From Oscillospiraceae bacterium (GTDB lineage Bacteria; Bacillota; Clostridia; Oscillospirales; Ruminococcaceae), in NCBI GenBank assembly GCA_022835495.1, contig BQOK01000001.1, positions 1,240,001-1,304,000 on the forward strand: a stretch of DNA of 64,000 nucleotides, in the 5' to 3' direction. Below the pieces are notes generated by a model that saw only the letters and a list, made by a program, of their open reading frames with translations, did not search any database and was not told where the DNA came from. A program made the position numbers and the translations under genes. Of the stretch, positions 1-64,000 are shown piece by piece (position 1 is the stretch's first letter; each line of letters opens with the position of its first letter).

Positions 1-658
1 TGAATACCAGCTCAGCCACCACGTGGGCGGGCGGTGCGTTTATACCTTCTGCATGTGCCCCGGCGGCCAGGTGGTGGCCGCGGCCAGCGAGGCGGACGGC
101 GCGCTGACCAACGGCATGAGCTACCATGCCCGCGCGGGCAAGAACGCCAATGCGGCGGTGGTGGTGAGCGTGGGCGGGGCGGACTTTGGCGGCGACCCGC
201 TGCGGGCCGTGGCGTTCCAGCGCGAGCTGGAGCAGGCGGCCTTCCGGGCGGGGGGCGGCGGCTTTGCCGCCCCGGCCGAAAATGTGCAGAGTTTTTTGCG
301 CGGCGAGGGCCGGCTGGAGGTGACCCGGGTGCGCCCCACCTATGACCGGGGCGTGCGGGCAGGGGACCTGGGGGCGCTTTTGCCCGGCGAGCTGGCCGGC
401 GCCCTGCGGACCGGCCTTGCGGCCTTTGAGCGAAAGCTGCGGGGCTACACCGCGCCCGAGGCTGTGCTGACCGGCCTTGAGACCCGCACCTCCAGCCCGG
501 TGCGCCTTGCCCGCGGGCAGGATATGCAGTGCGCGGCGCTGCCCGGGCTTTACCCCTGCGGCGAGGGCGCGGGCTACGCCGGCGGCATTATGAGCGCCGC
601 GGTGGACGGGCTTCGGGCCGCCGCGGCCGTGATCGGGCGCTATGCGCCCCAGACCTGA
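1..658 (+). CDS. FAD-dependent dehydrogenase, COG2509 type (C-terminal part)
   Basis: This is the 3' part of a gene that begins before the window; the frame is open from base 2. The visible 218 residues contain TFCMCPGGQVV followed by an asparagine-glycine-methionine segment, and near the end a glycine-rich stretch (CGEGAGYAGGIMSAAVDG) of the kind that closes an FAD site by contacting the flavin. This arrangement is typical of the uncharacterised NAD(FAD)-utilising dehydrogenases of COG2509. The substrate is unknown. The N-terminal Rossmann dinucleotide motif is outside the window, so the assignment rests on the C-terminal half only. The next gene follows after about 50 bp and may be cotranscribed. 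Confidence 0.75.
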   Translation, partial: EYQLSHHVGGRCVYTFCMCPGGQVVAAASEADGALTNGMSYHARAGKNANAAVVVSVGGADFGGDPLRAVAFQRELEQAAFRAGGGGFAAPAENVQSFLRGEGRLEVTRVRPTYDRGVRAGDLGALLPGELAGALRTGLAAFERKLRGYTAPEAVLTGLETRTSSPVRLARGQDMQCAALPGLYPCGEGAGYAGGIMSAAVDGLRAAAAVIGRYAPQT

Positions 659-710
659 ACAGGCTCCGCGCCAAAAGTGCGCTTTACAATAGAAGGAGAG
701 GGAAGTTCCC

Positions 711-2003
711 ATGCCTCAGAATACAAAAGACCCCTATCAGTACGAGCGGATGCTGCGTGAGCGCATGCAGCAGGCACAACAGGGCCGCACACAGCCCCCG
801 CCGCCGCGGCCCGGCCCCAGCGGCCCGCGCCGCCCGGCGGACCCGGCGGAAGAGCTGCGCCGCAACATCCAGGAGCTGGGCTTTACCATTGCCGACGAGG
901 TGGGCCGCAGCCTGCGGGGCGCTGCCGACGAGGTGCGCCGCAGCACGGCGGGTTCCGCCGGGCGCGCCCGGCGGCAGGAACGGGCGGCCTACAACTACCA
1001 GTTCCGCCAGCAGGCCCGGCAGATGGGCGACCAGATGGCCAGCCGGGTGAACATGGCCAGCGCCGGCTGGTCCGAGAGCCTGCGCAGCGGCCTGAGCGTT
1101 TTTGGCGGCACCCTGTGCGTCTGCGGCGCGGTGGGCTGCGGCCTGGCGCTGATCGGGCTGCTCATCGCCACGGTGGTGGGCGCGGTTACGGCCCAGTACG
1201 ATGTGGTGCTGGTGTGCGGCATTTTGACCCTGGTGTTCGGCCTGTTCACCGGCGCGTTCACCGCCATGGGCCGGTGGCTGCTGATGGTGCCCGCCAAGCG
1301 CCAGCGCATGCGCCGGTACCTGGCCGCCATGGGCGAGGAAACGGCGGTGCCGGTGCAGCGCCTGGCCGAGGCGGTGCAGCGGCCGGTGCCCTTTGTGAAA
1401 AAAGAGATCTCCAAAATGATCCGCCAGGGCTGGCTGCCCAACGCTTACCTGGACGACCAGGAGGACGTGTTCTTTATCAACGCCGAGGAGTACCGCGCGC
1501 TGCAGCGCAAGCAGGAGGCGGCGGCCCGCGCCGCTGCGGGGAAGGAAACCCCCAAGACCGCGCAGGATGAACTGGACGAGCTGATGCAGCAGGGCCGGGA
1601 TTTTATCACCCTGCTGGACGAGCACATCCGGGCCACCGGGGCCGAGCCGGAGGTGTGCGGCCAGCTTGAGCACATGCGCACCACCGCGGGCGATATTATG
1701 AGCTGGGTGGCCGCCCACCCCCAAAGCGCGGGCAAGGTGCGCCGCTTTGCGCGCTATTACATGCCCACCACCCTGAAGCTGCTGCGCACCTACGACGACG
1801 TGAAGGGCCAGCAGAGCGACGTTGCCAGCGGGATCCGGCAGGACATCGGCGGCATTTTGGGCACGCTGAACACCGCCTTTGACAATTTGCAGGCGGACCT
1901 GCTGAGCGACACCGCGCTGGACGTTTCCAGCGAGATCAGCGCCATGCAGACCATGCTGGCGCAGGACGGCCTGTCGGCAGAAAATTTTATCTCCAAGGAG
2001 TAA
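711..2003 (+). CDS. XpaC-like membrane protein (5-bromo-4-chloroindolyl phosphate hydrolysis family)
   Basis: A 430-residue protein with a charged, proline-rich N-terminus (about residues 25-45), two predicted membrane segments at about 130-185, and a long helical C-terminal half. After the membrane part come VPAKRQRMRRYLAAMG and a winged-helix-like stretch (about 215-255), then RFARYYMPTTLKLLRTY near residue 350, which matches the conserved core of the XpaC/halogen-hydrolase family (Pfam PF10112). Members often sit near TelA-like tellurite resistance genes, but none is seen here. The biochemical role is not established. The start follows a good ribosome site (AAGGAGAGG). The stop lies 7 bp before the recJ ATG, so the two are probably cotranscribed. 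Confidence 0.7.
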   Translation: MPQNTKDPYQYERMLRERMQQAQQGRTQPPPPRPGPSGPRRPADPAEELRRNIQELGFTIADEVGRSLRGAADEVRRSTAGSAGRARRQERAAYNYQFRQQARQMGDQMASRVNMASAGWSESLRSGLSVFGGTLCVCGAVGCGLALIGLLIATVVGAVTAQYDVVLVCGILTLVFGLFTGAFTAMGRWLLMVPAKRQRMRRYLAAMGEETAVPVQRLAEAVQRPVPFVKKEISKMIRQGWLPNAYLDDQEDVFFINAEEYRALQRKQEAAARAAAGKETPKTAQDELDELMQQGRDFITLLDEHIRATGAEPEVCGQLEHMRTTAGDIMSWVAAHPQSAGKVRRFARYYMPTTLKLLRTYDDVKGQQSDVASGIRQDIGGILGTLNTAFDNLQADLLSDTALDVSSEISAMQTMLAQDGLSAENFISKE

Positions 2004-2010
2004 TTTGCGT

Positions 2011-4044
2011 ATGAACTACCGCGCCTGGCAAGTAAAGCAGCCTGATGAAAAAGCCGCGGCCCGCTTGGCCGGGGCCATCGGCGCGCCCCTGCTGCTGGCG
2101 CGCATCCTGACCGCGCGGGGCATCTGCGACCCCGCAGGCGCGCTGGCCTTTTTGCAGGAGGACGCGCCCCTGGGCGACCCCTTTGCCCTGCGCGATATGG
2201 ACAAGGCGGTGCAGCGCATCCAGCGGGCGGTGGATGAGGAAGAACCCATTGTTATTTTTGGCGATTACGACGTGGACGGCGTGACCGCCACCGCCCTGCT
2301 CTACAGCCATTTGCGGGGCATGGGCGCCAATGTGCGCTGCAAGCTGCCCAGCCGGGAGGAAGACGGCTACGGCCTGACCGTTCCGGTGGTAGAGGCGCTG
2401 GCCGAAAAGGGCTTTAAGCTGCTCATCACGGTGGACAACGGGATCACCTCGGTGGCCGAGGCCGCCCGCGCCGCCGAGCTGGGGCTGGACCTGGTGGTCA
2501 CCGACCATCACCTGCCCCTGGAAACGCTGCCCGCCGCGGCTGCGGTGGTGGACCCCGCCCGGCCGGACGACGAGAGCCCGTTCAAGGCGCTTTCGGGCGC
2601 GGGGGTGGCGTTCAAGCTGTGCGCCGCGCTGGACGGCTGCGCCCCCGAGGACCTGCTGGACTTTGCGGGCGACCTTGCGGCCATTGGCACGGTGGCGGAC
2701 GTGATGCCCCTGGTGGGGGAGAACCGCACCATCGTGCGGCACGGGCTGGCGGCGCTGCAAAACAGCGAGCGGCCGGGCCTGCTGGCGCTGCTGGAGGCCT
2801 GCGGCCTTTCGGAAAAGCCGGTCACGGCCGAGAACATCAGCTTTGCGCTGGCCCCCCGCATCAACGCGGCGGGCCGCATGGATTCCGCCGTTACCGCGCT
2901 GCAGCTTTTGCTGTGCGAGGATTTTGAAAAGGCCGAACAGCTGACCGAGCGGCTGCTGGCGGCCAACACGGCCCGGCAGGAGGCCGAGCAGCAGATCATG
3001 GCCGAGGCCGAGGCGCAGCTTGCCGCCGACCCCGCCCGCCAGGACGACCCGGTGATCCTGGTTTGGGGCGAGGGGTTTCACCCAGGGGTCATCGGCATTG
3101 TGGCCAGCCGTTTGGTGGAGCGCTACGGCCGCCCGGCCATGGTGATCAGCGTGCAGAACGGCGAGGGCAAGGGCTCCGGCCGCAGCGTGCCCGGCTTTAA
3201 CCTGCACAGCGCCATTGCGGCCTGCGCGCCGCTGCTGGTGCGCTTTGGGGGGCACGCCCAGGCGGCGGGCCTGTCGGTGGAAGAAAAGAACATCCCAGCG
3301 CTGCAAAAGGCGCTGAACGAGTTTGCGGCCCGGGAATACCCGGTGCCGGAGGCCCCGCCCCTGGAACTGGACGTGGAGGTAAGGCTGGACCAGCTGACCG
3401 TGGGGGACGTGCAGGGCCTTGGCTACCTTGCCCCCTGCGGCAACGGAAACCCCGCGCCGCTGTTTTTGCTGCGGGACGCGGTGGTGGAGGGGGTTTACCC
3501 CGTGAGTGAGGGGCGGCATACCCGGGTGCGGCTGCGCCAGGGCGGCGGCAGCCTGTACGCGGCGTATTTTGGCCTGGCGCCCGCCGAGCTGCCCTATGCC
3601 ATTGGCCAGCATGTGGACGCCGCGCTTACCCTGTCGGTCTACGAGGGGAAAAACGGGGCCCAGCTTTCGGGCCGGATCAAGGAGCTGCGCCCCGCGGGCC
3701 TGCCCGCAGAAGCCCCGGCCCAGGCGGCGCTGTTCACCGCCTTTGAGCGGGGGGCGGCCCTTACCGCCGGGCAAAAACAGCTGCTTTTGCCCGACCGCGG
3801 GCACATTGCCGCGCTGTACCGGCTGATCCGGCAGGGGGGCGTGTTCGCGGGGGATCTGCAGCCCCTGTTTGCGCAGCTTGGCGCCGACCGGACCGGCAAG
3901 ACCCTGGCGGGCCTTGCGGCCCTGACCCAGCTCGGCCTGATCGAGATCAGCGAGGCGGGCGGGGCCAAAAAATTTGCGCCCACACCCGTGGCGGGCAAAA
4001 AGGACCTTTTTTCCGCCCCGATCCTGAAGGCGCTGGAGGCATAA
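2011..4044 (+). CDS. recJ: Single-stranded-DNA-specific exonuclease RecJ
   Basis: RecJ is a cytosolic 5'-3' exonuclease on single-stranded DNA that acts in recombination and mismatch repair. Of 677 residues, the DHH phosphoesterase domain is clear: FGDYDVDGVTA at about 83 and VTDHHLP at about 162. The DHHA1 motif FGGHAQAAGL follows at about 411, preceded by GSGRSVPGFNLHSAI. The last 110 residues are an extension beyond the OB region, as in many Firmicutes RecJ proteins. I chose the ATG at 2011 because the AGGAG at 1996-2000 is correctly spaced for it; the in-frame TTG at 2005 is too close. The stop is 6 bp before the next ATG, and recJ followed by a RelA/SpoT gene is a common Firmicutes order. 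Confidence 0.95.
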   Translation: MNYRAWQVKQPDEKAAARLAGAIGAPLLLARILTARGICDPAGALAFLQEDAPLGDPFALRDMDKAVQRIQRAVDEEEPIVIFGDYDVDGVTATALLYSHLRGMGANVRCKLPSREEDGYGLTVPVVEALAEKGFKLLITVDNGITSVAEAARAAELGLDLVVTDHHLPLETLPAAAAVVDPARPDDESPFKALSGAGVAFKLCAALDGCAPEDLLDFAGDLAAIGTVADVMPLVGENRTIVRHGLAALQNSERPGLLALLEACGLSEKPVTAENISFALAPRINAAGRMDSAVTALQLLLCEDFEKAEQLTERLLAANTARQEAEQQIMAEAEAQLAADPARQDDPVILVWGEGFHPGVIGIVASRLVERYGRPAMVISVQNGEGKGSGRSVPGFNLHSAIAACAPLLVRFGGHAQAAGLSVEEKNIPALQKALNEFAAREYPVPEAPPLELDVEVRLDQLTVGDVQGLGYLAPCGNGNPAPLFLLRDAVVEGVYPVSEGRHTRVRLRQGGGSLYAAYFGLAPAELPYAIGQHVDAALTLSVYEGKNGAQLSGRIKELRPAGLPAEAPAQAALFTAFERGAALTAGQKQLLLPDRGHIAALYRLIRQGGVFAGDLQPLFAQLGADRTGKTLAGLAALTQLGLIEISEAGGAKKFAPTPVAGKKDLFSAPILKALEA

Positions 4045-4050
4045 CGACAC

Positions 4051-6216
4051 ATGGCGAATTATATGACCTATGAAGACCTGAAAAAAGCGGTGGCCGACAC
4101 CGGCCGCCCCTATGACATACAGATGCTGGACAAGGCGTATGCCCTGGCCGACAAGGCCCACGCGGGCCAGAACCGGCGCTCGGGCGAGCCGTATATCTGC
4201 CACCCCTTGAACGTGGCGCTGCTGCTGGTGGAGCTGGGCATGGACACCGAGAGCCTGGCCGCCGCCCTGATGCACGACGTGGTGGAGGACACCCACGTGC
4301 GGCTGGACGAGATCAGCGCCTCGTTCGGGCCGGACGTGGCGCGCCTGGTGGACGGGGTGACCAAGCTCACCAAGATCCAGTTTTCCAGCGTGGAGGAGCA
4401 GCAGGCCGAGAACCTGCGCAAGATGCTGCTGGCCATGAGCCAGGACGTGCGGGTGATGATCATCAAGCTGTGCGACCGGCTGCACAACATGCGCACCGGC
4501 GACGCGTGGCCCGAGCAGAAACGGCGCGACAAGGCCCTGGAAACCATGGAGGTTTACGCGCCCATTGCCCACCGGCTGGGCATCAGCAACATCAAGGAAG
4601 AGCTGGAGGACCGGAGCCTGCGCTACCTGGACCCCGTGGGCTACCAGGAGATCCAGGACCTTTTGGCGGGCAGCGGCGGCGAGGCGTTCGTGACCGGCGT
4701 TGCCAGCGTGATCGAGGAGCGCCTGGCGGAAAACGGCATGCCGAACGCGGTGATGAAAAGCCGGGTGAAAAGCGTGTACGGCGTGTACCGGAAAATGTTC
4801 ATTCAGGACCGGGACTTTGAGGAGATTTACGACGTTTACGCCGTGCGCATCATTCTGGACACGGTGGCCGAGTGCTACAACGCCCTGGGCGTGATCCACG
4901 ATATGTACCACCCCATTCCCAACCGGTTCAAGGATTATATCTCCACCCCGAAACCCAACATGTACCAATCGCTGCACACCACCGTGATCGGGCACGAGGG
5001 CATCCCCTTTGAGGTGCAGATCCGCACCAAAGAGATGGACCAGATGGCCGAGTACGGCGTGGCCGCCCACTGGAAGTACAAGGCGGGGGTGCAGGGGTCC
5101 GACAAGCTGGACGAGCGCCTGGCCTGGGTGCGCCAGCTGCTGGAAAGCCAGCGAGAGAGCGACGACGCGGGCAGCCTTCTGCAGGACATCAAGGGCGACC
5201 TTTTGCCCGAGGAGGTGTTCGCCTTTACCCCCAAGGGGGACGTGATCAACCTGCCCGCCGGCGCCACCGCCATCGACTTTGCCTATGCCATCCACTCGGC
5301 GGTGGGCAACCGCATGATGGGCGCCAAAGTGAACGGGCGCATTGTGCCCATTGACCACAAGGTGGCCACCGGCGAGATCATTGAGGTGATCACCGGCCCG
5401 GCCGACAAGGGCCCCAGCCGCGACTGGCTTAAGATCGTGACCACCAGCGAGGCACGCAACAAGATCCGCAACTGGTTCAAAAAAGAGCGCAAGGAAGAAA
5501 ACATCCAGCAGGGCCGCGAGGCGCTGGAAAAAGAGATGCGCCGCAACCTGGTGAACATTCCGGACGACCAGTGGGACGGCTTTATGGCCGAGATCGCCCG
5601 CCGCCAGCGGCTCAACACCGCCGAGGAGATGTACGCCGCCCTGGGATACGGCGGCCTGCAGCTGAGCCGGCTGATGGGCAAGATCAAGGACGAATACGCA
5701 AAAATGCGGGCCGCCCAGCCCAGGCCCGCGGTGCTGGGGGACATTCCGCTGCGCCAGCACAAGGGCACCGACGGCGTGGTGGTGGAGGGCATCGACAACT
5801 GCCTGGTCAAGTTTGCCAAGTGCTGCAGCCCCCTGCCGGGCGACGAGATCGTGGGCTTTATCACCCGGGGGTTCGGCGTGTCGATCCACAAAAAGGACTG
5901 CGAGAACGCGCAGGCCAGCATGGCGAACCCCGAGAACCGGGAACGGTGGGTCAACGCCCACTGGGAAGAGCAGGTGCAGGAAAATTACAAGGCCACCCTC
6001 GAGATGGTGGCCATGGACCGGGACGGCCTGGTGGGCGATGTGGCGGTGGCCCTGGGCGAGCTGCGGGTGCCCATTTACGCGCTCACCGCCCGCTCGGCCG
6101 ACAATGGCCGCGCCAGCATGAGCGCCACCCTGGGCATTTCCAGCACCGAGCACCTGAACAGCGTGGTGGCAAAATTGCGCAAGGTGAAGGACATGATCAC
6201 TGTGACCCGCATTTAA
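4051..6216 (+). CDS. relA: Bifunctional (p)ppGpp synthetase/hydrolase (RelA/SpoT homologue)
   Basis: A long RSH enzyme (721 residues) that makes and degrades the alarmone (p)ppGpp during the stringent response. The hydrolase domain is shown by LMHDVVEDT at about 73 (HD plus ED metal site). The synthetase is shown by YISTPKPNMYQSLHTTV at about 295. The TGS domain begins near VFAFTPKGDVINLPAGAT (388), and an ACT domain closes the protein from about 645. Both catalytic sites look intact, so it is probably bifunctional, as expected where one long RSH serves the cell. It lies between recJ and dtd, a conserved Firmicutes arrangement (recJ-relA-dtd), and is probably in an operon with both. Confidence 0.95.
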   Translation: MANYMTYEDLKKAVADTGRPYDIQMLDKAYALADKAHAGQNRRSGEPYICHPLNVALLLVELGMDTESLAAALMHDVVEDTHVRLDEISASFGPDVARLVDGVTKLTKIQFSSVEEQQAENLRKMLLAMSQDVRVMIIKLCDRLHNMRTGDAWPEQKRRDKALETMEVYAPIAHRLGISNIKEELEDRSLRYLDPVGYQEIQDLLAGSGGEAFVTGVASVIEERLAENGMPNAVMKSRVKSVYGVYRKMFIQDRDFEEIYDVYAVRIILDTVAECYNALGVIHDMYHPIPNRFKDYISTPKPNMYQSLHTTVIGHEGIPFEVQIRTKEMDQMAEYGVAAHWKYKAGVQGSDKLDERLAWVRQLLESQRESDDAGSLLQDIKGDLLPEEVFAFTPKGDVINLPAGATAIDFAYAIHSAVGNRMMGAKVNGRIVPIDHKVATGEIIEVITGPADKGPSRDWLKIVTTSEARNKIRNWFKKERKEENIQQGREALEKEMRRNLVNIPDDQWDGFMAEIARRQRLNTAEEMYAALGYGGLQLSRLMGKIKDEYAKMRAAQPRPAVLGDIPLRQHKGTDGVVVEGIDNCLVKFAKCCSPLPGDEIVGFITRGFGVSIHKKDCENAQASMANPENRERWVNAHWEEQVQENYKATLEMVAMDRDGLVGDVAVALGELRVPIYALTARSADNGRASMSATLGISSTEHLNSVVAKLRKVKDMITVTRI

Positions 6217-6243
6217 TAATAGAGTTACAAGGAGATACACCCC

Positions 6244-6693
6244 ATGCGAGTGGTTTTACAGCGGGTGGCCGGGGCTTCGGTCACCGTGAACGGCGGCGGG
6301 GCGCGGGCCATTGGCCCGGGGCTGGTGCTGCTGGTGGGCATAAAGGACACCGACACCCTGGACCTGGCGCCGAAGCTGGCCGAAAAATGCGCGCACCTGC
6401 GCATTTTTGCCGATGAGGAAGGGAAATTGAACCGCAGCGCGGCGGAGCTTGGATATTCCGCCCTGGTGGTGAGCAATTTCACCCTGTATGCGAACACCAA
6501 AAAGGGCAAGCGGCCCAGCTTTATCGCGGCGGCAAAGCCGCCCCTTGCGGTGGATGCCTACGAGCTGTTTTTGGCCGAGCTGGAAAAGCAGGGCCTGAAG
6601 GAGGTCAAGCACGGCGAATTTGGGGCCGACATGCAGGTTTCCCTGGTGAACGACGGCCCGGTCACCATCCTTTTGGACACAGATGAATGGTAA
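6244..6693 (+). CDS. dtd: D-aminoacyl-tRNA deacylase
   Basis: Dtd removes D-amino acids (and glycine) mischarged on tRNA, so it proofreads translation. The 149-residue length is exact for the family. The start MRVVLQRVAGASV, the central FTLYANTKKGKRPSF and the C-terminal NDGPVTILLDT (the Gly-Pro motif that enforces chirality) are all present. One oddity is that the family motif SQFTL reads SNFTL here, a glutamine-to-asparagine change at about residue 79. I would not call it inactive from that alone. The ribosome site AAGGAGATA is strong. It follows relA by 27 bp, the usual neighbourhood. Confidence 0.93.
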   Translation: MRVVLQRVAGASVTVNGGGARAIGPGLVLLVGIKDTDTLDLAPKLAEKCAHLRIFADEEGKLNRSAAELGYSALVVSNFTLYANTKKGKRPSFIAAAKPPLAVDAYELFLAELEKQGLKEVKHGEFGADMQVSLVNDGPVTILLDTDEW

Positions 6694-6719
6694 GCTCAAG
6701 AGCTTTTAAGGAGGCAGGT

Positions 6720-7310
6720 ATGCCCGTTTATCATCTCACCGGCCCCGCACCCTATTTTACAAACTGCTTTGTGCTGATTACCGAGGGGGGCAGCGGCGTT
6801 GTTGTGGACCCGGCGGCGCCGCCCGAGCAGATTGAAGAGCTGCTGCAAAAGCACGGCGCAAAGCTCACCCATATCCTGCTCACCCACGGCCATTTTGACC
6901 ATGTGTACAGCCTGGGGGCGCTGTGCGGGGCCCAGCCCTGCCAGGTGTACATGGACCCGGCGGACGCGGGCGACACCCCGCTGTACCCGGTGGGCCTGCC
7001 CACCCTGCCCTATGCGGAGGGCGGGCGGATCCGGGTGGACGAACTGACCTTTACCGCCTGGCACACGCCGGGGCATACCCCCGGCAGCTGGCTGCTGGGC
7101 TGCGAGGACCTTTTGTTCTGCGGCGACACCCTTTTTGCAGGCAGCGTGGGCCGCACCGACCTTGCCGGCGGCGACGCCGACGCACAGCGGGCGAGCCTTG
7201 CAAAAATCCGGGCCCTGCCCCTGACGGAGGAAACCCGGGTGCTGCCCGGGCACGGCCCCTTTTCCACCCTGGGGGAGGAAAAGGACACAAACCCCTATCT
7301 TGCATTGTAA
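6720..7310 (+). CDS. MBL-fold metallohydrolase, glyoxalase II-like
   Basis: A compact 196-residue metallo-beta-lactamase-fold enzyme. LLTHGHFDHVYS at about 52 is the HxHxDH binuclear metal motif. HTPGHTPGSW at about 117 supplies another ligand, FCGDTLFAGSVGRTD at about 138 the bridging aspartate, and LPGHGP at about 176 the last histidine. This set fits the YcbL/glyoxalase II-like group, which hydrolyses thioesters such as lactoylglutathione analogues; the true substrate is unknown. I chose the ATG at 6720, directly after AAGGAGGCAGGT, over an upstream in-frame start at 6687 that lies inside the dtd tail. It lies 27 bp from dtd and 9 bp from hemZ, so it is probably part of the same operon. 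Confidence 0.88.
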   Translation: MPVYHLTGPAPYFTNCFVLITEGGSGVVVDPAAPPEQIEELLQKHGAKLTHILLTHGHFDHVYSLGALCGAQPCQVYMDPADAGDTPLYPVGLPTLPYAEGGRIRVDELTFTAWHTPGHTPGSWLLGCEDLLFCGDTLFAGSVGRTDLAGGDADAQRASLAKIRALPLTEETRVLPGHGPFSTLGEEKDTNPYLAL

Positions 7311-7319
7311 GGAGCGAGT

Positions 7320-8762
7320 ATGCAGATCGTGATCAAGGGCGTGGCTTCGGTCTACGAGCCCGAAAACATCGCCCGCATGTTCTTTCCCGGCGCCCGGCTG
7401 GAAAAGGCTTTGGGCCGGGGCGACGCGGTGCTGGCCCGGGCGGGGCGGCGCCTGGCCGCGGGGGTGCGCCTGAACGGCGTGTGCACCCTGCGCTTTGCAC
7501 CCGCCCCCACAGGGGAAAAGGAGCGGGAGTGCGCCCTGGCCGCCCTGGTGTACGAGCTTTTGCGGGCGGTGACCGGCATCCGGCCGCCCTGGGGCAAGCT
7601 GACCGGCGTGCGCCCGGTGCGCATCATCCACGACCAGCGGGCCGCCGGCAATACCGAGGCGGGCATTGAAGCGCTGTTCGTGGACCATTACGACTGCACC
7701 CGCGAAAAGTTTGAGCTGGCAAGGGGCATTGCAGACCTGCAGCGCCCGATCCTTGCCCGGGCAAAACCGCTGGACTACAGCCTTTACATCGGCATCCCGT
7801 TCTGCCCCTCGCGGTGCAGCTACTGCAGCTTTGTGTCCCTTTCCACCGAGCGGGAAACAAAGCTCATGCAGCCCTATGTGGACGCTTTGTGCCGCGAGGT
7901 GGAGGCCATGCGCAAGGAGGCCGCGGCCTGCGGGCTTGCCCTCAAGACCATTTACATCGGGGGCGGCACGCCCACGGCCCTGGCGGCCGCGCAACTGCGC
8001 CAGCTGATGGGCACCGTGCGGGAGTGCTTTGACCTTTCCGGCCTGGAGGAGTATACCGTGGAGGCCGGCCGCCCGGACTGCACCGACGCGGAAAAGCTGG
8101 CCGTGCTGAAGGAATACGGGGCCACCCGCATTTCCATCAACCCCCAGACCTTCAGCGACGCGGTGCTGGCGCGCATTGGCCGCAGGCACACCGCGGCCGA
8201 CATCCTGCGCTGCTACCGCGAGGCGCGGGCCGCGGGGCACCAAAACATCAACATGGACCTGATCGCGGGCCTGCCCGGCGACACGGTGGAGGGGTTTGCG
8301 CAAAGCCTTGCCGCCGCGATTGCCCTTTCGCCCGAGAACATCACCGTGCACACCCTGACCCTGAAGCGCGCCTCCAACCTGGTTATCCAAAGCGAGGAGG
8401 GCGACTATGCCGACGTGGCCGCCATGCTGGAAAAGTGCCGCGCGCTGGCCGGCGCCGGTTACCGGCCCTACTACCTCTACCGCCAGAAAAATACCCTGCA
8501 AAACCTGGAAAACACCGGCTGGTGCAAGCCCGGCTACGAGGGCTGCTACAACATTTACATCATGGAGGAGGTGCACTCGATCCTGTCGGCCGGGGCGGGG
8601 GGCTCCACCAAGCTGTGCCAGCCCGGCGGCAGCCGCATCCAGCGCATTTTCAATTACAAGTATCCCGCCGAATACATCGCCGGGTTTGATACCATCCTAA
8701 AACGAAAGGAAGGAGTGAGCAGATTTTATGCCGGCTATCTGGATCCCCAAACGACTGGTTGA
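7320..8762 (+). CDS. hemZ: Oxygen-independent coproporphyrinogen III oxidase-like radical SAM protein HemZ
   Basis: A 480-residue radical SAM enzyme. The cluster motif is FCPSRCSYCSF (CxxxCxxC) at about 161-168, followed by YIGGGTPTAL (SAM binding) at about 215. The N-terminal 150 residues include a segment typical of the Firmicutes HemZ branch (WGKLTGVRPVR). HemZ is annotated as a coproporphyrinogen dehydrogenase, but several HemN relatives are really heme chaperones (HemW), so the reaction is inferred. The ribosome site AAGGAGCG precedes ATG 7320. Its last 35 bp overlap the start of the next gene, which implies translational coupling. Confidence 0.88.
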   Translation: MQIVIKGVASVYEPENIARMFFPGARLEKALGRGDAVLARAGRRLAAGVRLNGVCTLRFAPAPTGEKERECALAALVYELLRAVTGIRPPWGKLTGVRPVRIIHDQRAAGNTEAGIEALFVDHYDCTREKFELARGIADLQRPILARAKPLDYSLYIGIPFCPSRCSYCSFVSLSTERETKLMQPYVDALCREVEAMRKEAAACGLALKTIYIGGGTPTALAAAQLRQLMGTVRECFDLSGLEEYTVEAGRPDCTDAEKLAVLKEYGATRISINPQTFSDAVLARIGRRHTAADILRCYREARAAGHQNINMDLIAGLPGDTVEGFAQSLAAAIALSPENITVHTLTLKRASNLVIQSEEGDYADVAAMLEKCRALAGAGYRPYYLYRQKNTLQNLENTGWCKPGYEGCYNIYIMEEVHSILSAGAGGSTKLCQPGGSRIQRIFNYKYPAEYIAGFDTILKRKEGVSRFYAGYLDPQTTG

Positions 8763-9654
8763 AATCAGCCTGATCAACACCGCCGCCGAGAGCGCGGCCA
8801 GCTTTGTGCGCCACTGTGAAATGGAATACGAGGGCCGTATCCACGCGGCGGCCAGCGAGGTGCTGGCCAGCCGCTGCCACATTGTGATGCTCACCGGCCC
8901 CTCGGCCAGCGGCAAGACCACCACGGCCAACAAGCTGGCCGCGGCCCTGCGCAGCCGGGGCTGCCCCTCGCGGGTGGTGAGCCTGGACAATTTTTACAAA
9001 AACCTCGACGACTACCCCCGCCTGCCGGACGGCAGCAAGGATTACGAGAACATCACCGCCCTGGACCTTGCCGAAATTGAGCGCTGCCTTTCCGAGCTGC
9101 TGGAAACGGGGGAAACCGACCTGCCCGAGTTCGATTTCGTGACCGAGATGCGCCGGGCCGAGACCACCCACCTGTCGCTGCCAGGGGGGGTGTGCATTGT
9201 GGAGGGCATCCACGCCCTGAACCCCCAGCTTACCAGCGGCCTGCCCCGGGGCAGCGTTTACAAAATTTACGCCGGCCTGCGCGAGGAGTACAGCTACCGG
9301 GGCCAGCGGGTCATCCCCACACGGGACATCCGCCTTGCGCGCCGCATGATGCGGGACTGCAAGTTCCGCGGCCACAGCCTGGAAAAAACGCTGTCCATGT
9401 GGGGCGGGGTGTGCATGGGCGAGGATAAGTTCATCAAGGTGTTCAAGGCCGAGGCCGACCTTTTGCTGGATACCTCGTTCAGTTACGAGATCTGCCTGCT
9501 GGCGCCCTTTATGGCGCCGCTGGCGGGCAGCCTGCCCGAGACCCACCCCCAGTGCGAGCAGCTTAACAGCCTGGCGGGGCGGTTTGCGCTGGCAGACCCG
9601 ATTCCGGAGGCGCTGGTGCCCGAAAACAGCATGCTGCGCGAGTTTTTGGGCTAA
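8728..9654 (+). CDS. Uridine kinase / phosphoribulokinase-family nucleoside kinase
   Basis: A 308-residue P-loop kinase. LTGPSASGKTTTANKL at about 56 is the Walker A loop, and SLDNFYKNLDDYP at about 87 is the substrate-binding segment of uridine kinases. Next come EFDFVTEMR at about 133 and VEGIHALNP at about 158. The family phosphorylates uridine/cytidine in pyrimidine salvage; the exact substrate here is inferred. Many clostridial relatives have an N-terminal TGS/threonyl-tRNA-synthetase-like region of about 250 residues, which is missing here. The ribosome site GGAAGGAG lies inside the hemZ 3' end, and the two genes overlap by 35 bp. Confidence 0.85.
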   Translation: MPAIWIPKRLVEISLINTAAESAASFVRHCEMEYEGRIHAAASEVLASRCHIVMLTGPSASGKTTTANKLAAALRSRGCPSRVVSLDNFYKNLDDYPRLPDGSKDYENITALDLAEIERCLSELLETGETDLPEFDFVTEMRRAETTHLSLPGGVCIVEGIHALNPQLTSGLPRGSVYKIYAGLREEYSYRGQRVIPTRDIRLARRMMRDCKFRGHSLEKTLSMWGGVCMGEDKFIKVFKAEADLLLDTSFSYEICLLAPFMAPLAGSLPETHPQCEQLNSLAGRFALADPIPEALVPENSMLREFLG

Positions 9655-9662
9655 TATGCGGG

Positions 9663-9691
9663 TTGCGCCGCGCCCGGCGGTGCGCTATAAT
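9663..9691 (+). promoter_or_regulatory. Sigma-A-type promoter for the zinc-ribbon protein gene
   Basis: TTGCGC at 9663-9668 and TATAAT at 9686-9691 are separated by 17 bp. The predicted leader (about 9698-9769) contains two short GC-rich hairpins before the start codon. Confidence 0.75.
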
Positions 9692-9769
9692 GAGAGCAGT
9701 TACCCGCCTTTGAGCGGGGGAACCAAACTTTCCCCGCCACGCGGGGCCATGAGAAAGAGGTGCATATCA

Positions 9770-10192
9770 ATGAATATCGACGTGGATAAGATTTTGGAAA
9801 CCGGCGCCAAGGTAGTGGACAGCGCCAAAAAGACCGCGGTGGAGCTGGCCCAGAAGGGCAAAAAGCAGGTGGATCTGCTGGACGCCCAGGCGAAAAAGAG
9901 CAAGGCCGAGCGGCAGCTGGGCGCTCTGGTTTACAGCCTGGCCAAAAACGGCGAGGAAAACGAGCTGCTGGTGAAGAAATACATCGACGCCATCGCTGCG
10001 ATCGAGGCCGACATCGAGGAGCTGCGGAAAGAGGTTCCCGCGGAGGAGCAGCCCTGCGAAGCGCCGGCTGAAACCGAAGCGCCGGCCGCGCCGGAAGCGT
10101 GCGCCGAAACCGCCAAAAAGACCTGCCCCCAGTGCGGCGCCGAGGTGGAAGAGGATGCCCTTTTTTGTAATGGCTGCGGGGCACAGCTTTAA
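9770..10192 (+). CDS. Zinc-ribbon domain protein
   Basis: A 140-residue cytosolic protein. The first 85 residues are lysine-rich and helical, probably a coiled coil or amphipathic helix. An acidic proline/alanine linker follows at about 86-115. The protein ends in a rubredoxin-like zinc ribbon, CPQCGAEVEEDALFCNGCG, with two CxxC pairs. Such zinc-ribbon proteins are common in Clostridia and their role is unknown. I chose ATG 9770 (after AAAGAGGTG) rather than earlier in-frame codons because a good promoter lies at 9663-9691 and the sequence before 9770 is leader-like. A strong terminator follows, so it is probably monocistronic. Confidence 0.8.
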   Translation: MNIDVDKILETGAKVVDSAKKTAVELAQKGKKQVDLLDAQAKKSKAERQLGALVYSLAKNGEENELLVKKYIDAIAAIEADIEELRKEVPAEEQPCEAPAETEAPAAPEACAETAKKTCPQCGAEVEEDALFCNGCGAQL

Positions 10193-10266
10193 GCTGGGCG
10201 AAAAGGGAGCCGGGCAAGCGGTGGTCTTTACCCTGCAAAAACCCGAAAAACAATGAAATTGCTGAC

Positions 10267-10293
10267 AAAAGGCGCCCTTTCGGGGCGCCTTTT
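10267..10293 (+). terminator. Rho-independent terminator after the zinc-ribbon gene
   Basis: AAAAGGCGCCC and GGGGCGCCTTTT form a perfect stem around a TTTC-type loop. The arms carry A and T runs, so the hairpin could act in both directions. Confidence 0.85.
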
Positions 10294-10389
10294 GTCTACG
10301 TTTTGAACGGTTCTGCGCCCCGCAGAAAAACTTTTTTGCACAGGCCGAATGAAAACGCATACACCGTGGCAAAAATAGGGGAAAAGGGG

Positions 10390-10418
10390 TTGCAAAGCCG
10401 CTTTGTGTAATGTAAAAT
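10390..10418 (+). promoter_or_regulatory. Sigma-A-type promoter for mazG and the yab/divIC gene string
   Basis: TTGCAA at 10390-10395 and TAAAAT at 10413-10418 are 17 bp apart. They lie about 27 bp upstream of the mazG start, downstream of the preceding terminator. Confidence 0.75.
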
Positions 10419-10445
10419 AGGTAAAGTTACACGAGGTGATAGGCC

Positions 10446-11255
10446 ATGGTGGAGTTTGTGCAAAAACCGCGCTATACCGCCCAGGATCTGGTGCGGATCG
10501 TGGCGCTGCTGCGCCAGCCCGAGGGCGGGTGCCCCTGGGATAAAGCGCAGACCCACGCCTCCATCCGCCAGAACTTCATCGAGGAAACCTACGAGGCTGT
10601 GGAGGCCATTGACCTGGGCGACCCGGAGCTTTTGCAGGAAGAGCTGGGCGACGTGCTGCTGCAGGTGGCGCTGCACTGCCAGATGGAAGCCGAGCGGGGC
10701 GCCTTTGATTTTGACGAAGTGTGTAACGGCATCTGCCAAAAGCTTCTCTACCGCCACCCCCACGTGTTTGGCGATGTGGCCGCAGCCACCCCGGACGAGG
10801 CGCTGCGCAATTGGGAACAGCTTAAAAATACGGAGAAGGGCCGCGCCACCGCCGCCAGCCGGCTGGACAGCGTGCCCGCCAGCCTGCCCGCCCTGATGCG
10901 GGCCGCCAAAACGCAAAAGCGCGCCGTGCCCTATGGCTTCGGCTGCACCGACCCAGCCGCGGCCCTGGCGGATCTGGAGGCCGAGCTGGCCGAGCTGAAG
11001 GCCGCGCTTGCCGCGGGGCAGGACCCCGAAGCGGAGCTGGGCGACGTGCTGTTTGCCGCCGCGGGCCTTGCGCGGACCCTGGGCGCGGAACCCGAGCTTG
11101 CGCTGAGCGGGGCCACGGGCCGCTTTAAAGAGCGGGTCAAGGCCTGTGAGCGCATGGCGGCCGAAGGCGGCAGCGGGCTGGAAGAGCTTACCGGCCCGGA
11201 GCGGGCCGCCTGCTGGAAGCGGGCAAAACTTGAAGAGCAGTCATCAAAGGGTTAA
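10446..11255 (+). CDS. mazG: Nucleoside triphosphate pyrophosphohydrolase MazG (YabN-like)
   Basis: A house-cleaning enzyme that hydrolyses (d)NTPs to NMP and pyrophosphate. Of 269 residues, GGCPWDKAQTHASI at about 27 is the hallmark of MazG. The metal-binding ExxE and ExxD helices follow (EETYEAVEAID at about 43 and EELGDVLLQV at about 62), and the motif is repeated in the C-terminal domain (ELGDVLFAAAGL at about 198). Two tandem MazG folds of this length match the Firmicutes YabN C-terminal region, but the N-terminal tetrapyrrole-methylase domain of B. subtilis YabN is absent. It is the first gene of the conserved string mazG-hup-rqcP-yabP-yabQ-divIC-yabR. The start ATG 10446 follows GAGGTGAT. 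Confidence 0.93.
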   Translation: MVEFVQKPRYTAQDLVRIVALLRQPEGGCPWDKAQTHASIRQNFIEETYEAVEAIDLGDPELLQEELGDVLLQVALHCQMEAERGAFDFDEVCNGICQKLLYRHPHVFGDVAAATPDEALRNWEQLKNTEKGRATAASRLDSVPASLPALMRAAKTQKRAVPYGFGCTDPAAALADLEAELAELKAALAAGQDPEAELGDVLFAAAGLARTLGAEPELALSGATGRFKERVKACERMAAEGGSGLEELTGPERAACWKRAKLEEQSSKG

Positions 11256-11296
11256 CTCCTTTGTACTGATAAAAATTTCTGGAGGTAAAAAAGAAC

Positions 11297-11572
11297 ATGA
11301 CTAAAACTGAACTGATCGCCGCCGTTGCTGAGGCCGCTGAGATCACCAAAAAGGACGCCGAAAAGGCTGTTAACGCCACCGTGGAGGCCATTACCAAGGC
11401 CCTGGCCAACGGCGAGAAGGTTGCCCTGGTGGGCTTTGGCACCTTTGAGACCCGCGAGCGCGCCGCCCACGCCGGCCGCAACCCCCGCACCAAGGAGACC
11501 ATCCAGATCGCTGCCGCCACCGTTCCCGCTTTCAAGGCCGGCCAGGCCCTGAAGGACGCTGTGGCGAAGTAA
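11297..11572 (+). CDS. hup: HU family DNA-binding protein
   Basis: A 91-residue histone-like protein that bends and compacts DNA as a dimer. The DNA-arm signature [18 protein letters not shown] at about 46-63 is exact, and the N-terminal helix pair ([20 protein letters not shown]) is typical. The gene has more even codon choice (GCT, GTT) than its neighbours, consistent with high expression. GGAGG precedes the start by 10 bp. In Clostridia hup commonly sits between mazG and the S4-domain gene, as here. A hairpin with a T run follows. Confidence 0.96.
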
Positions 11573-11590
11573 GCAGAGCGTGCAATTGCA

Positions 11591-11640
11591 GGCGGCCGGG
11601 TCTGCGCGTGCCTTTTGGGCGCGCGGCGCCGGCCGCTTTT
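11591..11640 (+). terminator. Terminator or attenuator after hup
   Basis: GCGGCCGG (about 11592-11599) pairs with CCGGCCGC (11629-11636) and is followed by a T6 run. The long loop contains a second GC-rich hairpin. It would partly separate hup expression from the downstream genes. Confidence 0.7.
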
Positions 11641-11673
11641 TTGCGGCCCCGGAGAAAGAGAGGAAACAGGCCC

Positions 11674-11922
11674 ATGCGCATTGATAAATACCTTAAGGTA
11701 AGCCGGCTCATCAAACGGCGCACCGTGGCCAACGAGGTGGCTGACGCAGGCCGCATTCTGGTGAACGGCAAGCCGGCCAAGGCCAGCTATGCGGTGAAAG
11801 AGGGGGATCTCATTGAGATCACCTTCGGCAACAAGCCGGTCCGGGTGGAGGTGCTCTCCACCGAGGCGCCCTCGGGCAAGGACGTTGCGCGGGAGATGTA
11901 CCGCGTGCTGGAAGAACAATAA
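11674..11922 (+). CDS. rqcP: S4-domain RNA-binding protein RqcP (YabO)
   Basis: An 82-residue protein with an S4 RNA-binding fold: MRIDKYLKVSRLIKRRTVAN at the start, then AGRILVNGKPAKASYAVKEGD. B. subtilis RqcP (YabO) binds 23S rRNA and tRNA on stalled 50S subunits and drives alanine tailing with RqcH in ribosome quality control; related Hsp15 proteins act similarly. I chose ATG 11674 because it follows an AGGAAAC ribosome site and gives the family length; longer in-frame starts run into the hup terminator. The genomic order is the same as in B. subtilis (yabN-yabO-yabP-yabQ-divIC-yabR). Confidence 0.92.
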   Translation: MRIDKYLKVSRLIKRRTVANEVADAGRILVNGKPAKASYAVKEGDLIEITFGNKPVRVEVLSTEAPSGKDVAREMYRVLEEQ

Positions 11923-12028
11923 CACAGGGCAGAACGCCGTGCGGCGCCCCGCAAAAGCCGGGGGCCGCACGGCGCATTCTTTTGCAGCGCCCCGCATATA
12001 CTGCTACAAAAAAGGCAGGTGTAAAAGG

Positions 12029-12337
12029 ATGCAGGCAAAAAACATGGAAGCCGCGCAGCCCGCGGCCGAAGCAGCCGCCGGGCTGCCCCATAACATCATT
12101 GTGGAAAACCGCCGGTCGGTCACCGCCACCGGCATCACCCGCATCGTGAGCTACGACGAATTCAGCGCCACGCTGGAAACCCAGCAGGGCACCCTGGTTA
12201 TTGGGGGCAAGGGGATACAGGTGAGCGAGCTGTCGATCCAGACGGGCGAGCTGAAAATCTTCGGCCAGATTGAATATCTGCAATATTCCGAGCCCACCCA
12301 GTCGGCGGGCGGCTTTTTCCGCCGCCTGGCCCGGTAG
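12029..12337 (+). CDS. yabP: Sporulation protein YabP
   Basis: A 102-residue member of the YabP family: PHNIIVENRRSVTATGI at about 21, then TLVIGGKGIQVSELSI and a short basic tail. YabP is needed for proper spore coat or cortex formation in B. subtilis, and its molecular role is unclear. I chose ATG 12029 after AAAAGG; the same frame is open for 72 codons upstream, but that stretch overlaps rqcP and looks non-coding. The stop is 3 bp before the yabQ start, so translation is probably coupled. Confidence 0.88.
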   Translation: MQAKNMEAAQPAAEAAAGLPHNIIVENRRSVTATGITRIVSYDEFSATLETQQGTLVIGGKGIQVSELSIQTGELKIFGQIEYLQYSEPTQSAGGFFRRLAR

Positions 12338-12340
12338 CCT

Positions 12341-12817
12341 GTGGTCGCCCTTGCAGCCCCGCCCTATGTGGTAGCGGATATGCTCTGCTGCCTGGGGCTG
12401 GGCTTTTTGCTTGCGGCCGTCTACGATCTGGCCCGGTTCTTTTTGGGCAGCTCCAAACCGGTGTGCTTTGTGCTGGATCTGGGGGCGTATCTTGCGGCGG
12501 CGGTGCTGCTGTACAGCTTTGCCGCCTCCCGCAGCTACAGCGGGGTGGTGCGCTGGTACATGGCGGCGGCCCTGCTGGCGGGCCTGGCGGGGTATTTCTT
12601 TGTGCTGGCCCCAGCCACCCGGGCGCTGCAAACAGCCATTAAATGGGTGCTGAGCCGCCCCTTTGTGCTGCTGTGGCTGGTGGCGCTGCGGCCTTTTGGG
12701 CGCCTGTGGCGGAGGCTTTGGAGGCTTACCGGGCAAAAAATGCGCACAGGCGCCAAAAAACGCCGGAAAAAACAGTTGAAAAGCAAAGCCCAGGTGTTGT
12801 ATAATTCAAATAACTAG
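12341..12817 (+). CDS. yabQ: Spore cortex/coat membrane protein YabQ
   Basis: A 158-residue integral membrane protein with about four membrane segments (about 8-30, 40-60, 68-92 and 105-120) and a strongly basic tail (GAKKRRKKQLK). The N-terminal MLCCLGLGFLLAAVYDLARF is characteristic of YabQ, which is required for spore cortex assembly and is normally found beside YabP. The start is GTG 12341, with no strong ribosome site of its own, suggesting coupling to yabP. A weak GC-rich hairpin with a T5 run (about 12823-12845) lies between yabQ and divIC. Confidence 0.85.
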   Translation: MVALAAPPYVVADMLCCLGLGFLLAAVYDLARFFLGSSKPVCFVLDLGAYLAAAVLLYSFAASRSYSGVVRWYMAAALLAGLAGYFFVLAPATRALQTAIKWVLSRPFVLLWLVALRPFGRLWRRLWRLTGQKMRTGAKKRRKKQLKSKAQVLYNSNN

Positions 12818-12864
12818 AGCGCGGGGGCAACTGCGCCCGTTTTTACCGAAAGGAGGCCTGCTTT

Positions 12865-13164
12865 GTGGCAAAGCGGCAAAAGCGTCCGCCTGTTCTGCCC
12901 AAGGTGCTGGTGCAGGCGGGTCTTGTTTTGGTGGGCGGGTACCTGGTGGCCGGCCTGGTGTTCAACCAGGTGCAGATCTCTTCCAAGCGCCAGGAGCTGG
13001 AAGCGGTGCAGGCGCAGCTGGAAAGCCAGCAGCAGCAGAACGACGAGCTTTCGCGCGTGCTGGAATCCGGCACCGACCTGGAGATCATTGAGCGGGTAGC
13101 CCGCGACAAGCTGGGCTATGCAAAGCCCAACGAGCGCGTCTTTGTGGACGTGACGGGCAAATAG
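12865..13164 (+). CDS. divIC: Septum formation initiator DivIC/FtsB family
   Basis: A 99-residue bitopic division protein. It has a basic cytoplasmic start, one membrane segment at about 12-32, then an extracytoplasmic coiled coil (about 37-70) rich in Glu, Gln and Leu, and the conserved tail (IERVARDKLGYAKPNERVFVD). DivIC pairs with FtsL and DivIB in the divisome to activate septal peptidoglycan synthesis. The start is GTG 12865, 8 bp after AAAGGAGG. The position between yabQ and yabR agrees with the B. subtilis gene order. Confidence 0.9.
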   Translation: MAKRQKRPPVLPKVLVQAGLVLVGGYLVAGLVFNQVQISSKRQELEAVQAQLESQQQQNDELSRVLESGTDLEIIERVARDKLGYAKPNERVFVDVTGK

Positions 13165-13305
13165 GCAAAGGCGGAGGGACGCCCGGCGCGCGGCAGCCGG
13201 GCCTGCGGGCCCCCTGCACGGCGGCCCGGCGCGGGCCGCACACAAACATTTGGTTTTCGTTGCGCAGCAATTGAAACGATATTTTTTTATAGTAAAAGGG
13301 GTTAC

Positions 13306-13773
13306 ATGGCGTTGCAGTTAGAGGTAGGAGCGATTCTCGAGGGAAAAGTCACCGGCGTGAAAAAGTTCGGCGCGTTTGTGGCGCTGCCCGAAGGCAAAAC
13401 CGGCATGGTGCACATTTCCGAAGTTTCCAACAGCTTTATCGAGGACCTTGCCACGGTCCTCACCGAGGGCCAGGAGGTAAAGGTCAAGGTGCTCAGCATT
13501 GGGGAGGACGGCAAGATCGCCCTTTCGATCAAGCGCACGCTGCCCCCCCAGCCCCGGCAGCAGGGCGGGCCGCGGCCCGGCGGCCCCCGCGGTGGGCGCG
13601 GCCGCAGCGACACGCCCCGGGTTTGGCAGGGCAAGGCCCAGCCGCAGCAGCAGGGCGATCTGAGCTTTGAGGACATGATGTCCCGCTTTAAAAGCCAGAG
13701 CGAGGAAAAGATCTCGGACCTGAAAAAGGTCACCGAGAACCGCCGCGGCGGCGGTTATTCCCGCCGGCGGTGA
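13306..13773 (+). CDS. yabR: S1-domain RNA-binding protein YabR
   Basis: A 155-residue protein with one S1 RNA-binding domain at about 1-75 (GAILEGKVTGVKKFGAFVAL, TGMVHISEVS, VKVKVLSIGEDGKIALSIK). An arginine-, glycine- and proline-rich linker and a basic tail follow. It is the usual last gene of the mazG-to-yabR string. The B. subtilis protein is poorly characterised; RNA binding is expected from the fold. The 141-bp gap before it holds a strongly folded GC-rich stretch with no convincing promoter. A perfect terminator follows. Confidence 0.88.
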   Translation: MALQLEVGAILEGKVTGVKKFGAFVALPEGKTGMVHISEVSNSFIEDLATVLTEGQEVKVKVLSIGEDGKIALSIKRTLPPQPRQQGGPRPGGPRGGRGRSDTPRVWQGKAQPQQQGDLSFEDMMSRFKSQSEEKISDLKKVTENRRGGGYSRRR

Positions 13774-13785
13774 AATGGTTGGAAA

Positions 13786-13823
13786 AAGTGGGCTTGGGCA
13801 GGAATACCCAAGCCCATTTTTTA
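13786..13823. terminator. Bidirectional terminator between yabR and the small toxin-like gene
   Basis: GGGCTTGGG and CCCAAGCCC form a 9-bp stem with A5 on the left and T6 on the right. It would stop yabR transcription from the left and the convergent small peptide mRNA from the right. Confidence 0.88.
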
Positions 13824-13850
13824 TGTAAATAGGCAACTGGGCGGCGGCGA

Positions 13851-13940
13851 TTAGCGGGTGATAAGATATATAAAAGTTAACAGGGCCACGATGAACAATC
13901 CAAATTGCATTAAATCGTTAAAGTTGAATTTGGGCTTCAT
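13851..13940 (-). CDS. 29-residue holin-like peptide, type I toxin candidate
   Basis: A very small gene on the minus strand encoding 29 residues: a polar start (MKPKFNFNDLMQ) then a single hydrophobic helix (FGLFIVALLTFIYLI) ending in TR. This layout closely resembles the putative holin-like toxins (Hol_Tox; TxpA/BsrG-type type I toxins) of Firmicutes, small membrane peptides normally silenced by an antisense RNA. Support for expression is unusually complete: a TTGACT/TATACT promoter with 17-bp spacing (13989-14017, minus strand), a perfect AAAGGAGGT site 11 bp before the ATG, and a terminator just past the stop. The surrounding 450 bp are AT-rich, unlike the GC-rich neighbours, so transfer is likely. 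No antisense antitoxin was identified with confidence. Confidence 0.65.
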   Translation of the reverse strand: MKPKFNFNDLMQFGLFIVALLTFIYLITR

Positions 13941-13988
13941 TTCTATAAAGTACCTCCTTTTTTCTATTCCTTAGTTTTCCATAACTGG

Positions 13989-14017
13989 AGTATACTGCGA
14001 ATTCGAGATCAAGTCAA
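13989..14017 (-). promoter_or_regulatory. Promoter of the holin-like peptide gene
   Basis: Read on the minus strand, TTGACT (14017-14012) and TATACT (13994-13989) are 17 bp apart. The predicted transcript starts near 13982, giving a leader of about 40 nt. Confidence 0.75.
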
Positions 14018-14061
14018 TAATAAATGTTCATATAAAGCAATTGGTGATTCTTCTGTTTGTA

Positions 14062-14186
14062 TTGCATTTCAGAAAGAATAAGATATAATAAAAAAGTCAG
14101 GAGTGATCCTGTGGGTTGAAATATATACAGCAACAAAAGAGAAACTGCTTTTTTAAGTGGTTTCTTTTTTGTTTTGAAAGGATCAC
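14062..14186 (+). ncRNA. Candidate small RNA with its own promoter and terminator hairpin
   Basis: TTGCAT (14062-14067) and TATAAT (14084-14089), 16 bp apart, form a promoter not followed by any open reading frame. The transcript would start near 14096. It contains a 13-bp hairpin (14133-14145 pairing with 14160-14172) whose right arm includes a T6 run, so an RNA of about 75-90 nt is predicted. An outer inverted repeat GTGATCCT/AGGATCAC (14103-14110 and 14179-14186) encloses the hairpin. It lies divergently beside the toxin-like gene, but I see no extended complementarity to that mRNA, so a role as its antitoxin is only a guess. Confidence 0.5.
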
Positions 14187-14269
14187 AATGGCCGCGGCTT
14201 TGTAACAATTGCAACACAAAAAGTTTACGAGTTTGGGTGGCTTTTCCCCTAGTAATTTTTGTGCAAATT

Positions 14270-14278
14270 TGCTATAAT
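14270..14278 (+). promoter_or_regulatory. Extended -10 promoter for hpf
   Basis: TGCTATAAT is a TGn-extended -10 box with only a weak -35 region. It would give a leader of about 75 nt before hpf. Confidence 0.6.
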
Positions 14279-14359
14279 AAAAGCAATCAAACGGCGGGTC
14301 GCTGGCTGCAAGCCACAAAAGCCCGCGCTGTGCGCCCGCCCAAAGGAGGCAATGGTTTT

Positions 14360-14878
14360 ATGAAGGTCACATGCACCGGCCGCAGGGTTTCCCTGAAACC
14401 CAGCTTTGTGGAAAAGGCGGAGGCCAAGCTCTCCAAGCTGGACAAGTTTTTCCCCGGCGAAGCGCAGGCGCAGGTCACGGTTACGGTGGATAAGCTGCTT
14501 CAGACGGTGGAGATCACCGTGCGCGACAAGGCGCTGACCGTCCGGGCCGAAAAAACATCCGACCGCATGGAGGACGCGCTGGACGACGCGGTGGAGGTGC
14601 TCACCCGCCGGGTGGTGAAAAACCGCAAGCGCCTGGGCGACAAGCTCACCCGCGCCGCCGAACTGGAATGGGCCGCCGAGCCGGAGCCGGAGGAAGTGTA
14701 CGACGTGATCCGCGAAAAGCGCTTCGCCGTGAAACCCTGCAGCACCGAGGAAGCCATTCTGCAGATGAACCTGCTGGGGCACAGCTTCTTTTTGTACCGC
14801 AGTGTGGAGAACGACCAAATCCAGGTGGTCTACCGCCGCGCGGACGGCGGCTATGGCGTTCTGGTACCCTTGAACTGA
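14360..14878 (+). CDS. hpf: Ribosome hibernation-promoting factor, long form
   Basis: A 172-residue long HPF. The N-terminal ribosome-binding domain (about 1-100: LKPSFVEKAEAKLSKLDKFF, then AVEVLTRRVVKNRKRLGDKL) is joined by an acidic linker to the C-terminal dimerisation domain (FAVKPCSTEEAILQMNLLGH). Long HPF dimerises 70S ribosomes into inactive 100S particles in stationary phase or under stress, which would suit control by the stringent response. ATG 14360 follows AAAGGAGG; the out-of-frame ATG at 14352 is not the start. It has its own extended -10 promoter and a strong terminator, so it is probably monocistronic. Confidence 0.92.
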   Translation: MKVTCTGRRVSLKPSFVEKAEAKLSKLDKFFPGEAQAQVTVTVDKLLQTVEITVRDKALTVRAEKTSDRMEDALDDAVEVLTRRVVKNRKRLGDKLTRAAELEWAAEPEPEEVYDVIREKRFAVKPCSTEEAILQMNLLGHSFFLYRSVENDQIQVVYRRADGGYGVLVPLN

Positions 14879-14888
14879 AAAACGCAGC

Positions 14889-14918
14889 GGGCCGCCCGGC
14901 TTTCCGGGCGGCCCTTTT
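14889..14918 (+). terminator. Terminator after hpf
   Basis: GGGCCGCCCGG pairs with CCGGGCGGCCC, followed by TTTT. Confidence 0.85.
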
Positions 14919-14920
14919 GA

Positions 14921-14929
14921 TGCTATAAT
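14921..14929 (+). promoter_or_regulatory. Extended -10 promoter for the oxidoreductase gene
   Basis: TGCTATAAT directly follows the hpf terminator. A weak TTTCCG lies 17 bp upstream, inside the terminator. Confidence 0.5.
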
Positions 14930-14971
14930 AAAAAGGGCGGCAGGGCCGCCCAAAAGGGGAGAGTGCAGAAA

Positions 14972-15952
14972 ATGGAACAGCTCAACTGGGCGGTGCTGGG
15001 CACCGGCGCGATTGCAAACGAAATGGCCCTGGCCTTTAAAGCCATGGGGCGGACGCTCGGCGCGGTGGGCAGCCGCAGCCCGGAAAAGGCGGCGGCGTTT
15101 GCAAAAAGATACGGGGCGCAAAAGGCCTATGCCGATTTCCGCGAGATGTTCACCGACCCCGCGGTGGATGTGATCTATCTTGCCACCCCCAACAACACCC
15201 ACATGGAATTTTTGCGTGCGGCACTGGCGGGCGGCAAACATGTGCTGTGCGAAAAATCCATTGCCCTGAACAGCCGCGAGCTGGCCGACGCGGCGCGCCT
15301 GGCGGAGCAGAGGGGCCTGGTGCTGGCCGAGGCCATGACCATATGGCACATGCCGCTGTACAAGGAGCTGCGGCGCATGGTGGGCGCGGGGGAGCTGGGC
15401 CGGGTGCAGATGATGACCCTGAACTTCGGCAGTTTTAAGGAATACGACATGCAAAACCGCTTTTTTGCCCCCAGCCTTGCGGGCGGCGCGCTGCTGGACA
15501 TTGGGGTCTACGCCCTGAGCCTGGCCCGCGGCTTTATGGAAAGCCAGCCCGACCGGGTGCTCAGCCAGATGCGCCCCGCCCCCACAGGGGTGGACGAACA
15601 GGCCGGCATCCTGCTGATGAACAGGCAGGGGCAGATGGCCACCCTGGCGCTGAGCCTGCACGCAAAGCAGCCCAAGCGGGCGGTGATCAGCTGTGAAAAG
15701 GGGTATCTTGAAATTCTGGAATACCCCCGGGCCGACCGGGCGCTTTGGGTGGACGCGGCCACCGGGGCGCAGCGGGTGCTGGCCGCGGGCGAAGCTGCCC
15801 GCGCGCTGCAATACGAGCTGGAGGATATGGAGCGGGCCGTGCTAACCGGCGACGCCGGGCCGATGCGGCTGGGAGAGACCGCCGACGTGATGGCGCTGAT
15901 GACCGCCCTGCGCAGGGAGTGGGGGCTGCAATACCCCGGCGAGGTGTGGTGA
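14972..15952 (+). CDS. Gfo/Idh/MocA-family oxidoreductase
   Basis: A 326-residue NAD(P)-dependent sugar or inositol dehydrogenase-like protein. The Rossmann motif LGTGAIANEM (about 10-19), the ATPNNTHMEF segment (about 72) and the family's EK signature (HVLCEKSIALN at about 92, where the lysine is catalytic) are all present. C-terminal sheet motifs such as GGALLDIGVYAL at about 171 fit the dimerisation domain. The substrate cannot be told from sequence. I prefer ATG 14972, which has GGGGAGAG at good distance; GTG 14963 touches the ribosome site. It is alone, with a terminator after it. Confidence 0.88.
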   Translation: MEQLNWAVLGTGAIANEMALAFKAMGRTLGAVGSRSPEKAAAFAKRYGAQKAYADFREMFTDPAVDVIYLATPNNTHMEFLRAALAGGKHVLCEKSIALNSRELADAARLAEQRGLVLAEAMTIWHMPLYKELRRMVGAGELGRVQMMTLNFGSFKEYDMQNRFFAPSLAGGALLDIGVYALSLARGFMESQPDRVLSQMRPAPTGVDEQAGILLMNRQGQMATLALSLHAKQPKRAVISCEKGYLEILEYPRADRALWVDAATGAQRVLAAGEAARALQYELEDMERAVLTGDAGPMRLGETADVMALMTALRREWGLQYPGEVW

Positions 15953-15953
15953 G

Positions 15954-15990
15954 CAAAAGAGGCTGGAAGCAAACGCTTCCAGCCTCTTTT
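15954..15990. terminator. Bidirectional terminator between the oxidoreductase and the M56 peptidase genes
   Basis: CAAAAGAGGCTGGAAGC pairs perfectly with GCTTCCAGCCTCTTTTG around AAAC. It serves both convergent genes. Confidence 0.9.
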
Positions 15991-16004
15991 GATAAGCTGC
16001 CTTT

Positions 16005-18335
16005 TTAAGCTGCGGCGGGCGAGAGCAAAATGCTCTGGGCAATGGCGGTGAGCTGCTCGTCGGTCACCGCGTTGTAATCGAAGTACATGGCAATGTAAAC
16101 GCCCAGGGTATCTTCGTGGCTCAGAACGCCCTTTTTGTACCACATATCCCAGCCCTGTTCGCCGCCGTCCTCCCACAGATAGGTGGCAGGATCGGCGGGG
16201 GCGGGCAGCACGGGGGAGTGGAAGCCCGCCAGGCAGGTGGCGCTGCTGGCCGTGGCGGTGCGGCTGACTTCGGTGTACTCAAAATCCCAGCCCATGTGGT
16301 TGGGCACCATGATCGTGCTGTATACCGCCCGGGGGTTTTCGGTGGCTTCTTCAGGGGGGAGAGGCTCGTACACGTCGTACAAAAGCGCACCCACCTGCCT
16401 GCCGCCCTGCAGGATGGGCACCTTGCCCCAGAGGGTAGAGTCCTCGACCGAAGCCTCCACTTCCGAGGCGTCGGCGGGGACCTGGAACGCAAAGCCTTCG
16501 GGCAGCGCCAGGGTCACGGTGAAGGGGGCCACGTTGTAGATGGAGCCGTTGTAAGGGGTCTCCCAGCCGCCGTAGGCGGGCATGGTGATGCTGCGGCGGG
16601 CAAAGCCCTCCGGCGCCACCGGGGCGGGGTCCGCGGCCGGGGTGGGGGCGGGCAGCACATCTTCCAGCAGGGTCAGGCTGGCGGCGATGGCGGCGAGCTG
16701 CTCCGGCGCGGCGGCGCCAGCGGCCAGTTCCAGCGCGGCATAGCGCATGAGCCGGTCGTCCCACGCAAGGATGCCGTCGTTTTCAAAGGCAAGGCCGGTG
16801 GGCGAGGCGTCGGCAGGGTAGCTCACCCGGCAGACCGCGTTCTCGGTGGTTTCGGTTTGGGAAACGGGGGTATAGGCGTTGTCCCAGCTGACATTGCCGC
16901 TCATGATCCAGTAGTAGCGGGCCTTGTAGCCGTGGCCGTAAAAATCGTCGTCCCCGTTGATCTGGCCCTCAAAATAGGTGTCGTAACCCAGGGTGCCCAC
17001 AAGGCTGCCCGCCTGGTCGTACAGGTTGAAAGGCGCGTTTACCCCAGCCGCCAGGCAGGCCTCACCCGCTTGGGCGGGGCGCAGCTGCCAGTCCTCGGGC
17101 AGCTGCAGGCTGGCCCTCAAGGCAGGCTTTTGTTCTTCCCAGCCCTCCACGCCGTCCAGCACCTGGCAGCGGATGGAGCGGGGGGCGGCTTCACCGCCCT
17201 GGATCTCGGTGCGCGCTTTGGCATAGGGCGCAAAATCTACAAATACCTGCTTGTAGCCCTGGGGGACATCGGGGGCGGCAGGGTCCGCAGAGGCGGCGGG
17301 GGCAGCCACGCTGCAGCCCACCAGCGCCCCCAAAAGAGCGGTGGTGGCCAGGGTGGCGGCCAGCACCAGCGCCCCGCCCCGTTTTTTGCCAGGGGTAAGG
17401 ATGTTGGCGAACCGGCGGGCCAGGCTGCCCTTGCCGCCCCGGAAATAGGTGGTCAGCACGGGGGCCCGGCCCTGGCCCTGCCGGATGCAGGCCAGGATCG
17501 CCTCGCTGTAGGCGCGGCGCTGCTCCGGGGGAGCGGCGCGCAGCACCTCGTCGTCACAGCGCAGCTCCAGATCCGCCCAGGCCTGGCGCAGCAGCAGCCA
17601 CACCAGCGGGTTGAACCAGTGCAGGCAGGCGGCTGCCAGCAGCACCAGCCGGTACCAGAGATCGCCCCGTTTTAAATGGGTCAGCTCGTGCCGCAGCACA
17701 CAGCTCAGATCGCCGGGGTCCATCTCCTCTGTGGGCAGCAGCACGGTGGGCTGGAAAAGGCCCGCCGCCATGGGGCAGGGCACGGCGGGGTTTACCAGCA
17801 GCCGGGCGCGCCGCACGCCCAGATCCTGGCGGCAGAGCTCCCACAGCTGCCGGGTGGCCGGTGCGCTGGGGGGGCGCGCCCACCGCACCGCCCGGCGGTA
17901 AAAACGCAGGCTGGAACCCAGGTGCCACACGCCGCACAGGGCCGCCCCCGCCAGCCAGACCAGGGCCAGCGCAGCCAGCACCTCCCGGGTGGAGACGGCG
18001 GGCGCAGGGGCCGGAGCCGGGGCCTGCGGGACCTGCCCGGCGGGGAGGTTTTCGGCCGCGCCGCCGGGGGCGGAGGCCGGCGCGCCGCCGGAAGCCGGGG
18101 CCGCACCGGGAGCCAGGGGCTGCTGCACGGCGGCGGGCAATTCCACCCGGGCGAGGGAGGCGGGCAGCGCCAGGTCAAAGGGCAGCAGCAGGCGCACCGC
18201 CAGCACCAGCCACACCCAGTATTTCCAGCGGGCGGCCGCATGCCGGTTCAGAGGGCGGCTTAAAAGGGCAAGGGCCAGCGCCACCAGACCCACCGTTGCC
18301 GATACGCCCAGTACCGCTAAAAAGCCTTCAACCAT
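16005..18335 (-). CDS. BlaR1/MecR1-type M56 membrane metalloprotease with a duplicated sensor domain
   Basis: A 776-residue sensor-protease. The N-terminal part has membrane helices at about 1-27, 38-58 and 118-140, split by a long Pro/Ala-rich loop. The M56 zinc site is RHELTHLKRGD at about 215, with the acidic ligand region DLELRCDDE near 255. A further helix (about 322-342) leads to a 430-residue outer region. In BlaR1 this outer part is a penicillin-binding domain, but no serine SxxK motif is visible here. Instead there seem to be two copies of one alpha/beta unit (about 360-565 and 575-773). Both copies contain VG(T/A)LxYDxY, a YxxIMxxNxxWD-type segment, YTxVS and a final EQLxAIAxS helix. 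It overlaps the blaI-like repressor gene by 8 bp. Confidence 0.85.
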   Translation of the reverse strand: MVEGFLAVLGVSATVGLVALALALLSRPLNRHAAARWKYWVWLVLAVRLLLPFDLALPASLARVELPAAVQQPLAPGAAPASGGAPASAPGGAAENLPAGQVPQAPAPAPAPAVSTREVLAALALVWLAGAALCGVWHLGSSLRFYRRAVRWARPPSAPATRQLWELCRQDLGVRRARLLVNPAVPCPMAAGLFQPTVLLPTEEMDPGDLSCVLRHELTHLKRGDLWYRLVLLAAACLHWFNPLVWLLLRQAWADLELRCDDEVLRAAPPEQRRAYSEAILACIRQGQGRAPVLTTYFRGGKGSLARRFANILTPGKKRGGALVLAATLATTALLGALVGCSVAAPAASADPAAPDVPQGYKQVFVDFAPYAKARTEIQGGEAAPRSIRCQVLDGVEGWEEQKPALRASLQLPEDWQLRPAQAGEACLAAGVNAPFNLYDQAGSLVGTLGYDTYFEGQINGDDDFYGHGYKARYYWIMSGNVSWDNAYTPVSQTETTENAVCRVSYPADASPTGLAFENDGILAWDDRLMRYAALELAAGAAAPEQLAAIAASLTLLEDVLPAPTPAADPAPVAPEGFARRSITMPAYGGWETPYNGSIYNVAPFTVTLALPEGFAFQVPADASEVEASVEDSTLWGKVPILQGGRQVGALLYDVYEPLPPEEATENPRAVYSTIMVPNHMGWDFEYTEVSRTATASSATCLAGFHSPVLPAPADPATYLWEDGGEQGWDMWYKKGVLSHEDTLGVYIAMYFDYNAVTDEQLTAIAQSILLSPAAA

Positions 18336-18723
18336 TCTGATCGCCCCCCTCCAGTGTGTCGATGAGCGCCCGAAGTTCTTCCAGCTCTGCGTTGCCGATG
18401 GCCTGGCTGCCGTAAAGCCCGGCCACCAGGCTGGGCAGGCTGCCCGCGTGCAGCCGCTGCAGAAAGCTGCTGCTCTCCCGCGCTTTGTACTCCGCCTCGC
18501 TTACCAGCGCGCTGTAATAGTTGGTGCGGGTGGAGCGGTCGCACGCAACGAAGCCCTTGTCCGCCAGGCGGGCCAGGGTGGTCATCAGGGCAGAGAGCGG
18601 CCAGTCCCGCTTGCCGCGCAGCTGTTCCAGCAGCCAGGTGGAGGTCACAGGCCCGGGGGCCTGCCAGATGGCAAGCATGATGTCCAGTTCTGCGTCGCCC
18701 AGCTTTTTTCGTTCCTGTTTCAT
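18328..18723 (-). CDS. BlaI/MecI/CopY-family transcriptional repressor
   Basis: A 131-residue winged-helix repressor: KKLGDAELDIMLAIWQAPGP at the start, WPLSALMTTLARLADKGFV as recognition helix and wing, and a helical dimerisation tail. In the BlaI/BlaR1 system the membrane protease triggers cleavage of the repressor; the same logic is expected here because the gene lies directly upstream of, and overlaps, an M56 protease gene. No beta-lactamase gene is adjacent, so the controlled targets are unknown and may be only this operon. A palindrome overlaps its promoter and could be its operator. Confidence 0.9.
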   Translation of the reverse strand: MKQERKKLGDAELDIMLAIWQAPGPVTSTWLLEQLRGKRDWPLSALMTTLARLADKGFVACDRSTRTNYYSALVSEAEYKARESSSFLQRLHAGSLPSLVAGLYGSQAIGNAELEELRALIDTLEGGDQNG

Positions 18724-18758
18724 GGCGTATTCCCTCTTTTATTATCTTTATGAATACT

Positions 18759-18786
18759 ATTATACGATTGCATAATGAAAAGTCAA
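18759..18786 (-). promoter_or_regulatory. Promoter and putative operator of the blaI-blaR1-like operon
   Basis: On the minus strand TTGACT (18786-18781) and TATAAT (18764-18759) are 16 bp apart. The dyad ATTATAC-GATT-GCATAAT (18759-18776) covers the -10 box and spacer with one mismatch between its 7-bp arms, a suitable autoregulatory operator. Confidence 0.65.
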
Positions 18787-18871
18787 GGCAGGACCTGCAC
18801 AAAGTTTGCAGGGAAAGATTGGCAAAAAGTGCCGCCCGCGCTTTTTGCGCTAAGTAAACCGCCCAAACGGC

Positions 18872-18901
18872 TTGCGGGCGGGGGGCGCGGCGTGGTATGA
18901 T
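18872..18901 (+). promoter_or_regulatory. Sigma-A-type promoter for the rRNA methyltransferase gene
   Basis: TTGCGG (18872-18877) and TATGAT (18896-18901), 18 bp apart. The 246-bp gap between this gene and the repressor otherwise holds only the divergent repressor promoter. Confidence 0.6.
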
Positions 18902-18969
18902 TGCAATACGAACATTCACACCGGCACGGCCAACGGGAGCCGCGCCGCGCCCAAAGGAGTTTGCCTTTT

Positions 18970-20079
18970 ATGAACTATAATCTCATCGCCCCCTGCTATT
19001 TCGGAACCGAGAGCACCGCCGCCTTTGAGGTGCGCCGCCTGGGCGCAGAAGACGTGCAGGTTACCGACGGGCGCATCGCCTTTGCCGGCGGGGCCGAATT
19101 GATCGCCGCCGCGAACCTGAACCTGCGCTGCGCCGAGCGGGTGCTGGTGCTGCTGAAAAGCTATGCGGCCTTTACCTTTGACGAGCTGTTCGACGGGGTG
19201 GCCGCCATTCCCTGGGAGGAGCTGCTGCCCGCCGACGCCCAGTTCCCCGTGAAGGGGTCCAGCCTTTCCAGCGTTCTTTCCAGCGTGCCCGCCTGCCAGA
19301 GCATTGTGAAAAAGGCGGTGGTGGAGCGGCTGAAAAAGGGCCACAGGGTGCTGATGCTGCCCGAGACCGGCGCGCTTTACAAGATCCGTTTTTCCATCCG
19401 CAAAAACCAGGTGGAGATCATGCTGGACACCAGCGGTGACGGCCTGCACAAGCGGGGCTACCGCCGCAATGCCACCGGGGCCCCCATCAAGGAGACCCTG
19501 GCCGCCGCCATTGCCGACCTGGGCCGTGTGCGGCGTGACAGCCAGGTGGCCGACCCCTTCTGCGGCAGCGGCACGTTGGTGATCGAGGCCGCGCAGAAGG
19601 CCATGAACATCGCGCCCGGCCTGCGGCGGCGCTTTGCAGCCGAGCACTACAGCTTCTGCCCGCCTGCGGTGTGGGCGGCTCAGCGGGAAAAGGCCCTGGC
19701 CGAGGTGAAAAAGGACGCCGCGTTTGAAGGGGTGGGGTACGACATCGACCCGCAGGCCGTGGAACTGGCCGCCCAGAACGCGCGCCTGGCGGGGGTGGGC
19801 GACCGCTGCCGCTTTGAGGCGGCCGAGGTGAAGGATTTTGCCCCGGGGCTGGAGCAGATCGTGCTGGCGAACCCCCCGTACGGCGAGCGGCTGGGCGATC
19901 TTGCCGCTGCCGCGCGCCTGGCGGGCGAATTGGGCGCGGCGCTGGAAAAGCACCCGGTGAGCGGGGCCTATATCATCACCGCCGACGCGGACTTTGAAAA
20001 GCATTTCGGCAAAAAGGCCAACCGCCGCCGCAAGCTGTATAACGGCATGATCCCCTGCCAGGTATACATGTATTTTTGA
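18970..20079 (+). CDS. THUMP-domain class I SAM-dependent RNA methyltransferase (RlmL/YpsC-like)
   Basis: A 369-residue methyltransferase. Residues about 1-160 form a ferredoxin-like/THUMP RNA-binding region. VADPFCGSGTLVIEAA at about 196 is the SAM-binding loop, GYDIDPQAVELAAQNARLAG at about 256 is the acidic loop, and LANPPYGERLGD at about 300 is the NPPY catalytic motif of N-methylating enzymes. This matches YpsC/RlmL N-domain proteins that make m2G in 23S rRNA; the exact nucleotide is inferred. ATG 18970 follows AAAGGAG. A DUF3788 gene follows 35 bp later. Confidence 0.88.
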   Translation: MNYNLIAPCYFGTESTAAFEVRRLGAEDVQVTDGRIAFAGGAELIAAANLNLRCAERVLVLLKSYAAFTFDELFDGVAAIPWEELLPADAQFPVKGSSLSSVLSSVPACQSIVKKAVVERLKKGHRVLMLPETGALYKIRFSIRKNQVEIMLDTSGDGLHKRGYRRNATGAPIKETLAAAIADLGRVRRDSQVADPFCGSGTLVIEAAQKAMNIAPGLRRRFAAEHYSFCPPAVWAAQREKALAEVKKDAAFEGVGYDIDPQAVELAAQNARLAGVGDRCRFEAAEVKDFAPGLEQIVLANPPYGERLGDLAAAARLAGELGAALEKHPVSGAYIITADADFEKHFGKKANRRRKLYNGMIPCQVYMYF

Positions 20080-20114
20080 GCGGAGCGTGCAGCAAAAAGA
20101 AAAGGAGCTTTTGT

Positions 20115-20558
20115 ATGAGCGAACTAAATGCCCGGCAGCCCACCCTTCAGGAGATCGGCGAGCGGATAAAAAGCCCGCTCTGGAACGAGCTGTGCGGCTA
20201 CATTGAGGCCGCGTACGGCGTGCAGCCCAGCGTGGAGTACAGCAAATGCTCCGGCGCCCCGGGCTGGAACGTAAAGTACAAAAAGGGCGGCAAGGCCCTG
20301 TGCACCCTTTACCCGGGCGAGGGCTGCTTTACGGCACTGGTGGCGGTGGGCCAAAAGCTTGCCCCGGCTGCCGAGGCCCTGCTGGGCAGCTTTGACGCCA
20401 GCGTGCAGAAAACCTATTGGAATGCAGGCATGCTGTGCGGCACCCGCTGGCTCATGATTGAGGTCACAAGCCCGGCCGTTGTGCGGGACGTAAAGCAGCT
20501 GCTGGCCTTGCGGGTGCCGGTGAAGAGCGGCAAAAAAACGCAGAGCCCACAGCAATAA
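20115..20558 (+). CDS. DUF3788 family protein
   Basis: A 147-residue soluble protein. The pattern WNELCGYIEAAYGVQPSVEYS, PGWNVKYKKGGKALCTLYPGEG and CFTALVAVG agrees with the DUF3788 family, small cytosolic proteins of unknown function found across Firmicutes and Bacteroidetes. The C-terminal 25 residues are basic. ATG 20115 follows AAAGGAG. It probably shares a transcript with the methyltransferase and is closed by a perfect terminator. Confidence 0.8.
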   Translation: MSELNARQPTLQEIGERIKSPLWNELCGYIEAAYGVQPSVEYSKCSGAPGWNVKYKKGGKALCTLYPGEGCFTALVAVGQKLAPAAEALLGSFDASVQKTYWNAGMLCGTRWLMIEVTSPAVVRDVKQLLALRVPVKSGKKTQSPQQ

Positions 20559-20580
20559 AAGCGCGCTGTGCCAGGCGCGC

Positions 20581-20623
20581 ATCACAAAGAACGCCCGCTT
20601 TCAAAAGCGGGCGTTCTTTGTGA
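20581..20623. terminator. Bidirectional terminator
   Basis: ATCACAAAGAACGCCCGCTT is mirrored exactly by AAGCGGGCGTTCTTTGTGAT around a TTCAA-like loop. It separates the convergent DUF3788 and GT-C-like genes. Confidence 0.9.
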
Positions 20624-20641
20624 TGCATGGGAAAAAGCGGT

Positions 20642-22525
20642 TCAGCCGGGTGTGCGGTAAATGGAGTAACCTCCCTGCTGGAACACGAGCTCACAATTTT
20701 GCCGGTACCAGGCTTCATCCACTGCAAAAGCGCCCCGCTCCCAGCCCGAAACAGCCACATACTCCACGCCCCAGCGGGCCAGCGCCCCGGCGGAGGGGGC
20801 TTCGTACAGCTCCTGCACGGCTGCCTGCTGGGCGGTGTAATTGCGGCCATGGTAGAATACATAGCTGGGGCTGCCGCACAAAACGCTGCGCCCCGCAAGG
20901 CTGGCTATGGCGTTTACATGCTGGGTGCCGGTAAGAAACAGCGCATGGGGGTCCGTTTGCTCTTTTGCGTACCGGGCGGCGGCGATGCCATCGGCGCTGA
21001 ACTGTTCGTAGCCGCTCACCATCTCGCGCCCCACTGTGAGCACGCTGCCCAGGGTGGCCGCCGCGATGCACAGCGCCGCCAGGCAGACGCGCACGCTTTT
21101 TTTGTCCACCCGGCGGGCAAGATCCACCAGGAGGTTTGCCACCAGGATGCAGCCCAGAAGGTGCCAGACGAACAGGAGCTTGTTGTTGTCGTAGTTGTTG
21201 GGCTGGAACACCACAAGCTCGCTCACCAGCAGGATCAGAAGCCCCCCGCCATACATCCAGCGCAGCGAGCGCCCCGCCCACAAAAAAGCGGGCACCAGCA
21301 GCAGATAGACCAGCCCGATGTTTTTGATGTAAAACCAAAAGTAGCCGTCGCCCTCGTTCGCCCAGTTGAAGTGCCAGCGCAAAAAGCCCACGCCCTCCTG
21401 CGTGGCGGGCAGCACCTGGGTGAGCACCTGGGGCAGCCAGGCGGCCGCCGCAAGGCCCGCAAAGGCGAGCCAGGGCCCCAGCGCGGCTTTGGTGCGCGGC
21501 CCCACGGCCAGCTGCCGCAAAAACAGCACGGCGCACACCAGCACCAGGGCAAGCGCCGAGTGGGTATGCACAAGGGGCAGGGGGGCGGCCAGCAGCACCA
21601 GTGCCTTCCACAGATGCTTTTCCCCCTGCAGGGCAAACCTTGCCAGCAGGAACAGCGCGGGGAAAAGCAGCGCCCAGCCCATCAGGGTGGCCCGCTGGGG
21701 GATCAGCAGATCCACCACCGGGTTGACCCAGCGCACGTTTTCCTGCACGTAGTTGGTGGGGGGTTCGTAAAAAGCGGTGAAAATTCGGGTGAAGTTGCCC
21801 TTATCGCCCCCCAGGAAATAGGCGAAGCCAAAACCGCTGCCCATGAAAAACAGCCAATAGGCAAGGCTTGCCTTGCCCCGCCCGTCCAAGAGGGCGTGGG
21901 CCAGCAGCCAGCCCCCGCCGAACACCGCCAGCAGCGCCAGGCACTGGGGGAGAAGGCAGGCGAGCTTGAGCCCCGCGCCCAGCAAGAGGAACACGCTGGA
22001 TACCGTTTCGCACAAAAACGGGTAGCCGTAAGCCCCTTCGCCGGCCAGCAGGGGATAGCGGGGCGGAAAATCGCCCTGCTGGGCAATGGACTGGATGAAG
22101 GCCAGGTGCATGGGCAGGTCGCCATAGGTGCTTTGGCCGCACCAGTAGGCGCCGCCCTTTAAATACAGCGTGTGGGTGAACAGCAGCCACACCGCGAGAA
22201 CCAGCAGGGGCAGCACGCAGAGCCAGAAGGGCCAGCCCAGCGGCGCGCCGCCGCTTTTTTGCGCCCGGGGTACGCGGGCCTCGGCCCAAAGGCAGCCCCC
22301 CAGAACGGCGCCCGCGGCGGCAAGGGCCAGCAGCGCCGCCGCCAGGGTGAAGCCCAGTGCCAGCGCGGCCAGCGCCGGCAGGGCGGCCAGCAGGGCAAGG
22401 CCCAGCGCGGCCGCCAGCACCAGCGTGCCCTCGGGCGGCAGGCCGGGGGCCAGCCGCCGCGCCAGCAAAAGGCCGGCCGCCAGAAAGACTGCCAGGTATA
22501 AAACGCTCAAAAGGTTCCCAAGCAT
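20642..22525 (-). CDS. Polytopic membrane protein, GT-C glycosyltransferase-like
   Basis: A 627-residue protein with many hydrophobic helices (at least 11) and a soluble C-terminal part of about 120 residues. After the first four helices there is an outer loop with GQSTYGDLPMHLAFIQSIAQ, then FPPRYPLLAGEGAYGYPFLC. An acidic residue in the first large extracytoplasmic loop followed by many helices is the plan of GT-C glycosyltransferases that use lipid-linked sugars, but I cannot name the family. The start at 22525 follows GGAGGG and lies 1 bp after the stop of the radical SAM gene, so the two are coexpressed. An alternative is a sugar or polymer transporter. Confidence 0.6.
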   Translation of the reverse strand: MLGNLLSVLYLAVFLAAGLLLARRLAPGLPPEGTLVLAAALGLALLAALPALAALALGFTLAAALLALAAAGAVLGGCLWAEARVPRAQKSGGAPLGWPFWLCVLPLLVLAVWLLFTHTLYLKGGAYWCGQSTYGDLPMHLAFIQSIAQQGDFPPRYPLLAGEGAYGYPFLCETVSSVFLLLGAGLKLACLLPQCLALLAVFGGGWLLAHALLDGRGKASLAYWLFFMGSGFGFAYFLGGDKGNFTRIFTAFYEPPTNYVQENVRWVNPVVDLLIPQRATLMGWALLFPALFLLARFALQGEKHLWKALVLLAAPLPLVHTHSALALVLVCAVLFLRQLAVGPRTKAALGPWLAFAGLAAAAWLPQVLTQVLPATQEGVGFLRWHFNWANEGDGYFWFYIKNIGLVYLLLVPAFLWAGRSLRWMYGGGLLILLVSELVVFQPNNYDNNKLLFVWHLLGCILVANLLVDLARRVDKKSVRVCLAALCIAAATLGSVLTVGREMVSGYEQFSADGIAAARYAKEQTDPHALFLTGTQHVNAIASLAGRSVLCGSPSYVFYHGRNYTAQQAAVQELYEAPSAGALARWGVEYVAVSGWERGAFAVDEAWYRQNCELVFQQGGYSIYRTPG

Positions 22526-22526
22526 A

Positions 22527-23420
22527 TCACACGCCCTCCAGATCGAAGGGGGGCGTATACTCCTCCCTTGCACTGCTCTTTTCCTGCATGTAGCCCGCGG
22601 TGAGGCCAAGGTCCACCGCCCGGTTCACCACCTGCCGGTATTCCCAGGTGGAGATGCGGCGGCCCAGACGCCTGTGCCCGGCCGCCCGGTAAAAGGGGGT
22701 GTACTGGCTCATCAGGCTGGGCACAAAGCCGCCCCTGGGCAGACCGGCCATATAATCCAGCACGGCCAGGCTGTCGGCCAGGGCGCCGGGCAGCGCCAGA
22801 TGCCGCAGGATCACCCCGCGCGTCAGGTAGCCGGCGTCGTCGTACACCGGCGGCCCGGCCTGGGCCAGCATTTGGGCCACCGCGGCGCGGCATACTTCAA
22901 AATAGTCCGGCGCGGCCGAGTATTCCTGCGCCAGCGCGGGCGAAACATATTTTACGTCCGCCAGCCAAACATCCACGTACCCGGCCAGCGCGCGCACGGT
23001 TTCCACCGTTTCGTAGCCGCCCGTGTTCCACACCACCGGCAGGCGAAGGCCCGCCGCCCGCGCCTCGTCCAGCGCGGCGGTGACCCAGGGCAGCCACTGG
23101 GTGGCGGTGACCAGGTTCAGGTTGGCCGCGCCCTTTTGCTGCAGCTCCAAAAAAATTTCGGCCAGGCGGTGGAAGCTGAGCTCTTTGCCCAGGCCCTGCT
23201 GGCTCACCGCAAAATTTTGGCAGTAGCAGCAGCGCAGCGCACAGCCGGTAAAAAACACCGTGCCGCTGCCCCGCCGGCCGCTGATGCAGGGCTCCTCCCA
23301 GAAATGCAGGGCGGCGCGGGCCGCTTTCAGGGTTGCCCCCGCCCCGCAAAAGCCAGCGCCGGCGCGCCGGTCGGCGCCGCAGCGCCGCGGGCACAGTTCG
23401 CAGTGGACCGGAAGTTCCAT
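22527..23420 (-). CDS. PflX-like radical SAM protein (COG1313)
   Basis: A 297-residue radical SAM protein related to pyruvate formate-lyase activating enzymes. The N-terminus has a CELCPRRC motif, and the radical SAM cluster motif is GCALRCCYCQNF (CxxxCxxC) at about 65. Later segments VVWNTGGYE and VWLADVKY fit the PflX/COG1313 group, whose targets are unknown. I placed the start at 23420 (MELPVHCELC) because AAGGAGG lies 8 bp upstream; the frame is open further but without a ribosome site. It is the first gene of a two-gene operon with the GT-C-like membrane protein. Confidence 0.82.
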   Translation of the reverse strand: MELPVHCELCPRRCGADRRAGAGFCGAGATLKAARAALHFWEEPCISGRRGSGTVFFTGCALRCCYCQNFAVSQQGLGKELSFHRLAEIFLELQQKGAANLNLVTATQWLPWVTAALDEARAAGLRLPVVWNTGGYETVETVRALAGYVDVWLADVKYVSPALAQEYSAAPDYFEVCRAAVAQMLAQAGPPVYDDAGYLTRGVILRHLALPGALADSLAVLDYMAGLPRGGFVPSLMSQYTPFYRAAGHRRLGRRISTWEYRQVVNRAVDLGLTAGYMQEKSSAREEYTPPFDLEGV

Positions 23421-23486
23421 ACCGCCCGCCTCCTTTTCTGCCTCGCAAATTTTCTGTGGATATTGTACCATATTTTCATGGGAGTG

Positions 23487-23495
23487 TGCTATAAT
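23487..23495 (+). promoter_or_regulatory. Extended -10 promoter for fbp
   Basis: TGCTATAAT with a weak -35 region, about 60 bp before the fbp start. Confidence 0.55.
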
Positions 23496-23557
23496 GATGT
23501 TGCTTTGCCGATCGTGCAACCTTTGAAGCCGAAAAGCCAAAAGGAGGGACGCCGCCC

Positions 23558-25540
23558 ATGCAATATGCCGCCGACGAGGTGCGCCGTGACCTGAAATATC
23601 TCACCCTGCTGGCACGGGAATTCCCCAACATTGCCAGCGCCAGCAGCGAGATCATCAACCTGCAGGCCATCTTGAAGCTGCCCAAGGGCACCGAGCATTT
23701 CATGAGTGACCTGCACGGCGAGGCCGAGGCCTTTACCCACATCATGAACAACGCCTCCGGCGTGATCAAGGAAAAGGTGGACCGGGTGCTGGGCCCGGCG
23801 GTGCCCGAGGAGCAGCGGGCCGAGTTTGCCACCCTGATCTATTACCCGGCCCGCAAGCTGGACGAACTGAAAGCGCGCCAGACCGACCTGGACGGCTGGT
23901 ACCGGCAGACGCTGTACCGGCTGATCGACGTGTGCAGGGTGGTGTCCAGCAAGCACACCCGCAGCTTTGTGCGCAAGCGCCTGCCCAAAGACTACGCCTA
24001 TATCCTGGACGAACTGCTGCACGCCCATTTTGAGGATCACGACAAGGAGTTCTATTACGACCAGATCCTGGCCAGCATCATCGACATTGGCCGGGCCGAC
24101 GATTTTATCGAGGCGCTGTGCGCACTGATCAAGAACCTGGCCGTGTTCAAGCTGCACCTGCTGGGGGATATTTTTGACCGCGGGCCCCGCCCGGACCTGA
24201 TCCTGGAACAGCTGATGGCCCACCATTCGGTGGATATCCAGTGGGGCAACCACGACGTGGTGTGGATGGGCGCGGCGGCGGGCAGCCCGCTGTGCATCGC
24301 CACCGTGCTGCGCACCACCCTGGCCTACAACAACCTGGAAGCGCTGGAGGACGGCTACGGCATCAACCTGCGGCCGCTGGCCCTGTTTGCCGAGAGCGAG
24401 TATAAAGACTGCGACGTGCACCACTTTTACCCCCATGTGGACGAGAGCCGCGGCCCTTACCACCGGGGGGAGCTGGCCCGGGTGGCCCGCATGCACAAGG
24501 CGATCACCCTGCTGATGCTCAAGCTGGAATGCCGGGTTATCGACCGCAACCCGGATTTTGAGCTGGAGGGGCGCGACTTTCTGCGCCGCATTGACTACGG
24601 GGCGGGCACTGTGCTGGTGGAGGGCAAGCGTTACCCCCTTTTGGACGACGATTTCCCCACCGTGGACCCCGCGGACCCCGCCCGGCTGACCCCGGCCGAG
24701 CAGGAGGTGATGGACGCCTTGTGCCGCAGCTTTACCGAGAGCGAAAAGCTGCAGCGGCATGTGCGCTTTTTATACGCCAAGGGCGGCATCTACCACATGG
24801 AAAACGGCAACCTGCTGTTCCACGGCGCCGTGCCCCTGACCGAGAGCGGCGGCTTTGCGGTGGCTACCTTTGAAAAGCACGGCTATGCGGGCCGCGCCCT
24901 GATGGACTACTGCGATGAGCGGGCGCGGAGGGCCTTTTTTGCCCCCGAGGGCAGCGAGGCGCGCCGGTCCGGCTGCGACTTTTTGTGGTATCTCTGGTGC
25001 GGGCGGCTCTCGCCCCTGTATGGGCGGGATAAAATGACCACCTTTGAGCGGCTTTTTGTGGCTGATCCGGCGACCCATACCGAACAGAGCAACCCCTACT
25101 ACCGCTTTGTGAACGATACCCGGATGGACCGGGCGATCCTGGCCGAGTTTGGCCTGGACCAGACCCATTGCCATATCGTGAACGGCCATGTGCCGGTGCG
25201 CGCGATAGAGGGGGAGACCCCCCTGAAAGGGGCGGGCCGTATGATCCGCATCGACGGCGGCTTCTGCCGCGCCTACCACGAAAAAACGGGCATTGCGGGC
25301 TACACCCTGGTTTACAACAGCCGCGGCCTTTCGCTGCGGGCGCATCAGCCCTTTGAAACCATGGAAAAAGCCATCCGCGAAAACCTGGACATCGTGTCCA
25401 GCGTGGACGTGTTCGAGACCACCGAAAAGCGCATGCTGGTGGCCGACACGGACGAGGGCCGAAGGCTTGCGGGGAATGTGCAGGATCTGAAGCTGCTGGT
25501 GGCCGCCTACCGGATGGGCCTGGTAAAAGAAAAGAATTAA
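23558..25540 (+). CDS. fbp: Class III fructose-1,6-bisphosphatase
   Basis: A 660-residue gluconeogenic enzyme that hydrolyses fructose-1,6-bisphosphate. Class III enzymes belong to the metallophosphatase superfamily: MSDLHGEAEAF at about 49 (DxH), GDIFDRGPRPD at about 203 (GDxxDRG), WGNHDVVWMG at about 228 (GNHD) and NGHVPVRA at about 545 (GH). The length fits the Firmicutes enzyme (B. subtilis Fbp is about 670). AAAAGGAGGGA precedes the ATG. The downstream tyrosine phosphatase gene is only 18 bp away. Confidence 0.96.
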   Translation: MQYAADEVRRDLKYLTLLAREFPNIASASSEIINLQAILKLPKGTEHFMSDLHGEAEAFTHIMNNASGVIKEKVDRVLGPAVPEEQRAEFATLIYYPARKLDELKARQTDLDGWYRQTLYRLIDVCRVVSSKHTRSFVRKRLPKDYAYILDELLHAHFEDHDKEFYYDQILASIIDIGRADDFIEALCALIKNLAVFKLHLLGDIFDRGPRPDLILEQLMAHHSVDIQWGNHDVVWMGAAAGSPLCIATVLRTTLAYNNLEALEDGYGINLRPLALFAESEYKDCDVHHFYPHVDESRGPYHRGELARVARMHKAITLLMLKLECRVIDRNPDFELEGRDFLRRIDYGAGTVLVEGKRYPLLDDDFPTVDPADPARLTPAEQEVMDALCRSFTESEKLQRHVRFLYAKGGIYHMENGNLLFHGAVPLTESGGFAVATFEKHGYAGRALMDYCDERARRAFFAPEGSEARRSGCDFLWYLWCGRLSPLYGRDKMTTFERLFVADPATHTEQSNPYYRFVNDTRMDRAILAEFGLDQTHCHIVNGHVPVRAIEGETPLKGAGRMIRIDGGFCRAYHEKTGIAGYTLVYNSRGLSLRAHQPFETMEKAIRENLDIVSSVDVFETTEKRMLVADTDEGRRLAGNVQDLKLLVAAYRMGLVKEKN

Positions 25541-25558
25541 AAAGGAGAGATTTTACCC

Positions 25559-26347
25559 ATGCACATTGAACCGGGCAGGGTACTGCCCTTTTCCAAAGCC
25601 GAAAATTTCCGCGAGCTGGGCGGCTGGCCCGCCGCAGGCGGCAAAACTGTAAAGCACGGCCTTTTCTTTCGCTGCGGCGCTTTGTGCGAGCTGGAGAGCG
25701 AGGAGGATCTGGAGGCGTTCCGCGCCCTGGGGATCAAGGTCATCTGCGACCTGCGCTCCACCGGCGAGCGCACGGCCCAGCCGGACCCGGCCTTTGCCGG
25801 GGTGCGCAGGCACGATATTTCGGCCATTTTGGACGAAGAGGGCCGTGAGGTGAACTTCGACCCCCATTCCTTTTTGAAGATGGACCGGGCGGCGCTGGAA
25901 ACCCTGGGCCGCATGCTGGGCGAATTTTATGCCCGGCTGCCCTTTGGCAACGCCGCCTACCGGGCCATGTTCGCCGAGATCCGGGCGGGGCAGCTGCCGC
26001 TGCTGTTCCACTGCTCGGCGGGAAAGGACCGCACCGGCGTGGCGGCGGCGCTGATCCTGCTGGCGCTGGGCGCCGCCCGCGAGACCGTGATGCAGGATTT
26101 TCTCATCACCAACACCTGCCGGCCCCGGGCCGCGGCCGAATATGAGGCGAGCTACGGCGCGCTGGTGCGGCAGTACCCGGAGTTAAAACCGTATCTGGGC
26201 GCGATGGGCGGGGTGGACGAGGCGAATCTTGCCCGGGCGCTGGACGCCATCGACGCCCGCTACCCGTGCCTGGAAGCGTATTTCGAGGCCGAGCTGGGCA
26301 TGACCCCCGCCGACCTTGCGGCCATGCGCGCGGCGTGCCTTGAGTGA
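25559..26347 (+). CDS. Tyrosine/dual-specificity phosphatase (Y_phosphatase3 type)
   Basis: A 262-residue protein with the protein tyrosine phosphatase loop HCSAGKDRTG (HCx5R) at about 151, an N-terminal FRELGG motif at about 17, and DLRSTGER at about 63 as in the IphP-like Y_phosphatase3 family. Such enzymes remove phosphate from tyrosine, serine or phosphoinositides; the target is unknown. AAGGAGAG precedes the ATG. It sits between fbp and deoD with short gaps. Confidence 0.87.
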   Translation: MHIEPGRVLPFSKAENFRELGGWPAAGGKTVKHGLFFRCGALCELESEEDLEAFRALGIKVICDLRSTGERTAQPDPAFAGVRRHDISAILDEEGREVNFDPHSFLKMDRAALETLGRMLGEFYARLPFGNAAYRAMFAEIRAGQLPLLFHCSAGKDRTGVAAALILLALGAARETVMQDFLITNTCRPRAAAEYEASYGALVRQYPELKPYLGAMGGVDEANLARALDAIDARYPCLEAYFEAELGMTPADLAAMRAACLE

Positions 26348-26397
26348 CCGCCCACTGTTTTGAAAAATCAAAAAATCAGCAAAAGGAGAGATGTTTT

Positions 26398-27117
26398 ATG
26401 CCTACCCCCCACAACCGCGCCGAAAACGGCCAGATCGCAAAGACCGTGCTGATGCCCGGCGACCCGCTGCGGGCCAAATTCATTGCCGAGACCTTTCTGG
26501 AACACCCCGTGCTGTTCAACGACGTGCGGGGTATGCTGGGCTATACCGGCACCTACGGCGGCCGCCCCGTCAGCGTGATGGGCAGCGGCATGGGTATGCC
26601 GTCCATCGGCATTTATTCCTACGAGCTGTTCAGCCGCTACGGAGTCGAGAACATCATCCGCATCGGTTCGGCGGGCTCTTATACCGAGAGGGCAAAGGTG
26701 TACGATGTGGTGCTGGCCACCGGCGCCTATTCCGAGAGCAGCTTTGCCCGCACCATGAGCGGCTGCACCGCCGACACCCTGGCCCCCAGCGGGGAGCTGT
26801 GCGCGGCGCTGCGGGCCAGCGCCGCAAAGCTGGGCGTTCCCCTGGTGGAGGGCGTGATCCATTCCAGCGATGTATTCTACCGCCACGACGACCGGCAGAA
26901 CCCCGCCTATTGGGAGCTTTTGCGGGACGAAAAGGGCTGTGTGGCTGTGGAGATGGAGAGCTTTGCGCTGTTTCACAACGCGGCGGTGCTGGGCAAGCGC
27001 GCGGCCTGCCTTGTGACCATTTCGGACAGCTTTGTGAGCCACCAGGAGACCACCCCCGAAGAGCGGCAGACCAGCTTTACAGCCATGATGAAGGTCGCTC
27101 TGGGGGCAGAGCTCTGA
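26398..27117 (+). CDS. deoD: Purine nucleoside phosphorylase, DeoD type
   Basis: A 239-residue hexameric-type phosphorylase that splits purine (deoxy)nucleosides with phosphate to give base and (deoxy)ribose-1-phosphate. MPGDPLRAKFIAETF at about 17, GMGMPSIGIYSYEL at about 64, and CVAVEMESFALF at about 180 (base- and ribose-binding) are characteristic, as is SDSFVS with the catalytic aspartate near the end. ATG 26398 follows AAAAGGAGAG. It forms a salvage cluster with cdd and the BMP lipoprotein. Confidence 0.95.
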   Translation: MPTPHNRAENGQIAKTVLMPGDPLRAKFIAETFLEHPVLFNDVRGMLGYTGTYGGRPVSVMGSGMGMPSIGIYSYELFSRYGVENIIRIGSAGSYTERAKVYDVVLATGAYSESSFARTMSGCTADTLAPSGELCAALRASAAKLGVPLVEGVIHSSDVFYRHDDRQNPAYWELLRDEKGCVAVEMESFALFHNAAVLGKRAACLVTISDSFVSHQETTPEERQTSFTAMMKVALGAEL

Positions 27118-27142
27118 GCGGCGGAAGGGAGGCGAGCAGCCC

Positions 27143-27553
27143 ATGACCAGGCAGGAGCTTATCAGCGCGGCGTTTGCCGCCCGCGAAAAGGCCTACACGC
27201 CCTATTCCCATTTTAAGGTGGGGGCCGCGCTGCTGGCAAAGGACGGCCGGGTGTTCACCGGCTGCAACATTGAGAACGCAACCTTTACCCCCACCAACTG
27301 CGCCGAGCGCACCGCCCTGTTCAAGGCGGTCAGCGAGGGCGTGACCGAATTTGCCATGATTGCGGTGGTGGGCAGCAAAGAGGGCGAGCGCAATACCCTC
27401 GTCACCTCGCCCTGCGGGGTGTGCCGCCAGGCCCTCTATGAATTCTGCGGCCCGGAAATGCCGGTGCTCATGGCAAAAAGCGAGGACGACTTTGTGGAGA
27501 TGACCCTGGGAGAGCTGCTGCCCCTGGGGTTCGGCCCTGCAAACCTTGGCTGA
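27143..27553 (+). CDS. cdd: Cytidine deaminase
   Basis: A 136-residue tetrameric-type zinc deaminase converting cytidine and deoxycytidine to uridine forms. The zinc and proton-shuttle motif NCAERTAL (CAE) is at about 52, and SPCGVCRQAL (PCxxC) at about 91. YTPYSHFKVGAALL at the start and NIENATF for ribose binding are also typical. It lies 25 bp after deoD and ends in a terminator, so it is the last gene of the transcript. Confidence 0.96.
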   Translation: MTRQELISAAFAAREKAYTPYSHFKVGAALLAKDGRVFTGCNIENATFTPTNCAERTALFKAVSEGVTEFAMIAVVGSKEGERNTLVTSPCGVCRQALYEFCGPEMPVLMAKSEDDFVEMTLGELLPLGFGPANLG

Positions 27554-27564
27554 AAACAGCCCCG

Positions 27565-27598
27565 AACAGCGCGCCGCCGGCGCGCTGTTATTATTTTG
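27565..27598 (+). terminator. Terminator after cdd
   Basis: AACAGCGCGCC and GGCGCGCTGTT form an 11-bp stem with a 3-base loop, followed by ATTATTTT. Confidence 0.85.
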
Positions 27599-27624
27599 TA
27601 AACAGGCGTTTTAGGGCGAAAAGG

Positions 27625-27653
27625 TTGAAACTTCGCCGAAAAAACGCTATACT
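27625..27653 (+). promoter_or_regulatory. Strong sigma-A-type promoter for the BMP lipoprotein gene
   Basis: TTGAAA (27625-27630) and TATACT (27648-27653), 17 bp apart. The predicted transcript begins near 27660, leaving a 120-nt structured leader. Confidence 0.85.
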
Positions 27654-27659
27654 TTCAGT

Positions 27660-27779
27660 GCAAGCCAAGGCTGTGTGTATGCCTTGGTTTCATGGAAACA
27701 GGGCCGGCCCTGTTTCTTTTTGCGAGAGCAAAAAGAAGGTCCGCTGCCGGCCCCGATAAAGAAAAAGGAGAGTACAAGA
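27660..27779 (+). promoter_or_regulatory. Structured 5' leader with an internal terminator-like hairpin
   Basis: The leader holds three hairpins. CCAAGGC/GCCTTGG spans 27665-27687. A perfect 22-bp palindrome (27695-27716) is followed by T5, which is terminator-like. TTCTTTTTGC-GAGA-GCAAAAAGAA (about 27714-27737) uses the same T run, so it cannot form together with the terminator. CCGGCCCC at about 27748 could also pair with the left side of the palindrome. This looks like attenuation control, but the part before the terminator is too short for any riboswitch class I recognise. Confidence 0.5.
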
Positions 27780-28922
27780 ATGAAAAAACTCATCGCTCTT
27801 GTTCTGGCCAGCGTGATGGCCCTGTCTCTGGTGGCCTGCGGCGGCGGCGCTTCCACGCCCGCCAGCACCCCTGCCAGCACCCCTGCCAGCACCGGCAGCA
27901 CCCCCGCGTCCACCCCGGCCGATAACACCGGCGCCGGCAACACTGACATCGCGTTCGTGACTGACGTGGGCAACATCGACGACCATTCTTTCAACCAGTA
28001 CAGCTATGAGGGCGTGACCAAGTTCTGCGAGGCCAATGGCCTGAAGGCGAACTACTTCCGCCCCTCTGAGGACTCCGACGCGGCCCGCCTGGACGCGATG
28101 GATCAGGCCATTGCCGACGGCGCCAAGGTGGTTGTGATGGCCGGTTATCTGTTCGCCGCTTCTCTGGAGCAGGCGCAGGCCAAATACCCCGACGTGCAGT
28201 TCCTGGCGCTGGACGTGAGCACCGGCGATCTGGCCACCCCCGCTGCCAACACCGCTCTGATCACCTATAAGGAAGAGCAGTGCGGCTACCTGGCCGGCTA
28301 CGCCGCCGTTGTGGACGGCTACACCGAGCTGGGCTTTTTGGGCGGCATGGCGGTTCCCGCCGTGGTGCGCTACGGCCAGGGCTTTGTGCAGGGCGCCGAC
28401 GCCGCTGCCAAAGAGCTGGGCGTGACCGTGAACATGAAGTACTGGTACTCCGGCTCCTTTGCGGCCAACGATGACATCAAGGCCAAGATGGACGGCTGGT
28501 ACGCCGACGGCACCCAGGTGGTGTTCGCCTGCGGCGGCGGCATCTACAGCTCGGCTGTGGACGCTGCCAGCGCCAACAACGGCAAGGTCATCGGCGTGGA
28601 CGTGGACCAGAGCGGTGACAGCGAGCTGATCATCACCAGCGCCACCAAGGGCCTGTCCGCCTCTGTGCAGCTGGCTCTGACCGATTGCCAGGCCAACAGC
28701 TGGAAGTGGAGCGAGACCTACGCCGGCAAGGAAACCAAGCTGGGCGCGGCCGAGAACGCTGTGGATCTGCCCATGGCCACCAGCCGCTTTACCACCTTTA
28801 CCCAGGAGCAGTACGACACCCTGTTCAAGGGCCTGGCGGACGGCAGCCTGGTTGTGGACAACAACAGCGAGGCCGACAAGCACTTCGCCACCACCACCAT
28901 CACCGTGGATTACCAGGAGTAA
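27780..28922 (+). CDS. BMP-family nucleoside ABC transporter substrate-binding lipoprotein
   Basis: A 380-residue exported lipoprotein. The signal peptide ends in the lipobox LVAC (Cys20), followed by a Ser/Thr/Pro repeat linker (ASTP repeated, about 24-46). The mature domain begins IAFVTDVGNIDDHSFNQ, the hallmark of the PnrA/BMP (basic membrane protein) family that delivers purine nucleosides to an ABC importer. Codon choice is more even than in its neighbours, suggesting high expression. The ATPase and permease genes usually found next to bmp are absent; a terminator and then IS200 copies follow. Next to deoD and cdd, nucleoside uptake is the sensible role. Confidence 0.9.
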   Translation: MKKLIALVLASVMALSLVACGGGASTPASTPASTPASTGSTPASTPADNTGAGNTDIAFVTDVGNIDDHSFNQYSYEGVTKFCEANGLKANYFRPSEDSDAARLDAMDQAIADGAKVVVMAGYLFAASLEQAQAKYPDVQFLALDVSTGDLATPAANTALITYKEEQCGYLAGYAAVVDGYTELGFLGGMAVPAVVRYGQGFVQGADAAAKELGVTVNMKYWYSGSFAANDDIKAKMDGWYADGTQVVFACGGGIYSSAVDAASANNGKVIGVDVDQSGDSELIITSATKGLSASVQLALTDCQANSWKWSETYAGKETKLGAAENAVDLPMATSRFTTFTQEQYDTLFKGLADGSLVVDNNSEADKHFATTTITVDYQE

Positions 28923-28942
28923 TCGCTTCAGACCGAACCCTC

Positions 28943-28973
28943 GCGGCGCCCGCAATTGCGGGCGCCGCTTTTT
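28943..28973 (+). terminator. Terminator after the BMP lipoprotein gene
   Basis: GCGGCGCCCGC-AATT-GCGGGCGCCGC is an 11-bp perfect stem followed by TTTTT. The first IS200 copy begins directly after the T run. Confidence 0.92.
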
Positions 28974-29039
28974 GACGTGCAAAACCACACGTTAGACGTG
29001 TGGTTCAAAAGAGCTTAAGCGATGAAGAAGAAATAAAAA

Positions 29040-29096
29040 CTCCTTTTGCTATAATGAAACTGCGGTCTGCCAACTGCAGTAAGAAAGCAAAAGGAG
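29040..29096 (+). promoter_or_regulatory. IS200 leader hairpin that hides the tnpA ribosome site, with promoter in its loop (copy 1)
   Basis: CTCCTTTTGC (29040-29049) is the exact complement of GCAAAAGGAG (29087-29096), which contains the tnpA Shine-Dalgarno. TGCTATAAT (29047-29055) lies at the base of the loop. A transcript from this promoter would lack the left arm and be translatable, whereas read-through RNA from outside would fold and hide the site. Repeated at 29745-29801 in copy 2. Confidence 0.65.
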
Positions 29097-29106
29097 GACA
29101 TTCAGA

Positions 29107-29568
29107 ATGAGCCTGAATGACATAAATAGTTTATCCCATACAAAATGGAATTGCAAATACCATATAGTATTTGCTCCGAAATATCGCAGGAAAGTATTCT
29201 ATGGAGAAAAGCGGGCAGCAATCGGCAAGATTCTGCGACAATTATGTGAGTGGAAGAGCGTAAAAATCATAGAGGCAGAAGTATGCCCGGACCATGTGCA
29301 CATGCTGGTGGAAATTCCACCGAAAATGTCGGTGTCAAGCTTCATGGGATACTTGAAAGGGAAGAGCAGCACAATGCTGTATGAGCAATTCGGCGAATTG
29401 AAATACAAGTATCGGAGCAGAGAGTTCTGGTGCAAAGGATACTACGTGGATACAACGGGGAAAAACACGAGCCGAATTGCAGAGTACATCAGGAACCAAC
29501 TAAAAGAAGATGAGATGGGCGAGCAGCTTACGATGAGTGAATGCGGCCCGTTTACGGGCGGCAAGTAA
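29107..29568 (+). CDS. tnpA: IS200-family Y1 transposase TnpA, copy 1
   Basis: A 153-residue single-strand DNA transposase. The HUH motif is DHVHMLVEIPP (His-Val-His at about 63), and the catalytic tyrosine lies in KGYYVDTTGKNTSRIAEYI at about 118-120. WNCKYHIVFAPKYRRKVFYG at the start is typical of IS200. Y1 enzymes excise and insert the top strand at a short target without a duplication. AAGGAGG precedes the ATG but is the right arm of a leader hairpin, so translation is probably kept low. Base composition is more AT-rich than the neighbours. It is identical to copy 2. Confidence 0.95.
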   Translation: MSLNDINSLSHTKWNCKYHIVFAPKYRRKVFYGEKRAAIGKILRQLCEWKSVKIIEAEVCPDHVHMLVEIPPKMSVSSFMGYLKGKSSTMLYEQFGELKYKYRSREFWCKGYYVDTTGKNTSRIAEYIRNQLKEDEMGEQLTMSECGPFTGGK

Positions 29569-29678
29569 CAGTCCCCGCGCGGCTGGCAGACCGTACTTAC
29601 GCGTTTGACGCGTGAGCGAGGAACAAAGGGCTTTGCCCGCATCTGAAATACCACGCGTTTTACGCGTGGATGTTTATT

Positions 29679-30383
29679 GACGTGCAAAACCACACGTTAG
29701 ACGTGTGGTTCAAAAGAGCTTAAGCGATGAAGAAGAAATAAAAACTCCTTTTGCTATAATGAAACTGCGGTCTGCCAACTGCAGTAAGAAAGCAAAAGGA
29801 GGACATTCAGAATGAGCCTGAATGACATAAATAGTTTATCCCATACAAAATGGAATTGCAAATACCATATAGTATTTGCTCCGAAATATCGCAGGAAAGT
29901 ATTCTATGGAGAAAAGCGGGCAGCAATCGGCAAGATTCTGCGACAATTATGTGAGTGGAAGAGCGTAAAAATCATAGAGGCAGAAGTATGCCCGGACCAT
30001 GTGCACATGCTGGTGGAAATTCCACCGAAAATGTCGGTGTCAAGCTTCATGGGATACTTGAAAGGGAAGAGCAGCACAATGCTGTATGAGCAATTCGGCG
30101 AATTGAAATACAAGTATCGGAGCAGAGAGTTCTGGTGCAAAGGATACTACGTGGATACAACGGGGAAAAACACGAGCCGAATTGCAGAGTACATCAGGAA
30201 CCAACTAAAAGAAGATGAGATGGGCGAGCAGCTTACGATGAGTGAATGCGGCCCGTTTACGGGCGGCAAGTAACAGTCCCCGCGCGGCTGGCAGACCGTA
30301 CTTACGCGTTTGACGCGTGAGCGAGGAACAAAGGGCTTTGCCCGCATCTGAAATACCACGCGTTTTACGCGTGGATGTTTATT
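29679..30383 (+). mobile_element. IS200-type insertion sequence, copy 2 (perfect tandem repeat)
   Basis: This second 705-bp unit begins at the base after copy 1 ends. As far as I can compare by eye it is identical along its full length, including the end hairpins (29688-29710 and 30356-30374) and the leader hairpin. The right flank ACACCGG is host sequence. A head-to-tail pair with no gap could come from insertion into the end of the first copy, from integration of a dimer or circle junction, or from an assembly artefact. Confidence 0.85.
29812..30273 (+). CDS. tnpA: IS200-family Y1 transposase TnpA, copy 2
   Basis: This gene encodes the same 153 residues as copy 1, offset by exactly 705 bp, with intact HUH and tyrosine motifs. 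Both genes appear able to make active enzyme. The same leader hairpin (CTCCTTTTGC with GCAAAAGGAG) covers its ribosome site. In this copy the external read-through that the hairpin would counter includes transcription coming from copy 1. Confidence 0.95.
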   Translation: MSLNDINSLSHTKWNCKYHIVFAPKYRRKVFYGEKRAAIGKILRQLCEWKSVKIIEAEVCPDHVHMLVEIPPKMSVSSFMGYLKGKSSTMLYEQFGELKYKYRSREFWCKGYYVDTTGKNTSRIAEYIRNQLKEDEMGEQLTMSECGPFTGGK

Positions 30384-30452
30384 ACACCGGCGAACCGGCA
30401 GAACCGGGCGCCGAAGCCCTGGGCTTTTTGCCGGCCCGGGCCAAAAGGAGCG

Positions 30453-30483
30453 AAACGCCCCGGCTTGCAAGCCGGGGCGTTTT
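30453..30483 (+). terminator. Terminator upstream of the pseudouridine synthase gene
   Basis: AAACGCCCCGGCTT pairs with AAGCCGGGGCGTTTT. It belongs to no visible gene in this orientation now, so it may be left from the locus before the IS insertion. The 70 bp between the IS and this hairpin are GC-rich repeats without a gene. Confidence 0.8.
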
Positions 30484-30510
30484 GTGGTAAAATACAAATT
30501 ATGCTATAAA
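30482..30510 (+). promoter_or_regulatory. Sigma-A-type promoter for the pseudouridine synthase gene
   Basis: TTGTGG (30482-30487) and TATAAA (30505-30510), 17 bp apart, with TGC before the -10 box. Confidence 0.65.
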
Positions 30511-30524
30511 GGGGGAGTGGGCGC

Positions 30525-31418
30525 GTGGCAGACCCGAACAGCCCGGCGGAGCTGTGTTTTGCCGTTGCCCCGGAGGCGGATGGCTGGGCCCTGCGGGATT
30601 TTTTGCGCGCTGCCGGCGTGTCCGCGACCCTGGTTAAGGCGGTAAAAAAGCAGGGAGGCTTTTGGGTGGGCGATACGCCCTTGCGCACCTGCGATGTGGT
30701 GCGGGCGGGGCAGAGCGTCCGCTTTTGCCTGCCGCCGGAGCCGCCCACCAGCGTGCAGCCCCAGGCGATCCCGCTGGCGATCGCCTATGAGAGCAGGCAT
30801 GTGCTGGTGCTGGAAAAGCCCGCCGGCATGGCGGTGCATCCCACCCTGAATTATCACAGCGGCACCCTGGCCAACGCCTATATGGGGCTTTTGCAGGCCC
30901 GTGGCGAAGCGGGGGTGTTCCGGCCTGTAAACCGCATTGATAAAGATACCTCCGGCCTTGTGCTCTGCGCCAAAAACGCGTGGGCGGCGGCGCTGCTGGC
31001 CGGCAGCGCCCGCAAGGTATACCGGGCGATTTTAGAGGGGGCGCCCAGCCCTGAACAGGGGCGGATCGAGGCCCCGATTGCCCGTGCGCCGGGCAGCATT
31101 ATTCTGCGGCGTGTTTGGCCCGGGGGAAAGCCCAGCTGCACCGAGTACGCGGCCGAGCGGCGGGCCGGGGAGTATACGCTGGTGCGCGCGGCGCCCATTA
31201 CCGGGCGCACCCACCAGCTGCGTGTGCACTTTGCCCACATCGGCTGCCCTTTGGCGGGGGACGAGCTGTATGGCGGCAGCCGCGCGGGGATCGCCCGCCA
31301 GGCGCTGCACTGCGCCGAGATCTCGTTTGCCGAGCCGGGCAGCACAGAGCGGAAAACCGTGACTTCGCCCCTTCCGCCGGATATGGCGGCGCTGCTGGAA
31401 AGTGTGAAAGAGCGTTGA
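30525..31418 (+). CDS. RluA/RluD-family pseudouridine synthase
   Basis: A 297-residue enzyme that converts uridine to pseudouridine in rRNA or tRNA. An N-terminal S4-like region (about 15-75, LRDFLRAAGVSATLVKAVKK) precedes the catalytic domain. VNRIDKDTSGLVLCAK at about 135 contains the catalytic aspartate, and GRTHQLRVHFAHIG at about 226 and GDELYGG at about 245 are typical. RluD-type enzymes with an S4 domain modify 23S rRNA; the precise target is inferred. The start is GTG 30525 after GGGGGAG. Confidence 0.9.
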   Translation: MADPNSPAELCFAVAPEADGWALRDFLRAAGVSATLVKAVKKQGGFWVGDTPLRTCDVVRAGQSVRFCLPPEPPTSVQPQAIPLAIAYESRHVLVLEKPAGMAVHPTLNYHSGTLANAYMGLLQARGEAGVFRPVNRIDKDTSGLVLCAKNAWAAALLAGSARKVYRAILEGAPSPEQGRIEAPIARAPGSIILRRVWPGGKPSCTEYAAERRAGEYTLVRAAPITGRTHQLRVHFAHIGCPLAGDELYGGSRAGIARQALHCAEISFAEPGSTERKTVTSPLPPDMAALLESVKER

Positions 31419-31446
31419 AAACCGTGTGAAAAAACCTTCCAGTTGC

Positions 31447-31474
31447 TTGCCTTGCGGCGGGGCGGGCTTATAAT
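31447..31474 (+). promoter_or_regulatory. Sigma-A-type promoter for the M23 peptidase gene
   Basis: TTGCCT (31447-31452) and TATAAT (31469-31474), 16 bp apart. The -10 box overlaps the first ATG of the following frame, which argues that translation starts further down. Confidence 0.6.
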
Positions 31475-33332
31475 GAAAGTTGGACAAAACGTAGAAGGGA
31501 GGGCGGACAAGCTGCCGATCCAGGAAAAAGAACAAGTGAACGAGGGGCAGGCCCCGGCGAAGGGCCGGGTCTCGGGGCCGGAACAGGGCCCGGGCCGCTC
31601 GGCGGCGCTGTGCCGCAGGCTTTTGCAAAGGCTGGACCCCCTGGTGCGCTGGGCCAAGCAAAAGCCCCAGACCGCAGCGGCGGGGGAATTTTTATACAAC
31701 GTGGGCTTTTGGGGCGAGTACAGCGCCCTGCGGGCCTGCCGCATGGTGCGCGCCGGCACAAAAAACCTGGGCGCACGGCTTCTTTCGGTACTTAAAAAGA
31801 TCGGAAGCTACCTGGGCGGCGCGCTGCTCACGGGCTGGCGCGAGCTGACCGCGCCCTTTACCCGCTTTTGGAGCGGAATCAAACATATCAATGCCCTGAT
31901 CCGGCAGGAAAAGCAGCAGACCGGCCGGGGCCACGCCCTGAAGGAGGGGCTGCTGTATTTTGGCCGCGGGGTGAGGCTGTATTTCCCGCTGCTGCGTGCG
32001 TCGGTGGCGTATGTGATCCCGGTGTGCGCGCTGGCGCTGTTTGTGTACACGGTGAACGCGGTGCTGAGCTACAACTACATCCTGGCGGTGGAAGTGGACG
32101 GCCAGGTGGTGGGCTATGTGGAGAACGAGCAGGTGTTCGACTCGGCGAAGGCGGAGGTGGCGCAGCGGATCAAGCCGGTGGAGGGCGAGGAGGTGGAGTG
32201 GAGCATCACGCCCTCGTACACGCTGGCGGTATCGGACTACACGCTGGACGAAAACGCGATGGCGGACGCGATTTTGCAGGCCTCGAGCAGCGAGATCGTG
32301 CCGGGGACGGCGCTGTATGTGAACGACCAGCTGGTGGCGGTGACCACGGAAGGGGAGAAGCTGGAGCAGGCGATCGAGGCGATCAAGGCGCCGTACGAGG
32401 ACCCGGGCAACGAGAACCTGCGGGTGGAGTTCAACAAAGAGGTGCGGGTGGACGAGGGGATATACCTGACCAGCCACATCACGGACTGCGACAACATTGT
32501 GGAGCTGCTGCACGGCGAGGAACAGGGGCAGGTGGATTACACCGTGAAATTTGGTGACACCCCCAGTGGGATCGCGTCCGGCTTCGGCCTGTCCACTCAG
32601 CAGCTGGTGAATATGAACCCTCAGCAGGATATCCTGAACAACCTGCACGTGGGCGATGTATTGCTGATCAGCCGCGCCCAGCCGTACCTGGAGGTGCGGC
32701 GGATCGAAACGGTGACTTTTGAGCAGGCTACTTCACTGCCCACCATCTACGAGGATTCTGACGAGGTGGCTTTTGGCACTACCAAGACGGTGCAGGAGGC
32801 GGAAGACGGGCTGGATCAGGTGACCGAGGAGTGGGTGTATTACGGCGATTCGGCCGCCCCCAACGAGAAGACCGAGATCGAGCGCGTGACCCTGAAAGAG
32901 CCGGTGGCGAAAAAGGTGCTGCGGGGCAAAAAGCTGGCCAACGGCCAGCTGGCGCAGACCGGCAGCGGCACCCTGCTGTGGCCGGTGCCGAACTACAAAT
33001 ATGTGAGCCGCTGGATGAGCAGCTACCACAAAGGCGCAGACATCTGCGCGGCCTATGGCAGCCCCATTTACGCGGCGGACAGCGGCGTGGTGGTGACCGC
33101 CGGTTGGCACTACAGCTACGGCAACTACGTGATCATCGACCACGGCAACGGCTACCGCACCCTTTACGCCCATGCCAGCCGTTTGGCGGTGGGCTATGGG
33201 CAGGCGGTGAGCCAGGGCCAGGTGATCGCCTATGTGGGCTCCACCGGCAATTCCACCGGCAACCACTGCCACTTCGAGGTGTACGTGAACGGTGTGCGCC
33301 GCAGCGCCCGGGAGTGGTTCGGGGGGATGTAA
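31473..33332 (+). CDS. LysM/G5/M23-domain cell wall endopeptidase
   Basis: A membrane-anchored peptidoglycan hydrolase or regulator of about 606-619 residues. A cytoplasmic basic region of about 170 residues leads to one membrane helix (VIPVCALALFVYTVNAV). Then come an extracytoplasmic domain, a LysM repeat (YTVKFGDTPSGIASGFGLS), a G5-like domain, and a C-terminal M23 peptidase domain with HKGADI and HCHFEV (HxxxD and HxH zinc ligands). I list the first ATG (31473), but it lies inside the -10 box. The AAGGGAGGG site at 31495-31503 instead points to CTG 31512, or less well GTG 31536. Codon use in about 31985-32480 differs sharply from the rest. Confidence 0.85.
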   Translation: MKVGQNVEGRADKLPIQEKEQVNEGQAPAKGRVSGPEQGPGRSAALCRRLLQRLDPLVRWAKQKPQTAAAGEFLYNVGFWGEYSALRACRMVRAGTKNLGARLLSVLKKIGSYLGGALLTGWRELTAPFTRFWSGIKHINALIRQEKQQTGRGHALKEGLLYFGRGVRLYFPLLRASVAYVIPVCALALFVYTVNAVLSYNYILAVEVDGQVVGYVENEQVFDSAKAEVAQRIKPVEGEEVEWSITPSYTLAVSDYTLDENAMADAILQASSSEIVPGTALYVNDQLVAVTTEGEKLEQAIEAIKAPYEDPGNENLRVEFNKEVRVDEGIYLTSHITDCDNIVELLHGEEQGQVDYTVKFGDTPSGIASGFGLSTQQLVNMNPQQDILNNLHVGDVLLISRAQPYLEVRRIETVTFEQATSLPTIYEDSDEVAFGTTKTVQEAEDGLDQVTEEWVYYGDSAAPNEKTEIERVTLKEPVAKKVLRGKKLANGQLAQTGSGTLLWPVPNYKYVSRWMSSYHKGADICAAYGSPIYAADSGVVVTAGWHYSYGNYVIIDHGNGYRTLYAHASRLAVGYGQAVSQGQVIAYVGSTGNSTGNHCHFEVYVNGVRRSAREWFGGM

Positions 33333-33350
33333 CCGCTTTTCAGGCAAAAG

Positions 33351-33388
33351 AAAAATGCCCGGCCCGTGAAAGGGCCGGGCATTTTTTG
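33351..33388 (+). terminator. Terminator after the M23 peptidase gene
   Basis: AAAAATGCCCGGCCC pairs with GGGCCGGGCATTTTTT around GTGAAA. Confidence 0.9.
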
Positions 33389-33500
33389 TGCCCGTTGGCA
33401 GAAATGCCCTGGTTTTTGCGCAAAAACCTCGAAAAGCGCCGGATCGTGGCGTGCGTTTGGGCATATATGTTACAATTTAGGCAAATAATATGGCCGAGGG

Positions 33501-33529
33501 TTTCTTTTTTTTAAGGTCTGGTGTATAAT
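33501..33529 (+). promoter_or_regulatory. Probable promoter of murA
   Basis: TATAAT at 33524-33529 with a weak TTTCTT 17 bp upstream. The leader of about 65 nt contains a GGGCCTG/CAGGCCC hairpin. Confidence 0.5.
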
Positions 33530-33598
33530 AAAACAGTTGTGATGCCACCTGGGGCCTGGGACAGGCCCGGACGAGCGCGCAAAGGAGAGAGTGTTTCA

Positions 33599-34882
33599 TT
33601 GGAGAAATTTGTGATCAACGGGGGCAAGCCCCTGACCGGCGAGGTTTCCATCAGCGGCGCAAAGAACGCGGCGGTGGCGATCCTGCCCGCCACCATTCTG
33701 GCGGCGGACAAATGCGTGATCGAAAACCTGCCTGCCATCAGCGATGTCACTGTGTCGCTGCAGATCCTGAGCGCCCTGGGCGCGCGGGTGCGCATGCTCA
33801 ATAAAAACACCTACGAGATCGACACCACCCATGTGTGCTGCACGGAAGTGCCGGATGATCTCTCCCGCCAGATGCGGGCCAGCTATTACTTTTTGGGCGC
33901 GCTGCTGGGCCGCTTCGGCTCGGCGCAGGTGGCCATGCCCGGCGGCTGCAACCTGGGGCCCCGCCCCATCGACCAGCACCTGAAGGCTTTCTGCGCTTTG
34001 GGGGCGCGCGACTCGGTGGAGTACGGCATGATCAACGTGAGCGGCGAAGAGCTTGCGGGCGCGCATGTGTTCTTTGATACCGTGTCGGTGGGGGCTACCA
34101 TGAACGCCATGCTCAGCGCTGTGCTGGCCGGGGGCCAGACCGTGCTGGAAAATGTGGCGAAAGAGCCCCACATCGTGGACTTGGCAAACTTTTTGAACAT
34201 GATGGGCGCCGATGTGCGCGGCGCGGGCACCGACGTGATTAAGATCCGCGGCCGCGAGGCGCTGCACGGCTGCACCTATTCCATCATTCCGGATCAGATC
34301 GAGGCCGGCAGTTACATGGTTGCGGCCGCCATCACCGGCGGCAATGTGCTCATTAAAAACGTCATTCCAAAGCACCTGGAGCCCATCACCGCCAAGCTGG
34401 AGCTGGCGGGCGCCACGGTGGAGGAATACGACGACGCAGTGCGGGTATACCGCACGGGCGATCTGGCAGCCACCAAGATCAAGACCATGCCGCACCCCGG
34501 CTTCCCCACGGATATGCAGCCGCTGATGACCGTGCTGCTCAGCGTGGCCCAGGGTACCTCCATCATCACCGAGGGCATTTGGGAGAACCGCTTCCGCTAT
34601 GTGGACGAGCTGGTGCGCATGGGGGCGAACATTCAGGTGGACGGGCAGGTGGCGGTGATCGAGGGCGTGCAGGAGCTGCAGCCCGCCCCGCTGCGCGCTT
34701 CCGACCTGCGGGCCGGCGCGGCCCTGGTCATGGCGGCGCTGGCGGCCCGGGGCACCAGCGAGATCGACGAGGTCAGCCACATTGAGCGCGGTTACGAGAG
34801 CCTGGTGGAAAAGCTCCAGGGGCTCGGCGCGGACATTCGGCGGGAGGAAAAAGCCTCCGCCGTGCTGCCCCAGGCGCTGTAA
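33599..34882 (+). CDS. murA: UDP-N-acetylglucosamine 1-carboxyvinyltransferase
   Basis: MurA transfers enolpyruvate from PEP to UDP-GlcNAc, the first committed step of peptidoglycan synthesis, in the cytosol. The 427 residues begin KFVINGGKPLTGEVSISGAK. The catalytic cysteine lies in MPGGCNLGPRPID at about 115, so it should be open to fosfomycin, and the inside-out barrel motifs (DLRAGAALVMAALAA) are near the end. The start is TTG 33599, 8 bp after AAAGGAGAGA; this genome uses TTG in several genes with a strong ribosome site. A long terminator follows. Confidence 0.95.
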   Translation: MEKFVINGGKPLTGEVSISGAKNAAVAILPATILAADKCVIENLPAISDVTVSLQILSALGARVRMLNKNTYEIDTTHVCCTEVPDDLSRQMRASYYFLGALLGRFGSAQVAMPGGCNLGPRPIDQHLKAFCALGARDSVEYGMINVSGEELAGAHVFFDTVSVGATMNAMLSAVLAGGQTVLENVAKEPHIVDLANFLNMMGADVRGAGTDVIKIRGREALHGCTYSIIPDQIEAGSYMVAAAITGGNVLIKNVIPKHLEPITAKLELAGATVEEYDDAVRVYRTGDLAATKIKTMPHPGFPTDMQPLMTVLLSVAQGTSIITEGIWENRFRYVDELVRMGANIQVDGQVAVIEGVQELQPAPLRASDLRAGAALVMAALAARGTSEIDEVSHIERGYESLVEKLQGLGADIRREEKASAVLPQAL

Positions 34883-34938
34883 ACAAAGTTTCGCGGGGCC
34901 GCGCTCTCTTTGGGGCAGCGCGGCCCCGCTTTGTTTCT
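34881..34938 (+). terminator. Terminator after murA
   Basis: AAACAAAG and GCGGGGCCGCGCT are mirrored by AGCGCGGCCCCGC and CTTTGTTT, followed by CTTT. The loop is about 11 bases. Confidence 0.85.
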
Positions 34939-34981
34939 TTCCGGGCGGGGCGCCCGTATTCTAGAACAGCGAGGAAAATCC

Positions 34982-35770
34982 ATGGCTTTCTTCACTTCTT
35001 TATACTCCGGCTCCTCCGGCAACTGCTCGGTGGTGCGCTGCGGCGCGGAATACCTTGTGATCGACATGGGCAAAAGCTGCAGGGCAACCCTGAACGCGCT
35101 CAAGGAGCTGGGGCTGCCGGTGGCGGCCATGCGGGGCGTGCTGGTAACGCATGAGCACTCGGATCACATCCAGGGCCTGAATGTGTTTTTAAAGCACTAC
35201 AGCGTGCCGGTGTACGGCAGCGCCGCCACGCTGGACGATCTGGACGGGCTGGGGGTAACGCCGCCCTGTGCCGAGTGCATTGCCATTGAGGGGCGCACCG
35301 AGCAGGTGGGAGGTTTTGAGGTTACGGCCTTCCCCACCAGCCACGACGTGCCGTGCTGCGGTTACCGCATCACCGCGCCGGACGGCGCGGTGATGGCCAT
35401 TGCCACCGACCTGGGCCAACTCACGCCCGAGGTGCACACCGCCCTTTCCGGGGCGGCACTGGTGGCGCTGGAGGCAAATTACGATTTGTATAGTTTGCGC
35501 TATGGGTCCTACCCGTATTACTTAAAACGACGCATCGAATCGCCCCGGGGCCACCTGGACAACGCCGAGTGCGCCGCAAAGATCCTGGAATTGGTGCAGG
35601 AGGGCTGCGAAAAGTTTGCGCTGTGCCACCTGAGCAAGGAGAACAACACCCCCGCGCTGGCGCTGGGGGCGGTGCAGCAGGCGCTTTTGGCGGCGGGGGT
35701 TGTGCCGGGGCCGGACGTGCAGGTGCAGGCCCTGCGCCGCAGCGAGCCCAGCAAGTGGATGGAGTTTTGA
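34982..35770 (+). CDS. walJ: MBL-fold metallohydrolase WalJ/YycJ
   Basis: A 262-residue metallo-beta-lactamase-fold protein. SLYSGSSGNCSVV at about 6 and VTHEHSDHIQGL at about 57 (HxHxDH) are the signature of YycJ/WalJ, a probable nuclease-like protein that, in bacilli, is encoded with the WalRK regulators and affects cell division and DNA damage response. No walRK genes are near. rlmH follows after 3 bp, as it often does in Firmicutes. GAGGA precedes ATG 34982. Confidence 0.9.
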   Translation: MAFFTSLYSGSSGNCSVVRCGAEYLVIDMGKSCRATLNALKELGLPVAAMRGVLVTHEHSDHIQGLNVFLKHYSVPVYGSAATLDDLDGLGVTPPCAECIAIEGRTEQVGGFEVTAFPTSHDVPCCGYRITAPDGAVMAIATDLGQLTPEVHTALSGAALVALEANYDLYSLRYGSYPYYLKRRIESPRGHLDNAECAAKILELVQEGCEKFALCHLSKENNTPALALGAVQQALLAAGVVPGPDVQVQALRRSEPSKWMEF

Positions 35771-35773
35771 GCA

Positions 35774-36259
35774 ATGCAGAAGATCGACCTGATCTGCGTG
35801 GGCAAGCTGAATGCGGCCTACTGCGCGGCCGGTGTGGCCGAGTATCAAAAGCGCCTGGGCGCCCTGTGCGATTTCCGCATTGTGGAGCTGCCCGAGGCGG
35901 CCATCGCGGAAAAGAATGCCGGCGGGGCGGTGATCCAGAGGGCGCTGGAAAAAGAGGGGCAGGCCATTCTGGCCAGCGTGCGAAAAGGCGCGTATCTGGT
36001 GGCGCTGTGCGTGGAGGGCAAGCCGATTTCCAGCGAGGAGCTGGCCGCGCTGGTGGCGCAGAGGGCGCTGGGCGGCACAGGCGATATCGCGTTTGTGATC
36101 GGCTCCTCCCATGGGCTGGCGCCGCAGGTGAAGGCCGCGGCGCACCAGCGGGTCAGCCTGGGGCGCATCACGCTGCCCCACCAGCTTGCGCGGCTGGTGC
36201 TCACCGAACAGATCTACCGCGCCTTTGCCATCAACAGCCACAGCAAATACCACAAATGA
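35774..36259 (+). CDS. rlmH: 23S rRNA (pseudouridine1915-N3)-methyltransferase
   Basis: A 161-residue SPOUT methyltransferase acting on helix 69 of 23S rRNA in assembled ribosomes. FVIGSSHGLAPQVK at about 111 is the SAM-binding knot region and LPHQLARLVLTEQIYRA at about 136 is the conserved tail ending in NSHSKYHK. The length matches the family (about 159). It starts 3 bp after walJ, so translation is coupled. A GGCGGCC/GGCCGCC hairpin at 36262-36293 may end the transcript. Confidence 0.95.
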   Translation: MQKIDLICVGKLNAAYCAAGVAEYQKRLGALCDFRIVELPEAAIAEKNAGGAVIQRALEKEGQAILASVRKGAYLVALCVEGKPISSEELAALVAQRALGGTGDIAFVIGSSHGLAPQVKAAAHQRVSLGRITLPHQLARLVLTEQIYRAFAINSHSKYHK

Positions 36260-36297
36260 ACGGCGGCCTGTTTGGAATGCTTTGCGGGCCGCCTGCT

Positions 36298-36326
36298 TTG
36301 AAATGTTCACAGTTTTCTGGTAAAAT
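36298..36326 (+). promoter_or_regulatory. Sigma-A-type promoter for the lipoprotein gene
   Basis: TTGAAA (36298-36303) and TAAAAT (36321-36326), 17 bp apart. Confidence 0.75.
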
Positions 36327-36357
36327 GGAACCAACCTATAAAAGGGAGGGACGGCAG

Positions 36358-37368
36358 TTGAAACGAACGCTGGTTTTTTTACTTACGGCCTGCCTGGCAC
36401 TGGGCCTTGCAGGGTGCGGCAAGCCGGCCGGGCAGACCGGCCCGGGGTCGGCCTCGCCCAGCGCTTCGTCCGGCGCTGGAGCCCCGGCGGCCACCGAGGC
36501 CCCGAAGCCCAGCCCCACCCCGGCCCCGGGCTGGGTGGTGGAGCCCCGCAGTGACCTGGAGATCGTGCAGAGCCTGGCGGAGTTTTTGCCGGTGGAGCAT
36601 CTCACCACCGCCGAGCGCCAGCAGCTGGCGCTGTTCACCCAGAACGGCGGCACGGGCGTGATCGACCTGGCGGGCAACATTGTGGTGCCCGCTGAGAAGA
36701 ATGTGCACTGGTGCCCGGTCTGCGGCATCACCAACGAGGGCGAAACCGAGATTTACAACGCCCAGGGCGAGGTGGTGGGCAGCGGCGGCCACGGCATCAG
36801 CGAGAGCGGCATTTTTTACGACGAAGCCTCCGGCACCCTGTATCTGGAGGACTGGATGGGCTACCTGCAGCCCTGGAGCCAGGAGTACACCTACAGCCCC
36901 GACCCGATCATTGCCAAGGTGGTTTCCATTACGGCGCTTACCGGGCTGGAAGATCCGGGCAGCAGCCGGTACCACATGGGGGACGAGGAGCACCCGGTGG
37001 AGCTGAGCGAGCCCAGCGCCGTAATGCTGTTTCTGCCGGACGGCACCCCGCTCACCGACACCCGATATGAGGCGGTGGAGGCCGCCAGCGAGAGCGTTTT
37101 CCCGGTGAAGCAGGGGGGCCTTTGGGGCTTTGTGAGCGCCGCGGACGGCAAGGAGATGGTGCCCTGCCAGTACCGGCAGGTGCGGCCTTTTAAAAATGGC
37201 CTGGCCGCTGTGCAGGCGGACACCGGCTGGGGTTATGTGAGCCTTGCGGGCACCCAAAAGACCAGCATGACCTTTTTGGATGCGCAGACCGCCACCGGAG
37301 GCAAGGCCTGGGTCAAGACCAGCGAGGGCTGGGGTGTTGCCGAGCTGTCGGCCTGGCCCGCCGGGTAA
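36358..37368 (+). CDS. Lipoprotein with WG-type repeats, function unknown
   Basis: A 336-residue exported lipoprotein. The lipobox is GLAGC (Cys19), followed by a Ser/Pro/Ala linker to about residue 57. The mature part has short beta-repeat-like units such as GLWGFVSAADGKEMVPCQY and TGWGYVSLAG, reminiscent of WG/KWG beta-propeller repeats, and one WCPVCG that could bind metal. Function is unknown. The start is TTG 36358, 7-8 bp after GGGAGGG; no ATG fits. It has its own promoter and terminator. Confidence 0.78.
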   Translation: MKRTLVFLLTACLALGLAGCGKPAGQTGPGSASPSASSGAGAPAATEAPKPSPTPAPGWVVEPRSDLEIVQSLAEFLPVEHLTTAERQQLALFTQNGGTGVIDLAGNIVVPAEKNVHWCPVCGITNEGETEIYNAQGEVVGSGGHGISESGIFYDEASGTLYLEDWMGYLQPWSQEYTYSPDPIIAKVVSITALTGLEDPGSSRYHMGDEEHPVELSEPSAVMLFLPDGTPLTDTRYEAVEAASESVFPVKQGGLWGFVSAADGKEMVPCQYRQVRPFKNGLAAVQADTGWGYVSLAGTQKTSMTFLDAQTATGGKAWVKTSEGWGVAELSAWPAG

Positions 37369-37392
37369 AATACGGCCCGATCAAAAAAGCAG

Positions 37393-37428
37393 ACGTGCCC
37401 GCCGGGAGACCCCGGCGGGCACGTTTTT
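37393..37428. terminator. Bidirectional terminator between the lipoprotein and hydrogenase genes
   Basis: ACGTGCCCGCCGGG-AGAC-CCCGGCGGGCACGT followed by TTTT, with an A6 run shortly before the left arm. Confidence 0.9.
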
Positions 37429-37453
37429 GCGTCGTTTTAAAAGGGCGGCGCGC

Positions 37454-38980
37454 TCAGTTCAAAAAGCCCAGGTCGATCTCGTAAGGGCTTTCGGTGGAGC
37501 GCTGCATGGGAGCCTCGGCCTTGTACCTGGTCAGGGCGGCCGCCGCCTTGGCCGGGTCGGCCAGGGTGCCGGCGCCGCCCATGCAGCCCCCGGGGCAGCC
37601 CATGCCCTCCAGCAGATAGCCGTTGTATTTGCCGGCCCGGGCCATCATGAGCAGCTTTTTGCACTCGGCCAGGCCCTGGGCGCTGGCCACCTTTACCTCC
37701 CGCGCGGGGTCGAGCTCGTGGATGGCGTTCACCACCGCCTGGGCCACGCCGCCGGTCACGGCAAAGCCCCGGCCGTCGGCACTGGCCTTGTCGAATTCGT
37801 CCCCCTCGGCGGCTTCCAGGGCTTCAAAATCCACCTCGCGGGCCTCGAACATGCCCATCAGCTCTTCAAAGGTGAGCACAAAGTCCACATCGCTGCGGAT
37901 GGTGCGGCGGCTGGCCTCCAGCTTTTTGGCGGCGCAGGGGCCGATAAAGGCCACCTTTACATCCCTGCCCACCCGCTTTTTCAAAAGCCGGGCAGTCAGT
38001 ACCATGGGGGTCAGGGCCATGCTGATGTTCATGGCGAGCTCCGGAAACAGCTTTTTGGCCATCATGCTCCAGCTGGGGCAGCAGCTGGTGGCCATGAAGG
38101 GCTGATGCTCAGGCACCTCGCGCATGAAGTCCTTTGCCTCCTCAATGGTGCACAGGTCGGCGCCGATCGCCACCTCCACCGTGTCGGCAAAGCCCAGCTG
38201 CCGCATGGCGGCCTGGAGCTTGGCGGGGGTCAGGCCGGGGAACTGGCTCACAAAGGCGGGGGCCATGATGGCGTATACCTTGTCGCCCTGGCGGATGCTT
38301 TGAATGAGCTGGAAGATCTGCCCTTTGTCCACAATGGCGCCAAAGGGGCAGTTTACCAGGCACATACCGCAGGAAACGCACTTGTCGTAGTCGATGCGGG
38401 CGCGGCCCAGTTCGTCTGAGCCGATGGCGTTCATGCCGCAGGCGGCGGCGCAGGGCCGCTCCATTTTTACGATGGCGTGGTAGGGGCACACCTCCGCGCA
38501 CTTGCCGCATTTGATGCATTTGTCCTGATCGATCACCGAGTGACCGCCGGGGGTAAAGTGGATGGCATTTTTGGGGCACACGTCGTTGCAGGGGTGCGCC
38601 AGGCACCCGCGGCACATTTCGGTGACCTCCACAAGCTTGGGCGGGCAGGCCGAGCAGGCGAATTTGATGATGTTCACCAGCGGCGGGTCGTAATACTTCT
38701 GCGCGATCACGCTGTTCTCGATGCCCGCGTTGATGGGGGCCTGCTCGTCGATGGGGCGCAGGGGCAGGCCCATGGCAAGCCGCACCCGCTCGGACACGAT
38801 GGCCCGCTCCAAAAAAATGCTGTTGCGGTGGGTGCCCACCTCGCCGGGAATGATCTTGTAGGGCAGCCGCGCCATCTCGTGGGCGTAATCCTGCCCCTCG
38901 TAGGAGAGGCGGGCGACCTCGGTGAAAACGCGCCGCCGAATGTCGGTCACGGTGGTGTAAATGCCGCGCATATTGCTCAT
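37454..38980 (-). CDS. [FeFe] hydrogenase, ferredoxin-domain containing
   Basis: A 508-residue iron-sulfur enzyme that reversibly reduces protons to H2, or senses H2. The N-terminal third has several cysteine clusters including a 2[4Fe-4S] ferredoxin unit (CIKCGKCAEVCPYHAI at about 157 and CVSCGMCLVNCPFGAI at about 201). The H-cluster motifs are TSCCPSW (L1, about 297), GPCAAKKLEA (L2, about 350) and EGMGCPGGCMGGAG (L3, about 462). L2 lacks the MPC start of the best-studied group A enzymes, suggesting a group B-like monomeric type. Maturases HydE, HydF and HydG are not in the window. AAGGAG precedes the ATG. Confidence 0.9.
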   Translation of the reverse strand: MSNMRGIYTTVTDIRRRVFTEVARLSYEGQDYAHEMARLPYKIIPGEVGTHRNSIFLERAIVSERVRLAMGLPLRPIDEQAPINAGIENSVIAQKYYDPPLVNIIKFACSACPPKLVEVTEMCRGCLAHPCNDVCPKNAIHFTPGGHSVIDQDKCIKCGKCAEVCPYHAIVKMERPCAAACGMNAIGSDELGRARIDYDKCVSCGMCLVNCPFGAIVDKGQIFQLIQSIRQGDKVYAIMAPAFVSQFPGLTPAKLQAAMRQLGFADTVEVAIGADLCTIEEAKDFMREVPEHQPFMATSCCPSWSMMAKKLFPELAMNISMALTPMVLTARLLKKRVGRDVKVAFIGPCAAKKLEASRRTIRSDVDFVLTFEELMGMFEAREVDFEALEAAEGDEFDKASADGRGFAVTGGVAQAVVNAIHELDPAREVKVASAQGLAECKKLLMMARAGKYNGYLLEGMGCPGGCMGGAGTLADPAKAAAALTRYKAEAPMQRSTESPYEIDLGFLN

Positions 38981-39022
38981 GGTTCATAGCTCCTTTCAGC
39001 AGTGGAGAGAAGATCCGTCAAA

Positions 39023-39051
39023 ATTATATCACAGGAAGGGCGCCGCGCCAA
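39023..39051 (-). promoter_or_regulatory. Promoter of the hydrogenase gene
   Basis: On the minus strand TTGGCG (39051-39046) and TATAAT (39028-39023), 17 bp apart, in the 99-bp gap behind mtaB. Confidence 0.7.
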
Positions 39052-39079
39052 GCGCCGCCGGAAAACCCGCACGGCCGGC

Positions 39080-40378
39080 TCAGCCGGGCAGGGCCTCGGC
39101 CCGGCAGCGCTCGCCGTCCCAGCTTTGGAGCCGGGCGGTCACGATCTGCCCGGGCCTGCCGCCCGGCGCTTTTACCGCCACCGGCACATACAGCCGGGTG
39201 TAGCCGGTAAAAAGGTTCGAACTGAGCGGCTTTTCCAGCAGGACCTCGTCCCGGGCGCCCAGCATCGCCCCGATCAGCCCGGCCCGCACCCCGTCCGCCA
39301 GGGTTTGCAGCCGATGCACCCGGGCGGCCTTCTCCGCCTCCGGCAGCTGGCCCGGGAACGAGGCCGCGGGGGTGCCGGGCCGGCTGGAATAGGGGAACAC
39401 ATGCACTTTTAAAAAACGCTGGCGCTCCACAAAAGCCATGCTCTCGCAAAAATCGGCCTCGGTTTCGCCGGGAAAGCCCACGATCACGTCGGTGGTAAAG
39501 CTTGCGGCGCCGCCGTAGGCAGCCCGCAGCTTGTCCACCACCAGGGCATACTGCGCGGCGGTGTAGGTGCGGCGCATGCGGCGCAGGGTGGCTTCGCACC
39601 CGCTCTGCAGCGAAAGGTGGAACTGGGGGCACAGTTTTTTGCAGGCGGCCATGCGGGCGATGTCCCGGTCGGTGAGCAGGTCGGGCTCCAAACTGCCCAG
39701 CCGGATGCGCTCGATGCCGGCCACCCCTGCGCAGGCCTCGATGAGGCCGGTGAGATCGGCGCCGGTGTCTTTGCCGTAGCTGGGCAGGTTGATGCCGCTG
39801 AGCACCACCTCCTTGTAGCCCGCCGCGCCCAGGGCCTGCAGTTCCGCCAGGATGCTGCCCTGAGCGCGGCTGCGGCTGCGCCCCCGCGCTTTTGGAATGA
39901 CGCAATAGGCGCACTGCCGGTCGCAGCCGTCCTGTACCTTGATAAAGGCGCGGGTGTGCCCCTCAAAGGTTTCCATGGGCAGCTCCTCGAATGCCTCGCC
40001 TTTTTCGTGGGCGCGGATGGCCACCACGCGCTCGCCTGTGGCAAGCGCCCTTTCGACCGCGCTGAGCATCTCCTGCCGGGCGGCGTTGCCCACCACCACA
40101 TCGGCCTCGGCCACCGCGGCCGCCTCGGCCGGAAAGGCCTGCGGGTAGCAGCCGGCAAGCACGGTTACCGCGCCCGGGGCCTCGCGCTTGGCGCGCCGCA
40201 GCCACTGGCGGCTTTTTTTATCGCCTCCGGCGGTTACGGTGCAGCTGTTCACCACATACACATCCGCTGCCTCGCCGGGCCCTGCCAGGGTATAACCGCT
40301 GCGGCAGAACAGCTGTTCCAGGGCGCCGGTCTCGTTTTGGTTTACCTTGCACCCCAGGGTATAAAAACTTACGCGCAT
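39080..40378 (-). CDS. mtaB: tRNA (N6-threonylcarbamoyladenosine37) methylthiotransferase MtaB
   Basis: A 432-residue radical SAM methylthiotransferase that converts t6A37 to ms2t6A37 in tRNA. The N-terminal UPF0004 domain begins VSFYTLGCKVNQNETGALE with further cysteines (VNSCTVT and LAGCYPQ). The radical SAM cluster is DGCDRQCAYCVIPKARG at about 150, and a TRAM-like region closes the protein. GCKVNQ separates MtaB from MiaB and RimO. I chose the start at 40378, after AAGGAG; longer in-frame starts lie beyond the promoter. Confidence 0.92.
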   Translation of the reverse strand: MRVSFYTLGCKVNQNETGALEQLFCRSGYTLAGPGEAADVYVVNSCTVTAGGDKKSRQWLRRAKREAPGAVTVLAGCYPQAFPAEAAAVAEADVVVGNAARQEMLSAVERALATGERVVAIRAHEKGEAFEELPMETFEGHTRAFIKVQDGCDRQCAYCVIPKARGRSRSRAQGSILAELQALGAAGYKEVVLSGINLPSYGKDTGADLTGLIEACAGVAGIERIRLGSLEPDLLTDRDIARMAACKKLCPQFHLSLQSGCEATLRRMRRTYTAAQYALVVDKLRAAYGGAASFTTDVIVGFPGETEADFCESMAFVERQRFLKVHVFPYSSRPGTPAASFPGQLPEAEKAARVHRLQTLADGVRAGLIGAMLGARDEVLLEKPLSSNLFTGYTRLYVPVAVKAPGGRPGQIVTARLQSWDGERCRAEALPG

Positions 40379-40424
40379 TATTTTTCTCCTTGCAGCCGGC
40401 GTTTGCCGGCCTTGTTCCTGCCCT

Positions 40425-40453
40425 ATTATAAAGGGTAGGGGGCAAAATCGCAA
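40425..40453 (-). promoter_or_regulatory. Promoter of mtaB
   Basis: On the minus strand TTGCGA (40453-40448) and TATAAT (40430-40425), 17 bp apart. A GCCGGC-GTTT-GCCGGC hairpin lies in the short leader. Confidence 0.75.
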
Positions 40454-40541
40454 GCGGCGGGGCTATATTCCCGAAAAGCCAGCATATACATGCCATAGAC
40501 AAACTGTGTTCTAACAGCAAAAAGGGAAGGATGATGCCTGT

Positions 40542-41714
40542 ATGTTCAAAAAACGCGCGTTTGCGCTGGCGCTTTGCCTGGTGCTGGCGGCGGCGCTTTG
40601 CCTGCCCGCGGGGGCCGAGGAGCTCACTGCCGGGCGGTTTGCCCTGCCCGATTTCGATGTGCCCTGCAAGGGCGCGATCCTGATCGAGCAGAACAGCGGC
40701 ACAGTGCTGTACGAAAAGCAGCCGGACCAGCAGATGCCCATTGCCTCGATTACCAAGGTGATGACCCTGCTGCTTACCATGGAGGCGCTCGACAGCGGCA
40801 AGGTGACCCTGCAGGACACGGTGCCCGTGTCTGAGCACGCCTACAACATGGGCGGCAGCCAGATTTGGCTGGAGCCGGGCGAAACCTTCACCCTGGACGA
40901 GATGCTCAAGGCCATCTGTGTGTCCAGCGCAAACGACGCGGCGGTGGCGGTGGCCGAGTTCATCGGCGGTTCCGAGCCCGCTTTTGCCGAGCTGATGAAC
41001 CAAAAGGCCGCGGAGCTGGGCATGGCGAACACCCATTTTAAAAACGCCTGCGGCCTGGACGAGGAGGGGCATCTGTCCACCGCGCGGGATGTGGCCATTA
41101 TGAGCCGCGAGATCCTTACCCATCACCCCTCCATCACCCATTACACCACCATTTGGATGGACACCCTGCGGGGCGGGGAAACCCAGCTGCTCAACACCAA
41201 CAAGCTGCTCAAGCGTTACAATGGCGTGAACGGCCTCAAGACCGGCACCACCAGCGGCGCCGGCGTGTGCCTTTCGGCCAGCGCCACGCGGGACGGCCTG
41301 TCGCTGATTGCGGTGGTGCTGGGCAGCCCTTCCAGCGGCGAGCGGTTCGACGCCGCCACCGCCCTTTTGGACTACGGCTTTGCCAATTTTGAGAGCGCCT
41401 GCGCCCCCGTGCCGGAGGGCGCGCCCGCCGAACTGCCGGTGCAGCGCGGCAGTGCCGAAACGGTGCCGCTGGTCTACGCCATGCCGGAGAATCTGCTGGT
41501 AAAAAAAGGCGAGGGCCAGAGCCTTGCCAGCACCCTGGAGCTGCCCGAGGAGCTGGAAGCGCCGGTGAGCGAGGGCGCACAGGTGGGCACCGTTACGGTC
41601 ACCGCAGGCGACACGGAGCTTGGCTCCTGGCCGGTCACGGCGGGGGGCGAGGTGCCCCGCATGACCGTGGCGCTGGGCTTTGAACGGCTGTGGCAGGCCC
41701 TGCTGACCCACTGA
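40542..41714 (+). CDS. dacF: D-alanyl-D-alanine carboxypeptidase (DacF/PBP5 family)
   Basis: A 390-residue exported serine peptidase trimming the terminal D-Ala of peptidoglycan stem peptides. A signal peptide (about 1-25, cleaved after PAGAEE-like sequence) is followed by the three active-site motifs: SITK (SxxK) at about 68, SSAND (SxN) at about 129 and KTGTTSG (KTG) at about 234. A C-terminal PBP5-like beta domain follows to residue 385. Clostridial DacF is often expressed in the forespore, but I found no convincing promoter in the divergent 163-bp gap. GGGAAGG precedes the ATG. Confidence 0.9.
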   Translation: MFKKRAFALALCLVLAAALCLPAGAEELTAGRFALPDFDVPCKGAILIEQNSGTVLYEKQPDQQMPIASITKVMTLLLTMEALDSGKVTLQDTVPVSEHAYNMGGSQIWLEPGETFTLDEMLKAICVSSANDAAVAVAEFIGGSEPAFAELMNQKAAELGMANTHFKNACGLDEEGHLSTARDVAIMSREILTHHPSITHYTTIWMDTLRGGETQLLNTNKLLKRYNGVNGLKTGTTSGAGVCLSASATRDGLSLIAVVLGSPSSGERFDAATALLDYGFANFESACAPVPEGAPAELPVQRGSAETVPLVYAMPENLLVKKGEGQSLASTLELPEELEAPVSEGAQVGTVTVTAGDTELGSWPVTAGGEVPRMTVALGFERLWQALLTH

Positions 41715-41756
41715 GGCAGGGCACGCATATTTTGTGAGGTTCGGCCCAACATACCT

Positions 41757-41785
41757 TGACTTTACCCCCTCAAAACGGTATAGTT
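41757..41785 (+). promoter_or_regulatory. Sigma-A-type promoter for pgi
   Basis: TTGACT (41757-41762) and TATAGT (41780-41785), 17 bp apart, about 70 bp before pgi. Confidence 0.8.
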
Positions 41786-41858
41786 ATTACAAAGAAAATA
41801 CCTTGACCCGCCCGCCCTTTTCCGGGCGCGGCGCGGGCCCGGGAACGGGGGTTTTGCA

Positions 41859-43193
41859 ATGAGCATCCAATTCAACGGCAAGCACCTGGCGGGCTTTGTG
41901 AAAGAGGCTGAGTTCAGTGCCATCTGGCCGCAGGTGCAGGCGGCGCACGAGCTGCTGGAGAGCCGCACCGGCCCTGGAAGCGACTTTTTGGGCTGGGTGG
42001 ACCTGCCCGTGGATTATGACAAGCAGGAATTCGCGCGCATCAAGGCCGCCGCTGAAAAGATCCGGCAGGATTCCGACGTGCTGGTGGTCATCGGCATTGG
42101 GGGCTCTTACCTGGGCGCCCGGGCCGCCATCGAGGCCATTAAGGGCCAGATGTACAACTGCACCTGCAAGAATACCCCGCAGATCTTTTTTGCGGGCAAT
42201 TCCATCTCGCCCGCCTACCTGAACGACATCCTGGCCTGCTGCGAGGGCAAGCGGGTGAGCGTGAACGTGATCTCCAAATCCGGCACCACCACCGAGCCCG
42301 CGCTGGCGTTCCGGGTATTCAAAAAGTATCTGGAAGACCGCTATGGCGCTGAGGAGGCCGGAAAGCGCATCTACGCCACCACCGACAAAGCCCGCGGCAC
42401 CCTGAAGCAGGAGGCCGACGAAGAGGGCTGGCCCACCTTTGTGGTGCCGGACGATGTGGGCGGCCGCTATTCGGTGCTCACTGCCGTGGGCCTTCTGCCC
42501 ATCGCCTGCGCCGGGTGCGACATTGACCGGCTGATGCAGGGCGCGGCCGACGCGCGCGCCGCGTATGCCCAGTGCACCCCTGAAAACGACTGCTACAAGT
42601 ACGCCGCCGCCCGCAATATCCTGTACCGCAAGGGCAAATCGGTGGAGCTGCTGGCCGCCTATGAACCGAATTTTGCCATGATGAACGAGTGGTACAAGCA
42701 GCTTTATGGGGAGAGCGAGGGCAAGGACAACAAGGGCCTCATGCCCACCAGCGTCATTTTTTCCACAGACCTGCACAGCATGGGCCAATTCGTGCAGGAG
42801 GGCAGCCGGGTGATGTTTGAGACCGTGGTGAACATCCAGAAGCCCGCCGCCGACCTGTTTATCGAGCCGGACGCCGCCGACCTGGACGGCCTGAACTTTT
42901 TGGCAGGCCAGCCCATGAGCGTGGTGAACCAAAAGGCCATGCAGGGCACCGTGCTGGCCCACACCGACGGCAGCGTGCCCAACATCCTGCTAGAGGTGCC
43001 CAGCCTTGCGGAATACGATCTGGGCTGGCTGATCTACTTCTTTGAAAAGGCCTGCGCCGTGAGCGGTTATATGCTGGGGGTCAACCCCTTTGACCAGCCC
43101 GGCGTGGAGAGCTACAAAAAGAATATGTTCGCGCTGCTGGGCAAGCCCGGCTACGAGGACCGCAAGGCCGAGCTGGAAGCAAAGCTGCGGTGA
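41859..43193 (+). CDS. pgi: Glucose-6-phosphate isomerase
   Basis: A 444-residue glycolytic enzyme interconverting glucose-6-phosphate and fructose-6-phosphate, of the short Firmicutes form. [19 protein letters not shown] at about 76, [17 protein letters not shown] at about 136 (sugar-phosphate binding) and [13 protein letters not shown] at about 203 are typical SIS-fold motifs; the catalytic glutamate lies in [11 protein letters not shown] near 312. It has its own strong promoter. With class III fbp and the phosphohexomutase in the same window it serves central carbon flow. Confidence 0.96.
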
Positions 43194-43271
43194 CCGCACC
43201 CCGAAAAATGCCTGAAAGGGGCGCGGCGGCCCGGCTGTCCGCCTCTTAAAATAAAAGGAGGTACCCCCTAT

Positions 43272-43673
43272 ATGATTAAACTGATCGTTGGCACCAAAGG
43301 CTCCGGCAAGACCAAGGCAATGATCGAGAGCATCAACGCTGTGACCAAGACCACTTCCGGCAATGTTGTTGTGCTGGAAAAGTCCATGCAGCTGACCTAC
43401 AACATCGATCACGCGGCCCGGCTGATCGATCTGGATGAATATAAGGTGAACGGCTACGAGATGATGTACGGCTTTGTGGCCGGCGTGCTGGCCGGAAACT
43501 ACGACATCACCGAGCTGTATATCGATGGGATTTTGAAGGTGTGCGACCACGACCTGGCCGGCCTGGGCGCGTTCCTGGCCAAGGTGGACGCCATTGCCGC
43601 CAGTGTGAACGTGACCGTGACCATTTCCGCGGATGCGGCCGTTCTGCCCGCCGACGTGCAGAAATACCTGTAA
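43272..43673 (+). CDS. Small P-loop protein of unknown function
   Basis: A 133-residue protein with a Walker A-like loop at its very start (LIVGTKGSGKTKAM, about 4-17) and a hydrophobic strand ending in acid (ITELYIDGI, about 78) that may be Walker B. There is no membrane segment. It looks like a minimal NTPase or nucleotide-binding protein; I do not recognise a family with confidence. AAAGGAGGTA precedes the ATG. It is followed by a strong hairpin and stands alone between pgi and yceD. Confidence 0.7.
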   Translation: MIKLIVGTKGSGKTKAMIESINAVTKTTSGNVVVLEKSMQLTYNIDHAARLIDLDEYKVNGYEMMYGFVAGVLAGNYDITELYIDGILKVCDHDLAGLGAFLAKVDAIAASVNVTVTISADAAVLPADVQKYL

Positions 43674-43698
43674 AGCGCTGGGACTGTTTTGCGTTTCG

Positions 43699-43726
43699 GG
43701 CGGGGGCCAATTTTTTGGCCCCCGCC
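43699..43726 (+). terminator. Terminator after the small P-loop gene
   Basis: GGCGGGGGCCAA pairs with TTGGCCCCCGCC around four T bases. Only a short, mixed T stretch follows. Confidence 0.65.
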
Positions 43727-43738
43727 TTGAATTTGCTA

Positions 43739-43767
43739 TTGACAAACCGCCCCGCATCCGATATACT
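43739..43767 (+). promoter_or_regulatory. Near-consensus sigma-A promoter for yceD-rpmF
   Basis: TTGACA (43739-43744) and TATACT (43762-43767), 17 bp apart. It is the strongest promoter in the window, as expected for a ribosomal protein operon. Confidence 0.9.
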
Positions 43768-43794
43768 AGGTAGGCGGTCTTTTCGAGGTGGACT

Positions 43795-44298
43795 ATGGTT
43801 TTTGACCTGAAACAGTTTTTGCAGACCGGTCGCACACCCTATGAAACGGCATTTGCGTGCGATCTTTCCGGGTGGGATTGGCCCGGCTACGCCCCCTGCG
43901 GCCCGGTGAAGGCCAGTTTCTCGGCCATCCCCGGCGAGAATGGGGCTGAGCTGCAGCTCACGGTTTCGGCCGGGATCAGCGCCGCGTGCGCCCGTTGCCT
44001 TGAACCTGTGCGCCAGGAACATTCGTTTTCCAGGCAATGGCAGGTGCGCGAACAAGACCTTTTCAGCGAGGAGCTGGAGCTTCCCATCAGCGAAAAAGGC
44101 GCTCTTGATCTGGACGAGCTGATCTTTGAGGAACTGGTGCTGGAGGTACCCCCGGTGCTGCTGTGCAGCCCGGACTGTGAAGGGCTATGCCCTGTGTGCG
44201 GAACCCCAAAAGCGGCAGGCTGTTCCTGCTGTACGGCAGGGCAGAGCGCCCCCGCAGACGCAAGGCTTGCTATATTGAAAGAACTGCTGAGCGAATGA
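43795..44298 (+). CDS. yceD: YceD/DUF177 family protein
   Basis: A 167-residue DUF177 protein. It has SAACARCLEPV at about 61 (the CxxC typical of the family), an acidic LDELIFEELVLEVPPVLLCS stretch at about 104, and a C-terminal cysteine cluster (CEGLCPVCGTPKAAGCSC). DUF177 proteins are linked to 23S rRNA or 50S assembly and nearly always precede rpmF, as here (24 bp apart). The gene starts 27 bp after the -10 box of a near-consensus promoter. GAGGTG precedes the ATG. Confidence 0.9.
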   Translation: MVFDLKQFLQTGRTPYETAFACDLSGWDWPGYAPCGPVKASFSAIPGENGAELQLTVSAGISAACARCLEPVRQEHSFSRQWQVREQDLFSEELELPISEKGALDLDELIFEELVLEVPPVLLCSPDCEGLCPVCGTPKAAGCSCCTAGQSAPADARLAILKELLSE

Positions 44299-44322
44299 TT
44301 CACATTAGAGGAGGTGCTTAAC

Positions 44323-44505
44323 ATGGCAGTACCCAAGAGAAAGGTTTCCCAGGCACGGCGCGACAAGCGTCGCTCCTCTGTGTGGAAGCTGGAAGCCCCT
44401 GCGCTGGTGAAGTGCAGCCAGTGCGGCGAGTACAAGCTCCCCCATCAGGTATGCGGCAACTGCGGCTACTACAAGGGCAAGGAAATCGTGAAAAAGGAAG
44501 CGTGA
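44323..44505 (+). CDS. rpmF: 50S ribosomal protein L32
   Basis: A 60-residue ribosomal protein. MAVPKRKVSQARRDKRRS is the invariant start, and a zinc ribbon follows (CSQCGEYKLPHQVCGNCGYY, two CxxC pairs), so this is the zinc-binding C+ form. GAGGAGGTG precedes ATG 44323. It is cotranscribed with yceD and followed by a terminator-like hairpin. Confidence 0.97.
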   Translation: MAVPKRKVSQARRDKRRSSVWKLEAPALVKCSQCGEYKLPHQVCGNCGYYKGKEIVKKEA

Positions 44506-44523
44506 TCCGCTTCCCGCAAAAGC

Positions 44524-44552
44524 AAGGGGAGGGCACAGCCTTCCCCTTTTTC
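44524..44552 (+). terminator. Terminator after rpmF
   Basis: AAGGGGAGG pairs with CCTTCCCCTT (one bulged base), followed by a T-rich run. Confidence 0.75.
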
Positions 44553-44588
44553 TTTGCCCCACAGGGCGTGAAAGGCAGGTGAGGGAAC

Positions 44589-45902
44589 ATGGCGGTGCGC
44601 GTGAAAAACGTGCAGAAGGGCTCGGCGGCCGAACGGCTGGGCCTTACGACGGGCTCGATGCTCTATTCGGCAGACGGCAACGAGATCAATGACATGCTGG
44701 ACTACCAGTTCTACACCTCCGGAACAAAGTTTGAGCTGGCAGTGATGAAACAGGGCAAGCTGGACTATCTGCAGGTGGAAAAGGGCGATTATGAGCCCCT
44801 GGGCTGCGAGTTTGAAACGTATCTGATCGACCAGAAGCACTCCTGCTCCAACCATTGTATGTTCTGCTTTATCGACCAGCTGCCCCCCGGCCTGCGGGAC
44901 ACCCTTTATTTCAAAGACGACGACGAGCGGCTCTCGTTTTTATTCGGCAACTACGTCACGCTCACAAACCTTTCCGACCATGAGGTGGAGCGCATCAAAA
45001 AGATGCACATCTCGCCCATCAATATTTCGGTGCACACCACAGACCCCGCGCTGCGGGTGCGCATGATGGCAAATAAGCGCGCGGGTGAAACACTGAAATA
45101 TCTGGACGAGTTTGCCGAGGCGGGCATTCAGATGAACTGCCAGCTGGTGCTTTGCCGGGGCGTGAACGACGGGGACGCTTTGCGCCGAAGCCTGGAAAAG
45201 CTCACCGGCATGTACCCGGCGGTGCAGAGCATTGCCGCGGTGCCCAGCGGGCTGACCCGGTACCGCAAGGGCCTTTATAAGCTTGAACCCTACGACGCGG
45301 CCAGCAGCGCCGCCGTGCTGGATATTCTGGAGGAACAGGGCGCCGCCTGCAAAAAAAAGTATGGCGCGCGCATTGTGTACCCGGGCGACGAGTGGTATTT
45401 GTGCGCGGGGAGGCCCATTCCGCCCGGCTCGTTTTACGAGGATTACGCCCAGCTGGAAAACGGCGTGGGCATGTGGCGGCTGTTCCGCGATGAGTTCATG
45501 GCCGAACTGCAATTTTACCGCCGGCGCTGGCCCGTGCCCCGCCGCATCGACGTGGTGACCGGCATCCTGGCCGCGCCCCTGATCACCGAGATGACCCGCG
45601 CGTTAACCCTGCGCCACCCCACCGTGCAGGTGGCGGTGCACCCCATCCGGAACGACTTTTTTGGGGGCAATGTGAGCGTGGCGGGCCTTGTTACCGCCAC
45701 CGACATCGTGGCCCAGTGCAAGGGGCGGCTCAAAAGCCGCCACCTGGGCGTGCCGGACGTGATGCTGCGGGCTGAGCGGGACCGGTTTCTGGACGACTGG
45801 ACCATCCAGGACCTGGAAAAGGCCCTGAAAGTGAAGGTTCATATTCTGCCCAGCGGGGGCGGAGAGCTGGTGAAGGCCCTGCTTGCGCCCCGGCTTGGGT
45901 GA
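44589..45902 (+). CDS. DUF512 radical SAM/PDZ-like Fe-S protein (COG1625)
   Basis: A 437-residue protein. Residues 1-65 form a PDZ-like domain (VQKGSAAERLGLTTGSMLYS). HSCSNHCMFCFIDQLP at about 80 is a CxxxCxxC radical SAM-type cluster motif, and the C-terminal DUF512 domain holds IVYPGDEWYLCAGRPIPP at about 260. Its reaction is unknown. In Clostridia this gene nearly always lies next to der and plsY, as here, which hints at a role tied to ribosome assembly or lipid synthesis. GGTGAGGGA precedes the ATG. Confidence 0.9.
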   Translation: MAVRVKNVQKGSAAERLGLTTGSMLYSADGNEINDMLDYQFYTSGTKFELAVMKQGKLDYLQVEKGDYEPLGCEFETYLIDQKHSCSNHCMFCFIDQLPPGLRDTLYFKDDDERLSFLFGNYVTLTNLSDHEVERIKKMHISPINISVHTTDPALRVRMMANKRAGETLKYLDEFAEAGIQMNCQLVLCRGVNDGDALRRSLEKLTGMYPAVQSIAAVPSGLTRYRKGLYKLEPYDAASSAAVLDILEEQGAACKKKYGARIVYPGDEWYLCAGRPIPPGSFYEDYAQLENGVGMWRLFRDEFMAELQFYRRRWPVPRRIDVVTGILAAPLITEMTRALTLRHPTVQVAVHPIRNDFFGGNVSVAGLVTATDIVAQCKGRLKSRHLGVPDVMLRAERDRFLDDWTIQDLEKALKVKVHILPSGGGELVKALLAPRLG

Positions 45903-45956
45903 AGCCCGGCCCTTGCGGGCAATACTAAGGACTAAGTGAGAAAGGGGGCCCCGAGC

Positions 45957-47288
45957 ATGGCAAAACCCATCGTAGCGGTGGTAGGCCGCCCCAATGTGGG
46001 CAAATCCACCCTGTTCAACAAGCTGATCGGCCAGCGCCTGGCCATTGTGGAAGACACCCCCGGTGTGACCCGGGACCGCATTTTTGGCGACTGCGAATGG
46101 CAGGAGCACCGGTTTTTGCTGGTGGATACCGGCGGGATCGAGCCGGGCATCGACGACGGCATTCTGCTGCACATGCGCGAGCAGGCGCAGGTGGCCATCG
46201 ACTCGGCCGACTGCATCATCATGGTCACCGACCTGCACGCGGGCGTGACCGCCCAGGATCAGGACGTGGCGGCCATGCTGATGCGCAGCGGCAAGCCGGT
46301 GGTGCTGGCGGTGAATAAGGTGGACAAGGTGGGGGCGCCCCCGCTGGAGCTGTACGACTTTTACAGCCTGGGCCTGGGCGAGGTGTTCCCGGTGTCCAGC
46401 GTGCACGGGCACGGCACCGGCGACCTGCTGGACGCGGTGTGCAGCCACCTGAAACCGGCCGAAGAGCGGGCGGAAGAGGACGACCGGATCAGCGTGGCGG
46501 TGATCGGCCGGCCCAACGTGGGAAAATCCAGCCTTGTGAACTATGTGCTGGGCGAACAGCGCATGATCGTGGCAAACGAAGCCGGCACCACCCGCGACGC
46601 CATCGACACCCAGGTGGACAACCAGTACGGCAGCTTTATCTTTACCGACACCGCGGGCCTGCGCAAAAAGGGCCGGGTGGAAAGCGGGGTCGAGCGCTAC
46701 AGCGTGCTGCGCAGCCTGGCGGCGGTGGAACGCAGCCGGGTGTGCGTGATCATGATCGACGCCACCGAGGGCTTTACCGAGCAGGACAGCAAGGTGGCGG
46801 GCTATGCCCACGAGCAGGGCAAGGCCTGCATCATTGCGGTGAACAAGTGGGACGCGGTGGAAAAGGACGACAAGACCATGGACGCGGCCCGCAAAAAGCT
46901 CATGAACGATTTCAGCTTTATGAGCTATGCCCCCATCATTTTCATCAGCGCAAAGACCGGCCAGCGGGTGGACCGGCTGTTTCAGCTCATCAAATATGTG
47001 GACGAGCAGAACGCCCTGCGAGTGACCACCGGCATGCTGAACGAGCTGCTTGCCCGGGCCACGGCCCGGGTGCAGCCCCCCAGCGATAAGGGCAAACGGC
47101 TCAAGATCTTTTATATGACCCAGATCTCCACCCGGCCGCCCACCTTTGTGTGCTTTGTGAACCGGCGGGACCTGTTCCATTTTTCGTACCAGCGCTATAT
47201 TGAAAACCAGATCCGCGAGACCTTTGGGCTGGAGGGCACTCCCGTCCGGCTGATCGTGCGGGAGCGGGGCGACGGAAAGACCAAATGA
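45957..47288 (+). CDS. der: Ribosome assembly GTPase Der (EngA)
   Basis: A 443-residue double GTPase needed for 50S maturation. The first G domain has GRPNVGKSTLFNKL, DTGGIEPG and NKVDKV; the second has GRPNVGKSSLVNYV at about 184, DTAGLRKKGR and NKWDAV. A C-terminal KH-like domain follows and ends in a basic tail. I chose ATG 45957 (MAKPIVAVVGRP), the usual family start, over the in-frame codon at 45936. AAAGGGGG lies upstream. It sits between DUF512 and plsY in the conserved clostridial order. Confidence 0.96.
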   Translation: MAKPIVAVVGRPNVGKSTLFNKLIGQRLAIVEDTPGVTRDRIFGDCEWQEHRFLLVDTGGIEPGIDDGILLHMREQAQVAIDSADCIIMVTDLHAGVTAQDQDVAAMLMRSGKPVVLAVNKVDKVGAPPLELYDFYSLGLGEVFPVSSVHGHGTGDLLDAVCSHLKPAEERAEEDDRISVAVIGRPNVGKSSLVNYVLGEQRMIVANEAGTTRDAIDTQVDNQYGSFIFTDTAGLRKKGRVESGVERYSVLRSLAAVERSRVCVIMIDATEGFTEQDSKVAGYAHEQGKACIIAVNKWDAVEKDDKTMDAARKKLMNDFSFMSYAPIIFISAKTGQRVDRLFQLIKYVDEQNALRVTTGMLNELLARATARVQPPSDKGKRLKIFYMTQISTRPPTFVCFVNRRDLFHFSYQRYIENQIRETFGLEGTPVRLIVRERGDGKTK

Positions 47289-47358
47289 GCCCCCGCCCGC
47301 AGTGGCCCTGCCGCGCAGGCTTTCAGCGCGCGGCCGAACATAAAAAGGAGGCCGTTTT

Positions 47359-48012
47359 ATGAACCCCATCCTCTTGGCGGCGCTGCTGCTGGCGGCGGCA
47401 GCCGCAGCGGCGTATTTGCTGGGAAGCATCGACTTTGGCGTGGTGGTGAGCCGGCTGGTTTACCAGGAGGACGTGCGCTCCAAGGGCAGCGGCAACGCGG
47501 GCGCCACGAATATGCTTCGCACCTATGGTAAGGCCGCGGCCGCCCTGACCCTGGCGGGCGACCTTGGCAAGGGCGTGCTGGCCGTGGCGCTGGGCCGGCT
47601 GCTGTTTGGGCTGTGCACCGTGAGCCCCGAATGGGCGGTGTACGGCGGTTATGTGGCGGCCATTTTTGCGGTGTGCGGCCATTTGTGGCCGGTGTGGTTC
47701 GGTTTTAAGGGCGGCAAGGGCGTGGCCGTGGCCGCGGGGGCGATCCTGGCCACCGAGCCGGTGGTGCTGCTGGCGCTGGCAGTGGTGTTTTTTGCCCTGG
47801 CGTTCGCCACCCGCATCGTGAGCCTTTCTTCGGTCACGGTGGCGGCGCTGTATCCGGTGTTTACCGCGCTTTGGTCCTGGTACACGGGGCGCAGCGTGTG
47901 GTTCACCACCTTGTGCGCCCTGGTCATGGGCCTTTTGGTGATCTGGATGCACCGGGCGAATATCCAGCGCCTCAAAAATGGAACCGAGTACAAATTCGGG
48001 CAGAAAAAATGA
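47359..48012 (+). CDS. plsY: Acyl-phosphate:glycerol-3-phosphate acyltransferase
   Basis: A 217-residue membrane enzyme making lysophosphatidic acid, the first step of phospholipid synthesis, from acyl-phosphate produced by PlsX. About five membrane helices are visible. The conserved loops are KGSGNAGATNMLRTYGK at about 46, FGFKGGKGVAVAAG at about 115 and a final MHRANIQRLKNGTE (about 199). AAAAGGAGG precedes the ATG. A strong terminator closes the DUF512-der-plsY unit. Confidence 0.95.
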   Translation: MNPILLAALLLAAAAAAAYLLGSIDFGVVVSRLVYQEDVRSKGSGNAGATNMLRTYGKAAAALTLAGDLGKGVLAVALGRLLFGLCTVSPEWAVYGGYVAAIFAVCGHLWPVWFGFKGGKGVAVAAGAILATEPVVLLALAVVFFALAFATRIVSLSSVTVAALYPVFTALWSWYTGRSVWFTTLCALVMGLLVIWMHRANIQRLKNGTEYKFGQKK

Positions 48013-48053
48013 AAAGAAGCCCTTCTCTTTGAAAAGAGGAGGGCTTCTTTTTT
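48012..48053 (+). terminator. Terminator after plsY
   Basis: AAAAGAAGCCCTTCTCTTT pairs with AAGAGGAGGGCTTCTTTTTT. Confidence 0.9.
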
Positions 48054-48134
48054 CGTTGCGCTGCCGTGAAGAGTATGATAACATATACTATGTAGACCGT
48101 AATTTTTTGCGCGATGCAGGCGGGGGGCGTGGGA

Positions 48135-49832
48135 ATGAAACGATTCCTTGCGGCGTTTGGGAAAAACAGGGGGCGCGGCACGGTTTTTGCGCTGCTGCTG
48201 CTTTTTGGTTTTTGCTTTGCGCTTGGCCTGGCGCTGCGGCCCGGGGCACCGGACGTGTGGCTCGCCGGGGAACAGGCGGAGGCGCTGCGCACCGGCTGGA
48301 CAACGGCCGAAGGGACCGCCTGTGAACTGCCCGCCGTGCTGGAGGCGGGGCCAGACGGCGCGGTTGAGATCAGCAGGGTGCTCACCGAGGGCGCGGCGCA
48401 GGGAAACTCCATTTTGCTGCGCACCAGCCAGCAGGCGGTGCAGGTGTTTTTGAACGGAAAACTGCTTTACGAATACAGCGGCCAGCAGGGCGCGGTGGTG
48501 GACGTGGGCTTTGGAACCTCCAAGCACATTGTGCGGCTGCCTGCCGGCTGGCAGGGCGCTGCCCTGACCCTGCGGTTTACAGGCGGCGCCGGCACTGTGG
48601 ACATGGTGTATTTGGGCACCAAGGCGGCGCTGCTTACCCTGGTATTCCGGACTGCGCTGCCCGGCCTGGCGGCCTGCTTTCTGGCGGTGGCGATGGGATT
48701 GGCCCTGCTCGCCGCCAGCCTTTTGTTCCGGGAGGGGCTGGCGGCTTCGCGGCTGCGCTGGCTGGGGGCACTGGCCGTGACCGCCGGAATTTGGGCGGCG
48801 CTGGAAACCCGTTCCTTTCAGCTTTTCAGCGGCAATGTGACCCTGTGCTATGCACTGGTATTCACCAGCTTTGCGCTGGTGCCGGTTTGTGTGCTTGGCT
48901 TTTTGCTCACCTACCCGGATTTTGAACAAATTCGCTACTTCCGCGTGATCTACTGGCTGAGTGCGGCGAATTTTGTGTGGATTCAGGCCGCCCAGTTTTT
49001 GGGGTGGGCGCCGTATCTGCGCACCATTCCGGGGGTCCACCTGCTGGTGCTGGCGGCGGCGGGGGGCATTGTGACGGTTTGGCTGAAAAAGGGCCGCGGC
49101 CCGAACGCGGCCCTGCAGCCCCACCTGTTTGCCGCCTGCCTGCTCTTTGGGGGCTTTGGCATGGTGGATATGCTGCGCTTTTACCTGGGCGACCACACGC
49201 AGGACGACGTGCTCTTCACCCGCTGGGGGTTTTTGTGCTTTGCAGGGGCGCTGGGCTGGCAGGTTGTGCAGCAGGCCAGTGCCGAGCGGGCGGCTTTTGT
49301 GGAGCAGCAGGCCCTGCGCCGCCTGGCCTACACCGACGCGCTTACCGGGCTTGAAAATCGGACGGCGTTTGAACAGAGCATGGAAGCGTATCGCCAGGGC
49401 CAAAGGCCGGGAAGGCCGATCATTCTGGTGGCCGACCTGAACGGACTGAAAGCCATCAACGACGGCTTTGGCCATGCCGCGGGCGATGAAGCGATCATTC
49501 ACTGTGCCGCGGCCATGAAAGAGGCGTTTGGAGCGGCAGGCCGGGTGTACCGCATTGGCGGCGACGAGTTTTGCGTGCTCTGCACAGAAGAGGGCGCCAG
49601 GGCGGACGCGGCCTTTGAGGAGGGGACGGCCGCCTTTGAGGCGGGCATGGAAGAGCGGGGCTGCAGCGTGCCGTACCCCCTGAAAGCCGCCTGGGGCTGG
49701 TGCCGCCCGGCGCCGGGTGAAACCATCGACCAGGCATTCACCCGTGCCGACCGGGGCATGTATGAAAAAAAGGCCCGGATGGAGCGTGGGCCGGGGCTGT
49801 GCGCTGCGCCCGGCGCGGAGCCTCTGCTTTAA
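48135..49832 (+). CDS. Membrane diguanylate cyclase (7TM sensor plus GGDEF)
   Basis: A 565-residue protein. A signal-anchor helix (about 9-30) leads to a periplasmic-type beta domain of about 130 residues, then about seven membrane helices (about 170-385), the plan of 7TMR-DISM receptors, and a GGDEF domain (about 395-550). DALTGLENR opens the domain, and YRIGGDEFCVL carries an intact GGDEF active site for making cyclic di-GMP from GTP. No clear RxxD inhibitory site precedes it. No EAL or HD-GYP gene is in the window. ATG 48135 is chosen over 48114 because it starts the signal-like sequence. TTGCGC-17-TAACAT (48056-48084) is a weak promoter candidate. Confidence 0.87.
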   Translation: MKRFLAAFGKNRGRGTVFALLLLFGFCFALGLALRPGAPDVWLAGEQAEALRTGWTTAEGTACELPAVLEAGPDGAVEISRVLTEGAAQGNSILLRTSQQAVQVFLNGKLLYEYSGQQGAVVDVGFGTSKHIVRLPAGWQGAALTLRFTGGAGTVDMVYLGTKAALLTLVFRTALPGLAACFLAVAMGLALLAASLLFREGLAASRLRWLGALAVTAGIWAALETRSFQLFSGNVTLCYALVFTSFALVPVCVLGFLLTYPDFEQIRYFRVIYWLSAANFVWIQAAQFLGWAPYLRTIPGVHLLVLAAAGGIVTVWLKKGRGPNAALQPHLFAACLLFGGFGMVDMLRFYLGDHTQDDVLFTRWGFLCFAGALGWQVVQQASAERAAFVEQQALRRLAYTDALTGLENRTAFEQSMEAYRQGQRPGRPIILVADLNGLKAINDGFGHAAGDEAIIHCAAAMKEAFGAAGRVYRIGGDEFCVLCTEEGARADAAFEEGTAAFEAGMEERGCSVPYPLKAAWGWCRPAPGETIDQAFTRADRGMYEKKARMERGPGLCAAPGAEPLL

Positions 49833-49836
49833 AAAG

Positions 49837-49887
49837 AAAAGGCCCGGATCAGCCGCCCGCATTTGGGCAGCGTGATCCGGGCCTTTT
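49837..49887. terminator. Bidirectional terminator between the GGDEF and Nudix genes
   Basis: AAAAGGCCCGGATCA pairs with TGATCCGGGCCTTTT; the loop holds a second small hairpin. Confidence 0.9.
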
Positions 49888-49914
49888 GCAGATGCGGGGC
49901 GCCGGAGCGGCGGC

Positions 49915-50385
49915 TCACAGGGGAAACGGCTCGCCGTTCAGCGCCGCCCGCACCAGTTGTTCCCCTTCGTATTCGAGCTTCAGGAAAAAGAAAGGGGCGT
50001 CTCGTTCCAGCAGGTCCAAAAACAGCCGGTCGCCCGCCCAGAGGGGCAGCCCGGCCACCTTGGCCCTGGGCACCCAGGCAAGCTCGCCCTCGTCGCATTC
50101 CTTCAGGGCGCCGGCAAAGCAATCTGAGGTGAACAGGTGCATGTATTCCGTGGGCCACTCGCCGGAAACAAAGGTCACGATGCCCCGCGGGGTCCAGCCT
50201 GTCAGGGTAAGGCCTGTTTCCTCTTTGACTTCGCGGCACAGGCATTCGTCCGGGCTTTCGCCCTCTTCAAACTTGCCGCCCACGCCGATCCACTTGCCCG
50301 CGTTTGCGTCCCGCCGCTTTTTGGTGCGGTGCAGCATCAGGTATTCGCCGCCCCGTTCCAGGTAGCAAAGGGTGGAGTTGATCAT
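49915..50385 (-). CDS. Nudix hydrolase
   Basis: A 156-residue enzyme with a complete Nudix box, GKFEEGESPDECLCREVKEE (about 36-55), fitting Gx5Ex7REUxEExGU. The start LCYLERGGEYLMLHRTKK resembles MutT/8-oxo-dGTPase-like members, but the substrate cannot be assigned. It is the last gene of a minus-strand operon with yifB and two chromate-transporter halves: it begins 18 bp after the yifB stop and ends in a strong terminator. Confidence 0.9.
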   Translation of the reverse strand: MINSTLCYLERGGEYLMLHRTKKRRDANAGKWIGVGGKFEEGESPDECLCREVKEETGLTLTGWTPRGIVTFVSGEWPTEYMHLFTSDCFAGALKECDEGELAWVPRAKVAGLPLWAGDRLFLDLLERDAPFFFLKLEYEGEQLVRAALNGEPFPL

Positions 50386-50403
50386 CGTTTTCCCGCCTTT
50401 CCG

Positions 50404-51933
50404 TCAGGTATCGTACCAATATTTCCGGTCCAGGGTGCGGTATTGCAGCGCCTCGGCCACCTGGGCCGCGCCGATGGTTTCGCGTCCGGCCAGGTCGGCA
50501 ATGGTGCGGCTGACCTTGAGCACCCGGTCGTAGGCACGGGCCGAGAGGCCCAATCGGTCGAACGCGGCTTTCAGGGTGGTTTCGGCCGCCCTGTCAAGCG
50601 GGCAGGCCGCGCGCAGCAGCGCGCTGGGCAGCTGGGCGTTGCAGTGGACCCCGGCGCCCTGGTAGCGGGCCCGCTGCACCTCGCGGGCCGCCAGCACCCG
50701 CCCGCGGATCGCGGCGCTGGGCTCACCGGCGGCAGGGCCGCTGAGCTCGCCGTAGGCCACCGGCGGGACTTCCACATGCAGGTCGATGCGGTCCAAAAGC
50801 GGGCCGCTGATGCGCTGGCGGTACCGCTCAACGGCGCTGGGCGTGCAGGTGCAGGGCCGGGTGGGGTGGCCGAAATAGCCGCATTTACAGGGGTTCATGG
50901 CCGCCACCAGCATAAAGCGGCTGGGGTAGGTCACGGTGCCGCTGGCGCGGCTCACGGTCACCGCGCCGTCCTCCACCGGCTGGCGCAGCACCTCCAGCGC
51001 GTCGCGGTGGAATTCGGGCAGTTCGTCCAGAAAAAGCACCCCGTTGTGGGCCAGGCTCACCTCGCCGGGGCGCAGCGCCGCGCCGCCGCCCGCCAGGGCC
51101 GCCGCGCTCACGCTGTGGTGGGGGCTGCGGAAGGGCCGGCATGCCAGCAGGCCGGCGCCGCCGGGCAAAAGCCCCGCCACCGAATAGATGCCCGTGCACT
51201 CCATGGCTTCGCTGCGGGTGAGGGGCGGCAGAATGCCCGGCAGGCGTTTTGCCAGCATGGACTTGCCTACGCCGGGAGGCCCGATCAGCAAAAGATTGTG
51301 CCCGCCTGCCGCCGCAATCTCCAGGGCCCGGCGGGCCCCCAACTGGCCCCGCACATCGGCAAAGTCGGGCGCGGGGCCGGCGCTTTCCCCCGCAAAGGGG
51401 GCGGCGGGGGTGGGGCGGAGCGGTTCTTCCCCCGTGAGGTGCCGCACCACCTGGGCCGCGGTGGCGGCGCCGTATACCCGCAGGCCCTCCACCGCTGCGG
51501 CCTCGGCCGCGTTTTCGGCGGGCACGAACAGCTCGCTCACGCCGCAGCCCGCGGCCGCCAGCGCCATGGGCAGAATGCCCGCAACCGGCCGCAGCGCCCC
51601 GTCCAGCGAGAGCTCGCCCACAAAGGCCCGTGCGCTGTTTTGCCTGGGCAGCTGCCCGCTTGCGCACAGCAAAGCCAGCAGCACCGGCAGATCATACACC
51701 GGGCCGGTCTTGCGCACATCGGCGGGGGCCAGGTTCACCGTGATGCGGCTGGGCGGCCAGGCGTAGCCCAGGTTTTTTGCCGCGCTGCGCACCCGGTCGG
51801 CGGCCTCTTTCACGGCGCTGTCCGGCAGGCCCACAATGGCAAGCTGCGGCAGCCCGCCGCTGATGTCCGCCTCGGCGGTCACCGCAAAGCCGGCCAGCCC
51901 TTTCACGCCAAAGCTGTTTACCTTTGCAAACAT
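50404..51933 (-). CDS. YifB/ComM family Mg-chelatase-like AAA+ ATPase
   Basis: A 509-residue protein. The N-terminal lon-protease-like ChlI domain begins AKVNSFGVKGLAGFAVTAEAD. Walker A is IGPPGVGKSMLAKRLPGILP at about 213, Walker B LFLDELPEF at about 298, and SRASGTVTYPSRFMLVAAMN follows. The C-terminal domain carries the zinc-like cluster NPCKCGYFGHPTRPCTC. ComM/YifB promotes branch migration in natural transformation in Gram-negatives; the role in Clostridia is unclear. I placed the start at 51933 (MFAKVNSFG), the family start, after GGGAGG. Confidence 0.93.
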   Translation of the reverse strand: MFAKVNSFGVKGLAGFAVTAEADISGGLPQLAIVGLPDSAVKEAADRVRSAAKNLGYAWPPSRITVNLAPADVRKTGPVYDLPVLLALLCASGQLPRQNSARAFVGELSLDGALRPVAGILPMALAAAGCGVSELFVPAENAAEAAAVEGLRVYGAATAAQVVRHLTGEEPLRPTPAAPFAGESAGPAPDFADVRGQLGARRALEIAAAGGHNLLLIGPPGVGKSMLAKRLPGILPPLTRSEAMECTGIYSVAGLLPGGAGLLACRPFRSPHHSVSAAALAGGGAALRPGEVSLAHNGVLFLDELPEFHRDALEVLRQPVEDGAVTVSRASGTVTYPSRFMLVAAMNPCKCGYFGHPTRPCTCTPSAVERYRQRISGPLLDRIDLHVEVPPVAYGELSGPAAGEPSAAIRGRVLAAREVQRARYQGAGVHCNAQLPSALLRAACPLDRAAETTLKAAFDRLGLSARAYDRVLKVSRTIADLAGRETIGAAQVAEALQYRTLDRKYWYDT

Positions 51934-51952
51934 GGCCCATGCCTCCCTGCTT

Positions 51953-52525
51953 TTAAAAACTGAATACCGCGCCCACCAGCCCGGCAAATGCAATGAACGC
52001 GATGGGATGGATCTTTTTGAATTTGCGCTGGGCCCAGAACAAAAATACCCCCAATGCCAGCGCCTTCCATACAAATAGATCCCCTGGGCTGCCGCTGGCC
52101 GCGAAGGCGGGCAGGTCCAGCATGGTCACCTTGAACACGCTCATTCCGGCCGCGGCCACCAGCGCGATGGAGGCGGGGCGCAGCCCGTAAAAGCCGCGCT
52201 GCACCAGGGGGCTGTTCTGAAAGCGCTTGAGCATGCGGGCGATGACAAGGATGATCACGATGGAGGGCGAAATGAGCCCCAGCGTGGCGACCACGCCGCC
52301 CGGCACGCCCGCGGTCAGGTAGCCGGCATAGGTGGCCATGTTGATGCCCAGCGCGCCTGGGGTGGACTCGCTCACCGCGATCATGTTGGCAACGTCCGCG
52401 TGGGTGTACCAGCCGGTGGTGTCGGCAATGTTGTACAGAAAAGGCAGGGTGGCAAGGCCGCCGCCCACCGCGAACAGGCCCGCCTTGGCAAATTCATAGA
52501 ACAGGCGCAGATAGGTCCACAGCAC
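51953..52525 (-). CDS. Chromate transporter family protein, second half-unit
   Basis: A 190-residue CHR-family membrane protein with about six helices. FAKAGLFAVGGGLATLPFL at about 12 and AVSESTPGALGINMATYAGY at about 49 are the family signatures. Short CHR proteins work as pairs encoded side by side with opposite membrane orientation, as here with the gene upstream (3 bp apart). Substrates may be chromate or other oxyanions; many anaerobe members are uncharacterised. A ribosome site AAGGGGGG lies upstream. Confidence 0.9.
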   Translation of the reverse strand: MLWTYLRLFYEFAKAGLFAVGGGLATLPFLYNIADTTGWYTHADVANMIAVSESTPGALGINMATYAGYLTAGVPGGVVATLGLISPSIVIILVIARMLKRFQNSPLVQRGFYGLRPASIALVAAAGMSVFKVTMLDLPAFAASGSPGDLFVWKALALGVFLFWAQRKFKKIHPIAFIAFAGLVGAVFSF

Positions 52526-52528
52526 GCC

Positions 52529-53083
52529 TCACCGCCCCCCTTCCGGCCGTTTCAGAGCAATGCCGGCCGCCGCGGCCGCCACCACGTAAACGGCGGGGCT
52601 GACGCCGATGGGAAGCAGATCGCCGAACACCGACAAAAGAAAAATGACCGCAAAGATGGCCAGGGTCTTTTTGTCCAGGATGGACTTTTTCCACAGGCGC
52701 AGCACTGCGTTCAGGATCAGCACGCACACGCACACCCGGATGCCTGCGAACGCGCTGCGCACCACGGGGTAGGCGAGCAGGTAGCCCAGCCCCGCCGCAA
52801 TGAGCGACAGCAGGATGATGGGCACAAAGGCAAACCCCACCGTGGCCACCACCCCGCCCAGGGGCCCCTTGCGCTTGTTGCCCACAAAGGTGGACACGTT
52901 CACCGCAATGATGCCGGGGGTGCACTGCCCGATGGCAAAATAGTCGGCCAGGTCCTCTTCGGTGACCCAGCCGCGCTTTTCCACGCACTCCCGCTCCAGA
53001 ATGGGCAGCATGGCGTAGCCGCCGCCAAAGGTAACGCTGCCGATCTTTGCAAAGGTGAGGAACAGCTCCAGATAGTCCCGCAC
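52529..53083 (-). CDS. Chromate transporter family protein, first half-unit
   Basis: A 184-residue partner of the preceding CHR protein: LELFLTFAKIGSVTFGGGYA at its start and AIGQCTPGIIAVNVSTFVG at about 50. I chose GTG 53083 (VRDYLELF) because AAAGGGAAG lies 9 bp upstream and this gives the standard N-terminus. The in-frame ATG at 53122 overlaps the -10 box and would lie at or before the transcript start. It is the first gene of the chr-chr-yifB-Nudix operon. Confidence 0.88.
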   Translation of the reverse strand: MRDYLELFLTFAKIGSVTFGGGYAMLPILERECVEKRGWVTEEDLADYFAIGQCTPGIIAVNVSTFVGNKRKGPLGGVVATVGFAFVPIILLSLIAAGLGYLLAYPVVRSAFAGIRVCVCVLILNAVLRLWKKSILDKKTLAIFAVIFLLSVFGDLLPIGVSPAVYVVAAAAAGIALKRPEGGR

Positions 53084-53117
53084 GCAAAACCACTTCCCTT
53101 TATAAATCACTGGAATA

Positions 53118-53147
53118 AGCATACCACGCAGGCGGGTGCGCCCGCAA
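53118..53147 (-). promoter_or_regulatory. Promoter of the chr-chr-yifB-Nudix operon
   Basis: On the minus strand TTGCGG (53147-53142) and TATGCT (53123-53118), 18 bp apart. Confidence 0.6.
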
Positions 53148-53178
53148 GCCAAACCTTGCCAAAACCGACCCGGTTCGA

Positions 53179-53207
53179 TTGACATTCGCCCCCGCCTGCC
53201 TTACAAT
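53179..53207 (+). promoter_or_regulatory. Sigma-A-type promoter for the phosphohexomutase gene
   Basis: TTGACA (53179-53184) and TACAAT (53202-53207), 17 bp apart, divergent from the chr operon promoter. A CACTTT/AAAGTG hairpin lies in the leader. Confidence 0.85.
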
Positions 53208-53267
53208 AGAAGAAACTGGACACTTTATACAAAAAGTGCCGGACATCACAAAAAGCAGGTGTGTGCA

Positions 53268-54980
53268 ATGTATAAAGCAGAATACGAGCGCTGGCTTGCC
53301 CATGCGCTCAGCGACCCTGACCTGAAGCCCGAACTGGAGAGCGTGGCCGGCGACGACGAGGCCATCCAGGACCGGTTCGCCGTTTCGCTGAAATTCGGCA
53401 CTGCCGGGCTGCGGGGCGTCATTGGCGCCGGCACCAACCGCATGAATGTGTACGTGATCCGCCAGGCAACCCAGGGCCTGGCGAACTGGGTCAGGACCCA
53501 GGGCGGCAGCCAGACCGTGGCCATCAGCTTCGACAGCCGCAACAAAAGCGACGTGTTTGCCCGCGCCGCGGCCGAGGTGCTGGCCGCAAACGGGGTTAAG
53601 GTGCGTATTTACAGCGCGCTGATGCCGGTGCCGGCCCTGAGCTTTGCCACCCGTTATTACAATTGCAACGCGGGCATCATGGTAACGGCCAGCCACAACC
53701 CGGCAAAATACAACGGCTATAAGGCCTATGGGCCGGACGGCTGCCAGATGACCGACGAGGCCGCCGATGTGGTGTACGCCGAGATCCAAAAGACCGACGT
53801 GCTCACCGGCGCAAAGGCCATGCCCTTTGAAGAGGGGCTGGCCGAGGGCCTGATCCAGTATGTGGGCGAGGATTGCTGCGAAGCCCTGTACGCCGCCATC
53901 GAAAGCCGCCAGGTGCGGCCCGGCCTGTGCGCCAACGCGGGGCTCAAGCTGGTGTACAGCCCGCTGAACGGCAGCGGCCTTGTGCCGGTGATGCGGGTTC
54001 TGGGAGATATCGGCATCACGGATATTACCATTGTGCCCGAGCAAAAGGACCCGGACGGCAATTTCCCCACCTGCCCCTACCCGAACCCCGAAATTTTTGA
54101 GGCGCTGCGCCTGGGGCTGGAGTTGGCCGAGAAAAACGGCGCCGACCTGATGCTGGCCACCGACCCGGACGCCGACCGTGTGGGCATTGCGGTGCGCTGC
54201 AAAAACGGCAGCTACGAGCTGCTCAGCGGCAACGAGGTGGGCGTGCTGCTGCTGGATTACATCTGTGCAGCCCGCATGGAAAACGGCACCATGCCCAAGG
54301 ATCCGGTCATGGTAAAGAGCATTGTGTCCACCCCTTTGGCGGATGTGGTTGCGGCCCACTACGGCGTGGAGTGCCGCAATGTGCTCACCGGTTTCAAGTG
54401 GATCGGCGACCAGATCGCCCGGCTGGAGGCTGCGGGCGAGGTGGAGCGGTTCATCTTTGGCTTCGAGGAGAGCTACGGCTACCTGGCGGGCAGCTATGTG
54501 CGGGATAAGGACGCGGTCATCGGCAGCATGCTGATCTGCGAGATGGCGGCCTATTACCGCAGCAAGGGTTCCTCCATCAAGGAGGAGCTGGAGCGCATTT
54601 ACACCCAGTACGGCCGCTATTTGAACAAGGTGGACTCCTTCGAGTTCCCGGGCCTTTCCGGCATGGACAAAATGGCCGCCATTATGGAAAAGCTGCGCAG
54701 CCAGCCCCCCCGCGAGTTTGCGGGTTACAGGGTGCTCACGGTGGCCGATTATGAAAAGGGAACCGTGACCGAGCTGGCCACCGGAAACACACAGCCCACC
54801 GGGCTGCCCGCCGCAAACGTGCTGATCTACGCGCTGGAGGGGGGCGCCGCGGTGGTGGTGCGCCCCAGCGGCACCGAGCCCAAGATTAAAACCTATTTCA
54901 CCACCCTGGGCAAGGATCTTGCCGCCGCCGAGGCCCAAAAGGAAGCTCTGGCTGCGGCGCTGGGGCCTGTGCTTGCCTGA
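53268..54980 (+). CDS. pgcA: Phosphoglucomutase/phosphomannomutase
   Basis: A 570-residue alpha-D-phosphohexomutase interconverting glucose-1- and glucose-6-phosphate (or mannose forms), feeding cell wall and glycogen precursors. KFGTAGLRGVIGAGTNRMN is at about 43. The phosphoserine loop is TASHNPAKYNGYKAYG at about 143, the metal loop TDPDADRVGIAVR at about 300, the sugar loop GFEESYGYLAGSYVRDKDA at about 400 and the phosphate-binding loop RPSGTEPKIKTYF at about 533. This length matches the Firmicutes PgcA type. It has its own promoter and terminator. Confidence 0.94.
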   Translation: MYKAEYERWLAHALSDPDLKPELESVAGDDEAIQDRFAVSLKFGTAGLRGVIGAGTNRMNVYVIRQATQGLANWVRTQGGSQTVAISFDSRNKSDVFARAAAEVLAANGVKVRIYSALMPVPALSFATRYYNCNAGIMVTASHNPAKYNGYKAYGPDGCQMTDEAADVVYAEIQKTDVLTGAKAMPFEEGLAEGLIQYVGEDCCEALYAAIESRQVRPGLCANAGLKLVYSPLNGSGLVPVMRVLGDIGITDITIVPEQKDPDGNFPTCPYPNPEIFEALRLGLELAEKNGADLMLATDPDADRVGIAVRCKNGSYELLSGNEVGVLLLDYICAARMENGTMPKDPVMVKSIVSTPLADVVAAHYGVECRNVLTGFKWIGDQIARLEAAGEVERFIFGFEESYGYLAGSYVRDKDAVIGSMLICEMAAYYRSKGSSIKEELERIYTQYGRYLNKVDSFEFPGLSGMDKMAAIMEKLRSQPPREFAGYRVLTVADYEKGTVTELATGNTQPTGLPAANVLIYALEGGAAVVVRPSGTEPKIKTYFTTLGKDLAAAEAQKEALAAALGPVLA

Positions 54981-54997
54981 CGTTTTAAACCGCATCC

Positions 54998-55030
54998 GGG
55001 CGGCGCTGTGGAAAACAGCGCCGCCCTTTT
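54998..55030 (+). terminator. Terminator after the phosphohexomutase gene
   Basis: GGGCGGCGCTGT pairs with ACAGCGCCGCCC, followed by TTTT. Confidence 0.88.
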
Positions 55031-55103
55031 CGCGTTCTGTGCAATAAAACGCTTGCGCGCGGCGTATCCAGAGTAAAAGGAGCCAAAAAGGAGGCTGGAT
55101 GGG

Positions 55104-55916
55104 ATGAAACACAAAGGTTTGGCTGCGCTGCTGGCAGCTGGCTGCCTTGCACTGCTGGCGGGGTGCGCCGCGCCGGGCGGCAGCCCGGCGAGCGCTTCAG
55201 GGGCGTGGGACCCATGCGTGCCGGAGGAAGGGGCGGCCGCCGTGACCTGCCGCATTGTGGACGGCGCGGCCGACGGCGCACTGCTGCTGGCGGGCCAGGG
55301 GGAAGATGAGGGCCTGTACCGGCTGGGGGTGGGCGAAACGCCCCTGTTCCTGGACGACCGGCCGGCCGCGGCTGCAGACCTTGCCGACGGCATGCTGGTG
55401 ACCGTGTACTTTGACGGCCAGGTGCAGGAGAGCTACCCCGCAGGCTTTTCCGGCGTGAGTGAAATTCGCGCCCAAAGCCAGGGGGCGGACGACCGCTGCG
55501 GCCTGGTGCTGGAGGTGTTCGAGGAGCTGTGGAACACCGACGAGGGCCTGAACGACGGCGTGGTGGAGCTGGGGGTGGACATTGACCCCGCCCTGGTGCC
55601 GAATGCCGCGGAACGGGCGGGCATTGCCTGGCGCTTTGGGGAGCTGCGCGGCGTGCAGAACCCTTTGCAGGGCACCTGGGAAGAGCTGGCAGAGCAGGGA
55701 TACATCCAAAAAGAGGGGCTGATCTGGCCGGAGGGCTGCTTTTTCTCCTTCCACGCGGCGGAAAACACCCAGCCCGCCGCCGACCGCTTTGAATTCGACG
55801 CCCAGAAGTGGCGCAGCGGCCTTGGCGCTTATTTCTTTCAGAACTGCACCGCCAGAGCCGCGAAGGGCGGGGCGGGCGGCTGGACGTATGAGGTGGGCGC
55901 GCATGCCATTGCGTAA
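55104..55916 (+). CDS. Lipoprotein of unknown function
   Basis: A 270-residue exported lipoprotein with lipobox LLAGC (Cys21). Residues about 45-115 form a small beta-rich domain (ALLLAGQGEDEGLYRLGVG, then DLADGMLVTVYFDGQVQES), reminiscent of OB-like DUF3221-type folds. The C-terminal half (about 125-255) is a separate mixed domain. I do not recognise a family. AAAAAGGAGG lies 9 bp before the ATG. It stands alone, with a long inverted repeat downstream. Confidence 0.72.
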   Translation: MKHKGLAALLAAGCLALLAGCAAPGGSPASASGAWDPCVPEEGAAAVTCRIVDGAADGALLLAGQGEDEGLYRLGVGETPLFLDDRPAAAADLADGMLVTVYFDGQVQESYPAGFSGVSEIRAQSQGADDRCGLVLEVFEELWNTDEGLNDGVVELGVDIDPALVPNAAERAGIAWRFGELRGVQNPLQGTWEELAEQGYIQKEGLIWPEGCFFSFHAAENTQPAADRFEFDAQKWRSGLGAYFFQNCTARAAKGGAGGWTYEVGAHAIA

Positions 55917-56009
55917 GGCGGCCGCCCTGGCGGGAGAAAGAACGGATAAGACGTGAATATGGTTTGCCGGCGTGTTAAAAACGCGGCGGCCCGGAAATAA
56001 AACGGAGCG

Positions 56010-56067
56010 CCAAACCACAGCGCCCCTCCCGGTTTGAACCGACCGGGAGGGGCGCTCTGTGGTTTGG
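56010..56067. repeat. Long inverted repeat between convergent genes
   Basis: CCAAACCACAGCGCCCCTCC and four further bases pair with the mirror sequence ending TGTGGTTTGG. This gives about 24-bp arms around an 8-base loop, with one or two mismatches. It is longer than an ordinary terminator and lacks an adjacent T run on the plus side. It may be a bidirectional terminator or a small repeat element. The rest of 55917-56126 shows no gene. Confidence 0.7.
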
Positions 56068-56126
56068 AAGTGATCGTTTTTGTGCCACAGTGGGCACCCG
56101 CCCCATTCCAGGGGCTTGAAAAGGCG

Positions 56127-57755
56127 TTACTCCCTTTGTTCCAGCGCGGTCTGGTCCAGCAGGCCCATACGCCGGGCGCCGTGGGTGAGCTGAACCAGAA
56201 GATCGTGCAGCTGGCCGGCGGTGGCGGTGAAATCCAGCACCACATTGGCCGCAGCGGCCAGGGAAATGGCCTCCAACGGGATGCCCAGCTGCAAAAACAT
56301 CAGGGTGTAGCAGGAGATGGCGCCGCCGGGGATGGGAGGCGCCGCCACCGACAGCACCACCGCGTTCACCACGCACAGCACCAGGCTGCCTGTGGACAGC
56401 TCGACCCCGTACACCTGGGCCGCGAACAGGGGCACCAGAATGAACAGGTTCACCGCGTGGGGCATGAACACCACGCTGCCAAAGGGCAGGGCGAAATTGG
56501 TGAGCTTTTCATCGATGCCCAGCTCCTTGCGGCAGCAGTGCATCATGGAGGGAAACGCCGCCGCCGAGGAGGCGGTGGTCAGCGCGATCAAAAACGGCGG
56601 CCCCAGCTTTCGGACGGCCTGCAGGGGCGAGAGCCCCGCCTTCATCAGGGAGAGGGTTTCCAAAACCACCTCCAGGGCCGAGAGCGCCACCGACAGGGCC
56701 ACCACCCGCAGCAGACCCGCCGCGCTTTGCGCCAGGGCCCCCTGCAGCATGAGCCGCAGCACCGACAGAAAGATGAACCCGGGCACCAGCGCGCTGATGG
56801 CCGAGAGGATGAACTGCACCACCGCGTTGGACTGCTCCACCACCTGCCCCAGCGCCTGCAGCCGGTCGCGCAGCAGGATCATCACGACCCCCACCACCGC
56901 GCCCATGAACAGGATCTGCAGGGTGTTGCCGGCCAGGAACGGCTCCACGATATTGCCGGGCACCACGTCCAGCACCATTTCCACAATGGACTGGAAAACG
57001 CTCTGGCTACTTTGCAGCCCGCTCAGGGCCGGCCGGAAACAGACCAGGGCCGCCGCCATGCAAAAAACGCCGAAGGTCGAGGAGATGAGTAAAAAACGGC
57101 CCAGCAGCTTGCGGCCGATCACGCCCAGCCGGCGGGTATCGCCGATGTTCACGATGCCCCACACCATTGAGAGAAACATCATGGGGCCCACAATGCAGGA
57201 GAAAAGCCCCAAAAAGGTATTGAAGAGCGGGTTCAGCAGCGTATCCAGCAGCGCGCTGCGCCAGCCCTGGGGCAGCAGCAGCCCCAGCCCGCCCAGCGCC
57301 AGCGCCAGCACGGCGGCAAAGAGCACCTGTGAGAGCTGGCTGTGCCTGCGCCCGGCTTTTTGGGTGCAGGAGAGCAGGTTGCAGCCGCCGCGGTATTGCC
57401 AGACCAGAGAAAGGCCCAGGTTTTCCAGCATGGCCCGGCCCAAAGCTTCGCTGCCCAGGGCCTCGTTTTCCGCTTCGCCCGGGGCCAGCGGGTCGCAGGG
57501 CGCGCCGCCGCAGCGCAGGGTCAGCAGCACCCGGCCCATCCGGCGTGCCAGTTCCACCGTGTAATGGGCGTTTAGCCCTGTTTGCCGCTGCCAGTACAGC
57601 AGCACCTCTTCCACCGACAGGCGGTTGCGCAGCGCGTCTTTGTGGTCGGCGCCCAGGGCTTCCAGGCCCTGGCCCACAAAGTCGGCCGCAGCGCCGATGC
57701 CCTGTGGGGAAAAGTCGAACGTGCCGCGCAGAAACCTGCGCTTTTGAAGCTCCAT
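56127..57755 (-). CDS. Cation:dicarboxylate symporter-family transporter with N-terminal HATPase-like domain (paralogue B)
   Basis: A 542-residue protein in two parts. Residues about 1-130 are soluble: RNRLSVEEVLLYWQ, then a CGGAPCDPLAPGE segment and LGLSLVWQYRGGCNLLSC. They follow the plan of RsbW/SpoIIAB-type GHKL ATPase domains but lack the usual catalytic-looking residues. Residues about 140-530 are a cation:dicarboxylate/amino acid symporter, with the serine-rich re-entrant loop TTASSAAAFPSM (about 428) and PPIPGGAISCY (about 483) in the second hairpin. Uptake of acidic amino acids or C4 acids is inferred; the soluble domain may regulate transport. It starts 18 bp after its paralogue ends, with AGGGAGGA as ribosome site. 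Confidence 0.8.
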   Translation of the reverse strand: MELQKRRFLRGTFDFSPQGIGAAADFVGQGLEALGADHKDALRNRLSVEEVLLYWQRQTGLNAHYTVELARRMGRVLLTLRCGGAPCDPLAPGEAENEALGSEALGRAMLENLGLSLVWQYRGGCNLLSCTQKAGRRHSQLSQVLFAAVLALALGGLGLLLPQGWRSALLDTLLNPLFNTFLGLFSCIVGPMMFLSMVWGIVNIGDTRRLGVIGRKLLGRFLLISSTFGVFCMAAALVCFRPALSGLQSSQSVFQSIVEMVLDVVPGNIVEPFLAGNTLQILFMGAVVGVVMILLRDRLQALGQVVEQSNAVVQFILSAISALVPGFIFLSVLRLMLQGALAQSAAGLLRVVALSVALSALEVVLETLSLMKAGLSPLQAVRKLGPPFLIALTTASSAAAFPSMMHCCRKELGIDEKLTNFALPFGSVVFMPHAVNLFILVPLFAAQVYGVELSTGSLVLCVVNAVVLSVAAPPIPGGAISCYTLMFLQLGIPLEAISLAAAANVVLDFTATAGQLHDLLVQLTHGARRMGLLDQTALEQRE

Positions 57756-57773
57756 CGGTTTTTCCTCCCTTCG

Positions 57774-59363
57774 TCAGCGCCGCAGCGCTTCACGGTCCAG
57801 CAGGCCCATGCTGCGCGCGCCGTGCACCAGCTGCACCTGCAAGCCCAGCAGGTTGCCGCAGGTATCGGTGAAATCCAGCACCACATTGGCGGTGGCGGCG
57901 ATCGAGATGGCCTCCAGCGGGATGCCAAGCTGCAGGAACATCAGCGTGTAGCAGGCGATGGCGCCGCCCGGGATCGGCGGCGCAGCCACCGACAGGATGA
58001 CCGCGTTCACCACGCACAGCACCAGGCTGGCGGTGGAGAGCTCCACACCGTAAAGCGAGGCGGCAAACAGCGGGACATACACCATGGTCATGGCGATCTG
58101 CGGCATGAACACCACGCTGCCGAAGGGGATGGCAAAGCGGGTGAGTTTTGGGTCGACGCCGAGCTTGTTCTCACAGCAGTCCATGTTCAGGGGGTACGCC
58201 GCCGCGGACGAGCCGGTGCTCAGGGCCACCAGCGCGGTGGGCAGCACCTTTTTCAGGGCGGCCAGCGGCCGCTCGCCCTCGCGCAGCAGCGAGAGCAGGT
58301 GGAGAGCCGCGTTTACAAAAAGCAGCAGCAGCGTGAGGGCCAGCATCCGGGCAAGGCTGGCCGCGTTGGAGGCGAGTTCGCCCTTGAGCACCAGCCGCAG
58401 CACCGACAGAAAGATAAACCCCGGCACCATACCGCCGATGGCAGAAAGAACGAGCTGCACGATGGCGTTGGACTGCTCCACTACCTGGTTCATGACCTGC
58501 ATCTGGTCCCGCAGCAGGATCATGCCCACCCCCACCACCGTGCCGAGAAAGAGGATTTGTAACGTGTTGCCGGTCAAAAAAGGGTCCACGATGTTTTTGG
58601 GCACGATGCCCAGCACCATCTCCACAATGGAGCTGAGCACCGAGCCCCCTGTGCCGCCGGGCGAAACGGCGGGCCTGAACCACAAGAGCGCCGCACCCAG
58701 CGCCAGCGCGGCAAACAGGGTGGAAACCAGCAAAAACCGGCTGAGCAGCTTGCGGCCCACCAGCCCCAGCTGGCGGGTGTCGCCCACATTCACGATGCCC
58801 CACACCATTGAGATGAACATCATGGGGCCCACGATGCAGGAAAAAACGCCCAAAAAGGTGTTGAAAAGAGGGTCCAGCACGCCGGTGAGCAGCCCCCCGC
58901 GCCAAGCGCCCGGCAAAAGCATCAGCAGGCCCCCCAGTGCAAGAGCGGCGGCCAGCGCCAGCAGCACCAGCGCCAGCTGGCCCAGCCTGCGCTTGATTTT
59001 TTTGGTGCAGGAAACGGTATTTACTCCGTCGCGGTAGCGGTAGGTGAGGCCGAGCCCCAGATTGGTCAGAAGCTGCCGCTCCAGCCCGCCCGCCTCGCCG
59101 CCCGCAAAGGGGTCGCGCGGCAGGCCGCCGCACCGCACGGCCAGGGTGAGCCTGCGCAGCCGCCGGCCCAGCTCCACCACGGCAAAATCGTCGGTGCCGC
59201 CGGCCTTCTGCCAGGCCAGCAGCACCTCCTCCACCGACAGGCGGTTGCGCAGTGCGTCCCGGCGGTCCGCACCCAGCGCCTCCATCCCGGCCTTTACAAA
59301 TTCCGCCGCCCGGTCGATGCCGCCCGGCGTGAGGGAAAAGCGCTCTGTACGATCCGCATTCAA
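57774..59363 (-). CDS. Cation:dicarboxylate symporter-family transporter with N-terminal HATPase-like domain (paralogue A)
   Basis: A 529-residue tandem paralogue of the downstream gene with the same fused layout. The soluble N-terminus (about 1-125) carries RNRLSVEEVLLAWQ, CGGLPRDPFAGGE and GLTYRYRDGVNTVSC. The transporter part has STGSSAAAYPLNM and PPIPGGAIACYTLMFLQLGI. The listed start is TTG 59363, giving an N-terminus of the right length but with a poor ribosome site. The nearest ATG (59388) is in another frame and only a few bases from the predicted transcript start, so the start is uncertain. The two genes probably form one operon. Confidence 0.78.
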   Translation of the reverse strand: MNADRTERFSLTPGGIDRAAEFVKAGMEALGADRRDALRNRLSVEEVLLAWQKAGGTDDFAVVELGRRLRRLTLAVRCGGLPRDPFAGGEAGGLERQLLTNLGLGLTYRYRDGVNTVSCTKKIKRRLGQLALVLLALAAALALGGLLMLLPGAWRGGLLTGVLDPLFNTFLGVFSCIVGPMMFISMVWGIVNVGDTRQLGLVGRKLLSRFLLVSTLFAALALGAALLWFRPAVSPGGTGGSVLSSIVEMVLGIVPKNIVDPFLTGNTLQILFLGTVVGVGMILLRDQMQVMNQVVEQSNAIVQLVLSAIGGMVPGFIFLSVLRLVLKGELASNAASLARMLALTLLLLFVNAALHLLSLLREGERPLAALKKVLPTALVALSTGSSAAAYPLNMDCCENKLGVDPKLTRFAIPFGSVVFMPQIAMTMVYVPLFAASLYGVELSTASLVLCVVNAVILSVAAPPIPGGAIACYTLMFLQLGIPLEAISIAATANVVLDFTDTCGNLLGLQVQLVHGARSMGLLDREALRR

Positions 59364-59398
59364 CTTCCAGCCACCGCCCTGTTTCCATGATTTTTCTC

Positions 59399-59404
59399 AT
59401 TATA
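59399..59404 (-). promoter_or_regulatory. -10 element upstream of the tandem transporter genes
   Basis: TATAAT on the minus strand, without a recognisable -35. Transcription would begin near 59392, leaving a leader of under 30 nt before the TTG start. Confidence 0.4.
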
Positions 59405-59516
59405 TCGTCTGCGGGATTGGAAGGGAGGGGCCCACGCAAAAATTGACGGAAAATTGAAGGTTTGCAGGGCCCCCGCAAGGGCGGGCAAAAGGCGCTTGAG
59501 CCTGCGGAATGGGCGC

Positions 59517-59567
59517 AAAAAAGCCGCCCCGGCGCGGGGCCGTTCGGGCCGGGCGAGGGGGGCGGCT
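59517..59567 (-). terminator. Terminator after the sensor kinase gene
   Basis: On the minus strand AGCCGCCCC pairs with GGGGCGGCT, followed by TTTTTT, with a second GC-rich hairpin in the loop. Confidence 0.8.
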
Positions 59568-59582
59568 GATAAAAGGGGGCGC

Positions 59583-61576
59583 TCAGGGGGAACCGGGGGA
59601 TTGCAGCAGCGGGAAGAGCACCTCGAACCGGCTGCCCGCGCCGGGGGCGGACTCCACCCGTACACGGCCGCCCATGACCTGCGCGCTCTCCTTTACGATG
59701 GCCAGGCCCAGGCCCAGCCCCCCGTCGCCGGGGCGGGTGGTGAAGCCGCGCCGGAAGACCTGCGGCAGATCCCCGGGCGCGATGCCGCGGCCAGTGTCGG
59801 CCACCGAGATCACAGCCCAGCCGCTCTCCTGCGCGAGGCCCAGGGTCACCGCGCCGCCCGGGGGCGTAAAGTCCGCCGCGTTGTACACCAGGTTCTGCAG
59901 GATGCGCTCCACCTGCCCTCCGTCCGCCTGCACGATGCAGGGGGCGGGCGGCAGCGCCAGCAGGAAGTCCACGTCCCGCACCTCCACGTCCGGGCGGTTT
60001 GAATCGTAAAAGCGCCGCAGCACAGCGCAAAGGTCCAGCGGCTGGGTGGCCGGCGCGGTGAGCTGGTTTTGGTTCCACTCCTGGATGGTCTGCATGCGGC
60101 CCCCCAGATCGCGGCACTTATCCACAATGAGGGCCAGCTTGGCCCGCTGGTCACCGTCCAGCCGGACGCCGTTTTCCTGCACCAGCAGCGCGTAGTTCTG
60201 CACCAGCGAGAGGGGCGATTTCAGGTCGTGCAGCATGCCGGAAAGCAGCTCCCGCCGCTCCTGGATCATGGTGGTCAGGTCGGCGGTCTGGCGGGCCACT
60301 TCCTCCTGCAGATGCCCGGTCAGCCGCAGATTTTCCTGCGCCAGGGCCCGGCTGCGGCCCGCCATGAGCGCGGCAAAGCACAGCACTAGCGCAAACCCGC
60401 CGTATTCTTCGGGCCAGGCGCCCCACAGGGGCTCGTACGCGCCGTTCCACAATACGCCCGCCCCCTGGGCAACGGCAAAAATGCCCAGCCCGCACAGGGT
60501 AATGCTGCCCTGCCGGGCAGCGCTTTTCAGCGACAGCAGCAGCAGCGCGGCGGCCATCCCCAGCTGGTACCAGCTCACCAGCAGGCCGTAGACCCCCGAG
60601 AAGGCGGGCAGCAGGGGCAAAAGCAGGGGCGAGGCGGCGGCCCCCAGGATGCACATGGCGAGGGCCAGGGGGAACAGGCCATAGCGGGCCCAGCGTGCCT
60701 TTTCCCAGCCGCCCAGGCGGCATACCATGCGCGCCGCACAGTACAGCACAAGAAAAGCGCCCAGGTCCTCGAGCGCGTAGAGCGGGCGGATCAGGGGGAC
60801 CCCCGCCGCCCGGAAAAAGGGGTAACACACCCGCAGGGCAAACCCCAGGCACAGCACCCCAAACCGCAGGTATAACGGGTCGCGGTTTTGGGGGCGCAGC
60901 CACACGGTGACCGAGAACAGAGCCACGGCCAGCGAGGCAAAGCACAGCAGGCCGTAAAGGGCCATGCGCAGCGCCACATAGCGCCCCACCGCGGCAGGGA
61001 GGCCCACCACCGGCGGGTAGATGAGGCCGGAGGCGTAGTGGGTGAAATTGGCCGTCTGGACCACCACCTCGGTCTCGCCGTTTAACCGGAAGGCGTAAAG
61101 CCCGTCCGCCACACGGGGCGCGTAGGGCGAAACCGAGCCGGTGCCCCCCACAAGCTCGCCGTTCACGTACACCGCGCTGGCGCAGTAGGCCTCGGGGATG
61201 AGCATGCACACCTGCACCGGCCGGTCGGCGCGCAGCCGCACCCGCCAGGTGGCCGCCCCGTAGGGCGAGCCGTCGGCATGATAGGGCCGCAGGGTCAAAA
61301 ATTGGCCGATGTAGGTATCCACCGGGGCCGGCGCGCCCGCGCCCAGCTGGCCGGGCACCAGCAGAGCGTCCGGCCAGAGCTGCCAGCCGTCCACCGGCAC
61401 GGCCAGGCCAGGGTCCCCCGTTCCAGGGCGCCGGTTTCCAAAATCAGGGCGCCGTCTTGCGCGAGGGGGGCGCGTGCGGTATACTTATTGTCGAAACAGA
61501 AGAGAAGCCAGAGCGCCGCCGCGGCCAGAAGGCAGCAGCCCAGCGCGGGCAGAAGGTGTTTGCGGTTGTGCGTCAT
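59583..61576 (-). pseudogene. 7TM-type sensor histidine kinase, interrupted by a frameshift
   Basis: Two overlapping frames together encode one kinase of about 664 residues. The first (from ATG 61576, after GAGGTGAT) gives a signal-anchor and the start of the outer domain up to ALERG. The second (running to 59583) starts within VPVDGWQLWP and holds the rest: outer beta domain, about seven membrane helices, and an intact kinase core with LHDLKSPLS (phosphoacceptor His), LQNLVYNAADF (N box), VADTGRGI (G1) and GGLGLGLAIVKE (G2). One extra G in the G5 run (plus-strand C5 at 61415-61419) would join them as ALERG-DPGLAVPVDG. The longest uninterrupted frame is 59583-61400. No response regulator gene is adjacent. 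Confidence 0.8.
61415..61419 (-). other. Homopolymer tract at the kinase frameshift
   Basis: This is a run of five C on the plus strand (five G in the coding sense). Six would restore the kinase reading frame. It is a likely site of slipped-strand change or of a sequencing error. Confidence 0.75.
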
Positions 61577-61607
61577 GTCTGATCACCTCACGAAAGGAAA
61601 GAAACGA

Positions 61608-63215
61608 ATGGTGTGTTTGCGTCGGCTTGGGGCGGCGGCCCTGGCCTTGCTGCTGTTCCTGGGGCCTGCCCCGCGCGCCGCCGCGGAGAGCGGCAGCCCC
61701 CCGCAGGAAACAGCTGTTTCAGACTGGGCGGGGCTGAAGGCCGCGCTGCGGGGCTGCCGGGGGCAGGGCGGCAGGATCCGGCTGGAAAGCGATATTGTGA
61801 TTGATGAAACCTTTGATTATGGAGGAGGCCGCGGCCTTCCGCCGGTCACGGTGGACTGCGGCGAGTACACGATCTACATAAAAGCCCAGGCCCCCGGGGA
61901 TATGGTAACCTTCAGTTACACGGAGAATACCCTTACCTTTACCGGTGCGGGCGGGGAGGAGGGCCTTCTTCACGCCTGCCCCGGCGGCTGGCTGGGCATC
62001 AATTCCATTGTGATCCAGGCCGAGAGCGGCAATGCGGTGGTGCAGGAAAACGGCGGGGTGCTGGTGGTGGACCAGCCCGAGCCGCAGGTAGCGGGGGAGA
62101 TCAAGTACGCGGACACGCCCACCCTGATCCCCGGGGGAAGCGGTGGGCTCCCCGCCTGCGCGGCGCCGGAAGAAACGGCCACGCTGAAAGAGCTCGCCCG
62201 GCTCCTGCCGGCCACCGCAAGAATGCGGGTGAACTGGCAGGGAAGCATGACGAGAACGGCAGACCAGCCGGTGGAGTGGGAGCTGGCGGCCGTGGAGGAG
62301 GACCTGGCCGCCCGCCGCCGCACGGTGGCCGCCGGGCGCTATGTGGGGCCGCTGGCCGCTGCCGGGATGGAGGATGTAAGGGCCGAGGATTGCGGCCTGC
62401 TGGCGGCGCCGCAGGCGCTGGTCGTGTTTCCCGTGGACGGGGCGGCGATCCGGCACGCGGACTTTCGGACGAACAACGGCAAAATAACGGTGGCCTATTT
62501 CGATTTTTTTGCCGCGCCGGGGGTGGAGACCTCGCGGGTGCTGGTCTCGCAGGACGAGGGGGTAAGCTGGGCCCCCGCCGAGGAGGGAAGCGACCGACAC
62601 CAAAAGCCCGACGCCGAAGGCATTTACGATCACACGGTCCTGCCCGCCGCGCTGACCGGCGAGCCCTGGTTTTTGGTGGAGCTTGTGTACCCGGATGGGA
62701 GGCTTGTGCACACCGACGTGATCGCCTGTGACGCGGGGCAGGCAAGGCCGGTGGATTACATCGACGGCCACCGGGGCGGCGGCGAACCCCTTTTGCCCGG
62801 GCCGCCCACAGCCACGCCGGGGCCGGCGCAAGAGGGCAGCGTGGGGAGCCTGCCTGCGGTCACGCAGAGCCCAACGCTCACGCCCCTTCCAAGCCGGATC
62901 CCCGAACCGGGTTCCGCACCTGCCGGGACGGCCGCGCCCACACAGAGCCCAACGCCTGTGCCCGCGCCCACCGAACCCCCGGCAGATCCCATTGTACCGC
63001 AGGGCGTTGGGTCTGTACAGCCCCCGCAGGAGGGGCAGGGCCTCCCCGTGCCAGCACAGCCCGCCGTGCCCGCGCAGGCGGCGCCGGGCGGGCTTGCGCC
63101 GGCCGTGCAGGTGGCGCTGGGCTGCGCCGCCGTGGCGGTGGTGGGCGTGGGGGCGGCTGCCGCGCTGAACCCGGGCCTGCTGAAAAAATTGCTGCGCCTA
63201 TTCAAAAAGAAATAG
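61608..63215 (+). CDS. Surface-anchored protein of unknown function with proline-rich stalk
   Basis: A 535-residue exported protein. It has a signal peptide (about 1-26, ending APRAAAES), then a region (about 35-150) starting VSDWAGLKAALRGCRGQGG that reads like the start of a pectate-lyase-like beta-helix domain. A middle mixed domain (about 160-380) is followed by a stalk rich in Pro, Thr and Ala (about 385-485), a membrane helix (VQVALGCAAVAVVGVGAAAAL) and a basic tail (KKLLRLFKKK). It lacks LPxTG. ATG 61608 follows AAAGGAAAG and lies only 31 bp from the divergent kinase start. Function is unknown. Confidence 0.75.
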   Translation: MVCLRRLGAAALALLLFLGPAPRAAAESGSPPQETAVSDWAGLKAALRGCRGQGGRIRLESDIVIDETFDYGGGRGLPPVTVDCGEYTIYIKAQAPGDMVTFSYTENTLTFTGAGGEEGLLHACPGGWLGINSIVIQAESGNAVVQENGGVLVVDQPEPQVAGEIKYADTPTLIPGGSGGLPACAAPEETATLKELARLLPATARMRVNWQGSMTRTADQPVEWELAAVEEDLAARRRTVAAGRYVGPLAAAGMEDVRAEDCGLLAAPQALVVFPVDGAAIRHADFRTNNGKITVAYFDFFAAPGVETSRVLVSQDEGVSWAPAEEGSDRHQKPDAEGIYDHTVLPAALTGEPWFLVELVYPDGRLVHTDVIACDAGQARPVDYIDGHRGGGEPLLPGPPTATPGPAQEGSVGSLPAVTQSPTLTPLPSRIPEPGSAPAGTAAPTQSPTPVPAPTEPPADPIVPQGVGSVQPPQEGQGLPVPAQPAVPAQAAPGGLAPAVQVALGCAAVAVVGVGAAAALNPGLLKKLLRLFKKK

Positions 63216-63225
63216 GATAATTCCC

Positions 63226-63260
63226 GGCCGGGGATGCAAGCTTGCATCCCCGGCCCTTTT
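63226..63260 (+). terminator. Terminator after the surface protein gene
   Basis: GGCCGGGGATGCAAG is followed directly by its exact complement CTTGCATCCCCGGCC, then CTTTT. Confidence 0.9.
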
Positions 63261-63323
63261 GCATTTTGGGGAAGATGCGCGCTGAAAATTGATGATAAAT
63301 TGAAATTTCTCCCAGCTTTTCCA

Positions 63324-63332
63324 TGCTATACT
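63324..63332 (+). promoter_or_regulatory. Extended -10 promoter for the amino acid permease gene
   Basis: TGCTATACT (TGn-extended) about 65 bp before the start; TTGAAA at 63300-63305 is 21 bp upstream, too far for ideal use. Confidence 0.5.
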
Positions 63333-63397
63333 CGAAAAAGGGCGGCGTTTATGTGCCCGGGCGCGGCGGCGCCCGGCAGGAAAGGGGCGTGAAACGC

Positions 63398-64000
63398 ATG
63401 AGGTGGATCTCCGCTTGGGCGGATACGCTTTACAGCACGTTTGTGGCCGGCGGCGCATGGCTGAGCATCCTGCGGGGGCTTGGGGTAACGCTTGTTATCA
63501 CCGTGCTGGGGCTTTTGCTGGGGCTGGCGCTGGGGAGCGCGGTGTATTTTGCCCTGCGCTCCCGGCTTTGGCCGCTGCGGCTGGCGGGGCGCGGATATGT
63601 ATCCCTGGTGCGCGGCACCCCGGTGCTGCTGCTACTGATGTTTCTGTTCTATGTGGTCTTTGCACGCACCCGGGTGGACGCCATTGTGGTGGCGGTGCTT
63701 GCCTTTGGTTTGAACACCGCTGCCTACATTGCAAAGATCATCGAGTCCGCCGTGCAGGCGGTGGAGCCGGGCCAGGTGATGGCGGCCCGCACCATGGGCT
63801 TTACCGCAGGGGCGGCATTCCGGCTGGTGGCGGTGCCGCAAGCCGTGGTGTTTGCCCGCCCCATGCTGCAAAATCTGGCGGTGACCACGCTGCAGTGGAC
63901 CTCGGTGGTGGGCTACATCACCATCACCGACCTGACCCGGGTGACCAACAACATCGGGGCGCGGTCGGCAAAGCCGTTTCTGGTGCTGGGGGCAGGCATT
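63398..64000 (+). CDS. Polar amino acid ABC transporter permease (5' part)
   Basis: The first 201 residues of an inner-membrane permease, open to the end of the window. GVTLVITVLGLLLGLALG is the first helix of the His/Glu/Gln/Arg permease family. SLVRGTPVLLLLMFLFYVVF at about 69 and AAYIAKIIESAVQAVEPGQV at about 107 are typical, and AARTMGFTAGAAFRLVAVPQ at about 129 is the EAA loop that contacts the ATPase. The substrate is probably a polar amino acid. The ATPase and binding protein genes should lie beyond the window. AAAGGGG precedes the ATG. Confidence 0.92.
   Translation, partial: MRWISAWADTLYSTFVAGGAWLSILRGLGVTLVITVLGLLLGLALGSAVYFALRSRLWPLRLAGRGYVSLVRGTPVLLLLMFLFYVVFARTRVDAIVVAVLAFGLNTAAYIAKIIESAVQAVEPGQVMAARTMGFTAGAAFRLVAVPQAVVFARPMLQNLAVTTLQWTSVVGYITITDLTRVTNNIGARSAKPFLVLGAGI

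Follow-up and report, generated by a model that had tools for sequence, protein, structure and literature searches.

Tandem SDF-family symporters with a degenerate RsbW/SpoIIAB-type domain and their possible control by a partner switch

The main known use of partner switching is to free sigma factors, with a few other known outputs, for example a c-di-GMP enzyme and biofilm regulators. Two neighboring genes in a 64,000-nucleotide stretch of an Oscillospiraceae genome (the window) raise the question of what an RsbW-like domain might do on a transporter. An earlier note, made from the letters of this DNA, had described them as tandem symporters with the same soluble N-terminal domain, compared this domain with RsbW/SpoIIAB-type GHKL domains based on the order of its motifs, and suggested direct control of uptake by nucleotide or by a partner-switch protein. 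The open reading frames, P0001 and P0002, lie in tandem on the minus strand, separated by 18 bp, and their products share 63% identity across 528 aligned columns. The locus contains the following features:

56004..56026, minus strand: terminator-like hairpin 3' of symporter 2 (consensus scan only)
56019-56056, plus strand: 16-pair hairpin near the end of symporter 2 (consensus scan only)
56127-57755, minus strand: symporter 2 (P0001), 542 aa
56217..57329, minus strand: SDF transporter domain, P0001 residues 143-513 (PF00375, E 3.2e-55)
57351..57755, minus strand: degenerate RsbW/SpoIIAB-type domain, P0001 residues 1-135 (54% identity with the P0002 domain, alignment A3)
57774-59363, minus strand: symporter 1 (P0002), 529 aa, TTG start
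57843..58967, minus strand: SDF transporter domain, P0002 residues 133-507 (PF00375, E 3.8e-56; PDB matches; full-length AF2 model)
58992..59363, minus strand: degenerate RsbW/SpoIIAB-type domain, P0002 residues 1-124 (AF2, Foldseek, VIA, hhalign)
59526..59540, minus strand: terminator-like hairpin between the sensor kinase gene and symporter 1 (consensus scan only)
59583..61400, minus strand: sensor histidine kinase, upstream neighbor of symporter 1 (HATPase_c, PF02518, E 7e-26; HisKA score below the cut-off, membrane part judged by eye)
63323..64000, plus strand: ABC permease, cut by the window end (PF00528)

Fold and ATP site of the N-terminal domain

The first ~125-135 residues of P0001 and P0002 gave no Pfam match at E <= 10, and a Pfam scan of both chains found neither HisKA nor HATPase_c. 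A sequence-profile search of the PDB with the N-terminal domain returned nothing meaningful (best E 0.33); its fold was settled by fold search. The AF2 model of the P0002 domain, built from alignment A3 after removal of rows more than 85% identical and of L130, has a pLDDT of 89.3, a pTM of 0.83 and the topology E-H-H-E-E-H-E-E. Its top 17 Foldseek matches are UsfX, RsbW and SpoIIAB (E 2e-7 to 2e-5). VIA, a second look at the Foldseek matches that covers only the families listed there, gave Z scores of 14.3 for UsfX, 13.5 for RsbW and 13.2 for SpoIIAB; this group spans 14.3-12.8 and all others reach 10.0 at most. The further structural matches LvrC, SiaB (Z 9.1), DesK and CheA are taken to reflect the GHKL fold in its wider sense.

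Sequence comparisons point the same way. The domain profile aligns with RsbW-type sequences in hhalign at 98.4% (E 6.6e-15 for one comparison), and PF13581 is the sole Pfam family matching more than one of 71 N-domain members (14/71, best E 2.8e-6), among which the P0002 domain has no Pfam match of its own. A single RsbW query finds fused N-terminal domains at two loci (L161, E 4e-4; L085, E 7.5e-4), a single N-domain query finds a STAS-kinase-HATPase protein (E 2.9e-4), and the N-domain-only profile A3 recovers the stand-alone RsbW of the window's genome (E 2.4e-9) as well as RsbW-size frames elsewhere. Taken together, the predicted structure and the profiles support a GHKL/HATPase_c_2 domain of the RsbW/SpoIIAB type. 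The fold assignment of the earlier note is thus borne out, an unrelated fold did not turn up, and the motifs it quoted are found in P0002 (RNRLSVEEVLL at 39-49, CGGxPxDP at 78-85, GxNxxxC at 113-119).

Conservation was counted in 99 distinct homologues. From 109 homologous open reading frames, seven with a match starting after residue 27 or ending before residue 400 were set aside and the two window proteins added, giving 104 rows; five repeats (a second P0002 copy and four exact duplicates) were then removed. One set-aside row, L121 14254-15897 (547 aa), has an unaligned N-terminus of ~110 residues. E45 is present in 99/99 and N115 in 98/99 homologues. The G1-box Asp is found in none of the 99, with an Asp one column later in 31, and GGLG (the G2 box) is likewise absent from all of them. 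The Mg-binding Asn of the N box is kept in seven and gone in 92, P0002 having A50 at this position; only three homologues combine this Asn with the shifted Asp. The catalytic Glu of the N box persists in 91/99, with Asp in five more. In P0002, the hhalign alignment shows the ATP lid to be deleted. Among RsbW-type rows from the same loci, N-box Asn, G1 Asp and GGLG are all kept in 22/27.

Judged by these residues, the HATPase reading is correct for the fold and not for the function. Since the ATP-site residues are gone family-wide, a domain that gates transport according to energy charge, by binding ATP or ADP, is very unlikely, even with its GHKL fold, its retained N-box Glu and the shifted Asp of about a third of the homologues, and the nucleotide control proposed earlier is not supported. 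A minority of the N-terminal domains may still bind nucleotide, as their shifted Asp or N-box Asn would allow. The earlier note had also placed a Cys at the Asp of the ATP lid. A Cys does replace an Asp, but C78 of P0002 aligns with the G1-box Asp and not with the lid. Since just 5/99 homologues have Cys at this column, C78 was not taken to have a Cys-specific (redox) role.

The transporter part and the distribution of the fusion

Both proteins match PF00375 from about residue 133-143 onward (188-191 bits against a cut-off of 27.9; E 3e-55 and 4e-56), confirming two transporters with a common soluble domain of ~125-135 residues ahead of the SDF part. The PDB matches of the P0002 SDF part are glutamate-transporter homologues. 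Its full-length AF2 model (pLDDT 89.0, pTM 0.82) was built from alignment A4, restricted to matches reaching residue 500 and proteins of at most 560 aa, with rows more than 80% identical removed.

Within the SDF/DAACS family (PF00375; GltPh, AncInt), the symporters share the transporter domain and the equivalents of D394 (D or E in 98/99) and T398 (T in 97/99). They differ by the extra N-terminal domain and by loss of the R397, D405 and NMD equivalents. P0002 carries FMPQI at the NMD motif, D500 at R397 and L508 at D405; Asp occurs at the D405 and at the D312 equivalent in 1/99 homologues each, and Arg at the R397 equivalent in 1/104 rows, counted before duplicate removal. An ordinary Na+/dicarboxylate symporter was rejected as unlikely on the loss of the R397, D405 and D312 equivalents. 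With R397, D405 and the NMD equivalents lost, acidic substrates are unlikely, as are the GltPh Na1 and Na3 sites. A neutral amino acid, or another that is not acidic, is the probable substrate. For the roles of R397 and D394 in the glutamate-transporter family we rely on passages of PMC12668577. The transporters themselves are odd, an SDF branch without the NMD and carboxylate-binding residues of GltPh.

The fusion is not a chance event: N-terminal domain and SDF part occur together in 97 distinct homologous open reading frames besides P0001 and P0002. In 391 genomes of the class, the N-domain profile found an intact fused symporter frame in nine, including the window's genome. A tenth (G284) holds an N-domain remnant broken by stops, with no SDF part in the surrounding 14 kb. 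A contig scan with one protein as query found no relative; the alignment-based scan did. Fused genes are also present in records of Acetobacterium species, Blautia schinkii DSM 10518 and Oscillibacter sp. MSJ-31.

Genes around the fused symporters

In the window's own genome, a set of switch genes starts just past the window end, ~8-14 kb from the symporter pair and on the opposite strand (contig coordinates):

G000:C1 1304075-1319974: ABC-HATPase (degenerate), STAS, MATE-HATPase, PP2C, RsbW, second ABC-HATPase (degenerate)
G000:C1 1307054-1312843: STAS, PP2C and RsbW
G000:C1 1308713-1310464: MATE exporter with a C-terminal intact HATPase_c_2 domain

The gene following the permease at the window end encodes its ABC ATPase, which carries a C-terminal degenerate RsbW-like domain (E 6.7e-31 against profile A5, which includes this domain), followed by an SBP_bac_3 binding protein. 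One ABC C-terminal domain in this genome retains the N-box Asn. The MATE exporter resembles the symporters in joining a transporter to an RsbW-type domain, but its domain is C-terminal and has the N box, the G1 Asp and GGLG.

Similar genes recur elsewhere. We examined 80 loci, the best 80 of 127 hits, drawn from many families with repeats excluded. Among these best 80 of 127, STAS genes occur in 32, PP2C genes in 22 and RsbW genes in 20, so that 34/80 have at least one switch gene, defined as STAS, PP2C (SpoIIE) or intact RsbW; the corresponding number is 0/20 at control SDF loci, which were hand-picked from non-fused rows, all come from the window's family, and include one whose SDF gene itself fell under the search threshold. 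Restricted to loci of at least 15 kb, switch genes are found in 27/51 versus 0/20 controls (Fisher p 8e-6); once the fused proteins are clustered at 60% identity, 12/34 clusters versus 0/20 controls show the association (p 0.002). No switch gene was seen in the DNA examined, where some flanks are short, for 46 of the best 80 of 127 loci, which include the four Acetobacterium symporter loci (L156, L159, L160, L162), and among the long loci for 24/51. In two Acetobacterium-like switch clusters, no STAS gene was found.

A second carrier of such a domain is an ABC protein that ends in a degenerate RsbW-like domain, present in 35 of the best 80 of 127 loci and mostly a fused polar-amino-acid importer. 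These loci hold 36 ABC frames, of which 34 were scanned with Pfam, the short fragments L092 and L113 being left out; ABC_tran was found in 34/34, BPD_transp_1 in 31 and SBP_bac_3 in 30. Their C-terminal domains show the N-box Asn pattern in 1/35 and GGLG in 0/35. Either a switch gene or such an ABC gene accompanies the symporter in 46 of the best 80 of 127 loci, and in 39 of these 46 the nearest STAS, PP2C or ABC gene lies on the same strand within 100 bp.

The acceptor-type motif Y[ILV]SSAGL is present in 35/37 STAS proteins, and both motifs looked for are present in 18/23 PP2C proteins. A single SigF seed detected no sigma gene at the best 80 of 127 loci, a search that recovered the seed's own source locus and that ECF or distant sigma factors would escape. 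At the genome level, a further A3 match is present in 9/9 genomes with an intact fused symporter versus 38/382 others (p 2.5e-9), a test that uses A3 for both features and thus shows co-occurrence of related domains rather than of a defined switch gene. The partner-switch alternative raised in the earlier note is supported by this gene context, in the window's own genome and across loci.

A proposed partner switch with transport as its output

Based on these observations, we propose, with a probability of roughly 0.6, that a PP2C/RsbW/STAS partner switch has the activity of the transporters as its output. The symporter would be an SDF-fold amino-acid transporter and its N-terminal domain a pseudokinase derived from RsbW/SpoIIAB-type serine kinases, placed at the output end of the switch. 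A membrane-bound PP2C protein (SpoIIE-type) and an RsbW-type kinase, separate or fused, would govern whether a small STAS protein is phosphorylated. In its unphosphorylated form, this protein would dock on the transporter-borne pseudokinase domains and alter transport, and phosphorylation would release it; binding could either open or close transport. Because its ATP site is lost, the pseudokinase could not phosphorylate its partner in this proposal, so that STAS occupancy would depend only on the intact kinase and phosphatase. Polar-amino-acid ABC ATPases end in a like domain, through which one STAS protein could set several uptake systems together. A broader version has about even odds in our view: a sigma-factor-free switch would set a battery of transporters (SDF symporters, polar-amino-acid ABC importers, probably MATE and ABC exporters), with STAS moving between intact RsbW and the pseudokinase domains as a general post-translational regulator of nutrient uptake in Clostridia and some other gut bacteria.

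The direction of signaling could also be reversed, with the SDF part acting as a sensor (a transceptor) whose substrate occupancy alters the titration of STAS or kinase by the pseudokinase and whose output lies elsewhere. Linkage to PP2C and STAS genes is compatible with either direction, and the canonical coupling residues D405, D312 and R397 are mostly gone. We nevertheless consider this unlikely: the D394 and T398 equivalents are retained, as a functional substrate site would require, the PP2C proteins, judged by eye, seem to have membrane N-termini of their own as inputs, and a similar domain sits on ABC importers and an ABC exporter, and intact on the MATE exporter, transporters that make implausible sensors.

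RsbW and SpoIIAB form dimers, and the domains could likewise pair without any switching, joining SDF and ABC transporters or stabilizing oligomers. The related domains of the two transporter types, encoded by symporter and ABC frames that overlap by ~4 bases in many loci, would fit such a role, as would MlaF, whose assembly, according to PMC7367683, depends on its C-terminal tail and on the STAS protein MlaB. It is also unlikely, leaving unexplained both the fused symporters at loci without an ABC gene and the STAS, PP2C and intact RsbW genes at 34 of the best 80 of 127 loci. That the domain is a decaying, functionless fusion tolerated by the transporter would agree with its lost catalytic residues and with the G284 remnant; the near-invariant E45 and N115, its retention across several families and the recurring gene neighbors make this extremely improbable.

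The N-terminal domain resembles the anti-sigma serine kinases SpoIIAB, RsbW and UsfX (PF13581) in fold, sequence ancestry and often in its STAS/PP2C company, but has lost the ATP-site residues, is fused to a transporter and has no SigF-type sigma gene found alongside. SiaABCD of Pseudomonas aeruginosa, in which PP2C, kinase and STAS proteins control the c-di-GMP enzyme SiaD and not a sigma factor, likewise has a non-sigma output, and SiaB is a structural neighbor of the N-terminal domain; the parts of PMC9239204 considered here describe an enzyme as output and no pseudokinase domain fused to it. In MlaFB, the STAS protein MlaB acts on a transporter through the cytoplasmic ABC ATPase MlaF; it binds the ATPase itself, and kinase, phosphatase and RsbW-like domain go unmentioned in the corresponding parts of PMC7367683. 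None of the titles and abstracts retrieved from the open-licence PMC literature describes a fusion of an RsbW-like domain with an SDF or ABC transporter.

If the proposed partner switch operates on these transporters, it would provide fast, reversible control of amino-acid uptake at the protein level, assembled from components of the sporulation type, with pseudokinases to dock on. It would also suggest a role for those STAS, PP2C and RsbW genes of Clostridia that lack a neighboring sigma factor. With the remaining switch genes next to related symporter genes in many gut bacteria, the findings suggest that bacteria may turn nutrient uptake up or down directly through a switch best known for the control of gene expression.

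Fold and degeneration of the symporter N-terminal domain

The two tandem SDF symporters are 63% identical, are separated by 18 bp and lie in the following order (window positions):

56004-56026, terminator-like hairpin just 3' of P0001 (consensus matching only)
56127-57755, minus strand, P0001 (symporter 2), ORF of 542 aa
57774-59363, minus strand, P0002 (symporter 1), ORF of 529 aa
59526-59540, terminator-like hairpin just upstream of P0002 (consensus matching only)
59583-61400, sensor histidine kinase (Pfam), upstream neighbour of P0002

Because the hairpins flank P0002 upstream and P0001 downstream, the two genes may be transcribed as a unit. The SDF match (PF00375) starts at residue 143 in P0001 and 133 in P0002, and a Pfam scan gave no match upstream of it in either protein.

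The earlier note had read this upstream part (N-domain) as HATPase-like and proposed structure prediction with a fold search, which bore out the fold. An AF2 model based on 71 non-redundant N-domains (alignment A3) was confident (mean pLDDT 89.3, pTM 0.83), with the element order strand-helix-helix-strand-strand-helix-strand-strand. Its top 17 PDB matches in Foldseek were all anti-sigma kinases, namely UsfX, RsbW and SpoIIAB (8ih8_D, E 2e-7). VIA Z scores were 14.3 to 12.8 for this group, and outside it 10.0 for LvrC, 9.1 for SiaB and at most 8.3 for histidine kinases and others. In an HMM-HMM comparison, the N-domain matched 27 RsbW-type sequences, which include some genomes twice, at 98.4% (E 6.6e-15 for this one comparison). 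The A3 profile, which contains no intact kinase, recovered the stand-alone RsbW of the window's genome (E 2.4e-9). PF13581 was matched by 14 of the 71 N-domains (best E 2.8e-6), no other Pfam family by more than one, and none by the N-domain of P0002. These results demonstrate that the N-domain is of the RsbW/SpoIIAB type in ancestry and fold.

Residue counts cover 99 distinct homologues, namely P0001, P0002 and 97 proteins from other loci. E45 (99), the N-box Glu E46 (91), G80 (96), Y110 (91) and N115 (98) are kept. The N-box Asn column holds N in seven, the G1 Asp column holds D in none (V 59, Y 17, A 7, C 5), and the column after it holds D in 31; three combine an N-box Asn with an Asp in the G1 column or the adjacent one, and GGLG occurs in none. 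Aligned with RsbW, P0002 lacks the lid segment. Among the 27 RsbW-type sequences from the loci, 22 have all three motifs, three have lost GGLG and two both G1 and GGLG. The ATP site of the N-domain is thus lost. The replacement of an Asp by Cys described in the earlier note stands for both window copies, and three other proteins share it, but the column is that of the G1 Asp and not the ATP lid.

Linkage to switch genes and a second class of transporter

A search of genome contigs with a 10-sequence alignment gave 127 relatives, of which the best 80 were kept, by record title mostly Clostridia MAGs, but also Acetobacterium, Blautia schinkii, Oscillibacter and records labelled Sphaerochaeta, Spirochaetales, Eggerthellaceae and Coriobacteriaceae; one relative labelled archaeal we suspect to be a binning error. 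Neighbours in these 80 loci were searched with single seeds (E 1e-3). A STAS gene was found in 32 loci, PP2C (SpoIIE) in 22 and an RsbW-type kinase in 20; this kinase typically forms the C-terminal part of the PP2C protein. In 35 loci there is an ABC frame whose C-terminus is a second degenerate domain of the RsbW-like kind. Any switch gene was present in 34 loci, a switch gene or such an ABC gene in 46 and both in 23. In 39 of these 46 loci, the nearest STAS, PP2C or ABC neighbour is at most 100 bp from the symporter and in the same orientation, and the two genes often share a few bases. The STAS acceptor-type motif was present in 35/37. With a SigF seed, which recovered its own source locus, no sigma gene was found in the 80 loci.

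As controls, we hand-picked 20 loci of 12-20 kb from 19 genomes around SDF genes without the N-domain. The SDF gene was recovered in 19, and the same neighbour search found a switch gene or ABC gene of this kind in none. The fused symporters are linked to switch genes (34/80 loci against 0/20, Fisher p 1e-4; long loci of at least 15 kb only, 27/51, p 8e-6; clusters of fused proteins at 60% identity, 12/34, p 0.002), in a comparison whose controls all come from one family and whose fused loci are the best 80 of 127 matches. Tandem fused symporters are frequent, with two to three homologous frames, some partial, in 16 of the 80 loci (including L086, L106, L120 and L148), often placed around the ABC gene.

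Among 34 scanned ABC frames, ABC_tran was matched in 34, BPD_transp_1 in 31 and SBP_bac_3 in 30; together, these matches indicate that the majority encode a single-chain fused importer of the polar-amino-acid type. In HMM-HMM comparisons, the last ~125 residues of 37 ABC proteins with this domain, among them those of the window's genome and G407, scored 98.4% (E 5.6e-15) against the RsbW-type set and 97.8% against the symporter N-domain. An Asp, an EE pair, a Gly and a late Asn are invariant in an alignment of 31 sequences. Among 35 distinct domains, the N-box Asn pattern occurs in one, from the window's genome, and GGLG in none. A second transporter class therefore carries the same kind of domain as the symporters. 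The profile of this domain matches 46/391 genomes, with ABC proteins and RsbW-type frames mixed.

In the window's own genome, a switch cluster extends beyond the window end (contig positions unless stated; L059 and L081 are loci of this genome):

window 63323, start of an ABC permease
1304075-1305172, ABC ATPase with degenerate C-terminal domain
1305212-1306075, SBP
1306136-1306822 (L059:8137-8823), minus strand, response regulator (by eye), ~5 kb beyond the sensor histidine kinase and on the same strand as it
1307054-1307347, STAS
L059:9380-10747, protein of 455 aa flanked by STAS and MATE-HATPase, unmatched in Pfam at 1e-3
1308713-1310464 (L059:10714-12465), MATE exporter with intact HATPase_c_2 (PF13581, E 7e-19)
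1310478-1312436, SpoIIE phosphatase
1312433-1312843, stand-alone RsbW
1316127-1318757 (L081:6128-8758), two tandem permeases of 435 and 436 aa, NCS2/AzgA-like by eye
1318883-1322202, second ABC ATPase with degenerate domain, and SBP-permease

The MATE-fused domain has N box, G1 and GGLG all present, and the two NCS2/AzgA-like permeases have no extra domain. MATE-HATPase-like frames also occur near fused symporters in several loci. The sole further STAS match of this genome sits in a STAS-RsbW-sigma trio, which we read as spoIIA. Two Acetobacterium-like genomes, both from the same genus, each have a single cluster made up of MATE-HATPase, PP2C, RsbW, SBP-permease and the ABC protein with degenerate domain (RsbW and ABC called by profile, the others by eye). 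The symporter lies outside this cluster in both, and the STAS seed matched nothing within it.

Substrate and distribution

The full-length AF2 model was confident (pLDDT 89.0, pTM 0.82). In an alignment of P0002 to AncInt (PDB 9BGZ, E 1.8e-32), D497 aligns with D394 and T501 with T398, D500 with R397, L508 with D405, and FMPQI with NMDGT. The site numbers are those of GltPh. Among the 99 homologues, the D394 position holds D in 85 and E in 13, T398 is T in 97, and the D405 and D312 positions are D in one each; the R397 position is R in 1 of 104 rows before removal of duplicates. PMC12668577 gives the name AncInt and the D394 and R397 positions, and assigns binding of the side-chain carboxylate to R397 and that of the amino group to D394. 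Since the R397, D405, NMDGT and D312 equivalents are mostly lost, we infer that the substrate would be a non-acidic amino acid and that GltPh-type sodium coupling is probably absent.

By profile search, an intact fused symporter frame occurs in 9/391 genomes of the class, probably Clostridia, and a tenth, G284, has only a broken N-domain remnant with stops (L058, ~6854-7135), with no SDF match within 14 kb. Within the family, the full protein matched in 35/148 genomes, non-fused SDF transporters being common, and both parts matched only in the window's genome, G021 and G078. The window's genome has two non-fused SDF paralogues. By eye, an ABC exporter (L046:3054-5138, G112, 694 aa; L193, G455) also begins with a degenerate domain of the N-domain type, and a second SDF branch (L005/L056:3077-4720, G021; L194:1417-3117, G369) has an N-terminal domain of this type. 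Because this branch keeps NMDGT and has a canonical-looking TM8, the fusion may have had more than one origin. One-chain proteins of STAS, a phosphotransferase-like part (by eye) and an intact RsbW domain occur in L055:6533-8152 (G401), L195 and L206; that of L055 adjoins STAS and PP2C genes.

A candidate partner switch acting on transport

Partner switches with non-sigma outputs are known from SiaABCD (PMC9239204) and SypA (PMC8256260), and in MlaFB an ABC ATPase is the target of a STAS protein (PMC7367683). Transporters with RsbW-like domains as outputs are unreported in the open-licence literature searched. Unphosphorylated STAS would dock on the pseudokinase domains of the transporters and alter transport, with the occupancy of these domains set by kinase and phosphatase. 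The PP2C proteins seem to carry their own membrane N-termini, which are likely the inputs of the switch.
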